Source: Pseudofabraea citricarpa
Lineage: Eukaryota > Ascomycota > Leotiomycetes > Helotiales > Dermateaceae
Direction: 5' to 3'
DNA length: 64,000 bases
Assembly (NCBI GenBank): GCA_029641185.1
Contig: JAPWGK010000012.1
Coordinates: 806,001 to 870,000 of the forward strand
Shown here: positions 1 through 64,000 of the stretch, in pieces
How positions within the stretch are numbered: the stretch's first letter is position 1
Layout: every line of letters starts with the position of its first letter
Translations under genes and position numbers: made by a program
Notes under the pieces: generated by a model
The model's input: the letters and a program-made list of their open reading frames with translations, nothing else
Told to the model about the DNA's origin: nothing
Databases searched by the model: none

Positions 1-279
1 CAATGATATGTTATATAACAGTATTTATAGGGAGGGGTGAGTGATAGGGGAGTGAACCATCCCATAGCATACAGAGACCTAGAAATGCTGCACTTGGTAG
101 GCCTTTATCATAAGTCAAATTCCGAGGATGTATGCATGGAGCATACTGGGTTGAGAACGGTTCTTCAGCTAGAATCTATTAAACTAATAGTAACGGATAT
201 AATACGACGAGCGCTGCTGGAAGATAGCGAATCTGAATCCAGCGATGGGGTATCCAAGGCACAAAACCATCTTCTATTC
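1..279. other. Left edge, downstream of the cystinosin-like gene
   Basis: This is the 3' flank of the minus-strand PQ-loop transporter gene. One open frame of 91 codons on the plus strand covers it, but it has no recognisable domain. I see no gene here. Confidence 0.4.
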
Positions 280-1186
280 TTAATCAATCCTATCCTCCCT
301 CTCCCCTTCTAATAACGGATCATACTCGTTATCTAATTCCTTCAGACCCGAACTGGTATACAAGCAGTAGTGCTGAACAATGAACATTATATCAAACATA
401 ATACTCACATTCCCAAGGCCTAGCTTCACAGGATTCCCGGTGATATTCGAGACATCCCCTTGGTTGTAGGCATCAAGCAATAGCTGCGCATTCGAAAGTA
501 TGCCGCCGGTGAAGTCGAGGGGGATTTGGAAGATCGACCAGCCTTGTGTCGACTGATTCTGCCAGTTCGTAATGACTTGGGGGATATATTTTATGAAGGT
601 AATAATAAGCTTGACAGTGGCTACGGCAGATACCTATACAATGACACTAGGGTAAGCTTCAAGTATGTATCCAAATAATATTGTCACTTACCACATCAAT
701 GTATGCCCATCCCGTCTTTGGATCTGGGTTCTTCTCCTGCCACACAAGGATGACGGAGAGAGCAACGTAACAAAAGCATCCCAACATCACGACAATCATG
801 ACCCACGAGACTCTTGCACCAGGTCCTCGCTTACCCCTCTTATCAAATTTCCAGACGCTAGGAAATAGGAACTGCGAGAGAATGATTATGGTGAGGATAA
901 CAGCGTGGCCAGCGAACAACACATCATTCAATGCCACCAGAGGTTCTACGCCATCATTTCGCAGGGCGTATTGATATCGAATAGTTAGGGAGTAGCGATA
1001 GAGCGAGCAAGATATCAGGTAGGCGACGAAGCCTAGCACGTTGACAGCTGGGAAATCAATGTTTACGCCTGACGTGGATCTGCGTTGAAAGTTGAGCAAA
1101 GGCTGGGGATAGAAGGACGCCGACCAGCAGAACATGTAGATCCACCCAAAACATAACGAGATGGCCTCGAGAAATGTGAAAGCCAT
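280..1186 (-). CDS. Cystinosin-like lysosomal/vacuolar cystine transporter (PQ-loop family)
   Basis: Predicted proton-coupled cystine exporter of the vacuole/lysosome membrane (cystinosin/Ers1 family). Two exons: 1186-692 and 633-280. The intron has a GTAAGT donor and an ATAG acceptor, and joining it gives 282 residues, the usual family length. Two PQ-loop repeats are visible. The first is near residues 20-45 ([16 protein letters not shown]). The second starts exon 2 ([19 protein letters not shown]) and is followed by the family's LDFTGG motif. Multiple hydrophobic segments fit a seven-helix protein. The start is the ATG opening [10 protein letters not shown]; an in-frame extension 51 codons upstream lacks family similarity and runs through a 7-bp tandem repeat in the promoter. 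The spliced joint ([12 protein letters not shown]) restores the conserved stretch, which strongly supports the intron. The gene is divergent from the F-box-like gene, with 277 bp between them. Confidence 0.88.
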
Positions 1187-1288
1187 GGTGGGTGAGGTGC
1201 AGGTGTTGAGATGAGCGATGGAGTGGAAGAGCGAAGGATGGGAATAACAGGACGCGTGCTCATGCTCGTGCTTGGCCGCTTCCGGAAG

Positions 1289-1318
1289 GTGGCACGAGGC
1301 ACGAGGCACGAGGCACGG
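1289..1318. repeat. 7-bp tandem repeat in shared promoter
   Basis: Three to four copies of a GGCACGA unit lie between the divergent cystinosin-like and F-box-like start codons. This is a simple direct repeat with no known function. Confidence 0.7.
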
Positions 1319-1463
1319 GAGCACCAAGGACGCTACCATTTAAGGTTATCGCTCTTCTTTCTTATCGCGTGCCTTGGCAAACAACGACATGTGTTCATTC
1401 TCCTCCGCCTTCTTTTCAAACCATCAACCTGTCCCTCACCGAGAGCCTCTCGACGATAGCACC

Positions 1464-2060
1464 ATGGCGCTATTGAGCTTCCTGGATCTTCCAGGCGAAA
1501 TCAGAATCCAGATCTATCGTCTTCTCCTTACTACCCCCTCGCCCTCTACCCCACGAACACTTGGCTCTGATCCACCAATCCATGCGCAGATACTCTCAGT
1601 CTCCCGCAGGATCCATCGCGAAGCAAGTGAAATTTTGTACGGAGAAAACACGTTTCTTGCACATTCAAGTTTACTGTCTGGATTGCCTCGTTTGCGCTTG
1701 TGCTTCGATCCCATCAGTTCGCGCAGACTAATCTTGCAAATACGCCGCTACCACATTCGCGTCCGACTGGACAATGATCCCAACTTCACTGCCCAGGCAG
1801 CTCAGCAATCGTTTAGTTGCGTGGAGGAATTGACGATTGAGGTCTTTCAGGCGCAGTATGGAAGCTCAAACTACGAGGTGCTACATTTGTTTGAGGGGGT
1901 ACGTGGTGTCAAGAGAGCGAGGGTATATGGAAGTGTGATCGCATTTCCGGAATATGTTAAATGGCTGGAGCATGCTATGATGACTTGTGGAACAGCCAAA
2001 GTCCGAAACTTTGGAGACATGAATATGGACACGCAAGGTATCATTAAACGCGATAGTTAA
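1464..2060 (+). CDS. F-box/2EXR-like fungal protein
   Basis: A 198-residue single-exon protein. The N-terminus (FLDLPGEIRIQIYRLLL, about residues 5-20) is the leucine-proline helix typical of fungal F-box and 2EXR-type proteins. It is followed by the usual 'ILSVSRRIHREASEILY' segment, in which the protein lists relatives of a large, rapidly expanding fungal family. F-box proteins recruit substrates to SCF ubiquitin ligases, but no substrate-binding repeats are visible, so function is unknown. The start chosen has a good context (CACCATGG); an ATG-initiated frame 30 codons upstream is less likely. The end could hide another intron, because GTATC follows the codons for DTQ near the stop and the tail after it looks non-conserved. 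A truncated or mis-modelled C-terminus is possible. Confidence 0.65.
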   Translation: MALLSFLDLPGEIRIQIYRLLLTTPSPSTPRTLGSDPPIHAQILSVSRRIHREASEILYGENTFLAHSSLLSGLPRLRLCFDPISSRRLILQIRRYHIRVRLDNDPNFTAQAAQQSFSCVEELTIEVFQAQYGSSNYEVLHLFEGVRGVKRARVYGSVIAFPEYVKWLEHAMMTCGTAKVRNFGDMNMDTQGIIKRDS

Positions 2061-3557
2061 AGCTGCTGTTAGTCCTTAAGATTAAGGGTTATATAGTGTT
2101 TCTTCATGTATAAAATAGTGCTTTAGTTTGCGGGGTTTATGTGTAATTCTCGGGTCATGTTTGGATAGACGCATTGACCGATACAGGAACATCACTGCGA
2201 TACCCTTCCTGCTCATTTGTGGAGAGGGGTTCTCTTACTCGAGACTTTTATCTAAATAAGCAATCAATCCTTAGTAAATTGACAAGGGTTTTCAGTTATA
2301 TAGTAGTTGATCGAATTATTATAGAATGCTGGAAGCCCGATTGACCTTCTGAATTATAATATTATAACTATTAGTCGAAAATATAACTATTTTTTTTCTT
2401 AATCTCGAAATAGATAAAAAAGATATCAACTATAACCAGGAATGAAAAATGGATATTCAGTGAAGTCTTTCATAATAGCATTCACATGGTTCTGCTAGCC
2501 TTGTATTAAATGACAATTTAAGCGACGAGCCTAGGTAAGGGTAAGCGAGACGCCATCCTGTGGGTTAAGCGAGCATTTCAGGGGGAAACACCCTAGCTCA
2601 AAACTTGACCACCATTCGACTCAGATACCACTTAATAGAGCTGTCTTCTACTTGTTCCACTCGATAAAAATTGGGGAAGTATGTTGAACTGTCTTGAAGA
2701 GTCATACGATGAGATGGCTAGCCATATTTGTCTTGAATTCTCGATTGTGGTACCTAATAGGAAACACGCCCCCGCCAACCAGCCCTAGCTAACTCCAGAA
2801 AAATTCAACCAAGGACAGCAACAAATCAGTAGCGATCTTATTTCTCCCCCTTATTTTGTGCTGCCGCCCTTCTATCTACCCCCTGCCCCTTATAATGTTA
2901 GTCATTTTTTGCTTTCTTTTTTTGCTTTTCGTTTTTTGGCTCCTTGTCCTGCTTGTAGTAAAGTGAGTAAAGTGAGAGCTGCCTTGTGCTTCTCCAAAGC
3001 CCAGCTTTCCCAGAATCTGTCCCTCTTATCCGCTCTAATCTCTCCCCAATACCAGTATGCCAAAGTCCTCGTCACCCACCCAATTCCTCCACCACGCAGC
3101 CCAGCGCAATGATATCTCTACTGCGCATGCCACAGCACAACAAATGCGAGCGAATTGAACACCCCTTAAAAAAAAAAAAAGAATAACAGCATGGTACGGC
3201 AACGACTGCAACAAAAAAAAAGCAAAAGGGAATCGGGAAACGCAATGAGAATCGTATAGTATTTCATAAATCGTCGAGGAAAAGGAGCGTTGAGAGTCCT
3301 AAGACCAATTACAAAGAGGCAAGTAAGAAAACAACGTGCTTGCTGTATACCCGTAGCAGTGGAAAGAAGACGCGCGTACTCAAAGAAACTGTGACATCGG
3401 TGACAATGACAAAAGAGGAATGATGGACAAAGGCGCTCAAGACATTTAGAACAAGGAAGTTGATTTTGGGAGGATGGTAGAGACCAGTCTTAGTCAAAGA
3501 GTACTGCTAGAACATCGCGCAAAGAGAAGTGTGGGAAGCCGAAGGGTCGTACAACCT
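2061..3557. other. Intergenic region, A+T-rich in part
   Basis: No gene recognised. 2280-2460 is distinctly A+T rich and 2850-3180 is pyrimidine rich with homopolymer A runs near 3168-3180 and 3211-3219. The right end carries the 3' untranslated region of the minus-strand regulator. Short open frames at 2858-3186 have no family features. Confidence 0.5.
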
Positions 3558-5694
3558 TCAGCGTTTCCGCTTCTTGCTTTTGTCTGGACTGCCCTGGCCA
3601 CCGGCGGTTGCAGTTGGCGCGTAAAATCCAGCTTGACTTGTTATATCATCCTTTTTCACTGGCACGCCCATGTGGCGCCCATACCGGCCTTTGCGTCCAT
3701 TGCCCTCGTCCTCGCTGACACATTGATCAGCACTGAGGCCGGCATCCTTGCATCGCTGGCATGGACGTTGGCGGTCACATCCTTTCTTGCTCTTACGGCA
3801 TCGCTGACAACGAGGTTTAGACGACAAGTCTTCCTCATCCTCTCCGAGTTGATGTTGGAAGTTAATAGCAGATGCAATAGATGTTTTCCGAGATTGAGTT
3901 GGCAGGGATGCTGGAGACATTGGGCCCTTGGTGCCCGTTGGCGCAGGTATAGCCTTCTTTGACTTTATAGGAGCGACTGATCGGCTTGCCTTCGCCTTGC
4001 TCTTACTGCTTTTTGTGCTGCCCGCTGTGCTGCGAGGCCTAGCGATGATCGAGGGAATTATCTTTGACTTGGACATCTTTGGCTTCACATTGTCGATTTC
4101 TTCTATCGGGTCATCGTGAACAGTTGGGCGAAATGTACCATCACGGCCATCTTCATATTCATCGCCACTGGGATCGGTACTATCCTGGCTAGGGAGAATG
4201 TCGTTCAGGTGAGGATGGAATCTCTTGATGGACCCAGGAGGTAGGATTGGACTATCTTCCAACTTCTGCCGACGTGGCGGTGGAAGCTCAAGCTCATCAT
4301 CACTCTCCCCTTCGCTAGTAGCACCAGTGGAAGATGCGGCATCTGCTTTGCCACTAAAAGTGTCGTCGGCGAATGTTGAGGCTGATGTGCGCCCGTGCGA
4401 TATATTTGACATCTCTCCCAATCTCATCAATTGAAGAGCGACATCTTTATCTTCCTCAGACATTGTACTTCCAACTGTTGGCTCAGGCGTAGGAAGTATT
4501 CCGGAGCTGTTGCCAGTCGGCGTTGTGCCCATTGATTGGCGTCCTGGAGGGTATGAGGTGCCTCCACGAGTGCGACGAGCATTTGGCGCTGGTGTAGTAT
4601 ACATGCCTGGCTGGCCAAAGCCATTGTTGTAACTCTGTGGTGATTGTAGAGGATGCGGATTTGAGAAAGGGTGTTGACTGGGGTTTGTGAATGCAAATGC
4701 CCGCTGATTTTCCATGCGGCGGGCGGGTGAGACGGAGGAGTTAGAAGTTGCTGCAGGCATCTGCGGCGGAGCAAACAATGGGAGTTCCTGTAGAACACCA
4801 AATTAGCAGGTATTATAATTTCCCGTCTGCGCACAGGCTGGCATTGTAACTTACAGAGCTTTCAAACTTAGCTCTCTTGCGACGCCCGCCCTCGACGATG
4901 TTATCCAAACTGATTTCCGTATTTCCAAGATGCTCACTCTTTGTCTTGCTAGAAACGGACCCTGGAGCTCCATCACCGCTGCTGTATCCAGTCAAGCCAT
5001 CACTATGAATCTCTGCAAAGCTGCCATGCGCGCTTGACCCGCGACTTTTGAAGCCAGAGCGCGAACGGTTCTTTTTAACGGGAGGAGGATTTGTACTGGC
5101 CGACGCACTACGGCGTCCACGATTTGGCGAAACACTACGCTTGTGTGATGTCCTAGATGCTGGCCGCGATAGAGGTTGACCATAATTGAGAGCTTGGGAT
5201 GGTTGTGGCGGTGGCATGTGCTGGCCATCTCCAGGATAATAGACGTGCGGATGAACCGGCGAAGCAGAGCGATAGGAGACAGGGCCGAATGCGCCAGCGG
5301 GTGGAGCAGGCTCATCAATAACCCGAACATACACTACCATATTGTTTCGAAGATTCTCGTACCTAGCTATGAGCGTATGGCCATGTTCGTCCTCGAAACT
5401 AACACCCTTGGCCACGCTTGCGCTGCCATAAAGGCCATAGAAGTTCTTGACTGTAGTTATGATCGAGTCGGTAGTATCGTGAGGGAAGATCTGGACTCGC
5501 ATAGGTAAACGCGCGCGGCATTGAGGTGCTTCTTTAATGAGGAGTTCGAATGCGACGCTCTTAGGAACAGGACTCCCGAAAGGAGACATATTTAGATTGT
5601 GGGGAGTAGTCGACTCGGACTGTACAATGCCATAGAGTGCAGGTGGTGTTTCCGATCGGCCACCGTCGTTCTCAATGTCCATTCCTTGGAGCAT
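3558..5694 (-). CDS. Zn2Cys6 regulator with conserved N-terminal domain and C-terminal zinc cluster
   Basis: Predicted nuclear DNA-binding regulator, 689 residues. Two exons: 5694-4855 and 4787-3558, separated by a 67-bp intron (GTAAGT donor, CTACAG acceptor) that keeps frame. Residues about 35-125 form a folded, conserved region (FELLIKEAPQCRARLPMR, then VKNFYGLYGSASVAKG and NLRNNMVVYVRV), looking like a ubiquitin- or PB1-like fold. The middle is low complexity, rich in Ser/Pro and basic tracts, with acidic stretches. A Zn2Cys6 cluster lies about 85 residues from the C-terminus: C-X2-C-X6-C-X5-C-X2-C-X9-C, starting PRCQRCRKSKKGC. Fungal zinc clusters are usually N-terminal, so the placement is atypical. 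No fungal_trans domain is visible. A second ATG (MDIENDGG) four codons in is an alternative start. Targets are unknown. GTAAGT donors on the minus strand at 6168-6173 and 6349-6354 suggest a spliced, long 5' leader. Confidence 0.85.
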
Positions 5695-8600
5695 TTTGTG
5701 ACGAGCTGCTCGATGATTCGTGCGAGGAGGGGAAGGGTTGAAATGTGATTTGTGTGTGTTTGGTGATTATGAACTCGGCAGCAGACTAGATAGTTGTATC
5801 GAGAAACGAAAGATGCACCATGGGATTGAGTCTGGCAGTTTGAAGTCCTTTCCCAGTGCTGGCGGAGAACTTCGGTGCTTGTGGTGGTCGCAAGCAGACG
5901 GGGTAAACAGGAGAGGAACGAGTGTTGTGACAACGGCGTTGATACTAGAAAGGCCGCATTATCAGATTGGATGTTCTCAGACCTAATAGAAGTATGTTAC
6001 AAGCATCTGATGAAGTGATGATTGAAATGATGGAATTGCAACACTCGCTGTGCTGGTTGGCGCTTCGGCACTGACCGCAACTGAGAAAGGCCTTTGGGAT
6101 GATAGGGGAAGGGGAGGACAAAAAGGAGGAGAAATACTCGATCGCATAAGGTCAAACAATAAGGGAAACTTACGGAGAGACAAAATCGATGGCGTTGTGT
6201 GGCCTATCGAGGCATTGGGATTCGTCGTCTTTGGAATTCGGGGTCTTCGAGACTGTCGTGAGAAGGGGTCAGAAACGCCTCGTTTTGGATGCTCGAAGGA
6301 TATTGCTGGGATTTGGAGAACTACAATGTGAAAACAGACGTATGCAAAACTTACCTCGGCGGTGGTTGTCGTGGTGTTCGTGCTGCAAGAAGCATCTGGT
6401 TGTGGAAGAGAGGAAGAGGGTCAAGAGAAGTGCTTCGCTTCTGAATCATGACCACTGTTTATGCAAGATGTATAACTTTTACCCTACACAACACTCAACG
6501 ACATATGTGGCAAGGCGCTCCTCTACCAATGTATAGTAGCTATGGATTGCTAGCTAGACTGATGTAGCACCTACTCCATTCATAGCCATGCACAGTTCAC
6601 GCTGCGAGCGCCTGTATCGCCCTTCTTATGATATGCTTTGTACTCGAGCTCCGTGGAGCGCAAACTGGGAAGAGTCTATATTCCATCGCCTCCCAGCACA
6701 CTGCTTGCTGCCTATGTAATAACCGTGCCCTGAGAGATAATGCTGTTGAAAAGGCCTTCATGCCTCTGCAGGCTCTCTATGGGAGCTTTTCCGCTGTAGG
6801 GGGGATTTGATATCCCAAGACATGCCTTGTGCATCTAGATATGAGATTGCCGGCATATTAGCAGATGGGGGGGGTGCAGTCCCCAAGCGCACCGCCCTCA
6901 CGATCCGCGAAGGCATCGTTGACGGTGCAAGAGGTCCTCAGACGTAAGAATGGCGAGGTGCTACGAGTTGGAGAGATTGACATTGGCCAATGATGTTATG
7001 CGCCTGCGGGATGATGGGTGAAGCCCTCAGCCTTCAGCCGTTTGACGTCTCGTGCTTTGGTCTGAGTGTGGGAGCGCTGCATGGGCCACTGGATTCGAAA
7101 TGGGTCATGGTCACGAATATCAACAGTAGTCCAGGTGGCAGGTGGCAAGCCGCCGGGCCAGCATTCACTAAAGAGTCGGTGTACGCAAAGGAATGGCTAC
7201 GGAGACAAGAGGTGCAATCCATTGCGACCCGGGATGTATGCGCTGGCGCAAGATTGAAGTTTCAAGTAGCATCATGCCAGCCAGGCCGCCGGGGAATTCA
7301 ACCTCAGCGATCGAGGCGTCCGGCGCGGCCACTCACACAGAGAATTTAGGATGAAGTCAGTTGGGGTGGTGGTGGTGGGAGGGGGGATTTGGTGGTGGAT
7401 TCCGCTCTACTGTACTGCTGCAGCTCTCGTTGGCGGACTGCTGATGCGAGTTGAGGGTGTGACAGCCAAGCGGAGGGGCACAAGGAGCGATAGGAACAAG
7501 TCCAGCAGGACAAGAAAGACAAGAAAGACAAGACAAGACAGCGACTGAGCGAGTGACTTGTGCGAGCTGCCACTACTTGTACCGTGCCCCTTCCGGTCTA
7601 TGTACATCGGCGTGAAGGGCACAAATATACATGTACCTTGAGAGGCCGCTTTGTGTTTTTCATTATGGTGTGGTGTGTTCTTATTAGTGGATCGTGGTTG
7701 TGCAAGCGCAGAAGCTGATTGACGAAACATGACGATCCAATGGCGGCTTTGTCAGGCAGGACCTGGAGGAGCAACTACATACATAGCATAGCTTACCGTG
7801 CCGACCGACAGCTAATATTGAGATGATTGACTGGCTTCCGCACTGAGGAGAGGAACTGGTGGCCCCGCCATCGGTGGCCCTGGACTCCTGAGTCGCAAAG
7901 CACCCTCTGCGCTGCTGCGCTGATAGGGAAGCAGGACGGCTTTTGTACGTTGTACGTTGTATGTTGTATGTTGTATGTTGCGCCATCAGCGGTTGATAGT
8001 TGGTGTCTCAAGCTGCCAAGGCTAGCGAATCAAACGCAGAGCACGCCGTACCGCACCCCGCCCTTCGCTGTCCGGTCCTGTCCAGTCCTGTATCAAGACG
8101 TGGTGAGCTGTGCAAATCCACTGGCACCAGAGTATCGACACAGGCCCGTGGCAGAGTGGAGAGACGCCGAAGACGAGGGGAAGTACGGTACAGCGCCCTC
8201 CAGCATCCTGGAATAATCGTGGCATTGTTCTCGGCGCTCATGGGCTGGAGGACGGACGGCTGACTTTCTGGCTGCGGGAACTGGCTGGCTGCCGCTTTCC
8301 GAGCGGTTAATACGTATTGAACTCCAGCGCTGAACATCGTGAGGCATAAGAGGGCTGCCATAGACGGAGGCAAATATACAATATCGGAGTGATGACATAT
8401 ATCTTCTGGCCGTTGGTACTCAGAAAGGAGGTAGGAGGCTGCACGACGCTTCGAGTAAGCTAAAGTGGTGCACGGGATCTCGCGTTTGTATCCTGGCGGG
8501 GATCGCGTCCGGGGCGGCGATGACGAGGTTCTGCCAACTCATCTGCACAGCACCATCGAGCGGTCGCAAAAAGAATAGTAGCAGTTGGATGCATTTCTAC

Positions 8601-9161
8601 CGTACCCACGAGCTTTGATCGAGGCTTTACAAGAGAAAAAAGGCGCTGTGTCGGATGACTGTTGTTGTGATGTTTCTGTTGATGTTTTGTGGGAGACGCG
8701 TTGTCGCGACTCACCCCGGCGACCAGGACGCGCTAGGGATAAACGACGGGCCGACCACCTTTCCTGGCCAAGCGACGGACGAGCTAAATGTAAACAAATC
8801 TAAGCTCGAAGCTTTGGTACTTTGGGAGATTATTATTGCTAGGGAACCTGCCCATTTAGTCCTCTCCACCTCCTCCCTCTTCCTCACATCTTCTCTCCCA
8901 ACACTGTTCTCGAGACGTGCAGTGCATTCCCTACTCTGCTGTGTTGTTTACTTCGCGCAGCAGGTTTCCTCTTCTTCACGTCCGCGGGTTCTTGTAGGAG
9001 CTCACCAGCACCGCGATCCTTCATCTTTTGGCCTGTTCTTCGCACGTCGCAACATCAACCCAGCCCTGCGCACTCCGACCACACAACAGTATCGCCCATC
9101 CAGCCATTCATAAGAGATCCTGCAGTCATTGTCGCTGCAGTTTCGCTAGATCGCTCCTACA
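5695..9161. other. Long gene-poor intergenic region between divergent regulator and cyclin genes
   Basis: About 3.5 kb with only short overlapping open frames on both strands and none with a recognisable domain. It probably holds the long 5' leaders and promoters of the zinc-cluster gene (left) and cyclin gene (right). Splice-donor-like GTAAGT sites lie on the minus strand at 6168-6173 and 6349-6354. Simple repeats occur at 7490-7541 (GACAAGAAA-like units) and 7946-7980. A pyrimidine-rich tract at 8860-8900 precedes the cyclin leader. Confidence 0.5.
7946..7980. repeat. 7-bp tandem repeat
   Basis: Five consecutive TTGTAYG units (GTACGTT twice, then GTATGTT three times). The change from C to T between units is the only variation. 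It lies in the regulator-cyclin intergenic region. Confidence 0.8.
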
Positions 9162-11598
9162 ATGGACGCACGAGTAAGTCTCGCTGACCTTTGAACACCA
9201 CCCCGTCTTATGGCGGCGCGTCCAAAGTTTGGACACTGCCATGTTCAAATGTCCACCACATTCCACAGCCCATCCCAGTCGACAAATTCTTCATCCACCT
9301 TCTATATATATATACATAGACGGCCTGCTAACTAATATGTGCTTCGATAGCCACAACGCCCGCTGCGAGCGATCCACGTTCAAGGCGACGAGAACATCGC
9401 TCCTATTCCGCAAGGCAAACAAAACATCCATCAACGCCACAAGTCGACGGGAGCTCTGTCCAATATGTTGCAAGTTGGTGGTCTCAAAGCTGCAGCAAAG
9501 CGCACTGCTTTTGGGGACGTGAGCAACACAGTCAAGAACCTCGTTCCTTCCACCGATGACTCTGTTGCTATTGGCAAAGATATTCACCATGAGATCGTCA
9601 AGCCCCTTGCCGTCCCAGAGAAACCAGTAGGCTTTCTGCGACCAGCTCAACGTCCCCTCAACACAAACAACAATAACAACAAGGCGTCTGGGGTTAACCA
9701 ACCTGTTGCGCCTGAAGCGATGATAAATGCGATCACTGTTACATCTAAGGCTCAATTACCAGAGGTTCGAAAGCCACTTCCACTGGCTCCTGCAAACAAG
9801 CGTACGATGTCCAAGAAGGGAACAACGATCTATAAAGATACTGCCGCAGAAGTTGTTGAGGCCACTGCTTTATCACGAACAGTATCGGCATCATCCGGAC
9901 ACGATTCTGTAGCTCCAGCTGTAGGAAGTCAAGCTATCGGACCCCGTCACCACAAGAGCCAGCCACAGTTGAAGCAAGATCAGCCCATACTCCGAAGAAC
10001 CCAGAGCAAGTTTATGGGCAGTAGTGCTGAGCAAGCTGTACTAGTCGCATTACCCAGTGAATCCATCTATCAGGACGCCCGAGAAGAGCAACATAACGAA
10101 AACACCGACGAAGCATATGAAACATACATGCGGATACTGGAGAACAAGGAGCCTGCACGTACAATCGAAGAAGAAGAAGGTCCAATTTCAGATGTCGTCG
10201 TGCAGCAACAAGATAGACAGTTGCCAGCCCCCCCACTGGTCTCTGAGCCCGAGGAATATTGGGAGGAAGAGGACGATGAAGAGATCTATGATGAGCAAGG
10301 TTATACAACAGCACACTCTTATCGATCTCGAGGGGAAAATACAACTGGCGGGGCTACCACAGTTCTGTTTCCTAAGATCACCAATAAGGCCAAGAAAGAG
10401 ATTGCTGCTGCACGGGAAATTGTCGAAAGCTCGAGGACACAGGATGAGATTGATGATGAGGCTTGGGATACTAGTATGGTTGCTGAATACGGAGACGAGA
10501 TTTTCGCGTACATGCGAGAGCTTGAGGTTAGTCGTGCAAAGTTTCACTCTCCCAATCCTTGCTACTTGCCCGGCCAGACGCGTCCTGTATGGCGGCCAAT
10601 TATTTCTGGCCGTTATACAGTTTCCGAGGCCCGTGTTGCAAATTGATACAAAATCGTGCTTTGTTTACTTTCACCCAGATCAATACTAACATTTGTTCCA
10701 GACTAAAATGTTACCAAACCCCCACTATATGGACAACCAAGCAGAGATTCAATGGTCGATGCGATCTGTGTTGATGGATTGGCTCATCCAAGTTCACCAT
10801 CGATTCTCTCTGCTACCTGAGACTCTCTTTCTTTGTGTCAACTACATTGATAGATTTCTTTCGTGTAAAGTCGTATCCCTTGGCAAGCTTCAACTGGTTG
10901 GTGCCACGGCCATCTTTGTTGCTGCCAAATACGAAGAGATCAACTGCCCGTCAGTTGGCGAGATCGTATATATGGTCGATGGCGGCTATACGGTCGATGA
11001 GATTCTTAAAGCCGAGCGCTTCATGCTAAGCATGCTTAACTTTGAGCTTGGCTGGCCTGGTCCGATGAGCTTTCTCCGCCGCATCAGCAAAGCTGACGAT
11101 TATGATCTGGAGACTAGAACTTTGGCTAAGTACTTTCTCGAAGTAACTATAATGGATGAGCGATTTGTTGGAAGCCCGCCAAGTTACATTGCGGCTGGTG
11201 CCCACTGTCTTTCTCGCTTCATGCTTAAGAAAGGTGATTGGGTAAGTTTTGTCTTCAACTTCCTTAAAATAATGCGCTTGCTAACGGATTTCTAATAGAG
11301 CCCCGCACATGTTTACTATTCTGAATATACATGGACCCAGCTTCGACCACTAGTATCGATGATCATGGAGTGCTGTGAAAGCCCACAAAAGCACCACCAA
11401 GCTGTTTTCGAGAAGTACGCCGACCGCAGATACAAGAAGGCTTCACTCTTCGTCCAGTCCGAGATTGCTCGCGGTTATATTCTCCCGTCACCTTCGTATC
11501 CCAATTCTCGGCTATCGCTACCAACACTCGAGGATGTGGCGTCTAATATGCCCTTCGAAACCCGGGAGTCTTTCAAACGCATGGTTCAAGTCAAATAG
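9162..11598 (+). CDS. nimE: G2/mitotic B-type cyclin (NimE/Clb type)
   Basis: Regulatory subunit of Cdk1 that drives entry into mitosis. Four exons: 9162-9173, 9351-10526, 10702-11241 and 11299-11598, giving 675 residues. The tiny first exon encodes only MDAR. All introns have GT-AG ends, and TACTAAC-like branch sites sit before the acceptors at 10701 and near 9327. A destruction-box-like motif RTAFGDVSN lies at residues 55-63, with Phe where cyclin B proteins usually have Leu. The long acidic linker is followed by the MLPNPHYMDNQ motif and the cyclin box starting MRSVLMDWL near residue 416, with the AAKYEE and YMVDGGY segments, then the cyclin C domain. The protein is longer than many B cyclins because of the N-terminal linker. 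Joins restore the family sequence exactly at RELE/TKMLPN and GDW/SPAHVYY, which supports the model. Confidence 0.93.
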
Positions 11599-12496
11599 TT
11601 AAGTCGTACGAATGGAACCCATTTACAAGGCGATACCAACTTTTACGACATTCGACCTTTGTACATAATAGCGGACAAAATTCGCCAGCCATGACATCGT
11701 CTACTATTAAGAGGACATCTCTTGTGCTAGCGTATCGGGTCTCATTACTCTACTACTAGAAGTCCATTTCCATCATTCTGCTTTCAACCATGGCGACGGC
11801 GTTCATCCATCATGATGTATGCGCGCACACTCATACTTTTCACTTGCTATGGTCTTTCGCTCTGCATCTAATACATATTGGTGCACTCTGGGCATGGCGT
11901 CAAGGTCCTTTGGCAGCTGTTACATATTCTCGGGCAATGATGATTGCGTGAGAGGGTAACGATAACTCACGATTTGACGAGATGATGAAGTTTTCTTTTG
12001 CCTGGCTTAATTTAGCTGGGTCGGCGCTCAGGAAAGACACACAAAAACAAATGCTGTATTGCTTGTGGGGTTTTAATTGAATCGGCGTCACGGCTCTTGT
12101 ATGGATTGCGGGATAGAAACAGATACTCAATCAAACTAATACAAATAAAACCTGCGGTGACCTATCCTATCCTATCCTATCCTATTCCCCATCCCATTGG
12201 TCCGGGGCGGATAAATGATGATGCGAAGATCCCGATCCCGCCCTTCTTTTGCCTCATTTGTAGACCCGTGGGGAACCTGGCCTGTCTGTCTGTATCGTAG
12301 AAGAGGGAAGGGGGGGGGGAAAAGAAAAAAATCCCGATCAAAGTCCGATCCGCTCTCTGCCTCTCTGACCGCGAACTCCAGGATTCAGGGCCTGAAGAAT
12401 TTAAAATACAGGTGTAATAGGCGCAACAGGCCACCTGCTAAGGCCCCAGCCACCCTTCGCTCGCCGAACCTTCCCCAGTAATTTCCTTCCCGGCGG
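11599..12496. other. Intergenic region between cyclin gene and transposon block
   Basis: Contains the cyclin 3' flank and then about 600 bp without a recognisable gene. There is a CCTAT pentanucleotide tract at 12161-12186 and a run of G at 12310-12319. Short open frames (12097-12481) have no family features. The stretch has ordinary base composition up to the transposon boundary. Confidence 0.55.
12161..12186. repeat. CCTAT pentanucleotide repeat
   Basis: Five consecutive CCTAT units about 310 bp from the outer transposon boundary. This is a simple sequence repeat. Confidence 0.85.
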
Positions 12497-12498
12497 TA

Positions 12499-12592
12499 AT
12501 CGTCGGTTCGCTTAGGTTTCCTCTGTCGTCACTACGTTCCTAGTCGGGGAAAGCAAGTGCGTTATAAAAGCAAGTACGTAACCGAATAATAT
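12499..12592 (+). repeat. Left terminal inverted repeat of the DNA transposon
   Basis: It is the reverse complement of 31170-31263, starting ATCGTCGG and ending AATAATAT. The few differences I can see between the two arms are all transitions (for example T for C at CCTC[T]GTCG, and A for G in GTTATAAAAGC). That pattern fits RIP acting on a once identical pair. Confidence 0.92.
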
Positions 12593-12829
12593 ACCCCTTA
12601 ATCGTAAGACTATCAAATTTGTATGCGAATCCTATCTAACAGTATCTTTTTGCTCTGCTTAAGAACTACAAATAATATAACTTCGACTTATAATTCTAGA
12701 AAGGAACGACTTAAGTAAGTATTATAATATAAACGCCTTAATCCTAATATTCAAATAACACGTGTTATAACCTAGTATAACCTCTAATATAACACCTTTA
12801 TAAGCGTATTTGAGAGATCTTAATATCCT

Positions 12830-14350
12830 ACTACTACTATTACCTATAAAGGCTATAATAGGATCCTTAATACTACTTAATATAAAGCTTTTATCTAATA
12901 TATTCGATCCTTACTTAAGCTAAGTATATAACTAACCTATTAGATAATATTTAATATAATTATAAAAGTGAAACGATAATATAATCCTAGTAAAAGGAAC
13001 CTAATATAATAATAGTTTTATAGTTAATAAAAGTAATAGAACCTTTATAAGATTAAAACTAAACCTATCTTAATAATTTGATATAATACTACTATAAAGA
13101 AGAATATATTCGAATAATTCTTAGGCTACTATAAGATATATATAAAGTTAGATATAAGAAGTATAAAACAGGTAATTAACTTTAATAAAATAAGATTCTA
13201 AGTAGGTTATATAAAAGGTTATAAGATTATTATTCTTATAAAGATTCTTAAGGTTAGTAAAGCTTATAGTATATATAAAATCCTTATTAATCTATTATAT
13301 AATACTACGCGATTAGCCCTAAGAATCACAAATCTATAATAATCTTCAAGTATATTAATATAATAGGAACCCCTCCTCTTCTTTTATATATTATAATTAT
13401 AAGAAAGTAGTTAATAAGCGATTAGTTTCTAGAAGGATTACTTATAAGAACGAATATTATAATATTAGAAAATAGCTTTATAATAAATTAAATTACTCTT
13501 AATTTCCTAAAGTATTATATTAAGTACTTAGATTCCTACCTTATAATATAATAAAAGATTATATTAATAAATAATTATAAGAGCTATCTTATACCTAAAT
13601 TTATCAAGTTAGTAAACCTAAATTATATTCGACCTTGCCTTTTCCTAGCTTATTATACCTATATTATATAACCTCTAGATATTAGTATATTTTAGTTATA
13701 TAAATACTAGTATAATACTATTATTCTTAATATCCTATTAGAGTTTAAGCTTAAATATTCCCTCTTATAATTCCTTTCTAATCTTACTAAGATTCGTACG
13801 AATACCTTTAAGAAGAATACGATTTATAATATATTTAAAACCTCTAGAATAATATTAATTAATATAAAAGCTTATATTAAGTAACTAAAATTATTTAGGG
13901 TACTAAAATCTAAACTATTATAATATATTAATATTAAGCTAATTTTACTAAAGCTACTATAAATATAATTATCCTTAATTACTAATCTTAATTATAGGCT
14001 TTAGGAATAAGCTTCTAAAGTATTAAATATAATATAAAGTAATCCGGCTCGTATAAAGGAATTTAAAGAGTTTATAAAGTAAGTAAGTATAATTTATATA
14101 AATATAATATTTATAAAGGTAAAGCTAAAGATTTATAGGAAAAGAAAGAAGAAGGAGCTCTAATATTATATTATTTCTTATAAACGTATAAAAGTATCTA
14201 GTAGGCGGATAAACCTCTTACTCGAACTCGTATAAGAATAACTAATAGTAAAAATAAAAGCTAAAGTTAAGGCTATTTAGAAGAAGGAAACTACTACTTA
14301 TATAAAGCTCTAGCAAATAAAGAGGGATTTGATAATATCCTAGGGAATAA
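12830..14350 (+). pseudogene. RIP-degraded pogo/Fot1-like DDE transposase
   Basis: Read on the plus strand and allowing for C-to-T and G-to-A changes, 13310-13960 matches the DDE_1 transposase pattern. A 'GTPPL' motif near 13370 is followed by a relic of the second catalytic Asp segment with GSHLTPEF-like residues near 13585-13610. Then come an 'HIRPLPFPAHYTH' relic and a 'QPLDIGVF' relic near 13625-13695. A basic C-terminal tail continues to about 14350. Stop codons occur every few residues, so no protein is made. The N-terminal DNA-binding part is too decayed to identify. Confidence 0.75.
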
Positions 14351-14407
14351 TTATATAAAAGAGTAAAAAATAATATTATACGAATCTTTATAATATAATA
14401 ATATAAG

Positions 14408-14411
14408 ATAC
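14408..14411. repeat. Left target-site duplication (ATAC) of the gypsy element
   Basis: ATAC directly before the first LTR matches ATAC at 30793-30796 directly after the last LTR. The preceding bases are G on the left and A (the last LTR base) on the right, so four bases is the best estimate. Confidence 0.75.
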
Positions 14412-14712
14412 TATAATAAGACGATAAATATTAGAGCGTATCCGAATCTATAGTACTATAAATGTAACTAGTAACTAATATAATATATATAACTATATAT
14501 AAGATATATTTAGTAATCGAATTAATAGTTATAAAAGTAAAAGGTAAAAGAAGTAATTAATTAACTATAGTAGTAAAATATAAATAATAGTATATAACTC
14601 CTAAAGCGCTTAAAGAGTACTTATAAAGCCCCTATATAATAGTACCTAAGGTAGTAATAACTTCTTATAAAAGTAAAGAAAATAATAAAATCAAGTATAT
14701 AACCCTATTATA
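14412..14712 (-). repeat. LTR copy 1 (outer left)
   Basis: A 301-bp LTR with inverted ends TATAATA...TATTATA, consistent with an ancestral TG...CA after RIP. Differences from the other two copies are transitions. It is next to the left ATAC duplication. Confidence 0.9.
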
Positions 14713-17295
14713 TTCGTCCCCTATATAATAGCTTTTCCTATAATACTATTAGGTATCTCTTATCTTTAATAGATTAAAGTTAGGGTATAAGATATATATT
14801 TCCTATAACTCTAAGCTATTATAATCCGCTCCTTTAATTATCTTCTAAAAGATAACCTTATAACTCTTAGATTACTTTTCTCTTATAATAAATAAACTCG
14901 TATTCCTCTAATAAATACTCCTAATAATTAGTTAAGTTATTCTTAGCTTAGATCTCTTATAGGAATTATTACTCTTAGTATAAAACTAAGCGTTTTAACT
15001 ATAGAAAATCCCTTAACTTAAGATATAAAGCTATAGTTCTCCTTTCTTTTTATTTAGATATATTATAAACTCTAATATTTATTATTCCTACCTTCTAAAG
15101 ATTAATTTAATATTATACTTTTTCTTTTAACTATAATTATAGTATCTATCTTCTATTATACGAAAAAAGAGTATTTTAGCTAAATCGTCTCTTACCTATA
15201 AATTCTTTCGCTTTCTTTATTCGAACTAAAATAAAATACCTTTATAACTCTAACTTTATAATACCCTACTAAGTCTTTATTATTCTCTTTTTTTAATCTC
15301 TAATATATCTACTTCTCCTCTTTTAGACCTAGTAAGTCCTTTTATAATCTTTATCTCTAGTTCTTAAATTATCTATTATTAACCTTATTATATAAGTTAG
15401 TAATACGTATTAATCTACCTTTATACTAATTATTTCTTATATTATAGCTTTAATCTAAGTATAAAACTCTTAATCTTATTCCTAAGAAACTAGCTATAGA
15501 TTATTTTAATATAATAAGTTTATCCTTCTTCCTCCTATTATCCTTTATAAGAGCTTAATAAAGGTTTATATAATTAATTATAAGCGCTTATACTAAATAT
15601 AAGGATTTATTATTATAATAAAAGATAATATATATACTAGTATCCCTTTATATAAGTTCTCTATTTTATCTTATTTTATAAAAGTTTTACTAGATTATCT
15701 TATAAAAGATAAATAATATTTTATTAAGGTATTTTATATACTAAGTAATTATAAGGATACTTGCTACTTTAAATAGGTATACGCCCTAAATTATTATATC
15801 TAGACCTAAGCTAACTCTTATATAAACTATCTTTATCCTAGAGGAAAAGATAGTTATAAATACTAATAAGTTAGTAAGCGTATATTTTAACTTAATTTTA
15901 ATACTCTTAGATTTTATTACCTTATATAATACTCTTAATAAGCTTAAGGATAAGCTTTATCTTATTAAATAATAAGCTATCTTTAAGCTAGTAATAAAGT
16001 ATTAGTATAAACTTTATATAAAGCTAGGCTTACTTAAATATCCTTTTACCTTTAATAATTTGGTTATCTCTAATAATCCTAAGAATACGTAACCTATAAA
16101 ATAAGAGGCTATTAGTAAAGTAGCCTAGTAATAAGCTAAGACTCTTATAGCTTTAGAGTATAATTACTTCTTATTTAATATACTTAATAATAAAGATAAA
16201 ATAATAGCTTTTATCTTTAAAGTTTTATATAATATACTTCTAAAAGAGAACTCGCTTTAAGTACTAAAGAATACGTGTTATAAATTAGGTCTACTTAATA
16301 GTACTTAAAATCTTTTACTAAAGTACTATAATTATCTAATTACTATTTATAAGTCTTATTATATTACTTTTATAAAACTTATATCTACTTTTATAAGTTC
16401 CCTAGCCTTATTATTTATTATCTAGCTACTAACTCTAGTCTTAGGAGAAAGTTCTAAGTTAAGAAGATAAGAAAGAGATTATACCTAATATCTTATTTAA
16501 CTTCTTAAATAAAAATAAGTTAAAGGTAAGAAAGTATCTTTATAATTACTTAAAGAAGATCTTAGCTTTATAAAAGAACCTTTATACTAAGAAGTAAGAA
16601 AAGGAGCTTTAGTTTATTAATTACCTTCTAGTAAGTTTATCCTTTTACTTAATAAGATTTTACTAAGTACTAACTAAGTATTTATAGAATTTAATATATA
16701 ATATAAAGAATTTATTTTATATTTATTAAAAGAAGAAGGTTACTACTAGTAATCTTAAGTTTATTTAGAAGAAACTTCTAAAGTTTATAAATATTATCTT
16801 AAAAGATTAGGTTTATAATTTAAAGTAATACTTAGACTTTATAATTAAGAAGACTACTCTAGTAACTCCTAAGTTAAAGGGTAATTAACTATTAAGTAAT
16901 ATAAGCTTTTTATCTGCTAGTACTTTAACTTCTAGTTATTAGACTTAATTATAAAGTTAAGCTTTAACCTAGCCTCTTACTTCTAATATTAAGATTATAT
17001 TACCTGTTACTTTAACTAGATTAAGAGGAGACTAATCTAATATTCTAGTTAAGAAGCGTAAGTAGTTATATTATTAGGTTAAGTTACGCCTATCTTTATA
17101 AGCTAAGAAGAAGGATAATAAGACTATAGCTTTAAAGGACCTAGTTATAGATCTAAAGGATAATATAAGTATTTCTAAGAATATTATTACTCCTTTAATT
17201 AATAAAGGTATTAACCCCTTTAATACTAGTAACTTTAATCGTATTAATAAAGCTATTAATTAATAGGCTAAGGATATAAGTATAAATATTAATAA

Positions 17296-17596
17296 TATAA
17301 TAGGACGATAAATATTAGGGCGTATTCGAATCTATAATACTATAAACGTAACTAGTAACTAATATAATATATATAACTATATATAAAGTATATTTAGTAA
17401 TCGAATTAATAGTTATAAAGGTAGAAGGTAAAAGAAGTAGTTAATTAACTATAGTAATAAAGTATAAATAATTATATATAACTCCTAGAGCGCTTAAAGA
17501 GTACTTATAAAGCCCTTATATAATAGTACCTAAGATAATAATAACTTCTTATAAAAGTAAAGAAAGTAATAAAATCGAGTATATAACTCTATTATA
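17296..17596 (-). repeat. LTR copy 2 (3' LTR of the full gypsy copy)
   Basis: A 301-bp LTR in the middle of the complex. It joins the duplicated 2,884-bp unit to the full-length copy and has no target duplication of its own. Confidence 0.9.
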
Positions 17597-20500
17597 TTTA
17601 TCCCTTATATAATAGCCTTTCCTATAATACTATTAGGTATCTCTTATCTTTAATAGATTAAAGTTAGGATATAGGATATATATCTCTTATAACTCTAGGT
17701 TATTATAATTCGCTCCTTTAATTATCTCTTAAAAGATAATCTTATAACTCTTAGATTATTTTTCTCTTATAATAAATAAACTCGTATTCCTCTAATAAAT
17801 ACTCCTAATAACCGGTTAAGTTATTCTTAGCTCGGATCTCTTATAGGAATTATTACTCTTAATATAAAACTAAGCGTTTTAACTATAGAAAATCCCTTAA
17901 CTTAAGGTATAAAGTTATAGTTCTCTTTTCTCTTCGTTTAGATATATTATAAACTCTAATATTTGTTATTCCTATCTTCTAAAGATTAATTTAATATTAT
18001 ACTCTTCTTTTTAATTATAGTTATAATACGTATCTTCTATTATATAAAAAAAGAGTACTCTAGCCGAATTATCTCCTACTTATAAATTCCTTCGCTTCCT
18101 TTATTCGAACTAAAATAAAATACCTCTATAACTTTAACTTTATAATACCCTATTAAGTCTCTATTATTCTCTTCTTTCGATTTCTAATATATTTACTTCT
18201 CCTCTTTTAGACCTAATAAGTCCTTTTATAATCTTTATTTCTAGTTCTTAAATTATCTATTATTAACCTTATTATATAAGTTAATAACACGTATTAATCT
18301 ACTTTTATATTAACTATTTCTTATATTATAGCCTTAATCTAAGTACGAAACTTCTAATCTTATTCCTAAGAAACTAGCTATAAATTATTTTAATATAATA
18401 AGTTTATCCTTCTTTCTTCTATTATCCTTTATAAGAGCTTAATAAAGGTTCGTATAATTAACTATAAGCGCTTATACTAAATATAAGGACCTATTACTAT
18501 AGTAAAAGATAATATATATACTAGTATCCCTTTATATAAGTTCTTTACTTTATCTTACTTTATAAAAGTTTTATTAGATTATCCTATAAAAGATAAGTAG
18601 TATTTTATTAAGATATTTTATACGCTAAGTAACTATAAGAATACTTATCGCTTTAAATAGGTATACGCCCTAAATTATTATATCTAGGCCTAAGCTAACT
18701 CTTATATAAATTATCTTTATTCTAAAGGAGAAAATAGTTATAAATACTAATAAGTTAGTAAATATATACTTTAACTTAGTTCTAATACCCTTAGATTTTA
18801 TTACCTTATATAATACTCTTAATAAGCTTAAGGATAAGCTTTATCTTACTAAATAATAAGCTATCTTTAAGCTAGTAGTAGAGTATTAGTATAAACTTTA
18901 TATAAAGCTAAGCTTACTTAAATATCCTTTTACTTTTAATAATTCGGTTATCTCTAATAATCCTAAGGATACGTAACCTATAGAATAAGAGGCTATTAGT
19001 AAAATAGCCTAGTAATAAGCTAAGACTCTTATAGCCCTAGAGTATAATTACTTCTTATTTAATATACTTAATAATAAAGATAAAATAATAGCTTTTATCT
19101 TTAAAATTTTATATAATATACTTCTAAAAGAGAACTTACTTTAGGTACTAAAGGATATATATTATAAATTAGGTCTACCTAATAGTACTTAAAATCCTTT
19201 GCTAGAGTATTATAATTATCTAATTATTATTTATAAGTCTTATTATATTACTTTTATAAAACTTATACTTACTTTTATAAGTTCCCTAGCCTTATTATTT
19301 ATTATCCGGCTACTAACTTTAGCCTTAAGAGGAAGTTCTAAGTTAAAAAGGTAAGAAAGAGATTATACCTAATATCTTATTTAACTTCTTAAATAAGAAT
19401 AAGTTAAAGGTAAGAAAATACCTTTATAACTACTTAAAGAAAATCTTAGCTTTATAAAAGAGCCTTTATATTAAGAAGTAAGAAAAAAAGCTCTAGTTTA
19501 TTAACTATCCTCTAGTAAGTTTATCCTTCTACTTAATAAGATCTTACTAAGTATTAACTAAGTATTTATAGAACTTAATATATAATATAAAAAACTTATT
19601 TTATATTTATTAAAAGAAAAAGGTTACTACTAGCGATCTTAAGTTTATTTAAAAAAAGCTTCTAAAGTTTATAGATATTATCTTAGAAGATCGAGTTTAT
19701 AATTTAGAGTAATACTTAAACTCTATAATTAAGAAGACTACTCTAGTAACTCTTAAGTTAAAGGATAATTAACTATTAAGTAATATAAGCTTTCCGTCTA
19801 CTAGTACTCTAACTTCTAATTACTAGACTCGATTATAAAGTCGAGCTTTAATCTAGCCTCTTACTTCTAATACTAGGATTATATTACCTGTTACTTTAAT
19901 TAGATTAGAAGGAGACTAGTCTAATATTCTAGTTAAGAAGTATAAGTAGCTATATTATTAGGTTAAGTTACGCTTATCTTTCTAGGCTAAGAAGAAGGAT
20001 AATAAGACTATAGCTTTAAAAGACCTAGTTATAGATTTAAAGGATAATATAAGTACTTCTAAGAATATTATTACTCCTTTAGTTAATAAAGGTATTAACC
20101 CTTTTAATACTAGTAACTTTAATTATATTAATAAAGCTATTAATTAATAGACTAAGGATATAAGTATAAATATTAATAGTAATTCCTATAATAAAGACGA
20201 TAACTAGAAAGAAGAAAAAGAAGAAGAATCTCTTTTTATTTCCTCGTCTTATAAAGTATACTCTTAGTAAGAGATCCTTATATACCTAAAGAGTACTCTA
20301 AAGCGTTCTTTTAGTCCTAATAATAACTAGATCTCTTTACCTTCGAAGCGATTATATTATAATACTTCTAATATTACTTTTACTTTTTTATTATCTTCTA
20401 GAGAGCTAAAAGCTTCTATAGAACCGTTCTTATATTCTCTTTATATTAAGAGAGCCTTTTTTACACCTATTATACTACTTAATTATTCTTATCCCTTAAG

Positions 20501-21480
20501 TAATAGATATTATTCCTATATTATTAGTTTTAATTACTTAAAGTATTATATTCGCGTAAGTAATTTATTCCTAACTTATATAGCCTTAGCTAATATTATC
20601 CTAGCTTAAGTATCTTAATAAGCTAGATATTTTTATTCTTAAGATTCGAAATAAGATATTCGTATTATATTACTTTTACGATACTAAGAATAAAAAAAAT
20701 AAAATAACTAAGGGACTAGATAAGTACTTAAGCGACCTTTAGATTTTAGTTAATACTACGTACGATTTAAAATAGACTACGCTAGTAATTTATAATCGCT
20801 TTTATAAGAAGAATCTTCTATTATTTCTTAAGGGTTACTTAAAGCTTTATAAAACTTATAAAGAGTATAATAAGGCTCTAGAGGTCCTTAAGAAGACTAA
20901 TCGTATAGAGAAGAAGCTTATTACTAATACTTCTACTACTATTATCCTTATATCTGTCTCTACTATTACCTCTACTAAACCTAATAATAGTAGTAGTTAA
21001 GATAAATTAATTTACCTTTATAATAACTTTAATAAGTTTAAGAAGTCTACTAAGGAGACTTTACGTACGATCTAGGAGTCCTAGTAAGAAATCCTTTCGT
21101 ATTTTACTCTTATAAAGTTTTTACTTAAGCGTTTATAATAATAGATTATTTCTAGGTTTAGAGTTCTTATTTTTCGATACCTAGTCTTATATATAACTAT
21201 ATATTTAGATAAATAGATAGATTTATACTTATAGAATTAAAGTATTATTCTACTTAATAATTTATAATATTCGTATCTTATATTTATATAAATTCTATTT
21301 AAAACTATTTAAAGAATTACTTAGGTAAACTTATTAATAATACCTAGAGTACTTAATATATACTTAGTAAGAACTCCTAGAGTCTTACTATAGCTTTTAA
21401 TCCCTAAAGGACTTTTTAGGATTTAAGGACTCTTTTCTCTTTCCTCCTATATATTAGTCGTCCTCTAACTATAGAAAAAA
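17597..21480. other. Extra segment between integrase and 3' LTR of the gypsy element
   Basis: Nearly 4 kb between the integrase relic and the 3' LTR, not expected in a standard gypsy element. On the plus strand, antisense to pol, long stretches read as protein with few stops once RIP changes are allowed for. An example is the lysine- and aspartate-rich run AKKKDNKTIALKDLVIDLKD near 19985-20040 and its twin near 17105-17160. A Ser/Pro-rich, charged region continues to about 20460. I recognise no family. It could be captured host sequence, an accessory antisense ORF, or another inserted element. Confidence 0.5.
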
Positions 21481-22199
21481 AATTTAAATAAAGAAATAAT
21501 ACTTAAATTAAGAAAATAAAATCAAACTTAAACAAATAATATATAAAAATAATAATAATAATATAAAAGGAAATTCGTTAGTAAAATATTAAATAGAAGG
21601 AGCTATTAAAAGATATTTAAACCTTAAACCGAATATAATTCTTCCTTTAAAATACTAGGTATTAAAATACTATAAATTAGGCTATAGATAAAGAAGGTAC
21701 CCTAGAGAGAAGCGTCTTACTCTTAATCTTTTACGTGTTACTATTAGTATATTATAACTAATTTCTTACCTTATTACTACTATTAACTTCTTTTTATATA
21801 GAATTAATTCTTATTATTTGTTAAGTTCTTATTATCTAAAAATCTCTTTTATATAAGTAGCTTATATAGTTGCTTAGGATCGTATAATAGAAGCTCCTTC
21901 TAGTACTTCTTCTTTAGTACCTTTAATAATTATATTAATCTTATTATTATTAGCTTCCTCTAAAGAGGTTTCCTATATATTATCTTACTAACCTGTTCTA
22001 GCTAGTACTTAGGAAGTTAGCCTAGGATTATTAGGCTACTCTTATAGCTACGTAAGTACTTTTAAAGGACTAGGTAAGTTACTAGTAAGCTTTATCTTAA
22101 GGCTTAGTAAAGGCTTATTAGGGTCTCTAAGGTCTAGACGTATTAGTACTCTAATAATAGCCTCGTCTTTAGAAGGCTTAATATTATTAGTAGGAATAT

Positions 22200-25100
22200 A
22201 AATATCTTCTCTTTAAATAAATTTCTTTAATTTATATCTTATATAAGTACTACGAAAGAGAGTTATATCTATTTTACTAAGCTAATAGGTACCCTTCTTA
22301 CTATTAGCCTTTAAAATTATATATAGGCTTCTTTATCTAAAATCAAGCGCTTATTATTTTAATATATTAGCTTCTTATATAATATCAAATATAAGAATAA
22401 TATCCCTTTTAAGAAGTAATTCTTTTTATAAGATATAGCTATAATTAATAGTTTCTTTCGATTCTTAGTATTTATACTACTTTATTAGTAGGACCTCTAG
22501 TATATATTTATTATAGATTTTAAGTTACTTAACACGTAAAATAATTAAAGACTTTCTATCTATCTTCTTAATTAGGTTTTACCTTAGATACTATTATATT
22601 AGGTACTTGCTTTTAATAATAAGTATAATCTTAAAGCTAAATTACAAATAGAATATAGTAAGCCTTATAGGAGCCCTTACTATAGTATTATCTACAAAGT
22701 AGACCTTCTTAATATACCTTAGCTAGTTCTTAAATATCCTATTTATAATCTTAAAGAGGGCTACCTTTATATTAAAGTAGCTTCTTTCGATTAAGCCTTA
22801 AGTATAAGGATTATAAGTACTTACTTATACCTTAATAAACTCGAGCTTAGATATAAGATTATTAAGGCTTCCCTAGTTCTTAGGCCCTCTATTAATAATA
22901 AAGATCTTAAATATATTATAGATATAAAGAATATCCTCTTTAACAAAAGTAATAATATAAGTAAAATCTACCTTAGAGATAATACGTCTTATAGTTATAT
23001 CTAATACCTCCTTATACGTATTAATAATAAAAGACTTCCTTATACTTAATAGGAGATTAATAATATTTAGATATTATTTGTAGTATATATATAATACTCT
23101 AGTTATATAAATTACCTTATAAGTAATATTATATAACCTAAATTAATACTAGGAATATAATATTATATATACCTTTACTTACTTATAATATCCCTCCTAG
23201 AAGTAATACTCTATTACCTTCGTATATATTACCTCTTATCCCTTATATATCTCTCTATTATATAAGTCCTTAATAATACCTGCTCGTTCTTTTAAATTAT
23301 TAATAATATATTATTTATATCTACTCCTAGTAGGTCTCTACTATAATATACTTTAATATACTTGGAATCTTATAATATACTATTAAAATACTAATTATTC
23401 TTCGTCTCTAATACTAGCTAGTCTCTTAAGAGTTATAAGAAATACTATAATTTATTTTAACTTAAGGCTTTACTTACCCTAGAGGATAATACTTGTTTTA
23501 GTATTCGAGCGGGTATAAGATCTTAAAATAGATATTATTTAAAGAGAGCTAAGTTAGAAGGTAATATAATTATTAATCTCTTCTTCTTACTTTTTATCTT
23601 TAAGTTCCTCTTTTATAATAGGATAATAAGATAATACGTCTATAACTTTATTCTTTTTACTAGGTATATATACGACCTTAAAGTTAAATAGCCGAATCTA
23701 GATAATCTATCTTATTAATAATATATTAGGTATATCTAAAGTAGTACTATTAAGCTAAATAACAAGTATATTAGTATCTATCTTAAGAGTAAAATATACT
23801 CTAATAATATACTCTTTTACTTTCTTAAGTATCTTAAGAATATTTTTATACTTACGTTTAGTAGTATTATAGTTATACTTAGCTAGATTCTACGTCTCTA
23901 ACTTATATCTGCTTAGATACCTCTTCCTATTTTTATTATCCTAAGAGAGTATACCTCCCTAGCTATCTAGACTTATATTAATAGTAATATAAATTATTCT
24001 TACTCTAAGCTTATAGTTAATTATAATAAGATAAGAAGCTTTTACTAATACCTTAATAAGCTCTAGTTTAGCCCTCTAGTACCTCTTATTCTACTTAAAT
24101 ATTATATTCTTCTTTAATAAATTATATAATAGCTTTATAATAAGCGTAAAAGTTTCGACCTAGATATAATAGTATATATAAATCCCTAAGAAGATACGAA
24201 CCTCTTTTATATTAGTTAGATCTAGCTAATTAACTAGCTTTATAATCTTTATATTAATAGGCGATTTACTCTTAGGCTTATAAACGAATCTAATAACTTT
24301 AATACTCTTTATATAGAACTTAGACTTAGGACTAATAGTTAAATCTACCCTCTTAAGCTTAAGTAATATCTTACTAAGGTTCTATATATATTCTATTATA
24401 AATTATTAAACTCTTAGAAAAACTTTTTTATTATTATATTATAAATAAGATCCTTTAATACTAATATTATTAAGAAATAGTTTAGTAATATAAGGATTTA
24501 AAGAAAAAAGTACTTTAGATATAATATATACGAACTAAGCTACTAAATTTATTATACCTTATATAAGAGTAATAGCTCTTAATAATCTAATATTATCTAT
24601 AAAGAAAGCAGTTAAGTTTTTACTTTACTTAGCTAATAGAATCTAGTTATAGTTAGAGAATAAATTAATTAGACTAATAATCTAAAGGTATATAAACTCT
24701 TTTATAAAAGAATCTACTAATAAAAGAAGGTTAGTATCTCTAATTATTATTATATTATACTTTATAGCTATACCTATAAGTTTATACTTATTTAGTTTTT
24801 CTTTTATAACTAGAAACTATAGGTTTTTATACGACTTATAATAGCTTTCTAGTATATTATTAGTAATACGCTCGCTTATTATCTTATATATAATCTTATA
24901 GAGTCTCTTAGTAATTAGAAAGTTTTATACCTATTATATTTTATATAATATTATCCTAATTTCTTATAGCTTAGTAACCTCTAGTTTTATAAGTTCTTTC
25001 TCTAACTAGTCGAACGAGAACGCCTCTTCTCTATTATAGAATATCTCTTAGAATACCTCTTTTTCTTTTAAGATTAATATATTACCTATAAATAAGCCTT

Positions 25101-26000
25101 ATATTCTTTCTAGTATAAGTCTTTAGCCCTTTAGAAACTCTATATATTAAGACTTAAACTAGTTATTATAAGGACCTAGAATAACTAGTAGTTTTTCTAT
25201 TAACTTAATAACTTCCTCCTAGTTATTAAGATTAGATAGCTTAACTCTTATATCTTCTCTAAGATTTATAAGTCTTATCTTTTAGGCCTTTTACTTATAA
25301 AGAGTTAAGACTTCCCTTTCGTGTCTTATCTTAAAGGGAGGGAGTATTATACCTTTATAAAGTACTTATAACCTTAATAGCCTTTTAAGACTAATAATAT
25401 ATAAACTACTTTTTAGGAAAAAAAGACTTTATAAAATTACTCTTATTATCCTTTTACTCTTAGGTACCTTAGGCTTACTTTCTAGTATTAAAGTCTCTAA
25501 GAGAACTAATAGAATACTTAGTAAGCTTCTAGTAAGTACTTATTAAGCTCTCTTAAGTCTTAGAGCTTTAACTAAGAAGGCTTTCTTAAGCTTATAATCT
25601 AGCTTAAGTATTCCTTAAATCTTCTTATACTTCTCTTATCTTAATAATAAATATAATAAAATATTAGCTTTCTTATTTATATTTATATCTATAGGTATAT
25701 TATAACCTTTTACTATTTTCCTTATATTAGGCTTATCTTTCTTCTCCTTTAGTAAGGTTCCTTATATATATTTAAAAGGTTTATCTACGTATCTTCTAAC
25801 TTATTCCTCTTATAATAGATTAGTACCTAGTTTTCTAAGTTACTCTTAAAGTTTAAGTTATTCTCTAGATCTTATTATTATATTACTTAAGTCTTAAACT
25901 TATAAGTAATAATATAAAGATATAAAAGCTTAATCCTACTAATATTATTATTAGCTATAATCTATATCTTATAATCCTTTTTTAAGCTTTATTCTAAGCT
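22200..26000 (-). pseudogene. RIP-degraded gypsy pol (protease, RT, RNase H, integrase)
   Basis: On the minus strand the reverse transcriptase motif FLDDI followed by SIKGS lies near 24477-24451, with the downstream 'thumb' segment (KSKFYIKSIKVIRFI) near 24330-24270. RNase H lies about 23960-23620, recognisable by KLETWNLAKYNYNTTKRK-like residues and the terminal YIPSKKNKVIDVLSYY-like end, which mirrors the family's 'VPG.KN..ADALSR'. The integrase should follow toward 22200 but I could not place its zinc or catalytic residues securely. Frequent stops make it a pseudogene. Confidence 0.8.
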
Positions 26001-26699
26001 CGCTTTTATCTTATATATAAATAGCTACCTAAGTACTAAGCTATAGCCTAATTATTATATTATATAGATATATAAGATTACTTATATACTACTAATATCT
26101 AGCTATATATTATTATAAACCCTAAGGATTACTTAAGACGTCCTCTTATAATTAATAGCTATAAGATTCTTCTTTTCCCTAATACTAAGGCTAGCTTTTC
26201 TCTAGATATTATAGGTTATAATATTAATCTTAGTACTTATATCTATTATACCTGTTACTTATATTAACTTCTAATTATTATAGCTATAAATAATAACTAG
26301 TAAGTATAAGCTATTAATATAATATAATAGAATATTAACTCTAGTAGTTATATTTTATATAAGGAAGCTTATACTTATATAAAGTCTTAGCTCCCTAACC
26401 TTTAGTATATTAATTTAAATTATATTACTTAGAAGTTAGTAGTAGCTAATTCCTATAGCTTAAGCTAGGTTTATTTAATTAAAGATAGAAGCTTATTTAT
26501 ACGTAAGTATAATCGTCTAATTTATAATTATATATTATACTTTAAGTATCTTAGCTTATAAGATATAAGACTTATATTTCTTCTTCTTCTTAGCTTTAGT
26601 AGCCTCTAAGGTCTTATTATTATCTAGGCCTAGTTATATTAAGTCCTTAATAAGGGTTCCCTAAGTACTTAGGAGCTCCCTATTATATCTAGATATCTT

Positions 26700-28650
26700 A
26701 GTATTAATTAGTTCGTATTAGTAAAATACTTACTCTAAAGTATCTAAATTTATAATTCTAGATATTAGAATAATAAACTTAATAGTTCTCTCTAACTTCT
26801 TAATATTCTTTTAGATACTTATACTTAACTTAGTCTTCCTAGAGGTATTAGTAACTACTAGGGTACCTCTTAGGCCTATAAGTATAATAGTAAGAGTATT
26901 AAGTATAATTTACTTAATCTTATTATTTTTACTTATTATAGCTAGCTATAACTAATAGTAGGAGTCTAACTTTTCTTCGAATTTAATAACTAGTATTATA
27001 TACTAGAAAGCTATAATATTATCTTATATACTAATAGAGCTAGTTATAATATCTTCCTTCTTATATTTATAGATCTTAGTAAGCTTATATTTACTCGCCT
27101 TAATATTAATATTAGATTTAGTCTTTATATTCTTCTTAAGCTAAAGCGTCTTAAATTAATTATAATAAGAAATCTTATTATTATTATAGTATAAATACTA
27201 CTCTTTAGTAAGGATACCTTAAGATACCTTAGTCTTCTAAAAGGGTATTAAATTAGATCCTATAGGTCTAGGATATACCTAGTTATTACTCTTATCTTTA
27301 TAAACGATTCTAACCTTTATATAATAGGTAAGTATTAGGTAGTTACTAGAGAAGTAAAAGTACTTATTATAATACTAATAAATATAATCTTAATCTATAA
27401 AGTTAGACTATTAATAGCTAGTTTATAAAGTACTAATATAAATACTAGTACTAGGATTTATACCTATTATATAGCTTAAATTATACTTATAGTTATACGC
27501 TTTTATTATATAATATATCTTATTAACCTCTTCTTTAATATTATAGTTATTATATTACTTAAGTAGCTCTAGCTTATTATTATAAAACTCGATCTCTAAT
27601 ATATTAACTCTAGTATTACTTTTGCTAGTAATAGTAGGTAGCTTACTTTTCTCTTTCTAGTACTTAATTATAATAATCTTAAAGGTAATACGATCTTCTA
27701 ATAATATCTTAGCTATTATATTAGTAATATTATTAATCTTACTATAGTTAGGAGCTACTTTAAAGGCTTATATCTTTATAATTATATTATTAAGTATTAT
27801 ACTAAGGGCTATAATAGTTTATATAAGGTTACTAACTACTAGTATAAAGAGAATAATTAGATTAAAGGTCTTATTTAAATTATTATATAGCTAGAGGTCT
27901 AGTAGCTTATTAATAATAGTAGTATTATTATTATCCTACTTAAATAAGTAGGTAAGATCCTTCTTAGCTTAGGTATAAGTCTTAGTAAACTTATAGATCT
28001 TAGTAAATATAAAAGTTCTTAGTTTATTATACTTAATCTTCTCCTTCTTTATAGTAATAAGGATATAATCTTTAGGAAGGCTAGAGAGGAGCTTATATAC
28101 TTATTTATAAGAGCTTAGTTAGCTATTACTAAGTAGTTACTTAGAGCTTAGCTTATATATCTTTAGGAATTCTAAGATTTTAGCTATATCTTCCTTTAAA
28201 TAATTAACTAAAGTATTTAAGAACTTAATAGTATATTAAAGTTACTTAGAGTTATAGTTAGCTTATTCCTTTAGGAATACTTTCTTAAAAGTAGTCTAAT
28301 TTCTTTACTCGAAGTTATCTAATACTTTAGTATAAGAATAAACTAATAAATAATAATAGTTAGAATATCTAAGAACTAGCTTTATATTAGAGAGACTTTT
28401 ATCTAGTATTATCTATTTATAGTATTAGATAAATTTAGTAGCCTTTATCTTCTTAAAGAGAGGAATACTAGTAAAGCTAGAAGGATAAACCTTTAAAGCG
28501 ACTTATATAGTTTTATATATTATCTTAGGCTAGATAGCTATTTGTTTTCCTTTCTTATTAGGAATACTTATACTAGGTAGGGTTCCTAAGCTTAATAAGT
28601 CTAGAGAAGATATTAAGAGCTTTCTTTTCTTCCTTTGTTTTCGTTTATAA
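26700..28650 (-). pseudogene. RIP-degraded gag-like region of the gypsy element
   Basis: Minus-strand reading of about 28550-27450 gives a continuous helix-rich, lysine- and leucine-rich protein relic of the kind found in fungal gypsy gag proteins. Examples are LLSSLPKDYILITIKKEKIK near 28090-28030 and a following KIYKFTKTY segment. No zinc knuckle could be located with certainty. Many stops interrupt it. Position upstream of pol on the same strand supports the call. Confidence 0.6.
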
Positions 28651-28699
28651 GAAGGAATAAGTAAGGGAGGAAGGTTAATAATAAGAGAGTATTCTTAAG

Positions 28700-30491
28700 A
28701 TAATACTATAATACTAGATTAGAGTTATATAAGCTTAAGTTAAGTACTAAGCGAGTACTAAGAGAGGATTAAATAAGATAATAAGAAGTTATAAATTATA
28801 GAATAATTAGAAAAACTAAGTAAGAGTCTTTCTAGCTAAATATCTAAGGCTTTTATTTTACCTAAACGTTTACCTTTTATATATATATAATACGTAGCTT
28901 TAAGAAGTAAGTTATAAGATAAGATTAAATTCCTCTTAGTCTCGTATTATTAAAATATTAGATATAAAAGAAATAACTTAGAATTATATATATCTGTTAG
29001 TATAACCTAAATAAGAAAACCTTATTTCTAAGTTTTTATTATTTACTTTTGTCACGTGTTTCTAAAAGGATAAAATTAATATTATAGTTAGATATAATAC
29101 GAGATTTACTTTTTTTATATTAACTTTCTTAAAAATAAGTAGCTATTATTTTACTACTTTTATACTCTTACTTTACTAGCTATATTATACTTCTTATTTA
29201 CCCTTAGGTCCTTCTAAGATAACTAATTCCTTATTTAAGTATTCGAACTTAGTTTTATTTATATTTTAGAGCTTAGGTCTTAAGTTTTAGAGAGTCCTAG
29301 TATCACGTTTTTAATTAGATACTAGATAGGTAAATAGCTTCGATTCTTATATACTCTTTATATTAGACTTATTATTATAAGAAACTTAGTATAGGTAGAA
29401 GGTAGTTAGAATCTAAACTTAAGGATATTATCTTCTTATTAAGATATTATTATAACAAATATAGTCTTTATAGTAATCTTAATAAACTAGAGGAATACTT
29501 ATACTAAATTATAAGTAGTATCTATCTTATAAAGTTAACTAGAAAATAAATAATAGTATAAATAATATAAACTTTATTAATTAACTAAATAAAATAAACT
29601 AAAAATAAATAAAAGGATAACTAATTAACTACTTCTCTTCTTTCTAGTATAATAATATATTACTCCTCTTATCCTCTTATATTCTTTAGCTTTAAGTATA
29701 ATTTATACCTGCTAGTATTAACTAGAAGCTTCTCTATTATAGCCTAAGCTTTTAGTAAGGCCTTACCTAGTCTAATATAACTACTCGCTTTATATTTATA
29801 CTAAGGTTAAGATTATTTCTTAAAACTATTATCTATAAATAGAAGTACTAGAGTCTTATATCCCTCTAGTCTTTAGCTCTTAGGGTCTCCTTAATACCTA
29901 TTATTATAGTATCTCTTTCGATCTTCCTCTAACTCTAGATATTATATCTTTTACCTAGACTAAGACTTATAAAGATATACCTCTATCGTTCTAATAATAG
30001 TCTTAATACCCCTAGTAGTATATATACTTACGTACCTTTAGATAACCCTTAAAGTTATATATTCTTATAGTTATAACTATCTCTTATCTTTTATAAGTTC
30101 CTAATCCTCCTAATATTCCTATTATTCTAGTTATTTTACCTTCCTAAGAACTTTAATCTTTATACTATTATATTATTCTAATTATTACCTATTATCTATT
30201 ATAAGTTCCTAATCTCCTAAGTACTCTAGTATTATCCTTTATATTTGCTATTAAGTATCTAGCCTATAAAATAACTCGGATTAATATCTTATATATTTGA
30301 TAGTCGATTATATTTACAGGTTTTAATATCTCTAGCTACCTCTACTAGTAATCATATAATTATACTCTAAGTACTCTAAGAGCTTAGCTTATTATTAAAG
30401 GTTAATACTAAATAAGCTTATTATATTAATACTATAAGTTATAATCTAGTTTACGTCTGTTTTTATTTAAAGTCCTTATATAAGTTACTAA
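28700..30491 (-). other. 5' leader-side segment of the gypsy element
   Basis: About 1.8 kb between the 5' LTR and the gag-like region, much longer than a usual leader. It is A+T rich with imperfect internal repetition (ATAAGTTCCTAATC-like units near 30100 and 30202). No coding relic was identified. Confidence 0.4.
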
Positions 30492-30792
30492 TATAATAGG
30501 GCGATAAATATTAGGGCGTATCCGAATCTATAATACTATAAACGTAACTAGTAACTAATATAACATATATAACTATATATAAGGTATATTTAGTAATCGA
30601 ATTAATAGTTATAAAAGTAGGAGGCAAAAGAAGTAATTAATTAACTATAGTAATAAAATATAAATAATAATATATAACTCCTAGAGTACTTAAAAAGTAC
30701 TTATAAAGCCCTTATATAATAGTACCTAAGATAATAATAACTCCTTATAAAAGTAAAGAAAGTAATAAAATCGAGTATATAATCTTATTATA
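30492..30792 (-). repeat. LTR copy 3 (5' LTR of the gypsy element)
   Basis: A 301-bp LTR with the same ends as the two left copies, followed by the right ATAC duplication at 30793-30796. It has the least RIP-like change of the three at several sites (for example GGGCG retained at the start). Confidence 0.9.
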
Positions 30793-30796
30793 ATAC
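30793..30796. repeat. Right target-site duplication (ATAC) of the gypsy element
   Basis: Directly after the 5' LTR. It matches ATAC at 14408-14411. Confidence 0.75.
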
Positions 30797-31169
30797 TAAA
30801 AACGAAAATATACTTATTAGGCTATAGCTATTAATTCCTAATCTATTAATCGAATAAAAGGAAACTAATACTATATAAATCGAATAAGAGATACTTAAAA
30901 TAGCAAAAAAGAAGCTATCCTAACTATAATTATAATTATAATAACTAGAGGATATTACGTTTATATTAGATTCGTAGAGAGATCCTAAACTAAAGGATAT
31001 ATAAGCTACAAAGGAAGAGGAGGATTCAGATATAAGGAGTAGTTTAGTAGATTTAGAAGAGGATTTAGAAGAGGAAGTTAGTTTTATACGATTTTAAATT
31101 TATTATATTATTATTAAGAATAGTTAAAATCTAGAAAAGTACCTGCTTACCAAAATTGGGTGAGAAGCG

Positions 31170-31263
31170 ATATTATTCGGTTACGCACTTGCTTTCACAA
31201 CGCACTTGCTTTCCCCGACTAGGAACGTAGTGACGACGGAGGAAACCTAAGCGAACCGACGAT
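31170..31263 (-). repeat. Right terminal inverted repeat of the DNA transposon
   Basis: A 94-bp reverse complement of 12499-12592, followed by the TA duplication at 31264-31265. It keeps more G and C than the left arm, so it appears less mutated. Confidence 0.92.
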
Positions 31264-31462
31264 TACTAGCTCAACAGCGGTGAATTTACTCTTCCCACCT
31301 TTGCCTGCCTGCGGCTTCGGATCATTTTCCGTTCCATTATTGTAGCCAGCTCACAGTTTTACACAACTCGCTCCTCCCTATCCACGTACGACGGCAACGA
31401 CGGCCATTGGTCATCACCATCTTTAGATATTGCATCCCACACGTCTTCAGATACCTCAAGCC

Positions 31463-33693
31463 ATGCCGGATCTCGCGACAGCGAAAGAAGTAGTCAAAGA
31501 GACGCTTCTGGGTGTCGAGGAGCCTGCTGACCTGCAGTTGTCCGCTCAAACAAGAGCCACCTTCGACAAGAATGCGCGGAAGGACGAGGCAACCGGGGAG
31601 CTCTTAATGGGGGAGCAAGAATTTGTAAATGCCATCGCTCCCGAAAATGAGGATTACGTGAGTCACTTGCAAAGCCAAAGACCCCATACTTCCTGGGCCA
31701 TTGACTAACAGTTTCTCTGCCATATAGCATAAGATCAAGCGCGAACAGTATGCGATTCTCTTCCGTGTAGCAGATCGACGGAATGCTGGAAAGATCAATC
31801 TCTACGACTGGGGCACATTCGAGAACCTCCTTGAAAAGCCGGATGCCGAGTACGAAATCGCGTTCCGCCTGTTTGACATTGATCGAACTGGAACCGTCAA
31901 GTACGAAAATTTGAAGAAACTCTATGAGATGAACAAAGGCCCTGATAGCATACCATTTGATTGGAATTGCGAGTGGGCTACGTTGTACAGTGGGGGGAAA
32001 AGGCGACGACATGATCTCACATACCCCCAGTTTTCTCAGATGCTCCGAGGCTTACAGGGAGAGAGGATAAGGCAGGCTTTTCATCTGTTTGACAAAGATG
32101 GAGATGGATATATTGAGCCTGAACACTTCCAGCGCATCATCTTGGAGACCGCCAGACATAAGCTTTCAGACCATCTGTTGGAGAATTTACACACTCTATG
32201 TAATATCTCGTCAGGTAGCAAGATCTCATATGCCAATGTGCGCGCTTTCCAAAACATGATCCGGGAGATGGATTTGGTTGAGTTGATTATAAGGCAAGCT
32301 ACCGCCGAGAGCACTGATGGAAAGATCACCCGCACAGATTTTCTTAACGAGGCCGCAAGGATTACGCGATTCTCCCTCTTCACTCCCATGGAAGCTGATA
32401 TCTTGTTTCATTTTGCAAGTTTAGATGAACCATCAGGAAGACTTGGGCTCTCGGACTTCGCAAAGGTCTTGGACCCATCTTGGCGCAACCCTATGTACAA
32501 TGTGTTCAGTGGTGCAGGCAAAGGTATTGAGAAGGCAAAGACATCGGGAGAGAATTTCTTGCACTCAGTTCTTGAATCTGTACATCATTTCGCTCTTGGT
32601 AGTCTGGCAGGTGCGTTTGGTGCATTCATGGTGTACCCTATCGATCTCGTCAAAACCCGTATGCAAAATCAACGAAGTTCTAGGGTTGGTGAGATGCTTT
32701 ATAAGAACTCTTGGGATTGTGCAAAGAAGGTTGTTCGAAACGAAGGGTTTAAGGGTCTATATTCAGGCGTTCTCCCTCAACTTGTTGGCGTCGCACCAGA
32801 AAAGGCTATCAAGCTCACGGTCAACGATCTTGTTCGCGGCCACTTCTCAGCATCTGATGGCAAGATATGGATTCCTCATGAGATTCTAGCTGGTGGCACT
32901 GCGGGCGCCTGTCAAGTAGTAAGTCTATGAAATTTAAGTTCTGTTCGGTTTACTGACGAGTTAGATCTTTACCAACCCACTTGAGATCGTAAAGATCCGT
33001 CTTCAAGTTCAAGGTGAAGTAGCCAAAAATGTCGAAGGTGTTCCGCGTCGATCAGCTATGTGGATCGTCCGTAACCTAGGTTTGGTAGGGCTTTATAAGG
33101 GTGCTTCAGCTTGCCTTCTGCGCGATGTTCCATTCTCCGCCATCTACTTCCCAACTTACAATCACTTGAAACGTGATTACTTTGGCGAATCACAAACCAA
33201 GAAGCTAGGGATACTGCAACTGCTTACAGCCGGTGCTATCGCTGGTATGCCAGCAGCATATCTAACCACACCTTGCGATGTCATCAAGACGCGTTTACAA
33301 GTTGAAGCTAGAAAGGGCGAGGCTTCTTACACCAGCTTAAGACAATGCGCAAAACAAGTTTATCGTGATGAAGGATTCAAAGCCTTCTTCAAGGGGGGGC
33401 CAGCACGTATTTTACGATCGTCGCCGCAATTTGGCTTCACTTTGGCAGGATACGAAGTTCTTCAAACTCTTTTGCCCATGCCTGGTAGTAACCCAGAAGC
33501 GAAGGCTCATGCTGGCATTACCAACACAGGCGGTCCCCTCCCTGGACAAGATGGTCCTTTGAGTTATCTTCGGAGTCGTAATGCACTCAAGATTATCCTG
33601 GATCTTGACGAGGAATTTGGCAGGGTGAAGGTACCAGGCACGTCGGTCTGGAATAGCCTCCCCGCTATTGTTGGTGGTAGCAAGAAAGCATAG
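31463..33693 (+). CDS. agc1: Mitochondrial aspartate/glutamate carrier, calcium-regulated (Agc1/aralar type)
   Basis: Inner-membrane exchanger of aspartate for glutamate and a proton, part of the malate-aspartate shuttle. Three exons: 31463-31657, 31728-32918 and 32965-33693, giving 704 residues. The N-terminal half is an EF-hand regulatory domain: loops [12 protein letters not shown] near residue 115 and [13 protein letters not shown] near residue 187, the second being canonical. The C-terminal half has three mitochondrial carrier repeats with signatures PIDLVKTR (residue 369), PLEIVKIR (467) and PCDVIKTR (565). Introns have GTGAGT or GTAAGT donors and TAG acceptors. Joins at EDY/HKIKREQ and ACQV/IFTNPLE restore family sequence. 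The start (MPDLATAKE) is preferred over an ATG 11 codons upstream. The right end of the pogo-like transposon lies about 200 bp before the start codon, so the promoter and leader are compressed against RIP-marked DNA. Confidence 0.95.
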
Positions 33694-35406
33694 ATCTCCC
33701 TCAATCCCATCTTTTGTATCAATGCCATGGATAGAACAGAAGAAATAGACAATAAAAGAAAGAGTAAGCACTTGTGGCTTAGCTTTCAGAGCGAACATAG
33801 ATCCATTTAGGGGCTCTGATGGGAGTTTTGGCGATAAGGGGTTTAATGTAATTTACTTTGATATTGAAAGTCGATTTCTCTCTATTCGTAAACAATGTAG
33901 ATACCTAGGATTTCTTGAAGGGCTGCTTTGATTGTTGCCGATAACAAATGGCTTTTGTTTTACAAGATTGCTCTCGAGTAGTGTGTGCTTACTGACCTAG
34001 TACCTATGTACCCTGAAATAACCCGAGTGCGTTTGCCTACTATCAGATTTAGTTTAGCTATACACTGCAGATTCAGCATAGGTTGCGATGCGTAGTGGGA
34101 AATAGACAAGGACCTAGAAACAATAGCGTTATACGGTGTTCTTCCTGAAAACTATAGTGATTATGTACAGCCTCTTTTCTAAGTGACCCCCAACAGAATA
34201 TTTAAGACGACTTATTCCATTGCTCGTTCAACAGAGCTACAACATGGTCCACTTGCAAGGCCATTGCGCTTTATCACTTCATAATAGCCAAGGATAATAG
34301 GGCGTCGTTTCCATCAAATTCCAGATTTGTGAACCTCGCACATCTATGGATCGAGCGGACCTTCAGCCTTAGTTATCCTTTATTATATACTTGCATATAC
34401 TAGGAATTCGAGAGCCAAAAGAGATCTATTGGTGATTATCCCAAATTTCAAATGATCTTTCAGTCTACTAAGGCACGCTGGAAAGCTAGAGTTTTGGCCT
34501 CCTGCTTCTGAGCTTACCTACTAATATCCGCTCATGTTTTGATGCACGGCCGCGACTTCGTCGCCCTGAGCATTCAGTTTTGCCAATACAGTGCGTCTAG
34601 CTTGTCTGTCAGAGCTAAGGTCGATTCAATAGCGTCTGCGCAGACTTTGAATAGACCAACGAACACTCATAAACACGCTAGAGAGGTTAGTATTTGGGGA
34701 AGCAATCTTGTTGTTTTTGACCTTATATTTAATTCGTACCTATTCTAACACAACGGGCTCCACCTTTGCCAAATATCTTGGTGTTCGGTATCTGCCAAAC
34801 GGAAATGAAATCTCGGATGTAACATATTCTAATGTGCGGAGATGGATTCACAATAGGGAGAGTCCATTCTCGAGATGCAAAAGCTAGCAAAATATCTCGC
34901 CGCTTTGCTCCATTGAAAATATCGTAATTGCACGCTTTAGTTTTAATTGTGGAACAGGTAGAGGGACACAAATCCATCGTACGGTAGGACCACTTAGCTG
35001 CAGAAAGCGGAAAGTGGTAGTGCAATTGTGGAGCAACAGACACGATGAGCTGAGCTACTTTCCTATAGGAGGGACATGGAATTCGACGGCGATAAAGTTT
35101 TGATGTGGTCATAGTCTATCGTGAAGCCGATATCGTGGACTAAGGTAACTCTATGTTTTAGCATCATGAAATTTGGCATTCGACCATGTTGACTACAAAG
35201 TGCGATGCATTTCGAGCTTGCAGTTCGGAGATTTTGTGATTTGTGTTCACGCATAAGGGATTGCGAATCACTTTAGATCGTTCCTGTTGAACCTCAGGTC
35301 AACCCAAAGAAACACCGCCGGGTTTACTGTCCAGGCAGTAAATATTCCTGACCTAGACTCGGATTTCCAACAGATTGACAGTGCAGTCAAGTAGATCCAA
35401 ACGTTC
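33694..35406. other. Intergenic region without a recognised gene
   Basis: About 1.7 kb between the carrier gene and the membrane-protein gene. Open frames at 34539-34748, 34729-35112 and 35063-35254 show no domains or splice support. It probably holds both 3' flanks. Confidence 0.5.
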
Positions 35407-36534
35407 TTAGTCGCCACTAATTTTCGCATGTCGGAAGTACTTCATCCCAACCCAAGCGACAACCACCCATACCCACGCCATTACCGACGTCAAGATGATC
35501 AAGGCAGGATAATAGCCTACGATAGGGAGCGTTGGATCATCTTCCAATTCTGGTGGTGCATACGGTGTCTCTCCTACATCCCACGCCCAGCTCCAGACGC
35601 CCAAGCAAGAGCCCATTCCTGTCACAAATACAAGCCATGTGACGATAAGTACAACCCAGCCCCACCATTCCGTCTCTGAATAGTCCCACTCATCCGGCAT
35701 TTGGGGCAAGGGACTCGTTGCCAGACCAGCCATGGACAACGGAGATTTGGCCTTTTGAGAAGACCGGCGTCGAGTCAGTGACCCAGAACCAGGTGGGAAG
35801 TATGAGTCTGAGCCAGAGGAGTTAGGAAGAGTGTTCCGCAGAGCAGGTGGAATGTGAGGGGCAATGCTGAGGATATCATCATCATCGGTGGTCGAGGTAT
35901 AGGTCAACGTAGGACTTGTGGAGGCTGTGGGCGATGTGACAAGGTGGTCCTCATTGCCCATGGGAAGTGTTTTGATGGGCGATAACAGGGTGTTATTACT
36001 CCGGCTGGCGTAACCTTCCATTGACGGTCTAGGAGTTGTGTCTGATATACCTAGACCAAAGACATTGGCTTGTAACATATCGTCAGGTGATATCGGGCTC
36101 AGAGCCCCATCCCCTCCATAGTCAGACTGGGAAGACGTATCCAAGAGCGATGTCTTGATATCTCTCTTCTCTCTTTGCGCTCCTCGACCAAGCAATGCTG
36201 CTTTCCGCAACGATCCCTTTCTCCTTCTCGTCTTCTGCTGCTGGATGGCTACGGCCATTGCACGGCCGGGCTTCTTGGACGACGCGGTAACCTGGTCATC
36301 ACCAGGGAGAAACTCTGGGCTGACGGGGCTCTGGTCTGGAGACTTTTGGTTGTCATCAGCACTTGCTCGTAGGAACGAGAGCTTTGAAAGAATGCTTCCA
36401 GACACTGTCCGTTTGTGCCCTGGTGCAATAGGCCGCTGGGGACGATGGCGGTTGTTGTCCTCACTGGCACGGTGGCCCTGCGTGAGAGAAGAGGCATTCT
36501 CCATTTCCCATATGTCTGTGGCACCGCGGGGCAA
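35407..36534 (-). CDS. Conserved fungal membrane protein with two C-terminal transmembrane helices
   Basis: A 375-residue single-exon protein of unknown function. The N-terminal three quarters is Ser/Pro-rich and likely disordered, with short basic motifs such as KRTVSGSILSKLSFLR and RRRKGSLRKAALLGRG that look like phosphorylation targets or membrane-binding patches. The last 100 residues hold two tryptophan-rich membrane spans (EWWGWVVLIVTWLVFVTGMG and GYYPALIILTSVMAWVWVVV), joined by a short proline/acidic loop. The architecture suggests a hairpin with the long N-terminus on one side of an internal membrane. I do not recognise the family. The start could also be the ATG ten codons later (MENASSLTQ). 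It shares a roughly 300-bp divergent promoter with the zinc transporter. Confidence 0.75.
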   Translation of the reverse strand: MPRGATDIWEMENASSLTQGHRASEDNNRHRPQRPIAPGHKRTVSGSILSKLSFLRASADDNQKSPDQSPVSPEFLPGDDQVTASSKKPGRAMAVAIQQQKTRRRKGSLRKAALLGRGAQREKRDIKTSLLDTSSQSDYGGDGALSPISPDDMLQANVFGLGISDTTPRPSMEGYASRSNNTLLSPIKTLPMGNEDHLVTSPTASTSPTLTYTSTTDDDDILSIAPHIPPALRNTLPNSSGSDSYFPPGSGSLTRRRSSQKAKSPLSMAGLATSPLPQMPDEWDYSETEWWGWVVLIVTWLVFVTGMGSCLGVWSWAWDVGETPYAPPELEDDPTLPIVGYYPALIILTSVMAWVWVVVAWVGMKYFRHAKISGD

Positions 36535-36836
36535 GGATGACTTGGAAAGGAACCAGAGGAAAGGAGTGAGTGAGGTTGGATTTAGCTTAGCGGCTTGACC
36601 CAGGAACAGAACCTCGAGGACTCTCAGGGGTACCAGAACGGGATGGGCTACTACGCTACGCTACGGTATACGGTATTATTACGGTCACACAATACCACCC
36701 ACCAACCCTCCCACTGCACCATCACCGCACTCCCGCCACAGCCCGACTCGCTGCTCGACTGCTACATGTGTGGCATCGCATCACATCTACATGCATGACA
36801 TGCTCCCACGATCGAGACAACAATCATCCTGCAATC

Positions 36837-38368
36837 ATGGCTACGAGCCTGCCCATCCCCGCACCACCGCGGACTCCTACGCCCCCGACCCCAATCCCAG
36901 AAGAACCAGATGCCGGATTGGGGATTGACGGTGTTGGCCGCACCGTGCGCTCCACAATTACATTTGACCCGAATGCCCTGTCGCCCATGACCGACAGCTT
37001 CCCAAGTCATCAGTTCGGGTCTATGCAATCACCGTTGCGTTCTTCTGGCCTCTCCAGTCCAGCCATGAGCATCAACAGCGACGGCGGTATGGGGCCACCC
37101 CAAGGAGGACAGCGCAGCCCCTTCAACTTCCAGACACAGCAGTATACCAATACCAATTCCGCGACCGTTGCAAAATCAGTATGTTAATTTTCCATCGCAA
37201 TGCGAGGATTACGGCGTCTAACAAGTCGCAGAATATAGGCCAGCGCAGAGGTCACAGATACAAGCACAGTAGTGTTTCCACGCAGCATCAGATTTTTCTC
37301 GAGCCTCCCCCTCGTGCACCCTTGGCCATTCCTCCATCCTTACCAATACCGACTTTCAAAGAGGCATGGCATAGCATGTCGAAAGAACAACAGACGAGGT
37401 TCGGGTGGTGTATATGCCATGCACTTGTAGCAGCCTACGTACTGTACAGCGCGGCTGGCTCATTGGCATTGACGGCTCTGTCGCATCTAGTCTTCTTCGA
37501 TGCCATAAGCGCGACAATCTGCGTCGTAGTAGACGTGTTCTGCAATTTTGAGGTTTGGAAGCGATCCAGTATTCGACATCCTTTCGGGTACGCTGAGTCT
37601 GCCCTCTAACTTAATATTACCAAGCTAACCGACATATGCAGTTTGGAACGAGCAGAAGTGCTTGCGGGATTCGCAATGTCTGTCTTCCTTCTCTTCATGG
37701 GATTTGATTTGATCTCCCACAATCTCAAGCATGTTCTCGAGTCATTGGGTTCCCACACACCTCATCACCCGCATTCTCATCAACGTATCAGCCATGGGTC
37801 TGTCGACCCAGCAGCTTTCCTGTCCATTATCGCTACTCTTACATCGGCTTATGCTCTCAAGAATCATGCCCGGATCTCGAAAGCTTTACGTTTTTCATTC
37901 ATTTCATCGCTCCCTTCCGTCTTGTCCAACCCATCGCACTTTTTAACCCTGTCCTGTTCTTCAATCATGCTACTTCTCCCTCTTCTCTCTGTAACATTCT
38001 ATGTCTGGCTCGATCGTTTGATGTGCACCATCATCGCCGTCTCTATGTTCGTCCTTGGCATCCGATTAGCCATTGCCCAAGGACTTATGTTGTTGATGTC
38101 TTACTCAGGTAAGGGTGTCTCAGATGTGATGAAGGAGATCAACAACGAGCCGGATATAAGTGGTGTAGATGAAGCGCGATTCTGGCAAGTGCACTACGGT
38201 CTATGTATGGCAAACCTTAAGCTGCGTGTTCAGGGTGTCGACGAGAGCGCGCTTCCAAAATTAAGGGAGAGAATTAACTTGTTAGTAAAGAATCGGCTCG
38301 GTGGTGGGTATGGGAAAGGTGGGAGCATGCGATGGGAAGTCACAACTCAATTTGATATTGACCCTTGA
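36837..38368 (+). CDS. zrg17: Zrg17-like CDF zinc transporter subunit
   Basis: Cation diffusion facilitator of the Zrg17 type, which in yeasts pairs with another CDF protein to supply zinc to the ER and Golgi. Three exons: 36837-37178, 37232-37587 and 37642-38368, giving 474 residues. The N-terminal ~180 residues are proline-rich and probably cytosolic. They are followed by a membrane domain with about six hydrophobic helices. A His-rich loop (HTPHHPHSHQRISH) lies between the central helices, and a soluble C-terminal domain ends the protein. Introns have GTATGT or GTACGC donors; the second join splits a Gly codon (HPFG/LERAEVL) and restores the CDF consensus. Zrg17-type proteins often lack full metal-site residues; here SHLVFFDAISA keeps one His and one Asp. 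The partner is not in this window. Confidence 0.82.
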
Positions 38369-38695
38369 TCGAGCATGTGCTATGTATATTCTTGTATAGT
38401 TAGAGACGACGATTATTATGACTTAGAAGATGAGACGACCTGCAAGTATACAGGAATAAAATCACAATATTTCCATCGCAAGGGCGAAAATCTGCTTATC
38501 CTTTAATTCAATAGCGAAACTTTCTCTAGCTCTATGGTACAATGGTATACGCCTCTCTGAATTTTCCAATCCAGCCTGTAATGCTTTAGTCCAGGTCACA
38601 ATGGCGACGCCAATCCCGATCCTTTTGTCAAGAGGCACCACCATTATAATTCGACCTAGTCACATTAAAATAAAAAAGGAAAAGCGATATATTCA
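38369..38695. other. Short convergent intergenic region
   Basis: 3' flanks of the zinc transporter and the Dug3-like gene. A 60-codon minus-strand frame at 38462-38644 has no recognisable features. I see no gene. Confidence 0.5.
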
Positions 38696-40236
38696 TCAGT
38701 GAGCGTTTAACTCAGAAAAATACTGAACAATCTTGGTAGAGTCGCCGAACGGAGTTCGTAGTTCAGGACTTTCAGGAGAATTCGCCTGACTCAGAGTTGT
38801 TTGAGCAAATGATATTGGTGAATTGCCACCAGTAACTATTTGCGAGGGTAAAGCTGTGACTGAGTTACCCTTCCTCTTCGTATAGCCCTGCTCTTGGGAT
38901 TTCTGGAGAGATTCACGTGATAATTCTGCAAGTGAGGAAAGCTTGCGAAGGTCAATTGGCCCAGGTGAGGAGTTTTGATGAGGCAAAATATCTTGAACTA
39001 TGGTTTCGTGGAGCTTGGATGGAGTGAGGTGCTTTTTACTGTCATTCTTGCTTCCTAGTGTTGCATTAGGACTCGCACTTTTCTCATTTGTGACAAGACC
39101 TTTATCTTGGACAAACTTGGACGAGCGTGAGTGGTAGGGATTGTAGCTATAATATTCGTCAATGATCGGGTGCACCATGACGGTCTGCTTGTGAATTGTA
39201 AGTGTCGAGTTTGTTGGTACCGTGACCCAGCTCTCTGCAATCTGTCAGTTTAAATGTCAAGTTAAAAGTCAAAGACATATTACCTCTCTCAAATGTCAGC
39301 GGTTCGCTAGCAACCAAAACAATATCGGCACCTTTGTCTCGACGGTCCATCTGGTAATCCCCTTTTCGGCTTTTATCTTCCCAGGTTGTGCCCGATGAGT
39401 AATAGAGACTAGCCGCCTCGTCGGTGGCACTACTCACGTATCGGGTGCAGACAACACTATGCCCGTCTGTCAAAGCGAAGTTGAGGAGACTTCTAGTATC
39501 CAAGTTCTCGTTCTCAATGACGTTTTGAGGAATTTCTTTGATAAAGTCGTTAATCTGCTTGATGGTCTTGAGCATCGCTTGTCGCAATACATTCGGTCCA
39601 AACCCGTTCAGTGGTGTCGAACTTGGATCGTAACCCATTCTCTCCAGTGTGTCCAGATATAAAGCAAATGCCCATTCACTATCTGTTCCGCCGTGTACTC
39701 CAAGATACCACTTATCAGCCAGTCGGGCACCCAGAGGACGCTTTATGTACTTCCAGCCTCCTAGCCCACCGTTGTGCATCCACATAAGACTGTTGTGAGA
39801 GAACGGGTGGCAGTTAGCGTCGCTTAACGAGCCCTCAGTTGTTGCGCGGACATGAGCAAAGATCAGATGCGAGGCGGTCTTGGAAGCGATTCTTTGTAAG
39901 TTTACACAATTCCATGCCGGGATTGTCGACGTAAATATGCAAGGCTCAGGACCAAGCTTACGGTCGGTATAGTACCCAATACCAAAGCCATCGCCGTTGT
40001 GCGGCCTTCTCATGTCCTATCAGTGAATTAGCTAAGTGTGCTCAGCTGTGAATCAAGGGGACGGAGTTACCAGACGCAATCTCGAATCAAAGGACTGTGT
40101 GAGAATGGAGTGTGACGGATCGAGGATGAGCTTCGAGAGTAAGATCTCGTCGCTGCCTTTGTATACCTGGGCACACTGTCAGCCGCAAGCTTCCTACGAT
40201 ATGTTGGGTAGGTCCTCTCACCAGAAAGCGACACAT
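38696..40236 (-). CDS. dug3: Dug3-like class-II glutamine amidotransferase (glutathione degradation)
   Basis: Subunit of the cytosolic Dug2-Dug3 complex, which cleaves the gamma-glutamyl bond of glutathione. Four exons: 40236-40222, 40166-40071, 40016-39284 and 39234-38696, giving 460 residues. The N-terminus is MCRFLVYKG, with Cys2 the expected Ntn nucleophile. The first exon codes for just MCRFL. Class-II features follow: RRPHNGDGFGIGYY, FAHVRATTEG, HPFSHNSLMWMHNG, and GTDSEWAFALYLD. Intron ends are GT-AG; the third intron splits a Glu codon and its join gives ESWVTVPTNSTL, matching the family. The C-terminal ~125 residues beyond the catalytic domain are Ser-rich and longer than in budding yeast, as often in filamentous fungi. 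It is divergent from the mgm1 gene with about 725 bp between starts. Confidence 0.88.
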
Positions 40237-40961
40237 ACTGGCGACAGACACCACCCCGCAGCTCGCCTGTGCAGGTGTATTCCGGATTGTGTAGCAGGGT
40301 GATCTCAGACGTCCGGGGCTGGCTTTGATGTGCTCTCGTGGTTCTCAGCTCGCAGGAGGGTGTGGATGGGTGAGTAATGGGGAAAGGAGATGCGCAGGAG
40401 ACGAGGCTGAATGACTTGGTTGATGGAGGAGCGGGATGGCGCAATCCTCGCCAGGAAAAACAAACACGGGCTCGAATAAAAAGGAGCAATCAAAGCAGAT
40501 CAAGGGGTTCTATGTTCCATGTGCCAGAGGTGACTATCCCATCAACGCAAAGCATCAGAGGGCACACGAACATCACCGGCCGGCTGGAAAAGGTCCTGCA
40601 GCTGGGCATTGTCATACGGTACGTACTGCTGCTTGCTACTGTCGCGAAAGCCCAAGCAAGGCTGGGCCGGGGAGCACGGGGAAACCCAGCGGAAGCCAGG
40701 CTACTTACGGTAGGTACCTATAAGGCATGAGGGTGCCTATAGGAACGAGTACGGTGTGTAGGCACGTGCAATAATGTAGGACTACAATTGAGCCACATTG
40801 TGGCGTTACTCCGTTGAGTGGAATCTCTGATGCGACCTGCTTCATGCATCACCCTCCACCACATGCCGCATCAACAGCTGTTTCTCCGGCAATGAATCAG
40901 AGCGCTCCATGAGTTCGAAGAATACACCACCTCCCTTAAGCAACAACGCCTTCTGGCCAGT
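40237..40961. other. Divergent promoter region between dug3 and mgm1
   Basis: No gene recognised. Open frames on both strands are short and overlap without domain features. It must hold both promoters and 5' leaders. A CACGTG palindrome sits at 40761-40766, a possible bHLH or bZIP site. Confidence 0.45.
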
Positions 40962-43853
40962 ATGAGTGGGAGGCTCCTTTCTGCCAGGCTTTCGCCTCTG
41001 GCGCAACGAGTGAACACCCAAGCAGCGCGTCATTTCCATCACCACACCAGTTCCCCTGCCGGTGGCCTTCTCAGGTCCGATGCTGCTGTCCGATCTGCCC
41101 GGAAGAGGATATGGCCTACGGGCTATACTCCCTTCTCCAATGCCGTAGCTGTGCGGAACGCCTCCTTTGTACGAATACTCCCAAGGCTCTTCCTCCACTT
41201 CTTTAGGATTCCAGCTTTATTTGGCGGCGCTACCATTGCCGGCCTTGCATATGTACAATATCAAGCAGCCCGTAAGTAACTATATTCTAGAAATGTAATG
41301 TGTGCTTATTCTCCGTTACAGAAGCTGGAACCTATGCCATGGATGTGCTGGGGAAAACCAAGGATACCGTTACGGGCGTTGCAGGCGGTCTTTTTGGCAG
41401 TGCAAAGGAGATAGCGGACCAGACGCGACGCGGCTGGGAGAACAAGAAAGAGCAGGTAGAACTCCCGGAATGGATGCAGAAGGTATTACGAATTCATGAA
41501 GAGATTGGCGAGAAGAAGGATAGCGGAAGCGGTGGTAGTGCTGGTCCTGGAGGGGAACCACCAAAAGAGTCTAGGCTAGGAGTAGGAGCCGTAGGGGGAA
41601 CCGCAGCTGCATACGGGTACGATCAATCAAGCGAGGAGGATCCGCGATCAAACGAAGAAACAGCACGAGACGACCAGATGATGGTGTTGACAAAGAAGAT
41701 GATCGAGATCCGAAGTATACTACAGACAGTTGGGCAATCTAATGCCTTGACTTTGCCCTCGATCGTCGTGATAGGCTCTCAGTCGTCTGGGAAGAGTTCT
41801 GTGTTGGAAGCAATCGTAGGACATGAGTTCCTACCAAAAGGATCTAATATGGTAACGCGGAGACCAATTGAGTTGACGCTTGTGAATACACCAGATGCTC
41901 AAGCTGAGTATGGCGAGTTTCCAGCTTTGGGACTGGGCAAAATAACGGATTTTTCATCAATTCAAAGGACGCTGACGGAGCTTAACTTGGCAGTGCCAGA
42001 CTCCGAATGTGTCTCGGATGATCCTATCCAGCTTACGATATCTTCGCCTCATGTCCCGGACTTATCACTTATCGATTTGCCTGGGTATATTCAGGTTGTT
42101 GGGCACGGCCAGCCATTTGAGCTGAAGCAGAAGATTGCGGATCTTTGTGACAAGTATATCCAACCACCAAATGTTATTTTGGCAATCTCGGCTGCAGACG
42201 TTGATTTGGCTAATTCTACCGCCCTTCGAGCTAGTCGAAGAGTCGACCCTCGAGGCGAGCGAACCATTGGAGTCGTTACCAAGATGGATCTTGTTGACGC
42301 ACCAAGAGGCGCGTCTATTCTTAACGATCGCAAATATCCTTTGCGACTCGGATATGTTGGCGTCGTTTCGAAGGTACCCACTCAAACCAATAACCTTTTC
42401 AAAAAAGGCAGCGGAAGTATTTCCTCTGCTATATCCAAGAATGAGAATGCTTTCTTCTCGGCACATCCTTTAGAGTATGGACCTGAAGCAGGGTTAAGCG
42501 TTGGCACTACAACATTACGAAAGAAACTGATGCACGTATTGGAGCAGACTATGGCTGCTAGTCTGCAAAGTACTAGCGATGCTATCAAAACAGAACTGGA
42601 AGAAGCTACTTACGAGTTTAAGGTCCAATATAACGACCGTCCTCTGTCTGCTGAATCATATCTAGCCGAGAGCCTTGATGCCTTCAAACATTCCTTTAAA
42701 GAATTTACGGAGCAATTTGGACGACCTCAAGTCCGGGAAATGCTTAAAGAAACACTTGATCAACGAGTTTTAGATCTCTTAGCTGCACGCTATTGGAACA
42801 AGCCCATCGCGGATTTGTCCCCACCACTTCCGGAGCCAGACTCTCTCGCGGATTTGCCTACTGCTGATCCAGAATCTTTATATTGGCATCGCAAACTCGA
42901 TGCCTCGACCTCTACTCTCACCAAGTTAGGTATTGGACGTCTGGCAACTAATGTTGTAATGACTGCCATTCAGACAAATATTGACCGCTTAATTGCTCAG
43001 TCTACATTTGCATCACATCCTTTTGCTCGACAAGCAATAACTGAAGCAGCGTCCGGAATTCTGAATGAGAGGTTTTACAGCACCAGTGACCAAGTTGAAA
43101 ACTGCATAAAACCTTACAAATTCGAAATCGACGTGGAAGATGGCGAATGGGCCCGTGGCCGAGAAAATGTTGCGGGCGTGCTTAAAAACGAGCTCAAAGC
43201 TTGTGAGGTCGCTGTCAAGTCAGTTGAAGACGATGTAGGGGGCAGAAGGAAGCTTAGGGACGTCATGTCCTTCGTTGATCGTGCTAGAAAAGGCGACGTT
43301 GTAGTCGATGGCGATGGATCCAGTGGGGCTGGTGGATTTAGCTCTGCCCTTTTGCAAAGAGGTATATATTCCTTCTCATTCCAAATTTATTTCTTGGCTA
43401 ATTCTGCCGTTAGGACGCGAGGCCGTTTTCCTTCGTGATCGGGCAGCTATCTTACGAATGCGTCTCGCAGCTATTAAAGCTAAGCAGTGCGCTAGCATGA
43501 AGAACAAATACCATTGCCCAGAAATATTTCTTGATGTGGTGGCCACCAAGCTCACATCTACTGCCGTACTATTCTTGAATGTCGAACTTCTTTCGGAATT
43601 CAATTACAACTTCCCTCGCGAGCTAGACGTGAGGTTAGGCAGAGGTTTAAGCAAGGACGAGGTTGAAAGATTTGCTAAAGAAGACCCAAAAGTCAAAGCA
43701 CATCTTGAAGTCATTAGACGCAAAGAGCTTCTAGAACTCGTACTCGGAAAGATGGAGGGTTTACGAGCCTTAGAGGTTGAAGGCAAGACTCGACGAGCAT
43801 CTACACCTGAGCGCAAGAAGGAGCACGGAAGAGGAGGATGGAGTTTGTTTTAG
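40962..43853 (+). CDS. mgm1: Mitochondrial dynamin-like GTPase Mgm1/OPA1
   Basis: GTPase of the intermembrane space that fuses mitochondrial inner membranes and shapes cristae. Three exons: 40962-41271, 41322-43361 and 43414-43853, giving 929 residues. The N-terminus is Arg/Ser-rich and lacks acidic residues, as in a targeting signal. A membrane span follows near residues 75-100 (FFRIPALFGGATIAGLAYVQ). Dynamin GTPase motifs are clear: G1 GSQSSGKSS at 255-263, G3 DLPG near 355, and G4 TKMD near 423. The middle and GED-like helical regions extend to the C-terminus. Both introns split codons, and the joins (AAR or QAGTYAMD, and LLQRG/REAVFLRD) keep the frame. In yeast, Pcp1 rhomboid cleavage makes a short form; the expected cleavage region lies before the GTPase domain but I cannot place it. 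Confidence 0.95.
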
Positions 43854-44174
43854 GAAAAGGCTAGATTGTTTCACGTCTTCACATTGCTGGGTGTCAGGGA
43901 AGGGTGGAAGGAGTTCTGTTTTCGTGTTTTGTTCTATTCTGGAATTCAGATGATATCCCGCTCAATTAAAACATTTTCTTCCGATTATTAGTAGGATTAG
44001 ATAGGCTACACTTTATGAGACCATGCACAGATTTCAAATACACATTTGCTGCTGAGCCCCTTTATCCTGCTTAGTCTGCTTTTGTCTGGCCATAGATTGA
44101 CAAGTCCTGTACCGAATATTTAGTTCAGAGAACATTTTACAAATTCTATTTTAAGAGAAAAGAGAGAAAAAAGC

Positions 44175-44570
44175 TTAACCTAGAAGCATATTATAGAACT
44201 GAAATATGAATTCATCATCGAGTTCATTGAGATACATGCCGAACAGTTCTTCAAATTCGTTAAGATCAGGTCCTCCTTCTGGAAGAGGAGGTTGTCGAGC
44301 TGTGAGCCAGGATCTGAAGGGAGGGATTTGCGTCTGGGGTGGAGGGACGAAGTCTCAATTCTCAAGTTGTGTGGCAATGGTCATGACCTGAAGTTCTCTG
44401 AAATAGGCGTGATAAGATGGAAAACTTTGGTTGAGGTAGTCGGTTAAGTTTATGATGTTTAGGAGGTTTATCCTTTGGCTCGTTTGTTGTGCTCTGGGGC
44501 AGAGGGTGGCTTGGAAGAAGCACCTTCTCAAGCAAATCGGGCACCTAATTCCGTGCAATGCGACGCACAT
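44175..44570 (-). pseudogene. Possible small gene or gene relic with acidic C-terminus
   Basis: One minus-strand frame reads through about 130 codons with a single in-frame TGA near 44358. The part after the stop looks strongly coding: PPQTQIPPFRSWLTARQ, then PEGGPDLNEFEELFGMYLNE ending FQFYNMLLG. The part before it (YLNQSFPSYHAYFRELQ) is similarly protein-like. Either a short intron with a weak GTCATG donor removes the stop, or the gene is broken. The tail resembles C-termini of fungal regulators, but I cannot name it. Confidence 0.4.
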
Positions 44571-45334
44571 GTTGATTGATTTGTGTAAATCTAGATTGTG
44601 CTTCTTGGTTTAAGTGCTGGCACGGTTCGATAAAGCTTGTAGCTACAATTGAGTGACTGGCGTAAAAAGATATTCACTCTCCAACGGGAGGTTCAGAGCA
44701 CACGCACATGTATATAGAAAAGAAAAAATATCATTTGCACATAAATAACATTTTAAGAAAAGTGTAGCTTCAAAGTAGTATAATGCGTGACAGTGGCATT
44801 GAGACTACCAACCAAGGAAGCATTATTCCTCTTCTGTCAAAGGTCAGAAGGTAAAAATATCTGCAAAGACCTTTGACCACAGATAAAGACAGGCAAAGAC
44901 ACTAAAAACCTGGATGGGGTCGAACCAGAGTAAGAAATTATACTATAGTTCTCCGGATTTTGGGCATAGGTAGTCTGATGCACCTTCTTTGCCTTTGCAG
45001 CTTTAGGCATAATAACACCAAAATGCTCGTTACAAGCGAGCAAGGTCAGAAATATCAAAAGGAGAGAAAAATCCAGGACACTAGGGGTTATTATACCGGT
45101 ATCTCTGTATCCCTTATATTAATTTTATAACGTCGCCCCTTGAGTGCCATATGATACATGCACCCCAAGGCTGGGTCTTTGAGTCCAGACAAAGAGGAAG
45201 GGAAGTTACGACCACTTCCAAGGTTACACTTTGAACCTATACCAGAACCCCGAGGCATCCATAAAAAGAACACAGCATCAAACAACGTTGCGAATTTGGC
45301 ACCAAACCAATGCCCTTTCATATAATGTGTCATC

Positions 45335-45711
45335 TCCGAGTTAAAAAGTGAGTCTGCACTTCCAACGCGTCAAGCCATTTTATGATCCTCGGTCAACATT
45401 ACTGACCAAAGTTACTAGGTTTGTCTGCGGACACAAGGTATGCAAGCATCGGCTAGCCCTTCGTGAAATCAACCTGCTGATCGACCGGCTGTCAGTTCAT
45501 GTCCCGACTGGACTGCGTCTATGACCATGACTTCATTTGCCCGTACGGTAGGCGAAAGGTTGAATATGAAGTCATCGCAAAAATCTGCGAGGTGTGTACT
45601 CAGCGAGCGATCTACATGGAGGAAGAAGGAGTTGAAGCTAGGAAGGCTAGGACGAGGGAAAGAGAACGTGATCTGATGGACACTACAGATACGGGATCGC
45701 AGAACGTCTGA
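45335..45711 (+). pseudogene. Possible Cys-rich small gene without a clear start
   Basis: The plus-strand frame at 45499-45711 gives MSRLDCVYDHDFICPYGRR, followed by KICEVCTQRAIYMEEEGVE and a charged tail. An upstream open stretch (about 45351-45437) ends FVCGHK with a GTATGC donor, and a TCAG acceptor lies before the downstream exon, so a spliced Cys/His-rich protein (VCGHK/FMSRLDC) is possible. No upstream ATG is evident, so it may be 5'-truncated or decayed. Confidence 0.35.
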
Positions 45712-46613
45712 GAGCATGAATGCTCAGAACAACCTGCCGTCTCTCTCGGTGCAGCAGTAGCATACTGGAATACTGGAACAAACCAAGAGCATATAGCACT
45801 GGCAATCAAGAACATTTTTTTTTACGGCTTACATTGTGTGTTGATCAGCTGTGATACAATGGTAGATTCAACATCTATCTACATCTTACACATCTCATAC
45901 AACACTGCAACGTTGCTAGAGATAAGCTGCACAAGGAACTGCGTAACTACTATGCAGCAGAATACGTTTGGACCTTCTTAAATTCTCAAATAGGCTCATG
46001 ACTAGTTGAGTTATCCCCAATATGAAGGCAAATTCGAAAACAAGTGTGACGAGAAAATAATAGTATGCGTCATGTATGCGTCAGTTTACTATGAAAATGA
46101 TTTTCACTCCATGAAGATTAGTTACATGAGTAGGCTGAAGCTCGAGAGCGGACCTGATAACGAAGGACATAACGAGAAGATATCAAGCAAAGACCTTGTG
46201 CAGTAGGACACGACACTGGCCCATAGGTTGCGGCTGCGCTCCCAGGATGATCTCTTCCCAGTGATTGAGTTTGATGTCTACATCAATCCCCCGACACCTA
46301 GATTCCAGGTTGGAAGTCGAGGCTGAATGCCGGTTCCTGGCGGGAGATGAGCAGTGTCAGACAGAGAGATAATGCGTTGGATGCGTTGACGATGAGGACG
46401 TCCAGATGTGTAAACACCAAAGTACTGCACTGTTCACGTGACATGGCGAACCTAGCGTGTCTGTCTGTCTGTCCCACTTGGCACGATGGCAACTACGAAT
46501 ACTGCCTCCGTTGTTGCGCTTCCTCAGCTTTTCCACCCAAATTGGGGATCAAGGGGGTAACAAGGCAAAGGCAGTGATTTTTTCGACACCCTCCTAATAC
46601 CGTTTCCCAAACC

Positions 46614-47486
46614 ATGGCCCCCCATCTACGACCAGAAGTGATTGCAGCCATCGAAACGGCAGTCGACTTGAATGATGGCCAGCTCGAGTCCGCCTTCATT
46701 CATTCCCTTGCAAAGATATATAAGACAAGCCCGCAAGCTGTGGTATGGAATATGAAACGGTTCAACAAGGTCAAGGCGGGTGCCGACGACAGGAAGAAGA
46801 CTGGACGCAGAGCGGCCATGGATAAAGACCAGGCAGCCGAGCACACCAGAGAGATACTGGCACAAAACCCGAGCATGAAATACGATCAAATTGTCGAGGC
46901 GCTGTTTGAGAAATTCGAAATTCGCGTTAGCACAACCTGGGTCTCCCGACTTCTTAAGAACTACGAGATTGCTCATGAGAAGCCCCCACCTACAACACCA
47001 AGAAGAGAACCAAAGAAGCGCATTCGCCTTGAAAGCCCAGTCCTGGAAGGCCCTATCACGCAAGATGGTACCAATCCACTGCGGATATCTTCTCCACCAC
47101 ATCCAATAAACTATCCTTCGTTCAGACAGGATTTGCAGCAAGCACTTGGAAGCTCACTCGCAAATCCCACCTACGTTGCGCCCCATCTCCCTCCATATCA
47201 GTCGCAATTGCCCCCATCGCACCCCCTTGTTTCTCAACCACCACCATCACCACCAGTATCTGTGTCTCGTTCACATGTAAAGCCTGCAGCAGAGAGACGC
47301 ACAATTCAAACTGTGGCAGAAGCACATCCTCCCCCAGCGCCTGGCCTAGGTTCTTCGTATTCAACTCTGTTTATTCCAACCAATGCCAGTACTGCGCCTA
47401 CTATAGCTACCGCTGGTGTGCGGAAGCCAGCCGCAGCACCACGGGAATTTGTATTCAAGGTGGTCAACATGGTCGAACCGCCGTGA
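46614..47486 (+). CDS. Bipartite helix-turn-helix protein (transposase-type DNA-binding fold)
   Basis: A 290-residue single-exon protein, probably nuclear. Residues 1-130 hold two successive three-helix units separated by a basic linker (DRKKTGRRAAMDKDQ). The first is about 5-55 (EVIAAIETAVDLNDGQ to AVVWNMKRFNKVK). The second is about 70-118 (AEHTREILAQNPSMKYDQIV to STTWVSRLLKNYEI). This paired layout is typical of Tc1/Paired-type DNA-binding regions. No catalytic DDE domain follows. The C-terminal half is proline-rich with a basic cluster (PRREPKKRIR) that could be a nuclear signal. It could be a domesticated transposase DNA-binding domain or an ordinary fungal HTH regulator. Base composition is like that of the neighbouring genes and the frame is intact. 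Confidence 0.7.
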   Translation: MAPHLRPEVIAAIETAVDLNDGQLESAFIHSLAKIYKTSPQAVVWNMKRFNKVKAGADDRKKTGRRAAMDKDQAAEHTREILAQNPSMKYDQIVEALFEKFEIRVSTTWVSRLLKNYEIAHEKPPPTTPRREPKKRIRLESPVLEGPITQDGTNPLRISSPPHPINYPSFRQDLQQALGSSLANPTYVAPHLPPYQSQLPPSHPLVSQPPPSPPVSVSRSHVKPAAERRTIQTVAEAHPPPAPGLGSSYSTLFIPTNASTAPTIATAGVRKPAAAPREFVFKVVNMVEPP

Positions 47487-49111
47487 AAAGAAGAAAGAAG
47501 AAAGAAAGAAATCAGCCAGGACTGCCCTATATGAATATGACTGGTACTTGCCCTCAAAACGCCAAGCCAGCCTCTGGGACCGCTTTACCCGAATAATGGC
47601 TTCTAGCTTCGTGTGATTCATCGGCTAGTTCTCGACGGGCCTGAGACTCCAAGGCTAAAAATCCGTATAGCCATAGTATCTTCTTTAAGACAGTTATCAG
47701 AGCTCGTATCCCAGGGCAAAACCTCTGTGAAAATAATTAACTCTTTGTGGCACTTGACCCGCCGAAAACATTTGGGCAGGCAAATATTGGTAGATACTCA
47801 AAGATGAGAAATTTCGTAACCAGAAAACCTCAGTCCAAGTTTAAACACGTCTCACACGAGGAATATATACATCAACAGATGCAGTAGTAATGACATTCAA
47901 TCCGTTCCTTGTTTGGTTACAGCGCAATATCAAAGGTTTGCTCGGTAATTTTATACCCCTGACGGTTAATTGGGCCTGTAGAGACAGCTTACAAAGGGGA
48001 CGTGCCTTCTTTAGCCCTCCTCTTTCAAAATAGTGTTGCTTTCTTTCTTATAGCTGTATTGTTTAGGTAACATGCCTAGGACTTAAATAAATAGACATTG
48101 TTTATAAAGCCTAGAATAATAGCTTATAACTGGCATTCTGCCTAAATCATTACATATGCCCACACATCAACCAAACCTAATCCTTCCATATTAGTGATAC
48201 CACAAACAAATATCCCAACCAAACTAAGCACCATAGCAATCACCCTCAAATACACAATCAAAAGGCGTAACCTTACATGTTATATGCTTAGGATTTGTTC
48301 GCATCACCTCTTGGTCCGGGGCTCTTACACCCGGGACAACTATTATGTTTGCGAGGGTCCTAGACGTCATATTACCACAGAGCAAGATCCAGAAATGGCG
48401 TGCAATAGATGACAGGCGAGAGAGGTGGAAGCTCATCTCCAAAGAGACGAACAAGCTCGCAGAAGAAGAGGTCCCTGGTAAATCCATGTTTTTCTTCCCC
48501 TTTCCTTCCTTCTCGTCTAGAGATCTCTTTCTGCAACGTGATCTAGGTCTGGATATGGTCTTCTGACTATTTTTCATGTCGGTAATTAAGTTTTCTTAGG
48601 CAGATACTTAAAGGGATAAATGTAAGATAAATCCACAAACTTAGCCATCAGTGTCTTGTAATTGATCAACCCCGTTCGCATACTCTGAAAAGTGGGAGAT
48701 ACACACGCATTGTAACTTAATCCTACATTCAAAAATGATCTCACTACAAAAAAAAAAAGGAGCACGGATGTACAAGAGACTTACCGGGGGAAATGCTTAA
48801 GAATTGGCCAAGTTCTTTGTATCACAATAACAAGCTAATATTGGCACAGGGTACAATGATAAGCAATGCAAGTAAATCAACCCCACCTGTTTTATAATTC
48901 TCTGATATAGCTCGTTCAATTTGACCTCATTTATTTCAAGATCTTAAACCAATTAATATCTACTATATGCTTTCGTAGTATCGGTGCTGTTGATTATTTG
49001 GGGGGAGGGGGGGAAACGGGTTGGGGGAGAGATAGCAAACTACGATCAGCAAATCATGAGATATAGTTAAAATAAGTGAACCCCTAGGATTATGACACTA
49101 TATTAATAGTA
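47487..49111. other. A+T-rich intergenic region
   Basis: About 1.6 kb. 47,900-49,100 is relatively A+T rich. A short plus-strand frame at 48345-48566 reads partly protein-like (KIQKWRAIDDRRERWKLISK), but I cannot link it to a start or family. A G run lies near 49002-49018. Confidence 0.45.
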
Positions 49112-50513
49112 TCATATTGGCAACACAAGTGGGTGTAGAAAATTTTCATCGCCTTTTAGAAGTGTAGCAGAATATGTGCCAACACCCTCAAACTCCGAAA
49201 TGGCCCATTGCATCCTTGAGTGCCACTCCTTCGGTAGGAAGCCCATCAGAGTCTTGAATTCCTTATTTAGAGTACCCGAGATCCACCACAAGTTCTCAAC
49301 CCGCCGCAGAAGCATGAAGAAGTAAGCCACTATGGCGATCGTGCGTGGGTCCCTGTCTGCGAGCAGCTCAGTGAATCGTGCAGATACCTCGCCTGCGAAG
49401 CACAAGATATGTCCCGAAACAGTGCTGTTATGGATCTGAGAAAGATAGCGTACGGGTTTTTCGTAAGTCTCCATGTCTGGGTCATTTTCAGAGAGGCCTT
49501 CGAGAAGGAATGCGAAAACAGGCTGGGTACTTTCTGGCAGCGGCATGAGATCAGGATAGGGAAGTTTTTCTAGGTGTGCTTTGATATTCGAATGTTGTAG
49601 ATATGGCCAACATGCCAACCGGACAGTTTTAACTCCCTGATAGGGCCGAAACCAATGCAAAGGCAAGACGTCGTCTACGATGCCCCGCCGGGTCTGATTA
49701 ACGCTAATATTTTCGTGGAGGGCGATGAAGGTGCTTGTTGCGTATACAACTTCTGCATTGCGGCCAGTGATCCCGTCTTTTAGCAATTCTGCTTGGCCAG
49801 CTATGGCACGGGACATATATTCATGAGCAGCGTGATGTAAACGTCGATCATTCTTATTTACGGTGCGAAGATGAGTGGCAGCACAAGCTAGAAGGGCATC
49901 CATAAGCGAAGGCGTCGACTCAGCCAGCTCCAGCACCCAACTACTCCATATATATTGGCCGGTCATGTTTGATTTAGGCGAACTGTGTAGGTGAGAGGTA
50001 AAAGGTGTTGAGCTGAGGACCAGGTAGTGATGGAAAAGCCGAAGTTCCATGAGGCGATCCAATTGGGTGGTCATGTAAGACAAAGGGGAATGATAACATG
50101 ACTGTGGAAGAGGCGATGGACTCCTTGCGATGTAGTTGGATGTATTCTTATCTCGAGACGATGCCGTCGACATGCACGATGGTGATGGTGATGGTGATGA
50201 TATTGATATTGATATTGACGGGGAAGAAGAGACATTAGGCAGCTGGCCCCTTTTCCCCTGCAGCCTGGGGATCTGCACAGGCTGTAGATGTTCTGCGAGC
50301 TGCATCTCCAAAGAGCCAGAATCACAAGGCAGTCTCCTTCTCTGACAGGAGCCGCACAGTGGACGAGCCTCATCGCACTAGTAGATGGTATTAGCCCGAG
50401 AAAGCTATTCCGTCAAATCAGATTCCTGTAGGCCATCATCATACCTTAACTTTCCGTGCCTTGCAGTATCTACAACCCAATCTTGACTTTTTGTGTGGCC
50501 GTCTGGTAGCCAT
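49112..50513 (-). CDS. Zn2Cys6 transcription factor
   Basis: Predicted fungal binuclear-cluster regulator, 444 residues. Two exons: 50513-50445 and 50377-49112, with a 67-bp intron (GTATGA donor, CTAG acceptor) placed within the zinc cluster. The spliced cluster is C-X2-C-X6-C-X5-C-X2-C-X6-C, starting GCRYCKARKVKC at residues 13-25. It is preceded by basic residues (RRPHKKSRL). A Ser/Pro tract (SISISISSPSPSPS) encoded by a short DNA repeat links to a C-terminal region with the helical pattern of fungal regulator middle domains (SPLSYMTTQLDRLMELRLFH, ALLACAATHLR, GVKTVRLACW). Without the intron the protein would lose its DNA-binding region. No adjacent biosynthetic cluster was seen, so its targets are unknown. 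Confidence 0.88.
50176..50220. repeat. In-gene GATGGT/GATATT short tandem repeat
   Basis: GATGGT is repeated three times and GATATT three times in the coding sequence of the Zn2Cys6 gene. Read on the minus strand it encodes the SISIS and SPSPSPS tracts. Length variation would change the linker but not the frame. Confidence 0.8.
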
Positions 50514-51050
50514 ATTGTCGTCGTATTTGGTCGTATCTGGTCGTATCTGGCCTTACCCACAACACTGTTACTTAAGGAGTATGCGAAAAGTGAACCGGCC
50601 ACACTGCTGGTGTTAGGAAGTGATCTCCTTAAGCTTCTTCTGGACAGTGGCGGTAGGAGAAAATGTAGGCTTGCAGAGGCGTGAGCCTTGACGTCGTCGT
50701 CATGAAGTCGGCTGAAATCCGCCCTCGGATTGCAGTGCCTCTGATTGGGTGCATCGAATACGGTAGCGTCCTTGGACCCCCTTGTTTGATGTGTGCAATT
50801 GCGAGCTCTGCCAGGGGTCTTGAGGTTTCATTCACTGGAAAAATCAGGTCCCACGAGAAAATGATTCAGGAACAGAAAGGTATCTATGGACTCCGTATAT
50901 ATATATGTACAATGCAGCGCGTCTCAAACCAAAAACTACGCCATCCATTAACAATTACCATGTGTATCGATCCATCCTGGTATTCAAACCCCAACACCGT
51001 CTGGCATACTTTCTATATTTGTCGCCATGCAGTACTCTATCGTCAATCTA
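50514..51050. other. Intergenic region between the Zn2Cys6 gene and erdS
   Basis: About 540 bp holding the promoter of the Zn2Cys6 gene and the 3' flank of erdS. A direct repeat GTCGTATYTGG occurs twice near 50523-50550 in the Zn2Cys6 leader. I see no gene. Confidence 0.5.
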
Positions 51051-54000
51051 TCAATCCTCCTGTAGGAAACCAAGGAGGGCCTTGATCCCACTAGGGCCAA
51101 GGCCGCCTTTAGGATAGCAAACGTAAACTGGCTCGTTGGTAACTCCCATCTTTTCTCTAAACTCGGACTTGTTGGTAAGCTTGAATTGCTTGTTGATCGC
51201 CTCATAGGTCCGCTTCAATGCCTTGACCTTCGTCTTGCCCATATTCCTGCCACCTTCCAGACTGGCCATAGCTCCAGTACCGAAAGTGACCTTCTTGGTG
51301 TCAGGATCCGCAGCAGCGATTGACTTCATGGAAAAGAGAATCAAAGACTCTATAGTCCCGGACGGCGCCCCGGGGAACTCGAGAGAGAACTTGACCTGAT
51401 AACCATTTACTGGTGAGAGTTGATGGAGGACGACAATGGCGTGGATTGTTCCATCCGTACCCTGGGCATAATAGTAGCGACGGTGTTCCTGATCAATCCA
51501 AGGTCGGATCTGAGTAAGATGGATCTGGGCACCTTTGCGGTTCTTGTGCCAGTCCTGAATCCTTGCATCGATCTTTTGTTGAATATCCTCCGGTATGGGT
51601 TCATTGGTTGGCAGAGCAATTTGTTTCATACCTTCTTTTTCTGCGTGACGAAGCTTTCGTGCAAGATCGGAGTCTTTAGCAGCAGGATTATTTCGTGGAT
51701 CAGCACGCTCCTCAGCAGCACATGCTAAAGTTCGCCATGCAAACTTCTCCCCAACATACTCCTCAACCTCGGGTCCCGCAATCATCCAGATCGGTTTCAC
51801 GCCCTTGTGCTCATCCTTTAAATACTGCAGGAACCCAGAGATTACTGAGGGGTATTGGTTCTTGGAGCACAGAGGATCGCCGATAGCGATAGCAAAATGA
51901 TTATGGAGAATATAGCCTTGAGCTGCACCAGTTGAGGGTTGACGCCAGACTTTGTAGCGTTCATCAAGCCAAGATGTGTTGGCAGCGTCACCATAGTTTG
52001 CAATGAGCTTTTCCAGTGGTTGTGGAAACTTCGACAGCTCCGAGTTAGTTTCGATGTCCTTATTTTCCCAAGGAGGATTGGTTGTGCTGGCTTCCTCGTG
52101 ACGGAGAGTGAAAGCTGCAGCTTTAGCGGGAAGAGATTTTGGATCGCGTGGGAAGAGTGACGCGAGACGAATGTTCCCAAGATTAAGAAATAGATATGTT
52201 AAGCGCTCAAGTCCAATACCACATCCTGCATGTGGCGGTGCACCCCAGCGGAAGCCCTCGATGTATTCGGGCATCGATTCGGGTTTTACACCTAGGCTCT
52301 TCATTCGCTCCTCTAAGAACTTGGCGTCATGAATACGCTGGCCACCAGACAAGATTTCTTGTCCGCGCATAAAAATATCGAAAGAGTTGGTGATTCTGGG
52401 GTCATCTGCGTCGGGCATCGTGTAGAACGGACGCGCGGAAGCAGGGAACTTGTCCAAGATGTAATAATCGGTCTTGTACTTGATCTTGACAAGAGCACCA
52501 AGCCGTCGTTCTGCCGGAGTAGAAAGATCCTCGTAAGGGGAAGGAGAGCTGCCATCTTCGTCTTTGAAATCATCATCAACAAGCATCTGAACACCCTCTG
52601 AGAAGGGAATTCGAGGCGTGACATCTAGCCACTCTACCTTCTCGTGCGGGTAGAAATGAGAAATAATCTCAATCTCGTTGCTGTACCTGTCATAAATGCC
52701 TTGCCAGAGATGTTTGAACATCCCATCTATGATATTCAGAGCTTCATGGTAATGCTCTTCCAATGCCATTTCGAGATCCAAGCCAGTGTATTCTGTCAAA
52801 TGACGCGGGGTGTTACTATCTTCGGCACGGAAAACAGCACCAATCTCGTAAACTCTCTCGAAATCGGCAGCGATGCACATCTGTTTGGCCAATTGAGGGG
52901 ATTGTGCAAGGAATGCTGATCGCCCAAAATAATTGAGTTCAAAGACGGTAGCACCAGATTCCGTAGCGCCTCCCTGTAATTTTGGCGTATGGATCTCAAT
53001 AAACCCCTCTCCATCGAGGTATGTCCGGAAGAGGTTACAGATACCGGACTGTATGCGGAAGATACATTGCGAAGGAGCGGTGCGAAGGTCCACGATACGA
53101 TTGTTTAGTCTCACTCGTTGCGGCAATGATCGAGATTGGTGAGCTGCGGCGAGGTGTCTTGCTATGTCAGTGCTGCCTTGAGAACGGTCAGTATATATAG
53201 TGTTGGTTAATTAATAGCAAGACTTACTTCTTCCTATCAAATCTACGCTAGCTTGGGTTTGATCAGTCCAACTTCACTTGTTTCATTGGAAGAGTTACTT
53301 ACTACGACTGGATGGAGCCATGCTGCTCCGTGGGGTAGCCGGCGAAGAGAGGTCCTCGCCGGCCGACGAGGAATCTTCCTCCTTCTCGACCTCTTCTTTG
53401 TCTCTGTTGATGTTCTCGGCATCGTAGACAGTGAAAGGTACATTCTCGGCCAATTGAGTAACTCTGTGAATTTCAGAGACCTCAATTTCGAATTCGTGGA
53501 CTGTTGCGTTTTTGATCTTTTGAGGTGCTCTGCGAATTTTCCCGGTTACCACTACAATTGTCTCGGCAGGGTAATGCTCAATGCTTCGGACCATCTGCTC
53601 TGAGATCGTCCCGTTACCGCCATCGCCTTCTGTGGAGCCTGTCAGATATACGCCACTGCTTGGCAGGGAGTTAATCGTACCTTTAGCCACTTCACCTTGC
53701 GGGCGGAAAGTTTGCAGAACCCCCTGTATGGTGATTGTCTGTTGACGGAAGACGATGAAAACAAGTTTCGCGCTCATCCGACGCAGTGTGTGGATGCGGG
53801 CTCGAAAAGTTATTACTTTCCCTTCCAAGTCTATGCGACGGATATCAGCCAGTTAACTTTAAATTTGGGGGAAGGGAGAAAAAAAAACCCCACCCTCCAA
53901 GACTGTTTTTGCAATGCCAGTTGACCTCAGTTGAAGAGCCGCTTACCTGCAAAGTTCAATTCTTTGAACTGGAGCCTCTTCTCGTTGTCCCATTTCTTGC

Positions 54001-54364
54001 TCTGATTCATACTTAGGGGTTTGTAAAGTCGTGTGAGCTCCTCTGGCCCCTCTTGCATGAATCTCTCGCTCTCGATTCTTCGTAGGTGTTCCCTCTGCTT
54101 AGACTGAGCTTTGGATCGCTCCTTGTCCATGCTTCGCCTCTTCCGTTCCATCTCAATGACCTCGCGGCTGCGACGCCGCGAGTCGGAATTTGGCGTAGCA
54201 GCGCCATTGTTGTCTGGGGTAGAAGTACCATTGACCGGCTGGACGACCGGGGAATCAGGCACTCCTTTGGTCCCCGTCTTCTCCTCTCCCAGTGAGGTCG
54301 TTGAGCTCGAGGGGCTGGCGCCAAAGTCGCGAATCTTTCGAAGGTTCTTCTTGATGAACGACAT
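51051..54364 (-). CDS. erdS: ErdS: ergosteryl-3-beta-O-L-aspartate synthase (AspRS-DUF2156 fusion)
   Basis: Bifunctional enzyme. The AspRS part charges tRNA-Asp, and the C-terminal DUF2156 domain moves aspartate to ergosterol to make the sterol conjugate Erg-Asp (known for this family; inferred here). Four exons: 54364-53947, 53830-53303, a 15-bp microexon 53242-53228, and 53176-51051, giving 1,028 residues. After a basic/Ser-rich start, an OB-fold region has TFRARIHTLRRMSAKLVF. The class-II core has LNNRIVDLRT, motif 2 FRAEDSNTPRHLTEYTG near 436-452, and motif 3 GIGLERL near 640. DUF2156 runs from about 703 to the end (SWLDERYKVWRQPSTGAAQG, IAIGDPLC). A few splice choices are uncertain: the last intron could use the acceptor 15 bp further on (53161), keeping frame. 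A cytosolic-type AspRS without fusion would stop near residue 680. A 9-bp tandem repeat lies upstream at 54714-54750. Confidence 0.93.
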
Positions 54365-55762
54365 GACTACAAGGAACGGGAGGCTCTGGGCAGCTGGTGG
54401 GAGCACAAGAGGCCGAGTTGTGGCAGAACTCGCGATGTTGAGAAAAAGACGACGAGAACAAAGTGTAAGATATGCAATGCAGGTGGCTTTATAAGCTAGA
54501 GTTCAGGTTGGAATCGGAAATCGGAAGTTGCGGCGAGAGATCGTCTTGTGGCGCGTCCGGGATTCCACACAACCAACAGCCGTCTGCAGGCTGGCTGATG
54601 GTGCTGTAGTGTAGAGTTTTTGCACAGCGGGAGATCCGGAATCCGAAGTATCTGTCTATCAGGTGGTGCGCACAGTGCTTCGGGAGCAATGGCCGGGAAC
54701 AGAAAAAAGAACAGGTGAAGAGGGTGAAGAGGGTGAAGAGGGTGAGGGTGGTGATGGAGGAGCGGGAAGGCTACGCGGTATAGGGGATCGATCTGAGGAA
54801 GGGCGAGAGGTACTGTGCAGTACAGTACAGTAGGATATGACGGGACAGGGCAGGGCAGAACAGGGCAGACAAGGCACAGGCTGGTTGATGTTCGTCCAAA
54901 GAAAGAAGAGGTACGAGGTAAATTGACCAAAAGACGGGTGATGAATGTGTACAGCACAGTAGGTAGGTACTGTAGTAGATGTGATGTCACTCTGTTTCAA
55001 GGCCATGGCAACAACCCAGCCTTACCACTTGCAATATGCCCGATGCCACACGCGTTCTAGACGTCTCAATGTCTCTATTAAAAAAAAAGCTCATCTGCTT
55101 ATCACTCTCACTGCTCTGCTCTGCTGCAACGTCATGCATGGTGTCAGGATGGCAGGGTGCGCTCAGCAGGGAAAAAGAAGAAGAAAAAGCCAACGAATGC
55201 ACAAAGCTTAACTCACCGCAGGAGCTCAGGTCCGGCCTGTCCAGTCCCCAGCCCAGTGTCCACAGTGCCCAGTCATCATCCATCATCCATCATCCACCAT
55301 GCCAATCAATGCCAGGTGCCAGGTGCCCGTGCGTGTATCTTGATCTCTTTGTGGGTTGGGCTATATAGCCCTCAACATCGCCTATGTAGCCCTCAACACA
55401 GCCACACCGGAGTCCATATCGGAGGAAGCATGCCTCGCACTGACACTGAAAAGAAGTCAAGTTTTTTAATCGATTCGAACTGTACCTATATCCCTTTTAT
55501 ACGTTAAGATACGAAGAAAGGGAATCGATCAATCAAAATTGACGCGTTTCGATTATATGAATATTCATGTATTACCAATTTTACTTTCTTATTTTTCTCA
55601 GCCCTAGGATACATAAAATGAATCATTACTCAATCCCCCGGAACTCCATTCCACTCATCTCTTTTTTGTCTTCTCTTTTCGTGAATCCGTCGTCCTGAAT
55701 ATTCCATGTGTAGAGGAGAAGAGGATAGGTTCTGCTTTTGACTTTTACTTTGACAAGATTAT
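54365..55762. other. Intergenic region between erdS and the UAP1 gene
   Basis: About 1.4 kb with the erdS promoter and the 3' flank of the UAP1 gene. It contains the 9-bp repeat described separately. Short open frames on both strands have no family features. It becomes A+T rich after 55460. Confidence 0.5.
54714..54750. repeat. 9-bp tandem repeat upstream of erdS
   Basis: About four copies of GGTGAAGAG, the last degenerating to GGTGAGGGT. It lies about 350 bp upstream of the erdS start codon. Confidence 0.8.
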
Positions 55763-57400
55763 CTAGACTTCCTTCTCCAACACTGCGGGTGCAGTAATGT
55801 TCTTCCCCCTGAGATTTTCTAAGCCCTCGCCGCCCTGTGGAGATTTTTGTTAGTCAGATGATCTATGGGGCTTTTTGATTAAAAGGGGGAGGAAAGGGGA
55901 GAGACATACATAGCTAACGAGAGGAGAAATCTCAATGCCGTCTTCAGAACCCTCACTCACGACCACAGCGCCAGCAGCGCGAGCCCATCGCGCTCCCTGC
56001 TGCATGATATCGCGTTTACTCGTATCCTGATCATCCTCACCGGTGCCCTTAGCATTCTTCAGGGGCGAGAACTCATCTTCACGCTTGACTTCCATGCAAG
56101 CGAACTTGTTGAGTTCCAGGAGCGGGAAGACGTCAAAGACAAACTGCTCGAGTTTGATGCCGTTGGGTTTCTCAGGCTTGACCGTTTCGCCCTTCTCGGT
56201 ATCAACGTAGGGGATCTTCTTGCGGGCGACGTGGTGCGGGAGCTTGCTAACCCACTCGGGGATGGATTCTAGAAAGCGGAACGAGTAGTAGTGGTTGACG
56301 ATGTTGGCAGCGCGGAACTTGAGCACCTCGTGCTGCTTGCTGTCCTTGGCTTCGGCCGTCTCCTTGTCGATCTCAGAGTACTCGACGACGTCGGGCTTGC
56401 TGTTCTTCAGCAGAATCAAACCGACAGATTCCGTGGCGTTGCGCTTGCGTACCACCTTTGTAGCGATGTCGACGTCTTTCGAGGCTGAGAACCCGATGAA
56501 GACGGGGTCAGCTACTTTGACTAAACAGTTGTCGACGCAGTAGGCGTGGACGTGTTGGATGCCTCGCTTGCGCATGTCGCCCATGACGGGCGAGGTAATA
56601 AGTGCTTGGTAGATGCCACCATTTCCATCTGGAGCCACGGCAACCTTGGCCTTACTCTCCAACAAGATCTTGCCGTCATTCGAGATACACGGTAAGACGC
56701 CCTGCTCGAAAATGACAATATTCTCCTTAGACAGGCCGAAGTAGTTGTGCTCCTCGAAATACTGCTCGGTAGGACCGCGAGTTGGTCCACTGGTCATGAC
56801 ATACCAGGGAACGACGACCTTCTTGTCCGCTGATAATCCGGCTTTCTTGTGAGCTAGATGCTGCACTTTGCGTATCCGCTCCGCTTGGATCTGGAAAAGG
56901 GATTTCTCCGAGGGGAGGCCAATGTTGAAGCATCCCTTGGGAGCAGAACTTCCCAGACGAGTCCCCTGCCCACCAGCCATAAGAACCACAGCCACCTTAT
57001 TTTCGGCAATCAGATCCAGACCAGCCTCATACCACTTCTCAATATCCTCCGTCTTGGAATCCAGGATACTGGCCGTGGCCGATTCGGGAAGCGGCTCCAG
57101 CTCATCCTTCTTGTCTTTCTTGGTGCCATCTTCGTCTGTCTCTTGCTCGGCCTTGGGAGGATTCAGGGCCTTGTCTGTGATGGAGTTGATGTGCGCGGGA
57201 TCGAAAGACGAGAGCTGTTCGTAGAGAGCAGCTTTCTCGGGGGTACTGAGGGAATCATAGAAAGCAAAGACTTGTTCCTGTTTGGCGTCGCTATATTTCT
57301 TCTTAAGCTCCGCGAGCTGCTCTGACGTAGGTTCCTTTGCTGAAGCTTGTGCCTCCCCGCCAATATGCAACTTGTGCAAGATATTCTGAACAGCCTCCAT
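55763..57400 (-). CDS. uap1: UDP-N-acetylglucosamine pyrophosphorylase
   Basis: Makes UDP-GlcNAc from UTP and GlcNAc-1-phosphate, the precursor for chitin, GPI anchors and N-glycans; cytosolic. Two exons: 57400-55910 and 55834-55763, giving 520 residues, typical for the family. The nucleotide-binding signature [11 protein letters not shown] lies at 140-150, followed by the family lysine in [12 protein letters not shown]. Substrate-site motifs VMTSGPT, PDGNGG and the [11 protein letters not shown] segment are present. The second exon encodes the conserved tail ([20 protein letters not shown]). Without the intron (GTATGT donor, CACAG acceptor) the protein would read through into a shorter, non-conserved tail. 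It lies between erdS and the hydrolase gene and is divergent from the latter. Confidence 0.96.
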
Positions 57401-57941
57401 GTTCGGGTAGCTGCTTGCTGCTTGTAGATTAAAAAATCAGTGGTCGTTCCGAGGGGAATGGGGTTCAAGTATTGTCAAGGGGAGGATTTGGTGGTAAACT
57501 TCAATGGTTTCCTCTTTTATGTTTTGGTCTTGGGCTTGGTCTTGGGCCCCAACCCCAAGCAGACAGAAAACTGCTTTGTCAGCCTGTCACCGCAAACAAA
57601 GCAAACACTGAATGGCCTATGGCCTGTCTGGGAAGGCGGTGAGACCGGGGTCACGTTGATGCGAACACGACACGCATACAGCGCTCTCGCTTTACCAACG
57701 TCATTCCGTGCTTCAACTACTCTGATTTTCGCCAGCAGCCCCCTTCGTGCCCCCCCTCAAAATCATCCCATGTCTTTGCCAGACCCTATTAGAGTGGAAG
57801 CAGCCCACGTATCTGCAGCTAAGGGCTATGATAGCTGATCCTTTGCCTCGATTGGTCCCATGATATGCCAAGGAATTCTCCATCTATCGCCATCCTTCAT
57901 CATTTCCACCTCCACCTCCACCTCTCTTCTCTCCCACTGTC
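57401..57941. other. Divergent promoter region (uap1/hydrolase)
   Basis: About 540 bp with both promoters. No gene recognised; an open frame at 57440-57838 lacks family features. There is a pyrimidine-rich tract (ccacctccacctcc) at 57904-57923, just before the hydrolase start. Confidence 0.5.
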
Positions 57942-59369
57942 ATGAGCATCCGATATGCTCGTTGGTGTATGCTCATGAAAGCAGTCATCTGGAGGGCCTT
58001 GATGGCCATTGGCATGAAACTACATCACTTTGCTGAACCAAAGCCGCCTTCGCCGTCCTTCAAAATTGTCATCCCATCGCGCTTGTCGGGATCGCCAGGC
58101 ACTTTCAAGCTTGTGTTATACGTCCCTCAGGGCTACTTGGATGACGATAGCGACTACAGATGGCCAGTGGTCATCAACTTCCACGGAGGAGGATTCACCC
58201 TAGGCACTGGCACAGATGATGCGCGGTGGGCAGCGGCAATAGTCCAGAAAGCAGACGCTGTTCTCGTCAGTGTGGAATATCGACTTGCGCCGGAATACCC
58301 CTTCAGTGTCGGCGTAGAAGATGGAACAGATGCCCTCATCTACATTGCATCGCATGCCGAGGAACTACGCCTCGATCCCAAACGGATAGCACTTTCAGGC
58401 TTCTCGGCCGGCGGCAACTATGCCCTGACAGTACCTCTTATGCTCTACGACCTGCAGAACAACACCGGCAAACGGTCGTTAACCAACATACCCTCCAGAA
58501 CGATTTATGGAAATGCTAGTACTTATGGGCAGAGCAACTCAACTCTGGGCTTACCCAGACCCGACATTGTGCGAACGGCCTCAAACAATTCTTCCACGAT
58601 CAAGCTCACCGACCTTGAACCAACCGAATTAGAAATCAACCAGAGAGTTCCCGACCTGAAGATCCTGGCCATAGTCGCCTTCTACCCACCGACAGATTTT
58701 CGAATTAGTCGCGCCGAGAAACGAGTGACAAATCCAGTTCCAGAGAAGAATCTCCCACCAAGCTTGACAACGCTATTCGACGATGCGTACCTCCATCCCC
58801 TTGCAAGCATTGACTTTACCGATCCGTATCTTTCTCCTGCAGCGGCTTCGGATGCCTTTTTGAAAGCGGCATATCCTCAGGATATCGTCTTGTACACATG
58901 TGAATATGATATGTTAAATGCCGAAGGTGTAGCTTTTGGCGAGCGATTAAGTGGACCTACGATTAACAAGACTGTCAAAGGTGGCTTGATAAAACAAGTG
59001 CCACACGCATTCGATAGGAAGCCGAACCCAATCGCATTTCCTAAAGCAGCCGATCGGTGTTATTCGGAAGCATGTGCAGAATTGATGAGGGTGTTTGGTG
59101 GGAGGACAAGCATTGAAGAGAGAACACAACTAGATAAGAGTGTGACTGTAGAGCGATTTGACGATGCAGATAGAGAAGCAGTGAATCGATACTCCTACGG
59201 CCATGATGACGCAGAGCGGGTGTTAGACGACGGAATCGGGGAGGCATCTAGAACCCCCCAAGATAGCACTGGGAAAGGAAAGATGAAGATGGGCATCGGT
59301 ATGGGATTAGGGAAAGGGAAAGACAAGAGCAGTGGTAAGCCACCTCATGATGTGTCGGCATTAGTATGA
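57942..59369 (+). CDS. HSL-type alpha/beta hydrolase, candidate Erg-Asp hydrolase (ErdH)
   Basis: A 475-residue single-exon hydrolase of the hormone-sensitive-lipase type. The oxyanion motif HGGG is at 81-84 and the nucleophile elbow GFSAG puts Ser155 as nucleophile. Probable acid Asp323 (CEYDMLN) and base His355 (VPHAFDR) complete the triad. A hydrophobic, amphipathic N-terminus (residues 8-25) may bind membranes, fitting a sterol-linked substrate. A charged Gly/Lys-rich tail of about 90 residues follows the catalytic domain. In other fungi the Erg-Asp pathway pairs ErdS with a hydrolase, ErdH. Because erdS is less than 4 kb away, this gene is a fair candidate, but carboxylesterase or arylacetamide-deacetylase function cannot be excluded from sequence alone. 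Confidence 0.85.
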   Translation: MSIRYARWCMLMKAVIWRALMAIGMKLHHFAEPKPPSPSFKIVIPSRLSGSPGTFKLVLYVPQGYLDDDSDYRWPVVINFHGGGFTLGTGTDDARWAAAIVQKADAVLVSVEYRLAPEYPFSVGVEDGTDALIYIASHAEELRLDPKRIALSGFSAGGNYALTVPLMLYDLQNNTGKRSLTNIPSRTIYGNASTYGQSNSTLGLPRPDIVRTASNNSSTIKLTDLEPTELEINQRVPDLKILAIVAFYPPTDFRISRAEKRVTNPVPEKNLPPSLTTLFDDAYLHPLASIDFTDPYLSPAAASDAFLKAAYPQDIVLYTCEYDMLNAEGVAFGERLSGPTINKTVKGGLIKQVPHAFDRKPNPIAFPKAADRCYSEACAELMRVFGGRTSIEERTQLDKSVTVERFDDADREAVNRYSYGHDDAERVLDDGIGEASRTPQDSTGKGKMKMGIGMGLGKGKDKSSGKPPHDVSALV

Positions 59370-59676
59370 AAATGCATGTACGTTCTTACTTGATGATTTT
59401 GAAATGGTTTGACGAACTAGAAAGCGCTGAATTTAGATCTCGTAGAGATATATATATTTGTAAATTAAGACAGATTTTTACTTGCAACTGTGTATTTATG
59501 TATCTATGGTTACATGGAATAAGCTTACATGCATCATCCACCTGAACTAATCATGTGATACCCGCAAGCGTTTGACCATCTGATATCACATGCCTTCTTT
59601 AAAGTTAATGCCATGTTGGACCTCAATTCGACTCTCCATGATTGCCTAGCAAATTTAATTGGTGAGCACTTCAACA
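59370..59676. other. Intergenic region hydrolase/desaturase
   Basis: About 300 bp with a poly-A/T-rich section and the likely promoter of the desaturase. An ATG at 59613 opens a different frame and was not used. Confidence 0.45.
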
Positions 59677-61028
59677 ATGACGAAAACGACATATTGCTCG
59701 GCATCTCGAAGTTCGATCAAAGCCCGAATCAAAAGCTTCCTCCACTCTGTCAATTATTGGAATTCATTCTGGGTTCTCGCTGTTCCTGCTTTCGGCCTCT
59801 ATCTCTCCCTCTCTACTCCTCTTCTCTACAAGACTCTTACATGGAGCATTATCTACTATTACATAACTGGTCTGGGGATCACTGCCGGTATGCCCTACCC
59901 TTTCCTTCCGTGTGAATAAGGCTAACAAACACACCAAAAGGTTATCATAGACTCTGGTCTCATCGTTCTTATAATGCTTCGGTGGTTTTGAGGGTCATCC
60001 TGGCCATTACCTCTGCAGGGGCCATTCAAGACAGTATTCGTACTTGGTCTGCAGATCACAGGGCTCATCACCGCTGGACAGATACCTCTCTGGATCCGTA
60101 TTCTGTTCGGAAAGGCCTGTTCTATTCACATATAGGATGGCTTATCTTTAAGCAACCACCTGTTCAGAGCACCAAACCTCGCCCGTCTGTTTCTGATCTT
60201 GATCGTGATGACGTGGTCGTATGGCAACATCGATATTACATCCCATTGGCATTATTCATGGGCTACCTATTCCCCTCTCTTATTTCACAGGCCCTGTGGA
60301 ATGATGGAAAAGGCGGTTTTGTCTACGCAGGTATTTTAAGAGTATTCGCTGTACAGCAGTGCACCTTCTGTGTCAACTCGCTCGCACACTACTTAGGCGA
60401 TGCAACTTTCTCAGATATTAACTCTCCACGGGACCATGTGGTCACAGCATTGCTAACACTTGGAGAAGGTTATCATAATTTCCATCATGAGTTTCCAAGT
60501 GATTATCGTAATGCAGTGATGTGGTGGCAGTACGACCCAACAAAGTGGCTAATTGCAGGTAGTAAGTCGATAGGTCTAGCAAGCGACCTAAAGACATTCA
60601 ACCAAAATGTTATTGAAAGAGGGAAGTTGCAGCAGGAGGTCAAAGCTCTCCGACACCAGCTTGGAGATTCCTCATTGGAACTGCATGCAAGCCGATTGTG
60701 GACATGGGATGGCTTTCAGGAGGAAGTTATGGAGAAAGCAAGAAAACTTACGGTTATTGCTGGATGTGTGTATGAAGTAGAAAAGTTTACCAAGATACAT
60801 CCTGGAGGCGAAATGTTGTTGTTGATGGCTGTGGGTAAGGATTCAACAGCGCTGTTTAACGGCGGTGTCTATAATCGTGGGTTTCCCAGAACAAGTGATA
60901 CTCATGATTCCATTAACAAGTTAATAGACTCAAATGATGCAAGGAATATACTTAAAGGGCTTAAGATTGGCATTTTGAGAGGTGGTGGCGAGGTTGAGAT
61001 CTGGAAGCGCAATTTCAAAGAAGTATAG
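59677..61028 (+). CDS. Delta-9 acyl-CoA desaturase with C-terminal cytochrome b5 domain (Ole1 family)
   Basis: ER enzyme that puts a cis-9 double bond into saturated acyl-CoAs. Three exons: 59677-59887, 59941-60876 and 60928-61028, giving 415 residues. The three His boxes are HRLWSH (73-78), HRAHH (110-114) and HNFHH (249-253). Two paired hydrophobic regions span the membrane. The cytochrome b5 tail has the heme motif HPGG (357-360). The 51-bp last intron (GTGGGT donor, branch-like ATTAAC, AATAG acceptor) is easy to miss, because reading through it stays open. Splicing restores YNHSNDARNIL, which provides the second heme His; the read-through version lacks it. The start is the weakest part: the N-terminus is about 30 residues before the SVNYWNSFW segment, and an additional upstream exon is possible. 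It is shorter than yeast Ole1. Confidence 0.88.
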
Positions 61029-61242
61029 CTGCAAACTTCAGTGTACAAAGTATCACAAGCGATGATCTGAGGTTGACAAGTTTCATTCTTGACTGGATCT
61101 TTTCTACCCATCTACCTTGAAATTGGGCCTGAGAACAATTTCATCTGGTTCTACAGACCGCTACATCATAGACGTGTTGTGCTGTTAGCCACCCATGCCG
61201 ATGTCAAGTAGATTGCTGTCGCCCAACCTCACTCTCCCATGC
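61029..61242. other. Convergent 3' flank, desaturase/Mkt1-like
   Basis: Short convergent region of about 210 bp, no gene seen. Confidence 0.5.
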
Positions 61243-63524
61243 TTATCGTCTTTGGTCTAGGAATTCTTTTGCAGATCCCCATGCCTTCATGTCTGCCTCT
61301 GGAATCTCCTTCCCCAATGTTTTCACTCCTTCATACAATGCGTCAAAGAAGCTAAACGCCACGTCGAGATCCTCTACAAAATTGACACTGAGTGGAAGCA
61401 GAGCTCTTCCAGCTGGTGGTGCATAATCTCTCTTTGCGTGTTCTTTCTGCTCTTGTGTCATGTCGGGTTGAATATGATCATCGAGGAATGTCTTGACAGC
61501 AATGCCAAGGCCAATATCCACGTCGCTGGCTAGCGGGAGACTACGACCTAACTCTTTCAACTCACTGTTTGAGCGATCAACTTGAGCACTCATCAGCATT
61601 GTGGCAGTAATAGCCTCAATGAGATCTCTATCTGCCTCTCGTACGACTTTAACTAAAGAGTAGTACAGAAGGAACACCTTGCTCAAAGGACCCGTGTAGC
61701 CATTCTCCCTGTGGCGAAGTTTTAGGAGACATGCTGCCCTGCCTATAAGCATACAGCTTGCCTTGTCTTCATCAGAGCCTCTGATAGAACCGCCAATCAA
61801 GTCTTTGTGTTGGTTCCGGGTATTCAAGTTATCAAGGCGAAGAAGCTCGTATGCCAAGAATGTAGCATCTTCGATATGATGGACGTCACCAAAGCTTTTG
61901 ATTACTGGCCGGAGAGCGTCATATGTAATCTTCAGAGCTTTGCCCCAGGCTGTAAGTTCATGATCGTCATTTGTATAGCCCCTGAGGTGAAGAAGACGCC
62001 ATAGAACGTTGGGCACAACCTCGGAATTTGGGTCTAATCCCTTGATCTTCTCGTTGTCTTTTCCTTTGAAGATGGTTTTCGCTACAAATGTTTTGTCGTC
62101 TAGGGCCAATAGAGCATATGATAGCTTGCCTTGGGAAGACTTTGTGGCTGTGGCTTGCCTTCTCAAATCAGAACTCTTCACAGCCCATGTATCTGCTTGA
62201 GTGTTAGGGTCTGGTTGAGGTGATCTATTTAGCTTTGGTCGAAGATTGTCGTCGAACCAGTATCTCATTGTTATGTCCTTAAATTTGAATGCTCGATGAA
62301 TGTGTGGCGTCAGTAGTGCGATTGTTTGCTCCTTAACTGGTATTAATTGCTTTGTCACCAGTGTCTTGTATTCCTCTGGTTGCTCTCCATCTAGAGTAGG
62401 GAAGACTATTATCTCCAAAGACCGTAGGTTGTTGAGTAACCTTGGCCCAACAACAGCTTGAGTAAGGTAATGGTATAATTCTGCGGGGAGTTGCAGACCT
62501 AAATACTCGTGGTTATCTCCAGTCAATCCATTGAAGTCTTTAATATTGATGCTGCCATCTACGTTCACAGTAATGCAGTGCTTAATGCCCAGCTTTGCTT
62601 TGCGGTAATTATCCAGCCAGTTTGGGTCCTCTCTTGTAAGAACATCATGGAACGCTGTGCAGACCGCGGTGACAGAACGATCAGAGGTTCTCAGAAGATT
62701 GACCGCATCTGTTATCTGGTAAGGTTGGCGAGTAATGATCGATTCGTCTTCCAAGGTTGGAAATGGCCGTAGGAATGAGGTGCCGACCATGAGTAAAGCA
62801 TCAGCAAATAGCTCTGGGGTAACAGCTAATCTGCTGATCAGATCCTGCTTGGAAACACCATGGATCACCTTGGCATCCCAGTCCTTGGCCCTCGGAGGGA
62901 ATACAACAGTGTCTGGACCATCATATAAGAGAAGCTCTTGAGAGCCCATTAGGCCGTCAATATATTGATCGGGTAGGTTGTAGATATGGGTGAGCTATTC
63001 ACATAAGCTACCACTATGGAAGAGGAGATTTCACAACTCTCACCTGAGCACATGCGCTGTATGGCGCAATCTTGTATTCATAACCACGTTCATCAAGAAT
63101 CTCTCTCAAGATGGGGTATAAATCAGTTACACGCGCAGCACCTACGTGTTGTCAGAGGTGCCTTGCATCAAAATGTGCAGGCTACTTACCAGATAAGCCA
63201 AAAAGTTTCACAGCGCCCGTTGAATTGCCATTGGTATAACAATTCCACGCTTCTTTGACTTTTGATAAGACGTCTTTTGAGTCTTTGAGGGCAACATTAT
63301 CTTTGCCAACTGTCGACTGGCCTTCGAACACAAATATTGGTGTTATCCCATTCTCCGCCCATAGATCCAAATCATCCCGTATGCACTTCTTTAACCCCAT
63401 AGGCTCTCCTCCAAGAGCAGGCAACAGTGGTTCATGTGCAGGTGTTTCGCAGATCATGTTCTGGAGATAGTATGAGGCTTCGACGCCGAGGACCTGTCCT
63501 TTCCATTCCGAGATTGGTTCCTTG
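61243..63524 (-). CDS. mkt1: Mkt1-like XPG-fold RNA-regulatory protein (5' end unresolved)
   Basis: Relative of yeast Mkt1, a catalytically inactive XPG-nuclease-fold protein that partners with Pbp1 in post-transcriptional control. Three internal-to-terminal exons are clear: 63524-63190, 63141-63044 and 62994-61243. They encode about 729 residues. The XPG-N region is in the first of these (GQVLGVEASYYLQNM, TPIFVFEGQ). The XPG-I region spans the second and third (APYSACAQ/LTHIYN, YIDGLMGSQELLLYDG). The MKT1 N and C domains fill the last exon. All joins keep frame (G/GT, CAG/CTC). The exon at 63524 starts in phase 2, so an upstream coding exon with the start must exist. The best local candidate is an exon ending at 63806 with a GTGAGT donor (WWIKDQR then ATC AAG GAA), which would keep frame, but no start codon was found. 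Confidence 0.85.
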
Positions 63525-64000
63525 CTGTGAGAATAATTAGCTTGGGCTGAAGAAAAGCGACAAAGTGTTTCTGCCGGACGGTTTCCGCTATGCCTCTGAT
63601 GTGCCACTAGACAGCACAAGGACTAAGAGTTCATTTCAGAGGGGTATGGTAGTATTGACCATGTACATTTTGTACCTATAAGTCACTGCCACAGTCTACA
63701 GGAATCCACCACTCGAGTTCTCGATATACCTGTTTCCAAAGCGGTCCGAGATCTGAGCTCGTGGGTGCTGTTCGAGTAGTGCAATTTTGCTGTCGTGTAA
63801 CTCACATTCTTTGATCCTTAATCCACCAGTCTCCAATAAATACTATCCAGAGGTTAGCAACTTTCTCGCTGTAAGCCGCGCATGCCCAAGCTTCATACGA
63901 CCAAACAAGCCCCAGCAGAGATTGTTCAATGACGTGCTGGCAGATTTGACAGGGGAAACAGATAGTTGCTGTCTCATGTTTGCTACTGTAGCATTGCTGG
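63525..64000. other. Right edge, possible 5' exon(s) of the Mkt1-like gene
   Basis: The minus strand has an open frame from about 63990 to 63804 (ICFPCQICQHVIEQSLLGL to GDWWIKDQRM) without an ATG inside the window. Either it supplies a 5' exon of the Mkt1-like gene, through the GTGAGT at 63805-63800, or it is chance. A second frame (GGLRIKECELHDSKIALLEQ) overlaps it. No other gene is recognised. Confidence 0.4.

Follow-up and report, generated by a model that had tools for sequence, protein, structure and literature searches.

Ergosteryl-aspartate (Erg-Asp), ErdS and ErdH were reportedly described by Yakobov et al. in 2020 (PNAS), who are said to have reported the pathway as conserved in 'higher' fungi. 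Within the family, the AspRS half of ErdS is established to charge tRNA-Asp, and the DUF2156 half to pass aspartate to the 3-beta-OH of ergosterol. Synthesis of Erg-Asp by ErdS is stated in passages of PMC9437257, and passages of PMC10449517 cover both ErdS and ErgS. ErgS is a stand-alone transferase. Aspergillus fumigatus AFUA_1G02570 is given as erdS in part of PMC11619415, and aminoacylated ergosterol is treated in part of PMC12186260. Search by title and abstract found no publication on ErdH, of which passing mention in full text is possible.

The window, that is, the whole analysed stretch of 64,000 nucleotides of Pseudofabraea citricarpa, is part of contig C4, and the genome searched comprised 43,985,132 bases. 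Judged from sequence comparison, the window very likely carries both genes of the known Erg-Asp cycle, with the desaturase and UAP1 genes being mere neighbours. The neighbourhood is mostly ordinary, with the usual erdS beside a likely erdH, and brings no new mechanism to a pathway that is already known. Its features were:

49112-50377, minus strand: transcription-factor open reading frame with the PF11951 fungal domain (Pfam).
51051-54364, minus strand: erdS, an AspRS-DUF2156 fusion, spliced to 1028 aa from exons 54364-53947, 53830-53303, 53242-53228 and 53176-51051 (Pfam, splicing, relatives, PDB matches).
55763-57400, minus strand: UAP1-like UDP-N-acetylhexosamine pyrophosphorylase, between erdS and the hydrolase, with exons 57400-55910 and 55834-55763 (PF01704).
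57942-59369, plus strand: erdH candidate, an HSL-type alpha/beta hydrolase of 475 aa in one exon (PF07859, triad).
59677-61028, plus strand: paralog of delta-9 acyl-CoA desaturases with a cytochrome b5 domain, 415 aa, with exons 59677-59887, 59941-60876 and 60928-61028, the start codon being chosen by eye (PF00487, PF00173).
61243-62994, minus strand: MKT1.

The AspRS catalytic domain and DUF2156 occurred in one chain of the window ErdS, within a single exon of 719 aa (PF00152, E 2.5e-76; PF09924, E 1.4e-9), and the preceding exon had an OB-fold match slightly below the cut-off (E 5.3e-6; 26.7 vs 27 bits). The protein was 90% identical to P0121 of Phlyctema vagabunda (Dermateaceae, Helotiales, Leotiomycetes) with 100% of the query covered. 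The fusion proposed by the sequence-only reading was confirmed by both results, and the identification of the window erdS as an Erg-Asp synthase gene is supported by sequence. By orthology, its AspRS half would charge tRNA-Asp and its DUF2156 half would transfer aspartate to ergosterol.

Nearly all of the 120 listed ErdS relatives carried both precomputed domains, and P0134 and P0211 showed PF00152 only. JGI names were present on 22 listed ErdS relatives, with 15 being 'nondiscriminating aspartyl-tRNA synthetase' and four 'aspartyl-tRNA synthetase'; the name 'ergosteryl-3beta-O-L-aspartate synthase' occurred on one of the 120 (P0185). Three PDB chains (862-947 residues) matched the main exon over residues 27-717 of 719, and the alignment of P0121 to 9w9f covered residues 325-1014, plus a weakly matching part at 4-273. 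The window ErdS resembled the two-domain chain of 9w9e, 9w9f and 9w9g, which are named there only 'Aspartate--tRNA ligase, cytoplasmic', and differed from 9w9f in length (1028 vs 947) with no functional difference seen. As with A. fumigatus ErdS, the fusion was additional to another AspRS-like gene: other AspRS-like exons in the genome were located at C3:903365-904409 (45-49%), and we infer that they belong to the canonical translational AspRS, distinct from erdS.

The erdS exon 53242-53228 is a probable 15-nt microexon, with splice sites and a comparable stretch in P0121; the reading without it also remained open. There were only two DUF2156 (PF09924) matches in the genome, both on C4: erdS and C4:264737-265657. 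The second match lay about 590 kb from erdS in a 636-aa frame that lacked any AspRS domain (C4:263975-265885; L053:3976-5886), the sequence of which would fit a candidate ErgS-like transferase. About 0.5 kb downstream of that frame, on the opposite strand, L053:6429-7094 carried a GVSGG motif and had no Pfam match.

The hydrolase had been placed less than 4 kb from erdS, and the start-to-start distance was 3578 bp. Linkage in relatives was evaluated by comparing the 'longest contig' column between the listed hydrolase and ErdS relatives (119/120 and 120/120 rows used, respectively), equal values being assumed to denote one contig. Rows P0110 (7449), P0332 (6723813) and P0345 (100099), with values absent from the other two tables, were omitted. 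Twenty-one values were common to both lists (2000 jittered lists with values shifted by 0.5-10%: mean 0.35, maximum 4). Organism names were available on both sides for 10 of the 21, and the organism was the same in 10/10: P. vagabunda, Chlorociboria aeruginascens, Lachnellula hyalina, Hyphodiscus hymeniophilus, Venustampulla echinocandica, Sclerotinia trifoliorum, Calycina marina, Xylogone sp. PMI_703, Amylocarpus encephaloides and Mollisia scopiformis. We take all ten to be Leotiomycetes. The other 11 shared values were without an organism name on both sides. Fourteen shared contigs were shorter than 102 kb (shortest 5,442, 7,810, 10,534, 13,140 and 14,527 bases), and seven measured 0.95-5.7 Mb, at which size a shared value says little on closeness. 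The 21 shared values, together with the agreement of the ten named pairs, suggest that erdS-erdH linkage recurs in relatives.

In Chlorociboria, the hydrolase and erdS had consecutive gene numbers (g7854, g7855). On the 5,442-base contig, 1,575 bases were left beyond the coding lengths of the hydrolase and ErdS, against a UAP1 coding sequence of 1,563 bases in the window, so that UAP1 has no room within the pair. The two genes therefore look directly adjacent in Chlorociboria and on the one 5.4-kb contig, and the position of UAP1 between them, as in the window, would not be general.

Longest contigs differed for five species that appeared by name in each list (Diplocarpon rosae, D. coronariae, Clarireedia jacksonii, Rhynchosporium graminicola and Erysiphe neolycopersici). 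They also differed for Glarea lozoyensis and Drepanopeziza brunnea, in which the rows were of different strains or forms. In these seven, the two genes may be truly separated, or the difference may stem from contig breaks or from the use of other assemblies. Coleophoma had a hydrolase row and no named row among the 120 listed ErdS relatives. The linkage in relatives to which the sequence-only reading had pointed was thus borne out by the shared values and agreeing names, but not in the seven named species without a shared value. No novelty is claimed for it. The recurrent closeness offers a simple route to erdH in uncharacterised fungi, and suggests joint inheritance, and perhaps joint regulation, of synthesis and removal of Erg-Asp.

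The erdH candidate was a serine alpha/beta hydrolase (PF07859, E 5.2e-36) with an intact triad, the numbering of which (Ser155, Asp323, His355) was as previously given, and with HGGG at residues 81-84. The three triad residues were kept in 120/120 listed relatives (best 120 of 1093 above threshold), and identity to the P. vagabunda protein was 89%. Given this value and the 90% for ErdS, the sequences alone would place the source fungus near P. vagabunda, in Helotiales. The structural model had a mean pLDDT of 75.5, with 203 of 475 residues at or above 90, and pLDDT was below 50 at residues 84-88 (directly behind HGGG), 187-217 and 412-475. The model matched HSL-type esterases at 17-24% identity (50 rows shown). 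Fold, HGGG motif and triad order were like those of the microbial esterases 7zjo, 2c7b and 2yh2, whereas identity to these was 21-24%, and the window protein had three further elements: a hydrophobic helix at its N-terminus and two poorly predicted regions, one at about 187-217 and the other forming the tail from residue 412. The N-terminus had been described as amphipathic; the helix, predicted at residues 3-28, was not notably so (3150/10000 shuffles reached an equal or larger moment). This helix would anchor the esterase at a membrane, and the enzyme would cut the aspartyl ester and give back ergosterol.

The window hydrolase is probably ErdH, as the sequence-only reading had proposed, based on JGI labels, tree position and recurrent erdS linkage in relatives. 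It resembled ErdH in being a serine alpha/beta hydrolase linked to erdS and, by label, in the name 'putative ergosteryl-3beta-O-L-aspartate hydrolase' that JGI gives to five of the 120 listed relatives (best 120 of 1093). Orthology to the characterised Aspergillus ErdH rests on these labels. A 45-row tree, built from the window protein, 35 relatives taken from the 120 listed and nine own-genome paralogs (drawn from 23 with a frame found), separated the window hydrolase and its relatives from all nine paralogs (support 97/99), with the paralogs on long branches and their placement unsure according to a tool warning. In this tree, the five ErdH-named rows were inside the window hydrolase clade, scattered over several of its sub-branches, and the nine paralogs were outside.

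It is unlikely that the window hydrolase is instead an HSL-family esterase of another substrate (acetyl ester, steryl acetate or xenobiotic), and that the true ErdH is encoded elsewhere, by the paralog at C23:490079-491086 or a different gene. Of the own-genome paralogs, the C23 one comes nearest (45% over residues 27-168 and 43% over 240-386), it matched steryl acetyl hydrolase (Say1) in Pfam below threshold (E 6.4e-4; 19.1 bits vs a cut-off of 21), and 30 of the 120 listed relatives of the window hydrolase (best 120 of 1093) had the generic JGI name 'acetyl esterase/lipase'. Against this, the five ErdH names sit in the window hydrolase clade, the members of which recur on contigs sized like erdS contigs. 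The C23 paralog, in turn, has an M20 peptidase and a sulfate permease as near neighbours (8-kb stretch), and both DUF2156 matches of the genome are on C4. It joined the window hydrolase clade weakly (support 83/22). The C23 gene (L054:3580-4587) was a single open frame with HGGG and a GFSSGG elbow.

The two other enzymes had been put forward as possibly linked to the pathway. The UAP1-like gene itself was as described (PF01704 match at 55763-57400), the enzyme name within PF01704 being our assumption. No second copy was found in the genome, which had one match only. A functional link of UAP1 to the pathway was not sustained, with the gene being the sole copy found and seemingly not between the pair in at least two relatives.

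The relatives of the desaturase were searched with a query that still included a 51-nt intron, and the best 120 of 7974 were listed. The nearest was from Coleophoma cylindrospora (Dermateaceae; 66% identity), and the remaining 119, from many fungal groups, were 50-56% identical, with named rows among them mostly being delta-9 or acyl-CoA desaturases. No P. vagabunda row was present among the 120 listed of 7974; this species probably has no close desaturase orthologue or, alternatively, a gene model is missing. The genome had three matches, this gene among them. A short longest-contig value, 1968, was common to the hydrolase and desaturase lists, which was within chance (mean 1.16). With a single close relative among those listed, the desaturase is a divergent paralog of the delta-9 type, and nothing ties it to the pathway; the functional link proposed for it was not upheld.

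It is very doubtful that erdS-erdH forms a conserved two-gene unit of synthesis and removal in this part of Ascomycota that was joined in some Dermateaceae by the divergent desaturase paralog; if true, acyl unsaturation and sterol aspartylation would be set together. A four-gene sterol-aspartylation neighbourhood, with the desaturase and UAP1 also serving the pathway, is suggested by their position beside erdS and the hydrolase and by the longest-contig value (5,336,071) shared by the desaturase and hydrolase relatives of C. cylindrospora, but it is very improbable: that contig of 5.3 Mb shows no closeness, the listed desaturase relatives lack P. vagabunda despite the 90% (ErdS) and 89% (hydrolase) identity of this species to the window proteins, the desaturase has three genome matches and UAP1 one, and the pair is consecutive in Chlorociboria and leaves 1,575 bases on the 5,442-base contig.

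The desaturase frame first read at 59916-61028 was correctly assigned as a delta-9 desaturase, but it missed exon 1 (59677-59887) and retained the 51-nt in-frame intron (60877-60927). The spliced protein contained HRLWSH, HRAHH, HNFHH, HPGG and, after removal of this intron, YNHSN, which we take to be the three histidine boxes and both heme histidines of the C-terminal cytochrome b5. Loss of a cytochrome b5 heme ligand, as seen in the unspliced frame, was ruled out by the intron (GTGGGT donor, TAG acceptor), the removal of which restores YNHSN. Such an in-frame intron is easily missed when reading from stop to stop, and mimics the loss of a heme histidine.
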